Shown here: piece by piece, positions 1 to 28,569 of the stretch | How positions within the stretch are numbered: position 1 is the first letter of the stretch | Layout of the letters: each line of letters begins with the position of its first letter | Virus record (IMG/VR): IMGVR_UViG_3300027856_000179 | Coordinates: 1-28,569 of that record | Origin: a virus | DNA length: 28,569 nucleotides | Strand: one strand, 5' to 3' | Program-made: the position numbers and the translations under genes | The notes under the pieces: generated by a model | The model's database searches: none | Told to the model about the DNA's origin: nothing | What the model saw: the letters and a program-made list of their open reading frames with translations, nothing else

Positions 1-2
1 GG

Positions 3-119
3 GGGTGGTCAGGTGATAAAATTGAAACAAGGTTTTATTTAAAGCAGAAGGATATATCAAGCGAAATTAAAACGAATGTTGCAAGTAATCCAATTATTTA
101 TGTCGGTAAGAGGGGGTGA
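3..119 (+). CDS. C-terminal end of an unidentified protein (partial, cut by window edge)
   Basis: This is the only frame open from the left edge. It gives 38 residues ending in NPIIYVGKRG before TGA. The start lies outside the window. The tail is mixed charged and hydrophobic and looks like a normal protein C-terminus, but I do not recognise a family. The SD of the next small gene overlaps its last codons, so it is probably co-transcribed. The stop is TGA followed by C, a leaky context, and the frame stays open afterwards (see findings). Confidence 0.45.
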   Translation, partial: GWSGDKIETRFYLKQKDISSEIKTNVASNPIIYVGKRG

Positions 120-125
120 CATAAA

Positions 126-281
126 ATTAAAACTGTAAGGGTAAACCAGTCCCAACGATTAGCGATCTTGGGGTATTTGGACAAAGGGATAACAAAGTCA
201 AAAGAAATCGCAAACGCTCTAAGTTTAAGAATAATGCAGGTAGCCGCAGTTAAGGCTTGGCGAACAATGGGAAAGTATTAA
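126..281 (+). CDS. Small helix-turn-helix-like protein, probable ATT start
   Basis: A frame of about 51 codons ends at TAA 279-281. It contains no ATG or GTG near its beginning. The sequence at 112-119 resembles the extended SD GGAGGTGA and is followed after six bases by ATT, so I place the start at this rare codon. The product reads QRLAILGYLDKGITKSKEIA and then ends MQVAAVKAWRTMGKY. It is short, basic, and predicted from its pattern to be helix-turn-helix, consistent with a small DNA-binding protein. An alternative is a C-terminal extension of the upstream gene made by reading through its TGA. Function is inferred only. Confidence 0.4.
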   Translation: MKTVRVNQSQRLAILGYLDKGITKSKEIANALSLRIMQVAAVKAWRTMGKY

Positions 282-293
282 CAAAGGAGGAAA

Positions 294-440
294 ATGAAAG
301 AGGTAATAAAATGCGAAGTTGAGATAGAAGTTTCAAGCAGACCTAATTGTAAGTTTATTCCTCCTGGAATAATAGCTTGTTTTCCTACCCGCTGGAAGTG
401 GAGAAAATTAACAAGAAGAAATAGTAATGGTTACAAATAG
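294..440 (+). CDS. Small hypothetical protein (48 aa)
   Basis: ATG follows a strong SD (AAAGGAGG) at ideal spacing. The 48-residue product begins MKEVIKCEVEIEVSS and ends in a basic stretch, WKWRKLTRRNSNGYK. It has two Cys residues (7 and 19) and a third further on, but no clear zinc motif. I do not recognise a family. It overlaps the next small gene by 14 bases, typical of compact phage operons. Confidence rests on the SD and tight packing. Confidence 0.5.
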   Translation: MKEVIKCEVEIEVSSRPNCKFIPPGIIACFPTRWKWRKLTRRNSNGYK

Positions 441-594
441 TTACCTACTAATGAGAATAGCGGAAATCAACTGTAAGTATGGTTTAAGAAAGAAAGCTAG
501 CCAAGGAATAGTTGATAATAACTCCAATGCTATGGCAGAAGTATACATAAGATCTGTTGAGTTACTAGAAGAAATTGATAATGAACTTCGATAA
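427..594 (+). CDS. Small hypothetical protein (55 aa)
   Basis: The product is 55 residues, starting MVTNSYLLMRIAEIN and ending VELLEEIDNELR. I chose ATG 427 over the in-frame ATG at 451 because AGAAGAAA lies just upstream of 427, while 451 has no SD. The C-terminal half is acidic and likely helical. The gene overlaps the previous small gene at its start and the methyltransferase at its end by 14 bases, which suggests translational coupling. No family is recognised. Confidence 0.4.
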   Translation: MVTNSYLLMRIAEINCKYGLRKKASQGIVDNNSNAMAEVYIRSVELLEEIDNELR

Positions 595-1270
595 GTTAGC
601 CTCTAAATACAATCAACGCAAGTGGATAAATAATTCCATATTCAAAAAGGAGATTAAAAAGATATTCAAGCCTAAAGGTAAGATCCTAGAAGTAGGTGTG
701 GGTACTGGCCAGTTTGCTAAATGCCTGGTAGATGACTTCTCTGATTATCACGGATGTGATACGTCAACAGAAATGTTGAATATAGCCCTGGATATTTTAC
801 CTTGGGAGAACTTGAGTGGCGATAGAGCTGAATCCCTAATGTACGGTTCTAATTATTTCGATGCTGTTGTCTGTAGGAACCTTCTAAAGCACGTTGACAA
901 CCCCCAGGAGGCCGTAAACGAGATGATACGGGTGTCTAAGGACAAGGTGCTTATTGTTGAGAGTGTAGCTGCTAATTGGAGACACAGAGAGATGTTAGAT
1001 GAGATAATTATGTTGACTGAACCAGAACAAAAGGATTTTCTTTTCTCCAGAGAAATCATTGATTTACTATTTGGGTTGAAGAAAAGAAAGATTGCTGAGT
1101 TCATCTGCACAGAGAAATCCAACCATGCTTATTTCGATACTTTAGGTGTAAGTAGGCGAGATAGACAAAAGGTGTGGGTTTTATTCAAAGAAGCAGGATT
1201 TACGCCATTAAAGGATGAAGAAGGCTACTGGATAGATATGCATTGGGTAGCAGTAGTGGGTTCCAAATGA
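581..1270 (+). CDS. Class I SAM-dependent methyltransferase (Methyltransf_11-like)
   Basis: This 229-aa protein has a Rossmann-type SAM-binding motif I, EVGVGTGQF, at residues 37-45. It is followed by an acidic loop (HGCDTSTEML), then the post-motif region FDAVVCRNLLKHVDNPQEA typical of Methyltransf_11 enzymes. The substrate is unknown. Because it is coupled by an ATGA overlap to a LicD-like gene and the window holds several sugar enzymes, a sugar or polysaccharide substrate is a reasonable inference. A TTG at 575 lies in frame upstream, but ATG 581 is the more natural start. The SD is weak (AGAAGAAA), consistent with coupling to the preceding small ORF. Confidence 0.85.
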   Translation: MNFDKLASKYNQRKWINNSIFKKEIKKIFKPKGKILEVGVGTGQFAKCLVDDFSDYHGCDTSTEMLNIALDILPWENLSGDRAESLMYGSNYFDAVVCRNLLKHVDNPQEAVNEMIRVSKDKVLIVESVAANWRHREMLDEIIMLTEPEQKDFLFSREIIDLLFGLKKRKIAEFICTEKSNHAYFDTLGVSRRDRQKVWVLFKEAGFTPLKDEEGYWIDMHWVAVVGSK

Positions 1271-1803
1271 AGAAATTACTTACAGAAAAACAAACATTGG
1301 ACACATTAATAAAAGGTAGTGACGCTCTTGAAGCGGTTAATTGGCCTTTTTGGTTAGCTTTTGGTGTTCTACTTGGTTTAATACGTGATGGAAAGCTAAT
1401 GCCTAACCCAGACGTAGATGTGCTTTGTTGGGGAAAGGATATACCGAAAGAACGGTTTTATGTTGTTGGGGATAAACTTAAAGAGTCGCCAGAAAACAGA
1501 GTAGTTAAATGTTTAAGCCTTGTTCAAAACGTACACCATATAGATGGAAGGTATGATATATTTCCTTTATATAAGAAGGGGGATATATGTTTTTCTAACT
1601 TAGAGAACAATGATTGTCTTATTTGGCCCGCTTATCATTTTGATGGTTATGAAGAAATTACCATTGGTGATAGAAAGTGGCGTGTTCCAATAGATCCAGA
1701 GGGTTGGTTAGAGACTTATTACGGTAATTGGAAGATAGTGAATAAAGATTGGGAATGGCATAAGGATGCGAAGAATATAGTGAACATAAAGGATATAAAT
1801 TGA
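1267..1803 (+). CDS. LicD/fukutin-like nucleotidyltransferase-fold transferase
   Basis: The product is 178 aa. The N-terminal pattern WLAFGVLLGLIRDGKLMPNP, followed directly by DVDV at residues 49-52, matches the LicD family signature: a GxLLGxxR helix, then a DxD metal-binding pair. The later VPIDPEGWLETYYGNW matches the family's C-terminal 'tyrosine-glycine-tryptophan' segment. LicD proteins transfer phosphocholine or related phospho-substituents to surface glycans, and fukutin relatives transfer ribitol phosphate. ATG 1267 overlaps the methyltransferase stop (ATGA), so the two are coupled. At 178 aa it is shorter than typical LicD proteins, so it is likely a minimal catalytic domain. The substrate is inferred only as a glycan. 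Confidence 0.75.
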   Translation: MKKLLTEKQTLDTLIKGSDALEAVNWPFWLAFGVLLGLIRDGKLMPNPDVDVLCWGKDIPKERFYVVGDKLKESPENRVVKCLSLVQNVHHIDGRYDIFPLYKKGDICFSNLENNDCLIWPAYHFDGYEEITIGDRKWRVPIDPEGWLETYYGNWKIVNKDWEWHKDAKNIVNIKDIN

Positions 1804-1828
1804 CAAAAACAAGAAAAACATATAGACT
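1800..1828 (+). promoter_or_regulatory. Sigma70-type promoter for the packaging/head unit
   Basis: TTGACA at 1800-1805, a 17-base spacer, then TAGACT at 1823-1828 (4 of 6 to TATAAT). The -35 box overlaps the TGA stop of the LicD-like gene. The same architecture recurs at 11210, 14666 and 27367, which makes a chance match unlikely. Confidence 0.7.
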
Positions 1829-1835
1829 TTAATTA

Positions 1836-1898
1836 CCAAGACAATAGGGCTTGGCGAATTGTGTGATATAGAAGACACTGAAAAGTGTCTTTTCTGTT
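1836..1898 (+). promoter_or_regulatory. Structured 5' leader with terminator-like hairpin (leader A)
   Basis: A short stem (CCAAG 1836-1840 with CTTGG 1850-1854) is followed by GATATAGAAG, then an 8-bp perfect hairpin with a GAAA loop (1872-1891, AAGACACT/AGTGTCTT) and the T-rich TTCTGTT. This sits downstream of the promoter and before the first gene, where an attenuator or antitermination site would lie. The GATATAGAAG-plus-hairpin layout is shared with 11276-11310. Confidence 0.55.
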
Positions 1899-1912
1899 AG
1901 GAGGTGAAGTGT

Positions 1913-2077
1913 ATGGCTTTTACTACAACTAAACCAAAACCAGTAGTTCATAAAGACGTTATTAAAGAACTAGATGTAGTCACTCATCCTTCAGGTGGGG
2001 ACGTTGCAGCTCCTTGGGATGAAGTTTTAGCAGTTCAAAATAAACTTAACGAGGTTATTAGGAAAGTAAATGGTTAG
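1913..2077 (+). CDS. Small hypothetical protein upstream of terminase (54 aa)
   Basis: ATG follows a strong SD (TAGGAGGTGA). The 54-residue product contains HPSGGDVAAPWDEVLAVQNK and ends NEVIRKVNG. It stops two bases before the terminase ATG. Its position matches where phages often encode the small terminase subunit, but it is far shorter than usual TerS proteins and lacks a visible DNA-binding domain. I therefore call it hypothetical. It is the first gene of the leader A transcript. Confidence 0.7.
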   Translation: MAFTTTKPKPVVHKDVIKELDVVTHPSGGDVAAPWDEVLAVQNKLNEVIRKVNG

Positions 2078-2079
2078 TA

Positions 2080-3384
2080 ATGAAGAAAGTGTTTCCAGAT
2101 CGGGAGCAACTTCTCCCGCATCAACAAGAGATAATAGACGATGGACACAGGTTCAAAGTTATTGTATGGCACAGACGTGCAAGGAAGACGACTACCGCAA
2201 TCACAGAGCTCACTCGACAGGCGTTAAGACTTGTGGGAGCATACTGGTGCGTCTTCCCAACGTATTCTGAAGCCAAGGATGCGGTCTGGAGAGATCCTAA
2301 TATGTTATTCAGGATTATTCCACCTGAAGCAGTTAAGAAACGGAATGAACAGGAACTTGTGGTGTACCTTGAAAACGGCAGTTATATTCAATTGAAGGGG
2401 AGTGATGATCCAGATACCCTTCGTGGTGCGGATGTAAAGGGATTGATATTAGATGAGTTTGCCACCATGAAAGTAGAAGCCTGGCAGGTTATTGAACCAA
2501 TTTTGCGGGCTAATAACGGATGGGCTTGGTTTATAGGGACACCGAAGGGTAAGAACCATTTACATGACTTTTATATTAGAGGACAGGAAGATGACGAACA
2601 ATGGAAGTCCTGGCACTTGAAGGCTTCTCAAAGCGGGATCATTGACCAATATGAGTTGAATGAATCCAAGAAGAGTATGTCCGAGAGTTTCTTCAACCAG
2701 GAATGGGAGTGTGAGTGGTTAGAGGGAGAAGGAAGCGTATTTAGAAATGTTAGAGGAGTTTGTAACGCTATCCCTAAACGTCCAGAAGAAGGTCATAGTT
2801 ATGTAATCGGATGTGACTTGGCTAAATTACAAAATTACACAGTTATGGCGGTTTATGATAAATCAAATAACAGCCAAGTGTACCAAGACAGATTTAGGGC
2901 AATTGAGTGGACTTACCAGAAGAAGAAGATAGCAGCACTTTCTAAACATTACAATAATGCGTTAGTGTTAATAGATGCTACTGGACTTGGAGATCCTATT
3001 GCAGATGACTTATTGAGAGCTGGAGTCCCAATAGAACCTTACAAATTTACGGAGACTACTAAAAAAGAGTTGATCGAAAAACACTCTATTTGGATAGAAC
3101 AGGGGAAGATGCATATGCTACCGTTAGATGAAACAATACTGGAGCATGAGAACTTTACATATACAATAGGAGAGACAGGTAAGGTTAAGTACGGAGCACC
3201 AACAGGTCAGCATGATGATATAGTGATTGCTCACGCACTAGCCGTACATTTATTGCAACCAATTTACAGAGAGCGTATAATTAAACCACCATCTATGATA
3301 AGGAGGTATTATGAAAAAGCGAAAGCGAACTACGAAGGCCAAAGAGCCGAAGAGTACGAGCTTGACGAGTGGAGCAGAATTTAG
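2080..3384 (+). CDS. terL: Terminase large subunit (DNA packaging ATPase/nuclease)
   Basis: This 434-aa motor protein pumps phage DNA into the procapsid and cuts the concatemer. The N-terminal ATPase has a Walker A-like WHRRARKTTT at residues 30-39, Walker B LILDE at 122-126, and the coupling motif GTPKGKNH at 153-160. The C-terminal RNase H-like nuclease has likely metal-binding acids at D246 (IGCDLAK), D299 (VLIDATG) and D379/D380 (QHDDIVIAHAL). The order and length fit the family. The odd point is that the glycine before the catalytic lysine (usual HRRAGKT) is arginine here. The 3' end overlaps the next gene by 74 bases. Confidence 0.95.
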   Translation: MKKVFPDREQLLPHQQEIIDDGHRFKVIVWHRRARKTTTAITELTRQALRLVGAYWCVFPTYSEAKDAVWRDPNMLFRIIPPEAVKKRNEQELVVYLENGSYIQLKGSDDPDTLRGADVKGLILDEFATMKVEAWQVIEPILRANNGWAWFIGTPKGKNHLHDFYIRGQEDDEQWKSWHLKASQSGIIDQYELNESKKSMSESFFNQEWECEWLEGEGSVFRNVRGVCNAIPKRPEEGHSYVIGCDLAKLQNYTVMAVYDKSNNSQVYQDRFRAIEWTYQKKKIAALSKHYNNALVLIDATGLGDPIADDLLRAGVPIEPYKFTETTKKELIEKHSIWIEQGKMHMLPLDETILEHENFTYTIGETGKVKYGAPTGQHDDIVIAHALAVHLLQPIYRERIIKPPSMIRRYYEKAKANYEGQRAEEYELDEWSRI

Positions 3385-3769
3385 CACAGAGAAGCTGGAA
3401 AGTGCTTTCTTTGATGTTTTTGACCTTATGCAACGGTGTTTGCTCCAAGATACATTTCTCACGTTAGGAGAGACAGGACTTGCTTTAGATGAGAAGCGAC
3501 CAATTACAGGAGATGGGATAGATATTGGAATAGAGAAAAGATACTTAACTAAGGAAGTTAGATCTACTTTGAGAACTTTCCATCCAGAAAGTGAAATAAC
3601 TGATGGAGGAATGGCTTACATCCACTTTAGTGTTCCAGTCAGAATAAAGTTTATTAATAGGAATTATAAATTCTTTAAACATCCTGAATCGGCTTTTTAC
3701 CTAGCTGATGAATTTAGGATTCCTAATCCATTTAGAAACTATTACAAAGCGAGGTTTATTATCCAATGA
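3311..3769 (+). CDS. Putative nucleotidyltransferase-like protein (152 aa)
   Basis: ATG 3311 has a good SD (AAGGAGGTATT) inside the terminase gene, giving a 74-base overlap in another frame. The first 18 residues are Lys/Arg-rich. The core, GETGLALDEKRPITGDGIDI, resembles the GxxAL...D-I-D strand pattern of nucleotidyltransferase-fold proteins, followed by HFSVPVRIKFINRNYKFF. The family assignment is by pattern only and the catalytic role is uncertain, since a full set of acidic metal ligands is not obvious. The location between terL and portal suggests a packaging or head-related accessory role. It could simply be a hypothetical virion protein. Confidence 0.65.
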   Translation: MKKRKRTTKAKEPKSTSLTSGAEFSTEKLESAFFDVFDLMQRCLLQDTFLTLGETGLALDEKRPITGDGIDIGIEKRYLTKEVRSTLRTFHPESEITDGGMAYIHFSVPVRIKFINRNYKFFKHPESAFYLADEFRIPNPFRNYYKARFIIQ

Positions 3770-4035
3770 TAGAATTTGTTACATTAGGAATACTTGCAGC
3801 GATTGTTGTAGCTGTGTTAGTTTATCACGCATATTATGTTAGAGAGGTAAACAAAGAGAAATCGAAGCTAATTAATGCTTTAATTTCCAAAAGTGCCGCA
3901 GAACTCCGAGATTTAGAACTTACCGAGAAAGTTAAACCAATTGAACCACCAATAGTTAAAGAACAAGATTTAATCCCAGAAGCAGAGGCTACAGATGAAG
4001 AATTTGCTAAGGTGATGGAAAAGGAGGTTGGTTAA
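3766..4035 (+). CDS. Small single-pass membrane protein (89 aa)
   Basis: The start overlaps the previous stop (ATGA) and the end overlaps the portal start (TAATG). Residues 3-23 (FVTLGILAAIVVAVLVYHAY) form one clear transmembrane helix. A charged, likely helical stretch and an acidic, proline-containing tail follow (LTEKVKPIEPPIVKEQDL). A short N-terminus with basic residues just after the helix (YYVREVNKEK) suggests an N-out, C-in orientation. A holin or spanin role is possible but unsupported: there is one helix and no lipobox, and it lies in the head operon. Confidence 0.7.
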   Translation: MIEFVTLGILAAIVVAVLVYHAYYVREVNKEKSKLINALISKSAAELRDLELTEKVKPIEPPIVKEQDLIPEAEATDEEFAKVMEKEVG

Positions 4036-6185
4036 TGGCTACAGATCTGCCAGGACACTATTCAACAAATAGTTTTGATGCGGATATGATGGGTCAAGCG
4101 GTAGATAATATGATGCGAAGGTCTGCCGATATGAGAAGAGTTTTTGAAAGACGATGGTATGATAACAACTTTTTTGATGACGGATTCCACTTTAGATATT
4201 TAAGTAGGACACAGAATAAGATTGTAGACTTGGCTGATAGATCAACTATATTCGCACCTTTAAGAGCTATACCTAAAGCTTCAAGACAAATACGTGGTAT
4301 TGCTAATTTGTTAATGAGCCAAGATTATATTCCTGTTATTTACCCAGAAAAGGTTAATTTTAACGCATTTCCTCCACTTGAGCAGCAAGATCCCGAATCT
4401 GGTGAATTTGTTACTCAACCTAATCCACAATACAAGGCTGCATTGGATGAAGCGAAGAAAATTGCACGTGGGACTGGTCATTGGGTACAAGAAGAGTACA
4501 AAAAGCAGGAATTAACCGAGAAATTGGCTTTAATGGTGCTTTTAGCGGCTAAACACGGTATTTCTTACCTTCAAGTGTGGCCTGATGCGGTTGAAGAAGA
4601 GATAAAAACCGAAGTTTTTGATGCTTTTGACGTTTATGTGCTTGGAACAGTCAATGAACTGGACGATTCGCCTTATTTGATTAAAACTAAGCCTCGGTTA
4701 ATAGCTGCAATCAAGGCTGATGAGCGATTTAAGCCTGAAAAGACGGCTAAAATCTCTCCAGACAACAAACAAGCCTCTTCAGAGATAAAAGACGCATATA
4801 TGAGAGCTAGGCACGGTGGTGTAGCTCATCCAGACTCTGTAGCTCGTTTAATTGAAAAAGAAGCCTTTGTTAAGGAATATATTGATGATGATTCCTTTGG
4901 AAGAATAAAAATGCAGAAAAACGGTGGGGATATTCTTAGAAATCGTGAAAAAGGTGATCCTGTGATAAGACACACCTTCGTAGCAGGGAATGTTACCCTT
5001 TTAGATGAATATTTGACGATTCCAGGGTACCCATTGGTCGATTTTAGGTTCGAACCAGGTCCACTTTACCAAGTACCTTTGATTGAGAGATTTATCCCTG
5101 CAAACAAGTCTTTAGACCTTATTTCGTCAAGAATTGAGCGATACACCCACACAATGGTCACTGGAAGCTGGTCTAAGCGTCAGGGAGAGCAATTTGACAT
5201 AGATAACACCGCAGGAGGTCAAATAATTGAATATCAGGCTACACCACCAGTTCAGAACCAGGTTGTACCACTCCCAAACTTTCTTTTTAACTTTATGGAC
5301 GTTTTGACAGGGTTTATTGAAGAACAGGGCGTAACAACAACAACTTTAGGTAAAGTACCTCAAGGAGTGAAAGCTGCGGCAGCAATTGAGTCTCTAAAAG
5401 AGAGTGAGTTTGCTAATTTGGTTATTTCTAACCGTCAGCTAAAAGGGACTGTTAGGAGAATATCCCAGAAGTTCCTTGATTTAGCGGATGATTTCTTTAT
5501 GACTCCTCAGACTGTTCAGTTCCTAGATCAAGGAGAACCACAGTATTTTGACGTTATTGGATCTTCAGCTATTGAGAAAAGGGATTCTGTTGGTGTAGAA
5601 ACACCAGGAGATGTGGTTCCAATTAAGAAGGATTATCGAGTAGATATAGAGGTACAGTCTGGTCTTGGTTACACTAAAGAATCCAGGAAGGCTGCTGCTA
5701 AAGAGCTTGGTGACTACATGATCCAACTTGTTCAGATGGGTGTACTAAGTGAAGATGGGTTGAAACCATATATAGATATGATACTTAAAGCGTTTGAATT
5801 TGGGCCTACCCAAGAAATTATGGAATCCTTTGAACAGTTCAAGGGTGAGGGTAGTATGAGCAAGCGACAACTTGATGCGATGAAATTATCTATTATAGAG
5901 GTATTTGAACAACTACAGAAGGAAGGAATACTACCGACAAGCCAACAAAGAATATCGGAAACTAAAGTAGGGGTAGCTGAGACTGTAGAGGCTTTAGGTG
6001 GTGGTGGTGGAGCAGGTGGTCAAGGTCAGCAACAGGAAGAGAAACCACCTTCCAGATCAATTCCTTTTAAAGATTTGCCGCCTGAAGGTAAAGTACAATT
6101 AGCAGCTCAGGCAGGTATAGATATATCAGCAGAGGAGGCTAGACGTGCCGCTAAAGAAGGGCAAAAGCAGGAAAGTAATAAGTAG
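4035..6185 (+). CDS. Portal protein
   Basis: The product is 716 aa, in the size range of large portals of short-tailed phages, and lies directly after terL and its small partners. Typical portal features are the early segment [20 protein letters not shown], the long mixed alpha/beta middle, and the helical region before a low-complexity tail (a glycine run at about residue 655, then a glutamine-rich stretch). The portal forms the dodecameric DNA entry ring at one capsid vertex. Assignment rests on position, size and overall pattern rather than on a single catalytic motif. The last 41 bases overlap a small gene in another frame. Confidence 0.8.
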
Positions 6186-6306
6186 GAACGTATCTGAGCT
6201 TGTTCATTCAGGTAAACCACAGAACCAAGCTGTAGCAATTGCTCTTGACGTAGCTAGAAAAGCTGGAGCAAGGATACCTAGAAAAAGAAAGCGGAGGAAG
6301 AAATAA
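6145..6306 (+). CDS. Small basic phage protein (53 aa), GTG start
   Basis: GTG 6145 lies six bases after a strong SD (AGAGGAGG) inside the portal 3' end. The 53-aa product starts [20 protein letters not shown] and contains [20 protein letters not shown], then ends in the very basic RKRKRRKK. The MPLKKG(K/S)S...VI...N...KPQ.QAVAIAL pattern matches a small protein seen in many phages near structural genes. Its function is unknown to me. Strong SD, family-like sequence and tight spacing (next ATG two bases after its stop) make this a real gene despite its size. Confidence 0.8.
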
Positions 6307-6307
6307 T

Positions 6308-6583
6308 ATGGCTAAAAGTGTTACTTTACTAGAATATACATTTATTTTTAAAGCAGGTGAGAATACCTGGACTAGAGGTATTGAATTTGAAACCGATTTA
6401 TCTAAGTTCTTTGCTACTGTTGGTTTAGAGGCTGAAGTGGTTGAAACATTTGGTGGTAGTGGGCGTAGGGTAATTTTCATATCTTCAATGAATAAATTAG
6501 ATAAAATGGCGAAAGCAAAAACTGTAGAAAAAGGGCCACAAAAGAAATTAAAGGAAATGGCTAAGAAGGGGTTGAAACCTTAA
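6308..6583 (+). CDS. Hypothetical protein (91 aa)
   Basis: ATG follows GCGGAGGAAG at good spacing. The N-terminal part looks like alternating beta strands (SVTLLEYTFIFKAGENTW, then EVVETFGGSGRRVIFISS). The C-terminal 30 residues are lysine-rich and helical (KMAKAKTVEKGPQKKLKEMA). I do not recognise a family. It stands between a small basic protein and the giant repeat protein in the head operon, so a virion or assembly role is plausible. Confidence 0.65.
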   Translation: MAKSVTLLEYTFIFKAGENTWTRGIEFETDLSKFFATVGLEAEVVETFGGSGRRVIFISSMNKLDKMAKAKTVEKGPQKKLKEMAKKGLKP

Positions 6584-6584
6584 T

Positions 6585-8960
6585 ATGGCTGGTCAAGATG
6601 CCAAACAAGATAGAAATAGATTTCCAGCATTGGTTGCTCACACAGGAACTGCGGGAACTGCTGAAACAGTAAAAGTAGTAGCTGATTCAGCAGGTGCCGT
6701 AACTGTTTCTGGAGCTAGTGCTGGTACTGTTGTTGAAATAGAAAAAGGTACGATTGGTACTGTAGGTGAGGTAGGACAAATACACAACGCAGGTACGGTA
6801 GCGGGTTTACCTGATCCAGTAGGTTCTGTAATAGTAACTGCGGGAACAGTTGTAACGACAGTAGGAGATTCCGAAGGCGGTACTCTTGATACAATTGGGA
6901 CTTTAGGTTCTGTTGCTAATATTGGTAAGGTCCACAATGCTGGTACTGTAGCAGCGTTACCTGACCCTGTAGGCTCAGTTGTTGTAACGGTTGGTACTGT
7001 TACCACTACCATAGGTGATCTAACAGGAGGTACAGTTGACTTAATCACCGATCTAAATAGTGGATCTGTGGTAGTTACTAGCGGTACTCTTGGATCAGTA
7101 GGAAATATTGCCAAAGTACATAATGCGGGAACAGTAGCAGCTCTCCCCGATCCCGTAGGAAGTGTAGTTGTGACTGTGGGTACAGTTACAACCACCATAG
7201 GCGACTTAGAGGGTGGCACAATCGATTTAATTACAGACTTAAACAGTGGTTCGGTGGTAGTAACAAGTGGCACCATTGGTTCAGTGGGTAATATCGCTAA
7301 AGTGCATAATGCAGGTTCTGTTGCAGAACTCCCAGATTTGCCAGGAGGTACTGTAGATGCTGTTACTAATGTTGCTAACGTAGCTAAAGGAACACTATTA
7401 ACTTTGGGGACGTTAGGTTCTGTTGCAGCCGTTGGAAAAGTACATGACGCTGGTACTATCGCTGAACTTCCAGACCCGTTAGGTTCTGTGGTTGTAACTG
7501 TAGGAACTGTTACAACAACGATTGGAGACTTAGAAGGCGGGACTATAGATCTAATAACTGATCTTAATAGTGGTTCTGTAGTAGTAACAAGTGGTACGTT
7601 AGGCTCCGTTGGTAACGTGGCTAAGATACACAATGCAGGAACTATCGCGGAGTTGCCCGATCCACTAGGATCAGTGGTAGTTACTGTAGGTACGGTTACT
7701 ACCACTATGGGTGATCTAAGCGGTGGTACCATAGATTTAATTACTAGCATAGCTAACCTTGCTAAAGGAACAGTAACAGCGTTAGCTAAAGGAACTATAT
7801 CCGCAGGAACTATAGGTACTGTAGTTGGTTTAGGCACTGCAACTAATTTAGGGAGTGTCACCAATGTAGGGACGATTAAGGGAATAGATAGTATCGTTTT
7901 ACCAGACCCATTAGGGAGTGTTGTAGTTACGGTAGGAACAGTAACAACAACTATGGGCGACCTTAGTGGAGGCACTATAGATCTGATAACTGATTTAAAC
8001 AGTGGTTCTGTTGAAGTAACTACTATTAGTGATGATCTTCCAGGGGGGACTATAGATGCAGTTACTAACGTAGCCAATGTAGCTAAAGGGACGTTACTTA
8101 CGTTAGGAACATTAGGTTCAGTAGCTGCGGTTGGACAAGTACACAACGCTGGTACGATTGCAGAGCTTCCAGATCCTCTTGGTTCGGTAGTAGTAACAGT
8201 GGGAACAGTGACAACGACAATGGGAGATTTGTCAGGCGGTACTATAGATCTTCTAACTAGTGGTTCCCTTTCTAATATAGCGATGCTCCATGCTGGAACT
8301 ATAGATGACGCTGCAATCTCAGCGTTACCCGACCCTCTCGGTTCTGTAGTTGTTACGGTGGGTACAGTAACCACTACAATGGGGGATACTGAAGGCGGAA
8401 CGCTTGATTTATTAACAGGTGTGGGAACTTTAGGTTCCATTTCAAATATTGCTGTTGTCCATAACGCTGGAACCGTTGCTGCATTACCTGATTTACCAGG
8501 AGGTACAGTTGATCTTGTTTCGGGTCTTCCCGATCCCGTTGGTTCTGTAGTTGTAACAGTTGGGACTGTGACTACGATAGCTGATGATCTACCAGGTGGC
8601 ACAGTTGATTTGGTTACTGGACTAGGGACATTAGGCTCAATATCTGATGTAGCAGTAGTTCACAATGCGGGTACTATCGCAGAAGGACCGTTCTATTCTT
8701 ATAAGTATCAGGCAGCAGCTTCTGCTGATGTAGTTGTTAAAGCTGGAGCAGGGAATCTTCATGCGATTGTCGTTGGAAAAGCGGTTGCGTCATCAGTAAT
8801 TGAAGTTTCAGATGATGCCTCAGATGGAGATGGTGATGTTGTTATTTATCTAGAAGGCGATACTCTAGGTCCCGCCCTTTACCCTGTTAATATGGCCTTT
8901 GGAACAGGTATTACCTCTGATATAACAAACCAATCGAATGTAACCTTTATTTATAGTTAA
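6585..8960 (+). CDS. Giant Gly/Thr/Val repeat virion protein (791 aa)
   Basis: Residues 1 to about 60 are a unique N-terminus. Most of residues 62-700 is built from recurring modules: nine copies of DP(V/L)GSVVVTVGTVTT or a close variant, about nine of (K/Q)VHNAGT(V/I)A, and repeated LPGGT(V/I)D and GTLGSV. About ninety residues at the C-terminus (from FYSYKYQAAASADVVVKAG) form a different beta-rich domain resembling phage head or tail decoration domains. The composition predicts a regular beta structure, such as a fibre or beta-helix. Likely a capsid or tail fibre or decoration; its place in the head operon favours the head. The repeats differ strongly at the DNA level although the protein is conserved. 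Confidence 0.75.
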   Translation: MAGQDAKQDRNRFPALVAHTGTAGTAETVKVVADSAGAVTVSGASAGTVVEIEKGTIGTVGEVGQIHNAGTVAGLPDPVGSVIVTAGTVVTTVGDSEGGTLDTIGTLGSVANIGKVHNAGTVAALPDPVGSVVVTVGTVTTTIGDLTGGTVDLITDLNSGSVVVTSGTLGSVGNIAKVHNAGTVAALPDPVGSVVVTVGTVTTTIGDLEGGTIDLITDLNSGSVVVTSGTIGSVGNIAKVHNAGSVAELPDLPGGTVDAVTNVANVAKGTLLTLGTLGSVAAVGKVHDAGTIAELPDPLGSVVVTVGTVTTTIGDLEGGTIDLITDLNSGSVVVTSGTLGSVGNVAKIHNAGTIAELPDPLGSVVVTVGTVTTTMGDLSGGTIDLITSIANLAKGTVTALAKGTISAGTIGTVVGLGTATNLGSVTNVGTIKGIDSIVLPDPLGSVVVTVGTVTTTMGDLSGGTIDLITDLNSGSVEVTTISDDLPGGTIDAVTNVANVAKGTLLTLGTLGSVAAVGQVHNAGTIAELPDPLGSVVVTVGTVTTTMGDLSGGTIDLLTSGSLSNIAMLHAGTIDDAAISALPDPLGSVVVTVGTVTTTMGDTEGGTLDLLTGVGTLGSISNIAVVHNAGTVAALPDLPGGTVDLVSGLPDPVGSVVVTVGTVTTIADDLPGGTVDLVTGLGTLGSISDVAVVHNAGTIAEGPFYSYKYQAAASADVVVKAGAGNLHAIVVGKAVASSVIEVSDDASDGDGDVVIYLEGDTLGPALYPVNMAFGTGITSDITNQSNVTFIYS
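6780..8690 (+). repeat. Protein-level tandem modules with diverged DNA
   Basis: The array inside the 791-aa gene repeats at irregular intervals of roughly 45-75 codons. The hexapeptide GTVTTT occurs seven times (6993, 7179, 7503, 7689, 7935, 8202, 8361), and all seven 18-base coding stretches differ. It is therefore a protein repeat rather than a conventional DNA repeat. Confidence 0.8.
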
Positions 8961-8994
8961 AATACTTATGAAATTGCGTAGTTTGGAGGTTTAA

Positions 8995-9423
8995 ATGTCT
9001 TTTATACCACCACCAGAAGTAATTTGTGTTGGGATAGCGGTTGATACTGTAAATAACAATAACCGTTCTACGTTGGAGTCTTTAATTACTAAACTAAATA
9101 ATATTTTGGACTATCGAAATAATGGTATTTATTTGAAAGGTTCAGCCAAAGATGTCATTGTAAAGACGTATATTGCCTACAATAAAAACACAGTCAAAAC
9201 AATTTCCACAATGCTCCAAGGCACAGATAACGAGCAGCCTTTATCTTTATTTGGTAGTGGAGGGGTGTATTCCTCTAAAGAAGTGCCTGTGAGTTTGCTT
9301 TTAGAACAAATATATGAGTTTGCTGACAATTGCGGTGCTACAAAAGTATTAGTTTTGAGATGGGATAGTAGGCCGTCTACAGCGAAGTTAGCTAATTATA
9401 CAATTTGGGAGGATGTTAAGTAA
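8995..9423 (+). CDS. Hypothetical protein (142 aa)
   Basis: ATG follows TTTGGAGGTTTAA. The product begins MSFIPPPEVICVGIAVDTVN and ends SRPSTAKLANYTIWEDVK. Alternating hydrophobic strands suggest an alpha/beta or beta-rich fold. No catalytic motif is visible and I do not recognise the family. Its stop overlaps the next ATG (TAATG), so it is translated with the lectin-like virion protein. A structural or accessory virion role is inferred from context only. Confidence 0.6.
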   Translation: MSFIPPPEVICVGIAVDTVNNNNRSTLESLITKLNNILDYRNNGIYLKGSAKDVIVKTYIAYNKNTVKTISTMLQGTDNEQPLSLFGSGGVYSSKEVPVSLLLEQIYEFADNCGATKVLVLRWDSRPSTAKLANYTIWEDVK

Positions 9424-11213
9424 TGGCTAGGCGTTGGTCTTGTGGATTTGAACTCCAATCCGTAACAGCGGGTGTAGAATTTGATGCAGTAAATGGATCT
9501 CCGACTATAGAAAATACTATTGTACGAAGTGGGGCTGCTTCACTAAAAGTTGATGTAAGTTCTTCCACAGCTAGTATAGAACATTCTTATCAATCTTCGG
9601 ATAACGATGAGAATTTTGCACGTATTTACGTTCGGTTTGCTTCTTTTCCTTCATCCCTAACTACTATTGCTCGGTTCCTTGATAACGCTGAAGCAAGTGG
9701 TACAGCGATTATGGTTAATTCCAACGGCACGTTGGAGCTTTGGAATGGAACTACCGCACAAATAGGTTCGGATTCTGGTGTCCTTTCTACAAATACTTGG
9801 TATCGAATTGAATGGTCCCATGAAGCTGGTCATGCCAGGGCTGGCTATGCTGTGGGTGGTAACAACTCAACCGACATTTTTGCCGAGTCGGACGTCTCCC
9901 ATGCAGATGGGGATAATATGCGACGGTTAGAGGTAGGTGTTATTGATTCGGCAACTTGTGAGGTGTATTTTGACGATGTTGCGGTAAATGATGCTGTTGC
10001 TAGCGCTACCCAACAAATGTATTTCCCAGGCGAGGGAAAAATTGTTCATATGCACCCAGATTCAGCAGGGACAGAGCAAGATCAAGCATCTGGGACGTGG
10101 GACGACATAGAGGAAGTACCTCCTAGCGATGTTGATTATATTGTACTGGATGATAATAATGATGATGTGTACTTCAATTGTGAGTCGTCTTCTAGTGCTG
10201 GGATAAGTTCTGGCGATCCCATAACTTTAGTTTCTGTTGGTGCAAGGGTACGTGGAGCTACGGATAGCAACTGTTCTTATAGATCCAGGATATATATAGA
10301 TGGAGATGTGGAGGAGGCTACAACCAAAGATATAGGAAGTACAACTTGGTCGACACACGATGATACTGCTCATTCACAACAATACAGTTTAACTACCTAT
10401 AAAAAACCACTTGTTGGGGGTTTGTGGACAACCTCTGATCTAGACTCAATGGAGATTGGTGTAAGAAGTCCTGATGCTGATCCTGATGTTTGGGTTTCTA
10501 ACATTTGGGCCTTGGTTGAGTACAGAACTCAAGGAAGTGGTGATACAACAACATATACCTTTTCAGGTATAACCACTCCTAGCGGTACTCATGTCGCTAG
10601 AGAATTTATGGTGGATGTGAAAGATCCAACTGATCCTCCACCTATGACAGGAGATCCAATTTTAGGAAAAGAATTAACTACACTGACCGACGACGGCGAG
10701 ACTACAGGTACCCCCGCTTTAAGAACGGGCATAAATGATTGGAACGACCCCGAAGATAACGAAGCATCAGATGCACAATATGCACTTATTGACGCAGACG
10801 ATGCAAATGAATGGACCCTGCCAGACTACGGTTTTGGAGATAATACAGTGTTTTGGGCCAGGTTTGCTATAAGTGAAACTCCAGCTGATATAAATCAGAT
10901 CTATATAAAAGTAAGGGGGAAGCAAGCAGCTTCAACTGACTTTGCTTGGTTAGGTATCTGGGATTCGACTAATGGAATGTGGATTGCCACTTTCCGTATT
11001 AGAAGGACAGCAGCACAGAATTACGAAGGTAATTTATTAGAGAACCTTACAAATTTTATTGATGGTAGTGGTTATCTATATATTTGTTTATTTAATGAAG
11101 ATGATAGCGATGCTTTAATTATTAATTATGTTGAGGTAAAGATTATAGCTGAGGCTGGTGAACAACCAACTGCAATAAGGTATGTTTGGCCTGGTGGTTA
11201 CAACAGAAGTTGA
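9423..11213 (+). CDS. Virion protein with concanavalin A-like/LamG-type domain (596 aa)
   Basis: The N-terminal 200 residues follow the laminin-G/concanavalin-like sandwich pattern: GFELQSVTAGVEFDAVNGSP, then FARIYVRFASFP, NTWYRIEWSHEAG and CEVYFDDVAVND. The centre (about 210-380) and the C-terminal part (about 410-596) look like further beta-sandwich domains, separated by linkers rich in Thr, Asp and Pro. Such domains bind glycans or decorate capsids and tail fibres in phages. The TGA stop lies inside the -35 box of the next promoter, so this gene closes its unit. The precise virion position is unknown. Confidence 0.65.
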   Translation: MARRWSCGFELQSVTAGVEFDAVNGSPTIENTIVRSGAASLKVDVSSSTASIEHSYQSSDNDENFARIYVRFASFPSSLTTIARFLDNAEASGTAIMVNSNGTLELWNGTTAQIGSDSGVLSTNTWYRIEWSHEAGHARAGYAVGGNNSTDIFAESDVSHADGDNMRRLEVGVIDSATCEVYFDDVAVNDAVASATQQMYFPGEGKIVHMHPDSAGTEQDQASGTWDDIEEVPPSDVDYIVLDDNNDDVYFNCESSSSAGISSGDPITLVSVGARVRGATDSNCSYRSRIYIDGDVEEATTKDIGSTTWSTHDDTAHSQQYSLTTYKKPLVGGLWTTSDLDSMEIGVRSPDADPDVWVSNIWALVEYRTQGSGDTTTYTFSGITTPSGTHVAREFMVDVKDPTDPPPMTGDPILGKELTTLTDDGETTGTPALRTGINDWNDPEDNEASDAQYALIDADDANEWTLPDYGFGDNTVFWARFAISETPADINQIYIKVRGKQAASTDFAWLGIWDSTNGMWIATFRIRRTAAQNYEGNLLENLTNFIDGSGYLYICLFNEDDSDALIINYVEVKIIAEAGEQPTAIRYVWPGGYNRS

Positions 11214-11239
11214 CAATAATTAAGTTTTAATGATACTAT
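11210..11239 (+). promoter_or_regulatory. Sigma70-type promoter for the scaffold/capsid unit
   Basis: TTGACA at 11210-11215, an 18-base spacer, TACTAT at 11234-11239, with TG two bases before the -10 box. The -35 box overlaps the previous gene's TGA stop, as at 1800. Confidence 0.65.
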
Positions 11240-11246
11240 ATCAATA

Positions 11247-11349
11247 GCAAGCTAATAAGGCTTGCCGTAACTGACGAGATATAGAAGGTCAGCAAGTAGC
11301 TGGCCTATTTTATTTGGCCAACTAACAACAACTTCTATCAATGATAGAA
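11247..11349 (+). promoter_or_regulatory. Structured 5' leader with terminator-like hairpin (leader B)
   Basis: GCAAGC/GCTTGC (11247-11265) forms a first hairpin. GATATAGAAG then leads into a 7-bp hairpin (11287-11293 with 11299-11305, one G-U pair) followed by TATTTTATTT. The 3' arm (TGGCC 11301-11305) can instead pair with GGCCA at 11316-11320. A third perfect hairpin, TTCTATC/GATAGAA, occupies 11333-11349 just before the SD. No ORF is supported between 11214 and 11373. Confidence 0.55.
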
Positions 11350-11373
11350 CATCTTGAAAGGTGGTGAATAAGA

Positions 11374-12105
11374 ATGGCTGAAACAGAGTTCTTCGGTGAC
11401 GAAGATAAAGAAAAAGAAGAACCAAAAACAGACACCGAACAAACGGAAGAGCCAGGTAAGATAAAGGTCGGCGATCAAGAGTTCACGCAAGATGAACTTT
11501 CAAAACTAGTAGGTTTAGGTAAAGTAGCTGTAGAAGCTGAGGAGAAGTATAATCGTCCAATTTCACGATTTTGGCCTGAATATACTAAATCTCAGCAAAA
11601 AGTTACTGAGTTGGAAGAGGAGTTAAGAAAGTCTAAGGCTACTCAGGTAGCTCCTCAGACTCCTGAAACTCAGCTCTCGGAGGAACAAATACAGGCGAAG
11701 GCTATAGAACAAGCTGAGAAACTAGGTCTGGTACATAAAGGTAACGTACAACAGTTTGTATCGGAAGTAGTTGAGGGTTACAGATTATTAGATTCGGTAA
11801 ACGATGTAATAGATGAGGCAAAAGATGCAGGTAAACCTAAAGTTAGTGAACAAGAAATGCTTGACTATATGCGGGAAACTGGTATTAAAAACCCTAAGAT
11901 TGCTTACGAAATTAAATTCAAAGATGCGTTGGTAAAATGGGGTGAAAGACAACTACAGAAAGTAAGACCAGACGCGATAACGACACAAGGAGCATCTACA
12001 GCAGGAGCTAAACAACCACCTCAACCATCCTCGCCAACGAAAGAGGATCTAGCGGAAAGAGTAAGAGAACATTTTAGTAAAGCACGAGGTAGTGAAACAA
12101 CTTGA
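11374..12105 (+). CDS. Probable capsid scaffolding protein
   Basis: The product is 243 aa and highly charged, with an acidic N-terminus (MAETEFFGDEDKEKEE), a helical coiled-coil segment around residues 70-90 (SQQKVTELEEELRKSK), a Gln/Pro linker, more helix, and a Pro/Ser/Lys-rich tail. It lies 17 bases upstream of the major capsid gene. Acidic, helical proteins of this size in this position are typically scaffolds that guide procapsid assembly. The SD is AGGTGGTGA. No protease motif is visible. It is the first gene after leader B, so scaffold and capsid share that promoter. The assignment is by position and composition. Confidence 0.75.
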   Translation: MAETEFFGDEDKEKEEPKTDTEQTEEPGKIKVGDQEFTQDELSKLVGLGKVAVEAEEKYNRPISRFWPEYTKSQQKVTELEEELRKSKATQVAPQTPETQLSEEQIQAKAIEQAEKLGLVHKGNVQQFVSEVVEGYRLLDSVNDVIDEAKDAGKPKVSEQEMLDYMRETGIKNPKIAYEIKFKDALVKWGERQLQKVRPDAITTQGASTAGAKQPPQPSSPTKEDLAERVREHFSKARGSETT

Positions 12106-12122
12106 GAGGAGGTGAATGAAAC

Positions 12123-13385
12123 ATGGCAAACTTAATACTTAGTGGTTTTTCGTCAGCTTTGAAAGAGATATTGCTTCCTTATATAAGGGACAACTTTCCA
12201 AAGAAAACGATTCTTCTTGACCAAATGAAAAGAAATGCTGGAACTGATCTAATTAACGATGAGTTCGTTGCACCTCTTTACACTTCCCGACACGGTGGTG
12301 TGGCCAACCTAGCGGATGATAACAATAACATTATCCAATCTGGTGGTCGAAATACCTCTCGCGGAACTGTTGGTGTCAAGATTGTATCTGGAGCTTTGGA
12401 CATCTCTAAATTAGCTATTGACGCTTCCAAAAACACTCTAGCCGTAGAAAATGCTCTAACAGCTCAAGCTAAGACTTTAGCGGGTGACTTTGCTCGCCAA
12501 GTCAATCGTCAGCTTTACAGCGATGGCGTAGGTGTTGTATCGATGGTTCGAGCTACAGGTGGATCAGTTGGAACTGGAACTATTGCTGTTGAAGCAATTA
12601 GTGCCAGTATCGATGATGGTCGACACACCGATAGTTACGGTACTGTAAACGCAGACATCAGTCCAGTTAAATATCTTGCAGTAGATCAAATTATAGGTGT
12701 AGGTACAGCAGGTGCAGCAGATGGAACTATTACTTCGACTACAGGAACATCAGTTGTTTCTGGAGCACCGACAGCAATTGTTACCGCAGCTAACGACTCT
12801 ATCTATATCCAAGATGGTTCGGGAGAAGGTGCAGGTACTTCTGAAATTCAAGGTATCCGAGCAGCTTTGTCCTCATCCACAGGAACAAGCACTTATGCAG
12901 GTGTTGCAAGAAACGTGACTGGTTGGACACCAAACTTTGGTTCTGTGTCGGAAGCCTTGACGATGTCAAGACTAGAAGACTCATATCTAAGTGCTAAGGA
13001 AACTGCGGAACTTGACGACAAATATATTATCTTGGTCAACAAGACTCTCTATAAAAAATATGGAGACATCTTGACTTCGATGAGAAGAACAGTCAACTCA
13101 GCAGATTTACTTGGTGGCTGGACAGGACTTGAATTTGCCGCAGGTGCAGGAAATGTCGGGGTATTCCTTGACTACGATGTACCAGACGGTGACGCTTTAG
13201 TCATAGATATGGATACTTGGACAATTACACAAGTTTCTGATGTTGACTGGCTAGAAGACCCCAACGGTGGCGGTCTATTGAGAAAACAAAATTCGATACT
13301 ATTCCAAGCTGTAATGGTTTGGTTTACAAACGCTTTTTGTTTGGCTCCAGCAGCTAATGGGCGTGAGACTCAAAAGACAGACTAG
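12123..13385 (+). CDS. Major capsid protein (HK97-fold type)
   Basis: The product is 420 aa, with a strong SD (AGAGGAGGTGA). The N-terminal pattern ILLDQMKRNAGTDLINDEFV, then TSRHGGVANLADD, the strand GTVGVKIVSGALDISKLAID and the long helix AKTLAGDFARQVNRQLYSDG match a common family of short-tailed phage capsid proteins. Residues of about 140-260 are rich in Gly, Ser, Thr and Ala and look like an insertion or surface domain. The C-terminus (VSDVDWLEDPNGGGLLRKQN and after) fits the P-domain end. Its position after a scaffold-like gene supports the call. Confidence 0.9.
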   Translation: MANLILSGFSSALKEILLPYIRDNFPKKTILLDQMKRNAGTDLINDEFVAPLYTSRHGGVANLADDNNNIIQSGGRNTSRGTVGVKIVSGALDISKLAIDASKNTLAVENALTAQAKTLAGDFARQVNRQLYSDGVGVVSMVRATGGSVGTGTIAVEAISASIDDGRHTDSYGTVNADISPVKYLAVDQIIGVGTAGAADGTITSTTGTSVVSGAPTAIVTAANDSIYIQDGSGEGAGTSEIQGIRAALSSSTGTSTYAGVARNVTGWTPNFGSVSEALTMSRLEDSYLSAKETAELDDKYIILVNKTLYKKYGDILTSMRRTVNSADLLGGWTGLEFAAGAGNVGVFLDYDVPDGDALVIDMDTWTITQVSDVDWLEDPNGGGLLRKQNSILFQAVMVWFTNAFCLAPAANGRETQKTD

Positions 13386-13480
13386 AAATGCTTTTGGTTG
13401 CGGTTGTGCATTAGTCTCGAAAACAATCGCAGCATGGAAGGATAGGCAAATGTAGGGTTCGATTCCCTACCCTTTCTTCA
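13385..13480 (+). tRNA. tRNA-Ser(CGA)-like element, degenerate or pseudo-tRNA
   Basis: A perfect T arm lies at 13453-13469 (TAGGG, loop TTCGATT, CCCTA). It is followed by a 7-base candidate acceptor strand, CCCTTTC (13470-13476), which pairs partly with GAAATGC at 13385-13391 (5 of 7). At 13416-13422 is CTCGAAA, the canonical anticodon loop of tRNA-Ser(CGA), flanked by GT and AC, and 30 bases separate it from the T arm, as in type II tRNAs with a long variable arm. Against it: the anticodon stem is poor (3 of 5), the D arm is abnormal, no CCA is encoded, and an alternative 8-bp stem (GCGGTTGT with ACAATCGC) competes. It could be a decayed tRNA or a tRNA mimic. Confidence 0.4.
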
Positions 13481-13482
13481 TT

Positions 13483-13848
13483 ATGCTAAAGAAAAAGAAG
13501 GCGGATAGAATACACCCGATGGATTACAAGTTTGTTCCTGCTGACCCTGACCCAGACTTTGATCCAGCACACAATAGAAGGGTGATTAGAAAATCTATCA
13601 GGGATACCGAAGCTAATATGCGTAGAAAAGGCAGGGAACACAATCAGGCGTATAGAGAACGTGCTGAAGCTACTTCTAGGTACTTAAAGAACTTACAGCA
13701 GGGCAGAGGTGCTAGTAAAATTGACAAATACTTTAGCAGGAAACATTTAGCTTATCTTAAAGGTAAAGAAGTAAAAGAACGTATCTTGGATGAACTAAGA
13801 ATTATTGGAAGTGACGGTAAAGTTATAAGACAAAAAGGACAAGCTTGA
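13483..13848 (+). CDS. Basic hypothetical head-region protein (121 aa)
   Basis: The product is very basic and helical, starting MLKKKKADRIHPMDYKFV with a DPDPDFDPAHNRR segment and a long arginine-rich helical middle (about 50-85). No family is recognised. ATG 13483 has no SD: the upstream bases are CCCTTTCTTCATT, the 3' end of the tRNA-like element. A later ATG (13519) also lacks an SD. Initiation may therefore depend on processing or structure. The stop overlaps the next start. Confidence 0.65.
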   Translation: MLKKKKADRIHPMDYKFVPADPDPDFDPAHNRRVIRKSIRDTEANMRRKGREHNQAYRERAEATSRYLKNLQQGRGASKIDKYFSRKHLAYLKGKEVKERILDELRIIGSDGKVIRQKGQA

Positions 13849-13849
13849 T

Positions 13850-13993
13850 GTGGGTAGAAAGAATAGAAACGCTAAAAGGGTATTTGATACCAACCAAAGT
13901 TTTACCAGAGTGTGTAGGGAAGTTGGTATCTCACCGAAACAGAGAATTATAATGATTAGGTATTTTAAACATATGAAAGGTGGTGGTAAATAA
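13850..13993 (+). CDS. Small basic protein (47 aa), GTG start
   Basis: GTG 13850 follows AAAAAGGAC at about ten bases. The product starts MGRKNRNAKRVFDTNQSF, continues VCREVGISPKQRIIMIRYFK and ends HMKGGGK. The middle has a helix-turn-helix-like look (CREVGISPKQ), so nucleic-acid binding is possible. Its stop overlaps the next ATG (TAATG), which supports this frame over a competing 34-aa ORF from ATG 13848 that ends at TAA 13952. Function unknown. Confidence 0.55.
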   Translation: MGRKNRNAKRVFDTNQSFTRVCREVGISPKQRIIMIRYFKHMKGGGK

Positions 13994-14658
13994 TGTCGGG
14001 TTTTAAACGATCGCAGCCAGGTCTGCGGTTCTCAGGAGAAAAAATTACGCCTGACGAGATTGACAGGTACGAACAGTATTGCATTATAAGTCCAACAGAC
14101 AGTGCTACTTGGGTTGGAACTTGTGCCGTTGCTGGTACTGCAGCAGAAGGTGCGTTGGTTTTAATCAATGCTCAACTGGATTACCCAAGAAATGTTGAGT
14201 GTGTCATGTTAGGAACTGGTGCTGGTATGGATGGCACTATGACTATTGATGGTAAAAACCAATTTGGTGTAGCAATTACTGAAGATCTTGCTATTGCTAA
14301 TGCAGAGAATGGTGGTACTACAGTAGGTACTAAAGTTTTTGCCAATGTTACCACTGGTACTTTTGCATTTGGAACAGCCGTTGGAAATGGTACTGTTTCA
14401 CTTGGCGTAGGAACCACTGGAACTACCTGTATCTTCGGTTTACCAACCAAAATAGCTGGGACTTCTGATCTAAAAGCACTTACTATGGCGTTATCAGATG
14501 TATCTACTACAGTTGGTGGTGGTACTATCGGTGCTTATGCCGATGCAACCAACCACGCTATTAAAGCGGTAGACGATCTCGTAGGTACTACTACTTATGT
14601 AGTTCTATATAAGCCAACTCATGATGCGGATGCCGAAGCCAATATGGCTGGTCTCTAG
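13993..14658 (+). CDS. Probable capsid decoration or minor virion protein (221 aa)
   Basis: The product starts MSGFKRSQPGLRFSGEKITP. The rest is beta-rich and low in charge, with many Gly, Thr, Ala and Val residues (for example VGTKVFANVTTGTFAFGTAV), ending in THDADAEANMAGL. The composition resembles other virion proteins of this phage, including the Gly/Thr repeats of the 791-aa protein, without clear repeats. A good SD (AAAGGTGGTGG) precedes it. It closes the capsid unit, since a promoter begins eight bases after its stop. The role is inferred from context. Confidence 0.6.
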   Translation: MSGFKRSQPGLRFSGEKITPDEIDRYEQYCIISPTDSATWVGTCAVAGTAAEGALVLINAQLDYPRNVECVMLGTGAGMDGTMTIDGKNQFGVAITEDLAIANAENGGTTVGTKVFANVTTGTFAFGTAVGNGTVSLGVGTTGTTCIFGLPTKIAGTSDLKALTMALSDVSTTVGGGTIGAYADATNHAIKAVDDLVGTTTYVVLYKPTHDADAEANMAGL

Positions 14659-14665
14659 CACTTAG

Positions 14666-14694
14666 TTGACAAGAGTGGTAAAAGCGGTTAAACT
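14666..14694 (+). promoter_or_regulatory. Sigma70-type promoter for the methyltransferase/chaperonin operon
   Basis: TTGACA at 14666-14671, a 17-base spacer, TAAACT at 14689-14694. It lies in the non-coding gap between the virion protein and the first FkbM-type gene, with the same architecture as the promoters at 1800 and 27367. Confidence 0.65.
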
Positions 14695-14702
14695 CTTTAA
14701 TT

Positions 14703-14740
14703 GGGAGGTTGGGATTCCCGCCTCCCGTTAGAGGGAATCC
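14703..14740 (+). promoter_or_regulatory. H-type pseudoknot-capable leader covering the SD
   Basis: GGGAGG (14703-14708) pairs with CCTCCC (14721-14726), and GGATTCCC (14712-14719) pairs with GGGAATCC (14733-14740). The strands interleave, so both stems together make a classical H-type pseudoknot with 3-, 1- and 6-base loops. The only SD-like sequence for ATG 14744 (GAGGG, 14731-14735) falls largely in the second stem, so the fold should block initiation. No match to a known riboswitch class is apparent to me. Confidence 0.5.
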
Positions 14741-14743
14741 ATT

Positions 14744-15403
14744 ATGTCAGAACCGCTCCAAGGCATCTTTTGGACAGGTGATGTTGACAATCATTACATA
14801 GGCCATCAATTCGAGGAAATATTCAAATCACGTATCTACGCCCCTTATTTAGAATCCACAAAAGACGCTATTGTCTTTGATGTGGGGGCTAACGTAGGGG
14901 TGTTCTCATTGTACGCCTCTAAATACGCCAAGCACGTTTATGCTTTTGAACCAGCCCTAGAACACTTTGATACTCTTAATAGAATGGTCGCCTTCAACCA
15001 CTTAGATAATGTAACTCCCATTAAGAAGGCTATTTATATAAATGACGGTGTTTTACCTTTCTACCATAATAAGAATCGTACAATGTACTCACTCCACATG
15101 GGGGTTGAAGATGGATCTCAACCAAAAGAGCACGTGGAGACAGTAAGACTAGATACTTTTATGAAGGAGCAGAAGATAGATCACGTTAATATGTTGAAAC
15201 TAGATATAGAAGGTAGTGAGTTTGAGATACTAGGAAGTGAGAGTTTCCGTAAGGTTGCTCCAAAGATTGATGTAGTTATTGGCGAAACGCACCAGTGGGC
15301 TAATAGACATCCTCATCAGATAGTGGAGGCTTTAAAAAACAACGGGTTTAAGTTTGAACCCATACAAGGGGATGCCCAACTATTTGTAGGTAAACGTATA
15401 TGA
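14744..15403 (+). CDS. FkbM-family methyltransferase 1
   Basis: The product is 219 aa. SAM motif I is FDVGANVGVFS at residues 45-55, the acidic motif II region is YAFEPALEHF, and the family's late motif MLKLDIEGSEFEIL is at 150-163. FkbM enzymes O-methylate diverse substrates, commonly sugars or polyketides. It is first in the operon, behind the pseudoknot leader. The next gene is its paralogue and overlaps it by ATGA. With the sugar enzymes downstream, a glycan hydroxyl is the likely target, although no substrate is visible in sequence. Confidence 0.9.
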   Translation: MSEPLQGIFWTGDVDNHYIGHQFEEIFKSRIYAPYLESTKDAIVFDVGANVGVFSLYASKYAKHVYAFEPALEHFDTLNRMVAFNHLDNVTPIKKAIYINDGVLPFYHNKNRTMYSLHMGVEDGSQPKEHVETVRLDTFMKEQKIDHVNMLKLDIEGSEFEILGSESFRKVAPKIDVVIGETHQWANRHPHQIVEALKNNGFKFEPIQGDAQLFVGKRI

Positions 15404-16143
15404 TGAAAGGCACTGTTCAAACTAAAACTTTAAATAACAATAAGGTAACAGCGTTCTGGTTTCCTATCGCAGAAAAAGAGTTTCAACTACAAATTAATGA
15501 GATCTTTGGTGAGGAGCTATATAAGTTAGGAAAAAGAAAAAAGGGAGGGGTTTATTTAGACATAGGTGCCTGTCTTGGTTTAGCGTCAATATACTTTAGG
15601 GATTGGGCTAAGATGATTTATGCAGTGGAGCCATCCACTGAATGTTACAAGGCTCTATTTAACAACACTAAAGAAATTACAAACATACAAACCTTTAACT
15701 GTGCTATGGCTGATAAAAATGCCCGTTTAAAACTCTGTAGTATCAATTCTAAGAGCGTTCCACAGACTTTTTACCCAGGTAATAAAAGCGTTGTTGGTAG
15801 CGAAATAGTACCCTGTAAAACTATGGATGTATTCTTTAAGGAAAACAAGATAAACCACATTGATGTTATGAAACTTGATGTGGAAGGTAGCGAATATTCC
15901 TTACTAGCGAGCCCTGGTTTTGCTAAGGTAGCCGATAAGATAGACTTTATTATTGGTGAGTCACACTTTACTAATGATGGTGCGGCTCCTTTATTTATCC
16001 CTGAAATATTAAAAGAGTATGGGTTTAAAACTAAGTTCTTGAAAGAAAAGAACTTCATTAGGCATTTAGGTATGACCTTTGGAAAAGTAGACAAAATCTA
16101 TTCCGTTAATGTTAGAACAATGTTTTATGCAGAAAGGAAATAA
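15400..16143 (+). CDS. FkbM-family methyltransferase 2
   Basis: The product is 247 aa. Motif I is LDIGACLGLAS (residues 53-63), the acidic region is YAVEPSTECY, and the FkbM signature is MKLDVEGSEYSLL (157-169). It shares layout with the preceding gene, so the pair probably arose by old duplication or parallel gain. Either ATG 15400 (overlapping the previous stop) or the adjacent ATG 15403 could start translation. Its stop overlaps the next gene. A different position on the same glycan is a reasonable inference for the second copy. Confidence 0.88.
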   Translation: MMKGTVQTKTLNNNKVTAFWFPIAEKEFQLQINEIFGEELYKLGKRKKGGVYLDIGACLGLASIYFRDWAKMIYAVEPSTECYKALFNNTKEITNIQTFNCAMADKNARLKLCSINSKSVPQTFYPGNKSVVGSEIVPCKTMDVFFKENKINHIDVMKLDVEGSEYSLLASPGFAKVADKIDFIIGESHFTNDGAAPLFIPEILKEYGFKTKFLKEKNFIRHLGMTFGKVDKIYSVNVRTMFYAERK

Positions 16144-16637
16144 TGCGTGACTTTTTTAAAACATTACCCCAGACAGATAAGTTAACAGGGGTTGAGGTTG
16201 GGGTGTACCGAGGCGACAACGCTTTATTGATACTAAAAGGGCTACCCTATTTGGAGAAACTTTATCTAGTAGATCCTTATACTGATTACAGAGATGCAGA
16301 AAGTTACGTAGCAATGAGTGAGATGGAGTTTAGTGAGAAAGAAGCTAAAGAGAAATTGAAGGCTTTTGAACAAAAGATCACTTGGATTAAGAAACCTTCT
16401 GTGGAAGCCTCCGCAGATTTTGATAACAGTAGTTTAGACTTTGTGTATATAGACGGAAACCACCAAACTGATTACGTTAAAGAGGATATAAAAGCTTGGA
16501 TGGATAAACTAAAAGACGATGGTGGGATGGGTGGTCACGATTACACTTATAAGTTTGTTAAACAGGCTGTAGATGACATGGCAGAATTTTATGACTATGG
16601 TCTAGCCCACAAGAAAGGCGATTGGTGGTTTGTATGA
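16143..16637 (+). CDS. Class I SAM methyltransferase (Methyltransf_24 type)
   Basis: The product is 164 aa. VEVGVYRGDNA (17-27) is motif I, YLVDPYTDYRD carries the SAM ribose-binding acid, and LDFVYIDGNHQTDYVKEDI followed by GGMGGHDY is the Methyltransf_24 pattern. Enzymes of this type occur in glycan and antibiotic pathways. The protein is compact, with no extra domain. It overlaps the upstream FkbM gene at its ATG, and GroES starts on its own stop codon. It is the third methyltransferase in a row, implying multi-site modification. Confidence 0.85.
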   Translation: MRDFFKTLPQTDKLTGVEVGVYRGDNALLILKGLPYLEKLYLVDPYTDYRDAESYVAMSEMEFSEKEAKEKLKAFEQKITWIKKPSVEASADFDNSSLDFVYIDGNHQTDYVKEDIKAWMDKLKDDGGMGGHDYTYKFVKQAVDDMAEFYDYGLAHKKGDWWFV

Positions 16638-16936
16638 GTAAACTAATCCCGTTGCCAGGATACATATTAATAGAACCAATAGAAGAAGAGGATACTACAG
16701 TGTCAGGGTTGGTGTTACCAGAGTCAGCTAAAGAGAAGCCAGCTAAGGGTAAGGTGCTGGCTGTCGAAGCAGAAATAGGAAATGAAGATGATAAATATAG
16801 GGATGCACAGGTAAAAGAAGGGCAAGTAGTAGTGTTCAAAAAGTGGGGAGGGCAAGACGTAGAGGATCAAGGTAAGGAATTAAAGCTTGTAAAATTCGAT
16901 GAAGTAATGGGGGTATATGAAGAAAAAAAAGAGTAG
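16634..16936 (+). CDS. groES: Phage-encoded co-chaperonin GroES
   Basis: The product is 100 aa, matching the family length. PLPGYILIEPIEEEDT, then the mobile loop ending in SGLVLPESAKEKPAKGKVLA, correspond to GroES (the LVL triplet matches the GroEL-binding IVL). GDDK-like GNEDDKYRDAQVKEGQVVVF and the C-terminal DEVMGVYE complete the beta-barrel. I start at ATG 16634, which overlaps the methyltransferase stop (ATGA), rather than at the in-frame TTG upstream. It should cap the neighbouring GroEL. Carriage next to groEL suggests a complete phage chaperonin. Confidence 0.93.
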   Translation: MSKLIPLPGYILIEPIEEEDTTVSGLVLPESAKEKPAKGKVLAVEAEIGNEDDKYRDAQVKEGQVVVFKKWGGQDVEDQGKELKLVKFDEVMGVYEEKKE

Positions 16937-17057
16937 GCTAGAAAAAGGTATAGCATGGTTAATTGAGTTTACCTGTGAACATAGGATTATTCTTTCGGAT
17001 AAAGAAGTTAGAGAATTCATTTCCTTATTAGGTAAAAATTATGACGAAGTTTCTTAA
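16917..17057 (+). CDS. Small basic protein between groES and groEL (46 aa)
   Basis: ATG 16917 follows a G-rich stretch (ATGGGGGTAT). The 46-aa product starts MKKKKSRLEKGIAWLIEF and contains CEHRIILSDKEVREFISLLG. It overlaps the groES end by 20 bases and the groEL start by 17, each in a different frame, and so fills a gap that would otherwise have no role. It has a basic N-terminus and amphipathic helices. No family is recognised. The SD is weak, so translation may depend on coupling to groES. Confidence 0.45.
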   Translation: MKKKKSRLEKGIAWLIEFTCEHRIILSDKEVREFISLLGKNYDEVS

Positions 17058-18633
17058 AGACATAAAGTTTGACACTCAAGCTAGAGAAAGTCTACTTAAA
17101 GGTATGAACGTAGTTGCTGATGCTGTAGGTTCTACGCTAGGTCCAAGAGGACGTAACGTGGCTGTAGACCAGTATCAGGAAGTAGATGTACCACCTACTG
17201 TACTGCATGATGGCGTATCAGTAGCCCGTTCCATTAACTTACCAGATAACTTCGAGGATATGGGAGCTAGGCTTCTAAAAGATGCAGCTCTCCAGACTAA
17301 TGAGAAGGCAGGGGATGGTACTACCACCGCTACTATACTAGCCCAGGCTATTGTTAAAGAAGCTGTTAAGAACATAGAAGCTGGTAGTAATCCTATGGTG
17401 TTGAAGGCTGAGATAGAAGAAGCTACCAAGTGTGTGTTAGCAGAACTAAAACGATTGAGTAAGAAGATAGCTTCTGATACCGAGATAGAACAAGTTGCTA
17501 CAATCTCTGCTGCTGATCCAAACATAGGTAATCTTGTTTCTCAAGCACTACGGAAGGTAGGTAAAGATGGTGTGATTACAGTTGAAGAAGGTAAGACTAT
17601 GGAGACTGAAGTAGAGTATAAACAGGGGATGGAGATTAACCAAGGTTACTTATCTCCTTACTTTGTAAGCGAACACGAAAAGGAAGCAGCAATTATAGAC
17701 GATCCATATATTTTACTAACAGACAAAAAACTAAACTACGGGTATGTGCTACAGCCTTTCTTAGAGAACTTCCTAAAGACTGGTCATAAAAACTTAGTGG
17801 TATTTGCAGGGGACTTAATTGAGGAAGGTATGCAAATGCTAGTTGTTAATAAGTTGCGTGGCGTTCTCAACGTGGTAGCCGTTCAAGCACCCGCCTTCGG
17901 AGATCGAAGGATTGACGAACTTGAAGACTTGGCCACCCTTGTAGGAGGCCACGCTATCTTAGAAGACTCTGGAACAGAATTAAAGTCTGTAAATATTACA
18001 GAGCTTGGTAAAGCTGACAAAGTAGTTGTTACTAAGGAATCTACAGTTATTCTTAATGGTCATGGGAATAAGAAACATATAACTAGAAGAGTTGATGAAC
18101 TGCGTGAACAAATAAAAATATCTACCAATGACTATGATAGACAAGTCAAAGAAGAACGTCTTGCTAAGTTAGCGGGAAGTGTTGCTATCATCCATGTGGG
18201 TGCCGCAACAGAAGTTGAGCTAAAAGAAAAGAAAGAAAGAGTCATTGATGCCGTTGCTGCGACCAAAGCAGCAGTTGAGGAAGGGATTATAGCAGGTGGG
18301 GAGGTAACGCTGCTCTACATGGCTCTCAGAGGCTTGGAAGGTGCATTTGAGGCTACGGGTGGTAAGATACTTAGGGAAGCTTTGAAGGCACCGTTTAAGC
18401 AGCTAACCAGTAATGCGGGGTTTGACTACGCTGAAGTCTTACAGAAACTGTCTGGTAAAGAATATCCTATGGGAATAGACGTATTGGATGGGGAAATTAA
18501 AGATATGATTAAGTCTGGGATTATAGATCCTGTTAAAGTCACTAGGAGTGCTTTAGAGAACGCTGTTTCTGTGGCAGTGATGGCTTGTACTACTAATACA
18601 TTAATAGTTGATTTACCGAAAGAAAAGGAATGA
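17041..18633 (+). CDS. groEL: Phage-encoded chaperonin GroEL
   Basis: The product is 530 aa against about 548 in E. coli. The ATP site is intact: D57 in LHDGVSVAR, D92 in AGDGTTTAT, and the catalytic-aspartate equivalent D403 in IDAVAATKAAVEEG. The apical substrate and GroES face keeps GYLSPYF (202-208). Oddities: the usual AGGGVAL is AGGEVTL here (E421), and the Gly-Gly-Met tail is absent, the protein ending DLPKEKE. With GroES it would form a folding chamber for phage proteins in the host cytoplasm. The stop overlaps the next gene's start. Confidence 0.95.
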   Translation: MTKFLKDIKFDTQARESLLKGMNVVADAVGSTLGPRGRNVAVDQYQEVDVPPTVLHDGVSVARSINLPDNFEDMGARLLKDAALQTNEKAGDGTTTATILAQAIVKEAVKNIEAGSNPMVLKAEIEEATKCVLAELKRLSKKIASDTEIEQVATISAADPNIGNLVSQALRKVGKDGVITVEEGKTMETEVEYKQGMEINQGYLSPYFVSEHEKEAAIIDDPYILLTDKKLNYGYVLQPFLENFLKTGHKNLVVFAGDLIEEGMQMLVVNKLRGVLNVVAVQAPAFGDRRIDELEDLATLVGGHAILEDSGTELKSVNITELGKADKVVVTKESTVILNGHGNKKHITRRVDELREQIKISTNDYDRQVKEERLAKLAGSVAIIHVGAATEVELKEKKERVIDAVAATKAAVEEGIIAGGEVTLLYMALRGLEGAFEATGGKILREALKAPFKQLTSNAGFDYAEVLQKLSGKEYPMGIDVLDGEIKDMIKSGIIDPVKVTRSALENAVSVAVMACTTNTLIVDLPKEKE

Positions 18634-19364
18634 AGCGAGCTTTCTATACAATAGCTGATAAGAACGTCCAGAAAGAACTGACAATGATGAAGAACTCATT
18701 GGGTAAGTTCCATCCGAATGAAGAACTTGTTGTGTTTGCGGACCAAGATATTCAAGCAACTAGAGATCCCCAGTTCTTTTACCGATCCACTCCTTACGTT
18801 GCTGACTTTCTGTTTAATAAAGGATATGATCAGCTCTGTAAGTTAGATGCAGACCAGATTATTGCAGGGGATCTGTCAGATATATGGGAAGGTGACTACG
18901 ATGTAGCGGTAGTTAATAATTCTAACCCCAGAGAATACAAAGCATATCCTTATACTATCTGGAACTTACATCCTCTTTCGTATATTAACAACGGGTTAGT
19001 TGTGTTAAAGAACAAAAGCTTTGCTGCTCATTGGAAGAAGCTGTGTTACTCGTCCCACTTCGACTCTTATCAGATGAAGGAACAGGATTTACTTAACATC
19101 ATGTGTTTTTACGGAGACTACAAAGTTAAGTTTCTTGATTCAGGTGATAGTTTTTACGGACTTGCAAGTAAAGGCTACTGGCCCGAAATTATACTAAAAA
19201 ACAAAAAGGAACTGGTGTTACCAGCTAACCAAGAATGGAATAAGGTTGATAAGACAATCAAAGTTATACATTGGGCTGGTGGTCATAACTCGCCAGATAA
19301 GATGAACTACAAGATTAGATTTAAACCAGAGGTAATTGAAAGGCTAGATGAGTTGGTCAAATGA
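18630..19364 (+). CDS. GT8-like glycosyltransferase (GT-A fold)
   Basis: The product is 244 aa. The start overlaps the groEL stop (ATGA). KLDADQIIAGDLSDIW contains the DxD metal and nucleotide-sugar motif (residues 73-75) in the characteristic GT8 setting (LD.D.....DL..LW). The later YINNGLVVLKN and VIHWAGGHNSPD agree with the family's conserved NSG-like and C-terminal His-Gly elements. It probably adds a hexose or a derivative from a nucleotide sugar to an unknown acceptor. The operon context (methyltransferases, epimerase, second transferase) implies glycan building. Its end overlaps the HNH gene. Confidence 0.85.
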   Translation: MKRAFYTIADKNVQKELTMMKNSLGKFHPNEELVVFADQDIQATRDPQFFYRSTPYVADFLFNKGYDQLCKLDADQIIAGDLSDIWEGDYDVAVVNNSNPREYKAYPYTIWNLHPLSYINNGLVVLKNKSFAAHWKKLCYSSHFDSYQMKEQDLLNIMCFYGDYKVKFLDSGDSFYGLASKGYWPEIILKNKKELVLPANQEWNKVDKTIKVIHWAGGHNSPDKMNYKIRFKPEVIERLDELVK

Positions 19365-19747
19365 GGGTTTTACCAAGAGATAAAAAAGGAAGATTTATTA
19401 AAGGTTACCGATACTCTGTAGGAACTGAGTTTAAGTATAAAAACGGTAGTGGTTATAGGCATGTGGTGATTGCAGAACATGCTGTGTGTGATTGGTGTAA
19501 CACAAGTGGTTATTTAGAAGTTGACCATATAGACAATAATCATTGTAACAATAATCTAAATAATCTCAGGGTTTTATGTCATCCTTGTCATACAAACAAA
19601 CATAGAAAAACTACTTGGGACAAAAGAGGAAATGATAGTTGTTTAAAATGTGGAAGGAACGATAGGGAACCAGAAGCGAGAGGGTTATGTCACAACTGTT
19701 ATCAGTATTTATGGCGTAGAAAGGAGTTACCTTGCGTGTACTCGTGA
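19361..19747 (+). CDS. HNH endonuclease with C-terminal zinc-binding domain
   Basis: The product is 128 aa. The HNH nuclease core is CDWCNTSGYLEVDHID, then LNNLRVLCHPCHTNKHR, with zinc cysteines at 43, 46, 73 and 76 and the catalytic DH at 55-56. A second four-cysteine element (CLKCG at 94-98 and CHNC at 110-113) may bind zinc and DNA. The gene sits between the two sugar genes with a 4-base overlap upstream and a 16-base overlap downstream. Free-standing HNH genes in phages are often homing endonucleases, and its seamless nesting suggests an old insertion adapted to the operon. A packaging role is less likely, since it is far from terL. Confidence 0.88.
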   Translation: MRVLPRDKKGRFIKGYRYSVGTEFKYKNGSGYRHVVIAEHAVCDWCNTSGYLEVDHIDNNHCNNNLNNLRVLCHPCHTNKHRKTTWDKRGNDSCLKCGRNDREPEARGLCHNCYQYLWRRKELPCVYS

Positions 19748-20625
19748 CTGGAGGAACAGGATTTCTAGGAACTAACTTTTATCAGTATCTAAGGCGTAAA
19801 GAGCCTAATATTGATGTTACTTTGTTTTCAAGAAGAACTGGAGGAAATGTAAGGAACTACGAGCAGGTGAAGCAAGCTGTGTCTGTTAGTGATTTAGTAG
19901 TTCACATGGCAGCTCAAACTCACGTAGATTTTTCCCTGCACGATGATCTAGAAGACCAAAGTAACTTCATTAGCACCAATGTTAATGGCACTTTAAATGT
20001 AATACACGCTTGCAGAAGATACTATGTGAAGATGATTCATATAAGTACTTCTGAAGTTTATGGAACTAACCAAAGACCAGGTAGTTTTATGAACGAGGAT
20101 CATCCAATACAAGCTCAGGCTGGTATTTATGCCACTACTAAGGCTTGTGCAGACCTAACTTGTAGGATGACAACAATGACTACTGGTGCTGATATAGTTA
20201 TCTTGAGGCCATTTAACTTCTGGGGACCGTATCAGAGCGTGGAGAAACTAATACCTAGATTTATTAGTCAAGCTTTAGCTGGTAAACCTTTAACTATTTA
20301 TGGGGATGGGAAGCAAAAGAGGGATTATGTTTACATAGAAGATGTAGCTAAAGCTGTATGGTTAGCTAAGGATCTTCCTAGCGGTACTATATGTAACATA
20401 GCTACCAGTAAGAACTATACTGTCAATGAGATAGCTAATATGATAAGTACAGATAAAGTGTACGTAGAAGCAAGACCAGGAGAAGTAACGGAGTTGCTTG
20501 GTGGTTTTGTTAAGTTCCATCTTTTAACTGGATGGGAACCAAAAACTGAATTAAATAAAACTAGCATGAAAAAGCTGTTTGACTGGTATGCAGTTAATAA
20601 GTTTATACAACAACCAAAATTATGA
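19732..20625 (+). CDS. NAD-dependent nucleotide-sugar epimerase/dehydratase (extended SDR)
   Basis: The product is 297 aa. The Rossmann motif is TGGTGFLG at residues 6-13. The catalytic set is the serine/threonine of STSEVYG (105-111) and Y133xxxK137 in YATTKACAD. LRPFNFWGPYQ and YGDGKQKRDYVYIEDVAKA are typical of UDP- or dTDP-sugar 4-epimerases and dehydratases. It likely makes a sugar donor for the flanking transferases. The start is TTG at 19732, supported by AAAGGAG at ideal spacing and by the fit MRVLVTGG. Exact sugar specificity cannot be read here. Confidence 0.88.
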   Translation: MRVLVTGGTGFLGTNFYQYLRRKEPNIDVTLFSRRTGGNVRNYEQVKQAVSVSDLVVHMAAQTHVDFSLHDDLEDQSNFISTNVNGTLNVIHACRRYYVKMIHISTSEVYGTNQRPGSFMNEDHPIQAQAGIYATTKACADLTCRMTTMTTGADIVILRPFNFWGPYQSVEKLIPRFISQALAGKPLTIYGDGKQKRDYVYIEDVAKAVWLAKDLPSGTICNIATSKNYTVNEIANMISTDKVYVEARPGEVTELLGGFVKFHLLTGWEPKTELNKTSMKKLFDWYAVNKFIQQPKL

Positions 20626-21617
20626 ACAAACGTAGAGACTTAAAAATACTTTTAAATTCTAATGCTCCTTGGTCAATGAGTGGTTATGGAGTAGCTACTA
20701 GGGATTTACTGCGAAGATGGCACAAGGATGGTTGGCCTGTTGCTTGTAGTGCTTTCTTTGGTTTACAAGGAAACCCGCTTGAGTGGGAAGGTATTAAATG
20801 CTTTCCAAAGATAGGTGACGATTGGGGAGGAGATGCGATGGTAGAGCATGGTAGAACATGGGGTGCTAATGTTGTAATGAGTTTCCAAGATATATGGGTG
20901 CTTAACCCTCATTTTCTTAAACAAATTAAGGTTTGGATTCCTTATGTTCCTATAGATAAAGATCCTGCCCCCGAAGGTGTAATTGATAAGCTAAGATACG
21001 CGTATAAAATTATTACCTTTTCTAAGTTTGGACAACGGGAATTAGAAAAGAAGGGTTTTGCTTCTACCATGATACATGAAGGTACTGACGTAAATATATT
21101 TAAAGCTGAAGATAAAGTTAAAGCCAGAAAAGATATGACCCTTCCTCAAGATGCGTTTGTATTTGGAATGATAGCTGCTAACAAAGAGAATCCCCCACGT
21201 AAAGGGTTCCAAGAGGCTATTGAAGCGTTTAAGATGTTCTCCGACAAGCACCCAGAGGCAGTTATCTTTTTCCATATTCAACAAACCAGCCCGCAGGGTT
21301 TTCCTATTAAGCACTTCCTCAAACACCTGGGAATTGAAAAGAAAGCTTACTTTGTAGAAGGTTATCAAGCAACTCATAATTCTGGATCTGAGGTTATGCG
21401 TACAGAGTATAGTGCATTTGATGTGACACTTCACCCTTCACAAACAGAAGGATTTGGGTTATGTATAGTAGAGTCTCAAGCTTGCGGTACTCCTACCCTA
21501 GTTCAAAGGTGTCAGAGTATGCCTGAGCTTGTAATAGACGGAGTGACTGGTGGTATAGCTGAAACTGCTACAGTAGGTACGCAACTGACGGTTCTTACGT
21601 TCATGTTGCTGACGTGA
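20622..21617 (+). CDS. GT4-like glycosyltransferase, frameshifted near its C-terminus
   Basis: The start overlaps the epimerase stop. The GT-B N-domain starts NAPWSMSGYGVATRDLLRRW. The donor-binding domain has HPSQTEGFGLCIVESQACGT, the EGFG....E motif of GT4, followed by MPELVIDGVTGGIAETAT. After about residue 320 the frame ends in an unrelated TVLTFMLLT. The natural C-terminus continues in another frame (21563-21793). The intact protein would be about 390 aa. The cause may be a real 1-base deletion, an assembly error or recoding. It probably extends the same glycan as the GT8-like enzyme. Confidence 0.8.
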   Translation: MNKRRDLKILLNSNAPWSMSGYGVATRDLLRRWHKDGWPVACSAFFGLQGNPLEWEGIKCFPKIGDDWGGDAMVEHGRTWGANVVMSFQDIWVLNPHFLKQIKVWIPYVPIDKDPAPEGVIDKLRYAYKIITFSKFGQRELEKKGFASTMIHEGTDVNIFKAEDKVKARKDMTLPQDAFVFGMIAANKENPPRKGFQEAIEAFKMFSDKHPEAVIFFHIQQTSPQGFPIKHFLKHLGIEKKAYFVEGYQATHNSGSEVMRTEYSAFDVTLHPSQTEGFGLCIVESQACGTPTLVQRCQSMPELVIDGVTGGIAETATVGTQLTVLTFMLLT

Positions 21618-21793
21618 AGTCTGTTTACGATCAAATGGAAACACTGTACCGTCTTCAGAAAAAAAATACAAAAAAGGTAGCTAAAGACTGTAGGGATAAT
21701 ATCTTGACCAACTTCGATATGGATGTTATAGTTAAGGAACGGTGGATACCTTTGTTCACTGAGTTGCAGGCAGAATTAATACCAAAAGAATGA
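21563..21793 (+). other. Out-of-frame C-terminal segment of the GT4-like glycosyltransferase
   Basis: In the -1 frame relative to 20622-21617, the sequence reads TDGSYVHVADVKSVYDQME and continues to FDMDVIVKERWIPLFTELQA and a TGA at 21791-21793. This is what a GT4 C-terminus looks like, with a final helix crossing back. It has no start codon or SD of its own. Adding one base near 21578-21582 would join GGIAETATVG to TDGSYVHV. A leader hairpin starts soon after it, marking the operon end. Confidence 0.7.
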
Positions 21794-21826
21794 GCACACA
21801 ATAGGGGTGCCGAAGAGAACAAGCTA

Positions 21827-21854
21827 GAAGGCTCTCAACCAGAGAGCTTCTTTT
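21827..21854 (+). terminator. Terminator-like hairpin in leader C
   Basis: GAAG-G-CTCTC pairs with GAGAGCTTC (21827-21850, 9 bp with one bulged G and a 5-base loop), followed by TTTT. It is preceded by TAGAAG, as in leaders A, B and D, and by ACAATAGGGG, similar to leader A. Here it could end the glycosyltransferase operon or act in the leader of the tail unit. No convincing promoter is visible just upstream. Confidence 0.55.
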
Positions 21855-21872
21855 AGTTTGGAGGTGATATAA

Positions 21873-22214
21873 ATGTCAGATAAACAACATAATATGGTAA
21901 CGAGAAGAGGTACTATTACCGTAGTGGGTGCTGATGATGCTACTTTAGCAGGAACTTCTACCCAAGTAATAAATGGGTTAGGCAGGTGGATTGACTTTAC
22001 AACAGCCAATATGGAAGGTTCTGACTCTACTGATATATCAATCGTTGATGAATTTGGTGGCACTGTATATGCCTCTGGAACCAAGGCTGAAAGTACAACA
22101 TTTTCTCTTGGTAGTGTATTTCCTTTATATGGGACGGTTACTATAGTGGCAACGGCAGAAGGTACACAGTCAGCAAGTAGAACGATTCCTTTTGGAATAA
22201 TATATGAAGAATAA
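21873..22214 (+). CDS. Small structural protein, beta-sandwich type (113 aa)
   Basis: A strong SD (TTTGGAGGTGATATAA). The product reads MSDKQHNMVTRRGTITVV, then LGRWIDFTTANMEGSDSTDI and FGGTVYASGTKAES, with a beta-strand rhythm typical of small phage virion proteins that pair with adaptors. I do not recognise a named family. The stop overlaps the next ATG (TAATG), so it is coupled to the tail-fibre-like gene. A decoration or head-tail joining role is inferred from position at the head of the tail unit. Confidence 0.6.
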   Translation: MSDKQHNMVTRRGTITVVGADDATLAGTSTQVINGLGRWIDFTTANMEGSDSTDISIVDEFGGTVYASGTKAESTTFSLGSVFPLYGTVTIVATAEGTQSASRTIPFGIIYEE

Positions 22215-23110
22215 TGGCTACAACATACCCTGCTACAAAACAGACCTTCAGTGATCCTGCTGGAACTAATACTCAGGATTCACCAGATCACGCAGGTTTG
22301 CATACAAATATAAATGATACAGTTGAGGAACTGCAAGATACTGTTGGTACTACTGGTGGTACTAATGTATTAAAATCCTTTGTAGCGGGAGATATTCCCG
22401 TCAGATCTGATACATCTAATGTGCTTCAAACAAATGTATCTGGAACTATGGATGTGTTAGCAGGTACTTTTGATAATGGTGTTTTTGGTACTCCAGCAAT
22501 TACATCAGGTACGGTGGATAACGTAGTGGTAGGAACACCAGCTATAGTAGGAGGTACTTACGATGATGCTGTACTTGGAACTCCTGCTATAACTGGAGGA
22601 ACTATAGATAATGCAGTTATAGGTACGTCAGCCATAACAGGTGGTACGATTATTTTGGATAACAATGTTGCTTATCAAGCTAGAGATTCTGGTGATGGTA
22701 ATGATGTTGATTTAATTAATCTTAATGGTAGCGATCAGACAGTAATAGGCAGTGCTGGTGTTAGAGCTACAAGGTATGTACCATTAACTAATTATGTAGA
22801 AGTTACTCCTGGTACACTAAGCACCAGTTTTGCTGATATAGACTGCACTTCAGCTACTTCAGCTAATACTTTTGCTATTAACTTTCTTCTGGTATACAAC
22901 TCAGGAACGGCTGGTATGGATTTGGAAGTAAGACCAAATGGTGGTACTTCCTCAGGTCATCTGAGGGCAAGAATACAAATTGTCAATTTACCTATTATGG
23001 GCGGTGGGATATGTGGTTGTGATAGTAGTCAAATTATTGAGTATTTGGTAGATGACGCTACTGGTACTGCTAATCTTAGAGTAATAGGTTATCACGAATA
23101 TGTTGATTAA
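22214..23110 (+). CDS. Tail fibre-like protein with short repeats (298 aa)
   Basis: The N-terminus (YPATKQTFSDPAGTNTQDSP, then DHAGLHTNINDTVEELQDTV) matches the common N-terminal domain that anchors phage fibres to the virion. Residues of about 85-155 carry repeats of the form GTPAITxGTxDNAVIG, about four copies. The last 110 residues (YVPLTNYVEVTPGTLSTSFA onward) form a separate beta-rich domain, possibly receptor-binding or trimerising. The fibre would contact the host or another virion protein. The repeats vary in codons although the protein repeats. Confidence 0.75.
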   Translation: MATTYPATKQTFSDPAGTNTQDSPDHAGLHTNINDTVEELQDTVGTTGGTNVLKSFVAGDIPVRSDTSNVLQTNVSGTMDVLAGTFDNGVFGTPAITSGTVDNVVVGTPAIVGGTYDDAVLGTPAITGGTIDNAVIGTSAITGGTIILDNNVAYQARDSGDGNDVDLINLNGSDQTVIGSAGVRATRYVPLTNYVEVTPGTLSTSFADIDCTSATSANTFAINFLLVYNSGTAGMDLEVRPNGGTSSGHLRARIQIVNLPIMGGGICGCDSSQIIEYLVDDATGTANLRVIGYHEYVD

Positions 23111-23112
23111 AT

Positions 23113-23382
23113 ATGAATGTTGAAGATATAAAACCAACAAACAAAATAGATAAGTCAAAAGCAGTAGCTCAATCTACAACTACTACTTACAGTGACTCTG
23201 ATACTACATATAGCAGCACCACGCAAACTTATGGTGGTTCGGATAGGGCACAGGATTTGGGACCAGTTATGCTTGATGTAGATGAGAATATATCTAAAAA
23301 CCGTTTAGTAGCGAGTATTATACCTAAAGGTAGAACAGTTGAAGATATTAAACCGATTAATTTGGAGGTGATAGATTTATGA
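23113..23382 (+). CDS. Small Ser/Thr-rich protein (89 aa)
   Basis: The product begins MNVEDIKPTNKIDKSKAVAQ, has a low-complexity Ser/Thr/Tyr stretch (TTTTYSDSDTTYSSTTQTYG), then a compact C-terminus that again contains VEDIKPIN, so the VEDIKP motif occurs at both ends. It overlaps the adaptor-like gene (ATGA) at 23379. The start has no strong SD, and coupling to the previous gene, two bases upstream, is likely. No family is recognised. A linker or peripheral virion protein is plausible. Confidence 0.6.
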   Translation: MNVEDIKPTNKIDKSKAVAQSTTTTYSDSDTTYSSTTQTYGGSDRAQDLGPVMLDVDENISKNRLVASIIPKGRTVEDIKPINLEVIDL

Positions 23383-24521
23383 TTGTAAAAACTAATAATC
23401 CGAGAACAGATAATGTTCCAAAGACATTTCTTACTCATACTGAAGCAGCAGCCGCAACAGATTTACGGTGGAAGAATGAAAGTGGTTTCCAAAAAGATTG
23501 GGCTATACAGCTAGGAGAAACAGGTGAAGAACAGACAGAAGTTAGGGTGCTTTCTTCAGATGCGGTTGCTGGTACAGCAGGAACTGTTACTGCGGGTATT
23601 TCGTATGAGCATCCTGCTGATACTCCAATATATGCCATCAAATATGATACGATTATATTTGAGAGAGCTACAGCAGGAACTACTGGTACAGCGACACCAT
23701 TGACTGGTGGTACTGTAACTATTCAGGCAGACCAGAAGTTTACTCAGTTTGATGATACTAGCGGTGCAGCTACTTATGGATACAGAAGTAGGTTTGAAAA
23801 TAGCTCAGGTAATATAGGTTCTAGTAGCCAAAGTGCTTGGATTACTTCTGCTGGTCTTACATTCTATACATTGGGTAAGATTAGGGATCGGGTAAAGGAT
23901 AAACTGTGGGATGCTAGTTTCATTAAAGATGAAACACAGATAGATGACTGGATCAACGAGTGGAAAGACCAGATGATTAATGAAGTTGTTTCTGTAAACG
24001 AAGATTATTCTTTGGGTACAACAGAAGTTGGGTTTGGTACAGATGGTTTAGGAACGGTTACAACAACAGACTTCTCACAAGTTAGAAGAGTGTGGGTAAC
24101 GTACAATGGTACAGATAGATACCGAAGCACTAAGCAGAATATAAATGACTTTCTACCAGATGAAACATTCTCAAGTACACATCCTTATCACTCATGGAGA
24201 GGGGATAGTATTCTGGATATTAAACCAGCCGATAATGGTGGTACAATAGAGTTAGTTTACTATCAGTTTGGTACTACTATGGTTAATGACACAGATGTAC
24301 TTCCTCTGCCAATGAGGAGTTACACAGATTCCTTTGTGAACTACGGACTAGCACAGGCTCTCTTTAAGGATGGTAAGACAGCAGAATATGATAGAAAGAT
24401 TGTAGAAGCTACTACATCTAAAAGAGATTTTGTTAGGAAGTTAGCTCCAAGAGATAAGTCTGGTGTTACTTACATTGATATAGTAGAACACACAAGTGGT
24501 GAAGGTGGTAGATTACCGTGA
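23379..24521 (+). CDS. Head-tail adaptor-like protein with N-terminal beta domain
   Basis: The product is 380 aa. The N-terminal 165 residues (DNVPKTFLTHTEAAAATDLR, SGFQKDWAIQLGETGEEQTE) look like a beta-sandwich. From about residue 168 (TLGKIRDRVKDKLWDASFIK, then DDWINEWKDQMINEVVSVNE) it resembles the helical adaptor of short-tailed phages, with the D-x-I-x-x-W-I-N pattern and the later LPLPMRSYTDSFVNYGLAQA. The adaptor ring joins portal to nozzle. Fusion to an N-terminal beta domain is unusual. It overlaps both neighbours by 4 bases. Confidence 0.7.
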   Translation: MIVKTNNPRTDNVPKTFLTHTEAAAATDLRWKNESGFQKDWAIQLGETGEEQTEVRVLSSDAVAGTAGTVTAGISYEHPADTPIYAIKYDTIIFERATAGTTGTATPLTGGTVTIQADQKFTQFDDTSGAATYGYRSRFENSSGNIGSSSQSAWITSAGLTFYTLGKIRDRVKDKLWDASFIKDETQIDDWINEWKDQMINEVVSVNEDYSLGTTEVGFGTDGLGTVTTTDFSQVRRVWVTYNGTDRYRSTKQNINDFLPDETFSSTHPYHSWRGDSILDIKPADNGGTIELVYYQFGTTMVNDTDVLPLPMRSYTDSFVNYGLAQALFKDGKTAEYDRKIVEATTSKRDFVRKLAPRDKSGVTYIDIVEHTSGEGGRLP

Positions 24522-25945
24522 AGATAAACGTATATAACTTAGGATCATTAAATCTAAAAGTAAGTCCTATGCTCCATAGAGAAGGAGATCTTTTACGATC
24601 CGTAAATGTGGAGAGTTTTCCGTTTGGGGGAAAAAGAAAAAGACCTAGTTATATTACCTACTTAGGAACTCCTGACAACGATCAAGTGGATGACTTGTTT
24701 AACTTTACAAAAGAAAGTGGTACACAGTTTTGGAACTACCGTTTCTCAGGAGGAAGTTTATTTTACTCACAACAAGGTACTGGAGCATGGACTGTTTGTG
24801 GTAACGGCACGTTCACTGGAGGAACTATGCGTCACGCTGTTCTGGAAGATACTTTAATGATAACAGATGGAGCGGGTACTATTCACTTTACTACTGATGG
24901 TACACATCTCGTAAACAATGGTACGTATCTTTACAATGGGACTTCAGAAACACCAGCACCTGTAGCAGTAGATTTAGTAGAATACAACCAACGTATATTT
25001 GCTGCTGGTACTGCATCTGATTTATTCTGGAGTACTACAGGAACTCCTGCTGATTGGACAAGTGATTCTTCCTCTATATTGATTCCTGGAGCTGGTAAAT
25101 TACTTTCTACTTTTGTGTCCCAAGATAGATTAATTGCTACAAAAAATTCAGGTAAGATGTTTCGTTATGATACTTTTAACTTAGTTGATTTGTCTACAAA
25201 CTTAGGCCCAACCTCTTTGTCTTCCATAGCAAACATTGAAGGAAACAGACTTTACTTAAATAGGTTAGGTTTTTTTAGTTACGGAGGAGACAAACCACAG
25301 ATTTTAAGTAATGCAATAGAAAGACAAATATACAACGATAAGGGAGAAGGGGTAGCGGGAACTACTTTTGATAACGCTCCTGGTGTAGCTCATCAATATA
25401 GTTATTACTGCACAATTGGAACTGTTACCGATGACCTTACTGACGAAACTGTATCTGATGCTGTAGCTGTATATGATTATCAAGATAATGAGTGGGGTAA
25501 TTATAAGTTTGCTAACAAACCAACGGCTTGGCTTTCTTTCAAAGATGAAAATAGCGATCAGCAACTTATTTTTGGGTCGGATGATGGACAATGTTACCAG
25601 ATAGCAGGAACTGCTCTTAATGATAATACAGCGACAGTAGATGCTGTTGTGGAAGGTGTGATTCATTTAGGAACTCCAGAGAGTGATAAGAGATGGAAGT
25701 ATCTTTGGGCTTCCTTTAACCCAGGTTGTCAAGCCAAGATGCAGGTAGCTATAGGAGATACATATACTAAAGGTAAAAAGAAGTGGATAGATATTGGAGA
25801 TTGTAGTGACGGGGTATGTGAGTTTAGATTTCCAGAAAGAAGCAGAGGCAAATTATTATTCTGGAAAGTGTATGAAGCTAGTAGGAATACACGGTTTAAC
25901 TTTTATGGTTTTAGTGTAGAAGCTGATGTAATAGACAGGACGTAG
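24518..25945 (+). CDS. Tail nozzle-like beta-propeller protein
   Basis: The product is 475 aa. The N-terminus (INVYNLGSLNLKVSPMLHRE, LLRSVNVESFPFGGKRKRPS) is typical of phage tail hub and nozzle proteins that start with a short arm. The body has repeated short beta blades with Trp and aromatic motifs (GTPADWTSDSSS, YDYQDNEWGNYKFANKPTAW, QQLIFGSDDGQCYQIAGTAL). It is probably the tube below the adaptor, similar in role to the T7 gp12 or P22 gp10 positions, but I have only pattern evidence. It overlaps the adaptor gene by 4 bases. Confidence 0.7.
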   Translation: MKINVYNLGSLNLKVSPMLHREGDLLRSVNVESFPFGGKRKRPSYITYLGTPDNDQVDDLFNFTKESGTQFWNYRFSGGSLFYSQQGTGAWTVCGNGTFTGGTMRHAVLEDTLMITDGAGTIHFTTDGTHLVNNGTYLYNGTSETPAPVAVDLVEYNQRIFAAGTASDLFWSTTGTPADWTSDSSSILIPGAGKLLSTFVSQDRLIATKNSGKMFRYDTFNLVDLSTNLGPTSLSSIANIEGNRLYLNRLGFFSYGGDKPQILSNAIERQIYNDKGEGVAGTTFDNAPGVAHQYSYYCTIGTVTDDLTDETVSDAVAVYDYQDNEWGNYKFANKPTAWLSFKDENSDQQLIFGSDDGQCYQIAGTALNDNTATVDAVVEGVIHLGTPESDKRWKYLWASFNPGCQAKMQVAIGDTYTKGKKKWIDIGDCSDGVCEFRFPERSRGKLLFWKVYEASRNTRFNFYGFSVEADVIDRT

Positions 25946-25946
25946 C

Positions 25947-26219
25947 ATGGCTAAAGATTACTCGGAGTATGGTTTAAATAATTTATATCAGGGTGAAAAT
26001 AGCTTAGGTGCTGGTGATAGTAGGTTTACAAACTCTATGGACTTTGATTCTAATTATGAAGGGGTGGGTGCTTCTCGTTTATCATCAGGTTCTTTCCGTA
26101 CTAACATAGATATAGGCGATCCAAAGTCTAATGCTTTTATTCGTTTAGATGCCAAGAATAATAGAATAGTTATCAATGATGGAACAGATGATAGGATATA
26201 TATTGGGAACTTATCGTAA
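25947..26219 (+). CDS. Small virion protein, NIDIGDP domain (90 aa)
   Basis: The product begins MAKDYSEYGLNNLYQGENSL. The C-terminal half reads FRTNIDIGDPKSNAFIRLDA, then NNRIVINDGTDDRIYIGNLS. This NID(I/V)GDP...IRLD...NRI.VNDG...IG pattern is common in small phage tail proteins, although I cannot give it a function. It starts one base after the nozzle-like gene's stop, and its stop overlaps the next start (TAATG). Confidence 0.65.
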   Translation: MAKDYSEYGLNNLYQGENSLGAGDSRFTNSMDFDSNYEGVGASRLSSGSFRTNIDIGDPKSNAFIRLDAKNNRIVINDGTDDRIYIGNLS

Positions 26220-26614
26220 TGCCTACTGGAATAAAAGTATCGCAAGCTGGTCATGGTGTAGGTACAGCCACAGATGACCTTTTAATAGTTAATGACGAAT
26301 ACCCAATCTTCAAAGTTAAGGAAGAGGGAGATGGTACTCTTACCTTACCTCTAGGAGATTTAACTGCAAGTGAAACAATCACCCATAATTTAGGACATAA
26401 ATCAGCGGTTTTAATATATACGCAGTTAGCAGAAGGTAGTTCGGAACGTCATCAAGTTAGTGGACGTACTCCTTTTGTTGCTACGGGTGATGAAATAAGT
26501 ATGGAATGTGAAATCCAAACTAACACTTTTGTTGTAACTGCTAACGCTGGTGGTACTGACTCATCTGACAGAGATTATATATTTCATTATTATGTAACCC
26601 ATGAGGAGTTGTAA
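26219..26614 (+). CDS. GIKVS-domain virion protein 1 (131 aa)
   Basis: The product begins MPTGIKVSQAGHGVGTATDD and continues with LIVNDEYPIFKVKEEGDGTL, then ITHNLGHKSAVLIYTQL, ending IFHYYVTHEEL. One copy of a domain that appears twice in the next gene: GIKVS, a ladder of beta strands, then a HNLG/HNAG motif. It probably belongs to the tail or fibre. The start overlaps the previous gene and the stop overlaps the next. Confidence 0.65.
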   Translation: MPTGIKVSQAGHGVGTATDDLLIVNDEYPIFKVKEEGDGTLTLPLGDLTASETITHNLGHKSAVLIYTQLAEGSSERHQVSGRTPFVATGDEISMECEIQTNTFVVTANAGGTDSSDRDYIFHYYVTHEEL

Positions 26615-27366
26615 TGGCTTTTGGGATTAAAGTGTCCAAACCTAGTGTAAATGTAGGAACCGTTACAGATTCTAAGAATCTTGTATTTGATTCTACTTTG
26701 AACCAATTGAAGATAAAAGAAGTTGTTACTGATGACTTTACAAAGAGCGGTAATCCCGCAGAAACTTTTAATGTAGCTCACAATGCTGGTTATATTCCTG
26801 GTTACTTAGCTTTTATTAAAGTGTCTAGTAGATGGTATGGTAACGTAGGTGAAGACCCTACTTCTGCTTTACAGTGGGAAATAAAAGCTGATGCTAGTAA
26901 CATTATTGTCACCGCAGTTAATGGTGACACTACTGCTTTTACCTGCAAAGCATTTATTTTAGTAGATGAGGGTACAGATTCAGTTGCTAGTGACCAGAGC
27001 ACTGATGCCTTTGGAGTTAAAGTATCTGATGTAGGGGAAGATGTAGCTACTGCTGACGACCAGGGTTTAAGTTTATCTACCTTGTTTGAAACCTTGCAAG
27101 TAATTGAAGTTAAATCAATAAACAACACAAGTAGTCTTGGGGAAGTAACAAGTGCTCATACGTTATCTTACACACCTGCTTGGGTAGCTTCTGCCGTTGA
27201 TAATAACGACAGTGGTAAGACCATACTTGTCCCTTACTTGTTAGTAGGTAATAGAGAAATGATGGTGTGGTCAGACGGTAATGACATAGGATGCAGGACT
27301 GAATCAATAGATGCTACAGAGGATATTACATACAAAGTAGCTATGCTGACAGCGAAGCTTGAATAA
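26614..27366 (+). CDS. Two-domain GIKVS virion protein 2 (250 aa)
   Basis: The first domain begins FGIKVSKPSVNVGTVTDSKN and includes FNVAHNAGYIPGYLAFIKVS. The second begins FGVKVSDVGEDVATADDQGL near residue 133 and includes AHTLSYTPAWVASAVDNN. Both match the single domain in the preceding protein, so the locus holds three related domains. Function is inferred as tail or fibre surface. The stop lies directly before TTGACA of the next promoter, so it closes the tail unit. Confidence 0.7.
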   Translation: MAFGIKVSKPSVNVGTVTDSKNLVFDSTLNQLKIKEVVTDDFTKSGNPAETFNVAHNAGYIPGYLAFIKVSSRWYGNVGEDPTSALQWEIKADASNIIVTAVNGDTTAFTCKAFILVDEGTDSVASDQSTDAFGVKVSDVGEDVATADDQGLSLSTLFETLQVIEVKSINNTSSLGEVTSAHTLSYTPAWVASAVDNNDSGKTILVPYLLVGNREMMVWSDGNDIGCRTESIDATEDITYKVAMLTAKLE

Positions 27367-27395
27367 TTGACAAAATAAACAAAAAGGATTACTAT
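27367..27395 (+). promoter_or_regulatory. Sigma70-type promoter for the downstream unit
   Basis: TTGACA at 27367-27372, a 17-base spacer, TACTAT at 27390-27395. It begins directly after the TAA of the previous gene and has the same design as the promoters at 1800, 11210 and 14666. Confidence 0.7.
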
Positions 27396-27414
27396 TTAAC
27401 TAGCGGAATCATAT

Positions 27415-27464
27415 AGCCGCCATATAGTGTGAGCTTAGAAGGCACTAAGAGGCGGTTATTTTTT
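27415..27464 (+). terminator. Intrinsic terminator-like leader D abutting the start codon
   Basis: AGCCGCC (27415-27421) pairs with GGCGGTT (27451-27457, one G-U), an inner 5-bp stem TAGTG/CACTA (27425-27429 with 27443-27447) extends the fold, and ATTTTTT follows directly before ATG 27465. TAGAAG lies in the loop. GCGG at 27403-27406 can compete for CCGC at 27417-27420, giving an alternative structure. Between promoter and gene, this resembles an attenuator. Confidence 0.65.
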
Positions 27465-28415
27465 ATGGCAGAAGCAATACCAGCAGTACCACAATTTAAA
27501 CCACTATTTGCAGCCCAACAGGCTTTAACAGCTCCCACTTTACAAAAGCAAGTATCCGCATTTGAACAAGGTATTCCCCTTGCCAAACAACGTACTGAAT
27601 TTGAAACTAAAAGACTTGAAGGTGAGAAACAAACTACGGAGGATAGATTTAGTTCCATAATGGAACGGTTAAAGGGTAGAGAGCAAGAAGAAATAGGTAG
27701 AACTCAACAAGTTCAGTCGAGAGAGTTTGGTAGACGTGGTATTCCTTTAAGTTCTGGTGTGTTTGAACAAACACTAGAAGAAAAAACTTCTCCTATTTCT
27801 AGATTTTATGGTGTTGAACAAGCAGAAGCAGGGTATCAAAAAGAAGCTGCCCTAAGAGATATAAGTAATCAAATAGGAAGATTATCTTTAGATGAACAAC
27901 AGGCTGTAATGCAGATAGCTCAACAAGTAGCAACAGCTAGAGGACAGCATGTTAGAGATGCAGTTGGTACTGCGTTACAACTTTACAACACCAGATCAGA
28001 TATACGTCAACAGGCTTTAAATAGGGCTGCTCAAGAAAGACTAGCTGCACAAAAGCAGCAACATGATATAGACCTACAGAAATTTATAGATCAGTTAGCT
28101 AGAAACAGAGCCGCAGTGACTGGTGGTGGTGCTGCCGCTACTACGGGAGATCCTAGTGGTTTAAGAGCTGACGCGGCTACAATAATTGCCAATTCTAAAA
28201 GTTTTGCTGATGCTGTTAATAAAGCCAAACAGATTAAAGACGCAAACCAAAGAAGTAGAGTACTGAAAGTTATTGAACAGACGTATCCAGTTAAGCAATC
28301 TGGAACTGCTCCACGTTCAACGGGTGGTGGTTTGATGCCAGAATTTGATTTAGGAGCACAAAGTGGTGTTAGAAGTGTATTTGATTTCATAGGAAGTCTT
28401 GGAGGAAGAAGATAA
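27465..28415 (+). CDS. Helical Gln/Ala-rich protein, candidate internal virion protein
   Basis: The product is 316 aa from ATG 27465. The in-frame GTG at 27429 would lie inside the leader fold without an SD, so I prefer the ATG. It is almost entirely helical and rich in Gln, Ala, Arg and Glu, for example RTQQVQSREFGRRGIPLSSG, QQAVMQIAQQVATARGQHVR and NRAAQERLAAQKQQHDID. A Gly/Ala linker (about 234-240) precedes a C-terminal helical domain ending in a Gly-Gly-Arg-Arg tail. Such proteins downstream of tail genes are often ejected internal proteins of short-tailed phages, but this is inference. The SD (GAGGCGG) lies in the 3' arm of the terminator-like stem. Confidence 0.6.
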   Translation: MAEAIPAVPQFKPLFAAQQALTAPTLQKQVSAFEQGIPLAKQRTEFETKRLEGEKQTTEDRFSSIMERLKGREQEEIGRTQQVQSREFGRRGIPLSSGVFEQTLEEKTSPISRFYGVEQAEAGYQKEAALRDISNQIGRLSLDEQQAVMQIAQQVATARGQHVRDAVGTALQLYNTRSDIRQQALNRAAQERLAAQKQQHDIDLQKFIDQLARNRAAVTGGGAAATTGDPSGLRADAATIIANSKSFADAVNKAKQIKDANQRSRVLKVIEQTYPVKQSGTAPRSTGGGLMPEFDLGAQSGVRSVFDFIGSLGGRR

Positions 28416-28417
28416 CT

Positions 28418-28569
28418 ATGGCTTTAAGTAGAAAAGAACTAGAGAAGATACTAGGTAAGAAATTTAAAACAGGGTCTGTCTCACAAGCTCAAGATCCCAT
28501 GCTTGAGTTATTAACTCAACAACAAGCTAAGAAACAAGAACAACCATTCTTTGAGAAGTTCAACATACT
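28418..28569 (+). CDS. N-terminal part of an unidentified protein (cut by window edge)
   Basis: ATG 28418 follows GGAGGAAGAAGATAACT. Fifty residues are visible, starting MALSRKELEKILGKKFKTGS and ending PFFEKFNI at the window edge. It is helical, with a QQQ stretch and the VSQAQDPMLELLTQQQAKKQ segment. The position after the Gln-rich protein suggests another internal virion protein, possibly a large one. Nothing more can be said from this fragment. Confidence 0.6.
   Translation, partial: MALSRKELEKILGKKFKTGSVSQAQDPMLELLTQQQAKKQEQPFFEKFNI

Follow-up and report, generated by a model that had tools for sequence, protein, structure and literature searches.

Scrambled codons behind nearly fixed protein repeats in a putative fibre gene family of uncultured phages

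How can a gene keep repeating nearly the same peptides while the DNA that encodes them is written differently each time? This question is raised by a gene at 6585..8960 (plus strand, 791 residues), which sits between the portal and capsid genes on a 28.6-kb contig from an uncultured virus; the whole stretch of 28,569 nucleotides that was analysed is referred to below as the window. The protein, henceforth the GT-repeat protein, carries nine copies of a larger unit, LPDP[VL]GSVxVTxGTVxTT.., and the hexapeptide GTVTTT lies inside this unit. A sequence-only reading of the window had noted the varied spelling of GTVTTT and proposed strong selection on the protein, combined either with selection against DNA identity or with very old duplications under tight constraint. 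The features needed to follow the argument are these:

4035..6185, plus strand, portal protein (PHROG 156 portal, E 7e-10), the upstream neighbour and a conserved marker
6585..8960, plus strand, GT-repeat gene, consisting of an N-terminal segment, a repeat stalk, and a C-terminal jelly-roll-like domain
6585..6722, plus strand, N-terminal segment, MAGQDAKQDRNRFPALVAHTGTAGTAETV..., common to relatives with other stalks and tips
6723..8678, plus strand, repeat stalk of short segments, each with a G[TS][VIL] start, spaced mostly 3-14 residues apart
6807..6887, plus strand, unit 1, LPDPVGSVIVTAGTVVTTVGDSEGGTL, the most divergent, without GTVTTT
6957..7037, plus strand, unit 2, GTVTTT at 6993
7143..7223, plus strand, unit 3, GTVTTT at 7179
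7467..7547, plus strand, unit 4, GTVTTT at 7503
7653..7733, plus strand, unit 5, GTVTTT at 7689
7899..7979, plus strand, unit 6, GTVTTT at 7935
8166..8246, plus strand, unit 7, GTVTTT at 8202
8325..8405, plus strand, unit 8, GTVTTT at 8361
8526..8606, plus strand, unit 9, GTVTTIADDLPGGTV, degenerate
8676..8957, plus strand, C-terminal domain, all-beta and jelly-roll-like
12123..13385, plus strand, major capsid protein (MCP; PHROG 14242, E 5e-17), used as marker and yardstick
23379..24521, SU10_adaptor-family protein (PF24175, E 8e-11)

The N-terminal segment is 31-62% identical to its counterparts in the related contigs L002, L004/5, and L006, bears the motif D.N.FP.L.A..GTAGTA that the window gene shares with most GT-repeat genes, and is probably the attachment region of the protein. 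AlphaFold returned no confident fold for the stalk monomer (pLDDT 39), and modelled the C-terminal domain from 8 sequences as an all-beta, jelly-roll-like structure (pLDDT 73). Foldseek matched this domain in BFVD (E 3e-5) to phage proteins of ~90-100 residues that have no assigned function, and weak structural matches in the PDB were to nucleoplasmin cores and the HFTV1 turret. The same domain occurs as a separate short ORF of ~100 residues near 5970..6280 in L244, L246, and L247, and L041 holds two GT-repeat genes (4989..7799 and 15614..16597) with a jelly-roll-like end of the same kind as the window's. The whole protein gave no PHROG match at E<=0.01, a sub-threshold match in Pfam, and no useful sequence match in the PDB, so that these three collections link it to no known fibre family by sequence. 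Composition, gene neighbourhood, and exchangeable ends are the basis for a fibre role; on these grounds the GT-repeat protein is most plausibly a virion fibre whose end can be exchanged. An open frame of 654 residues runs antisense over the gene (6638..8602, minus strand) and is longer than in synonymous shuffles of the window gene (P about 0.002). We rejected it as probably due to chance, since P<0.05 was reached in only two of 40 family genes, the window's included.

The window also encodes a terminase and resembles the SU10-like (Kuravirus) short-tailed phages (PMC9509320) in its SU10-type adaptor, portal, and MCP, a likeness drawn from searches for the adaptor, portal, terminase, and MCP families only. 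The phage collection searched contains no cultured member of the window's phage group, and none of its 50,697 records holds an MCP or portal relative with good coverage; a search for the host in 84,980 prokaryote genomes found no MCP or portal relative at all. By eye, we found small GroES-like and 530-residue GroEL-like ORFs within the phage structural region (16622..18633). ORFs resembling FkbM-type methyltransferases, glycosyltransferases, and sugar epimerases were likewise seen at 14744..16637 and 18630..21617, which suggests roles in surface glycans or in glycosylation of the virion. At 22214..23110 lies a second repeat protein, likely another fibre component, whose words are of the GTPAI[TV]GGT type.

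As the sequence-only reading had it, GTVTTT occurs exactly seven times, in seven different 18-mers at the positions listed above. The seven spellings were nonetheless rejected as evidence, because all-distinct copies are expected under the gene's codon usage (P = 0.97). Across aligned codons for the same residue, codon identity in the window gene was 0.311, compared with 0.357 expected from a within-gene codon shuffle (898 pairs, z -2.75); z was -2.1 when the shuffle was limited to repeat positions and -3.0 when it preserved the codon-junction dinucleotide. The mean difference at fourfold sites of the seven GTVTTT units was 0.74, versus 0.66 for random codon choice, and NG86 dS was beyond estimation for 14 of the 21 unit pairs. 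Two stretches sharing 37 identical residues are alike at 2 of 22 fourfold sites, a 113-residue repeat at 87% identity is alike at 31% of them, and the longest exact DNA repeat in the gene measures 16 bp, while its protein repeats extend over 78-113 residues at 87-94% identity. What is unexpected after duplication is this total loss of shared codons, which leaves no trace of a common DNA ancestry. Strong constraint on the protein is clear, as had been proposed, and comes with full synonymous saturation between copies.

Searches with the MCP and portal protein yielded about 100 related uncultured contigs, in which 52 GT-repeat genes remained after duplicate removal. These genes share a common N-terminal segment, range from about 180 to 1313 residues with a variable order of words, and end in several kinds of C-terminal domains. 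The window gene fits the family as an ORF with abundant G[TS][VIL] words, in most cases located between portal and MCP (homologues in related phage contigs lie between portal and scaffold/MCP), and it shows the family's synonymous saturation between protein repeats. Thirty-five genes were testable, having at least 30 aligned codon pairs; pooled, their codon identity was 0.330 versus 0.346 after shuffling (8,008 codon pairs), and 34 of them were saturated. Clear recent duplication was found in L047 only, where the GT-repeat gene (14948..18259, downstream of the capsid gene) contains a 61-bp exact repeat (z 4.5); the L040 gene contains one of 44 bp. As a yardstick, MCP and portal orthologues at 93-95% amino-acid identity have codon identities of 0.61-0.68, with a baseline of about 0.40 for distant pairs, whereas GT repeats, whose protein identity is similar to or above that of these orthologues, have 0.31-0.33.

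Copies within a gene differ in this respect from copies in separate phages. Identical words in unrelated phages had a codon identity of 0.3324, precisely the expected value (0.3324, n=35,992), whereas copies within one gene had 0.3248 versus 0.3495 expected (z -4.5 with L047 left out; -3.5 to -4.5 over six alignment settings, likewise without L047). Shuffling codons over the whole gene makes the deficit look too large, because codon usage is more even in repeat regions; non-aligned pairs dip too. The strictest nulls, which shuffle at repeat positions only, gave z -2.2 (plain) and -3.5 (junction-preserving), and -2.9 under the strict null with L047 kept; under the strict null there was no depletion in non-aligned same-residue pairs from the same regions. 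The within-gene deficit was strongest for copies less than 120 residues apart and absent beyond 480, runs of at least three identical codons numbered 140 where 190 were expected (z -3.9), and the deviation was negative in 27 of the 35 genes (P 0.002). Without the three strongest genes (the window's, L019, and L024), the pooled z was -1.95 with L047 and -2.6 without it. Short exact k-mers (8-10), counted over the pooled genes, were more frequent than in shuffles, not less, an excess that probably comes from codon-context preferences. By these tests, the deficit in codon identity exists in cis only. Measured against random codon choice, copies within a gene are therefore slightly more different, which upholds the direction of the proposed selection against DNA identity but limits its size, since identity falls about 3-7% short of expectation.

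Other repeat proteins from the same database served as controls. Codon identity was significantly raised in 53 of 100 of them (49 of 93 collagen-like ORFs and 4 of 7 TAKL-type repeat ORFs) versus one of the 35 GT-repeat genes, a comparison in which the collagen-like repeat period is much shorter than that of GT repeats and the TAKL set is small. Clustering of units by recent duplication, which the sequence-only reading had named as the contrary outcome, is thus largely a feature of the controls. Exact repeats in control genes reached 147 bp, and 38-43% of these genes held repeats of at least 30 bp. L053 encodes an AVTTAKL-type repeat protein (20014..21246) whose relatives often hold long DNA repeats, up to 147 bp exact. 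Given the raised codon identity in controls, the GT pattern cannot be put down to assembly or to some general trait of phage repeats.

We consider it rather probable that the stalk is built of old, constrained words whose DNA-similar copies have been lost, probably via deletion by recombination or slippage. The gene would encode a modular fibre-like virion protein in which a conserved N-terminal segment is followed by a long stalk and a jelly-roll-like end that can be exchanged. The stalk would draw on a small stock of beta words starting with GT, which purifying selection on the protein would keep nearly fixed. Copies that resemble each other in DNA would not last, the most likely reason being that recombination or slippage during replication deletes the stretch between them. 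The survivors would be old or imported, with codons that have drifted to full randomness, and among close copies selection or purging may have shifted codon choice slightly past random. Protein repeats, saturation, few recent duplicates compared with other repeat proteins, and a cis-only codon deficit are all observed. The last two lend support to selection against, or purging of, DNA-identical copies. Since the excess over random is small, age and purifying selection on partly shared words cover most of the scrambling, and active avoidance is supported but small. The exact repeats of L040 and L047 show that DNA-similar copies can occur, and they count against this explanation. A stronger claim, that codons are scrambled naturally by cis selection for DNA dissimilarity, which protects the fibre gene against shortening through recombination or slippage, is a real possibility that we lean slightly against.

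New words might instead be imported by recombination with other phages' GT-repeat genes and be scrambled already on arrival, which we hold to be somewhat unlikely. The vocabulary is partly shared, since 57% of repeated 20-residue windows also occur in GT-repeat genes of other phages at >=85% identity; end domains are exchanged among GT-repeat genes, and codon likeness within a gene is no higher than between phages (0.332 versus 0.340 in a segment comparison). The window's own repeats, however, are mostly private, with only 18% occurring in other phages of the set, and comparisons of otherwise unrelated phages brought up no donor segment of clearly recent DNA identity. Import alone also does not predict codon identity below random. 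It is compatible with, and complementary to, the loss of DNA-similar copies that we favour.

Age by itself, that is, ancient duplications under tight protein constraint that have reached synonymous equilibrium without selection on DNA identity, appears unlikely as the full account. It would explain full saturation and the random value of words shared between phages, and the very old duplications proposed at the outset do cover most of the pattern. It also agrees with the pace of codon change: orthologous stalk segments of L012 and L013 keep 0.54-0.61 of their codons, compared with 0.61 for portal and 0.68 for MCP, so that codon change is not abnormally fast. Hypermutation was rejected on the same retention of 54-61%. 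Equilibrium, however, predicts random identity, not the below-random identity seen in cis only. Moreover, stalks change fast between relatives: about half to all of the stalk was lineage-specific in 14 of 14 pairwise views (orthologous codon identity 0.53-0.64), yet in nine of these comparisons the lineage-specific stalk had no copy in its own gene at orthologous codon identity, the threshold for such copies being permissive, so that positive counts in the other comparisons include noise. Control repeat proteins, by contrast, do retain recent duplicates. Over shorter times the arrays are stable, since in four strain sets from different samples the GT-repeat genes were identical over the compared stretch with repeat number unchanged.

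An assembly artefact, in which short-read assembly loses or collapses DNA-identical repeats and leaves the scrambled ones visible, is very unlikely. Every contig is metagenomic and very long exact repeats can break assemblies, but the same collection yielded the long exact repeats of the controls, and DNA repeats of intermediate identity, which assemble well, are absent too. Least likely of all is convergence of independent sequences on the same peptides under strict beta-stalk geometry, for although GT[VIL] recurs everywhere and stalk words are short, 37 consecutive identical residues and repeats of 78-113 residues exceed motif convergence by far, and vocabularies differ among family members.

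We found no description of natural codon scrambling in phage genes in the open-access literature. If the preferred reading holds, a phage gene family would have evolved what engineers design, a repetitive protein without DNA repeats. Other repeat proteins could then be screened for its measurable natural signature, a below-random codon identity that is restricted to aligned copies of the same gene and decays with distance, and it would become testable what DNA repeats cost a fast-replicating viral genome.

Among known systems, phage fibre stalks and collagen-like or TAKL-type proteins share with the GT family a long low-complexity stalk, separate ends, and a structural gene neighbourhood, but more than half of the collagen-like and TAKL-type controls hold recent DNA-level copies, and the GT family almost never does. 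The nearest known repeat case is polyubiquitin, with head-to-tail, protein-identical repeats, many synonymous differences, and the same evolutionary debate, namely concerted evolution versus purifying selection with birth and death (Sharp & Li 1987; Nei et al. 2000, both as recounted in PMC10457151). In polyubiquitin, likeness is generally greater among the repeats of one locus than across species (PMC10457151). In contrast, GT copies within a gene are slightly below random and no more alike than those in unrelated phages (0.332 versus 0.340 for segments, 0.325 versus 0.332 for words), opposite to what concerted evolution entails. The nearest analogue of the proposed mechanism is engineered codon diversification, which is reported to keep the repeats of a viral vector from recombining (PMC12365220). 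There, too, the same protein repeats are written in different synonymous codons, but by design and near-maximally, whereas GT-repeat genes are natural and lie for the most part at random equilibrium, apart from a slight excess.
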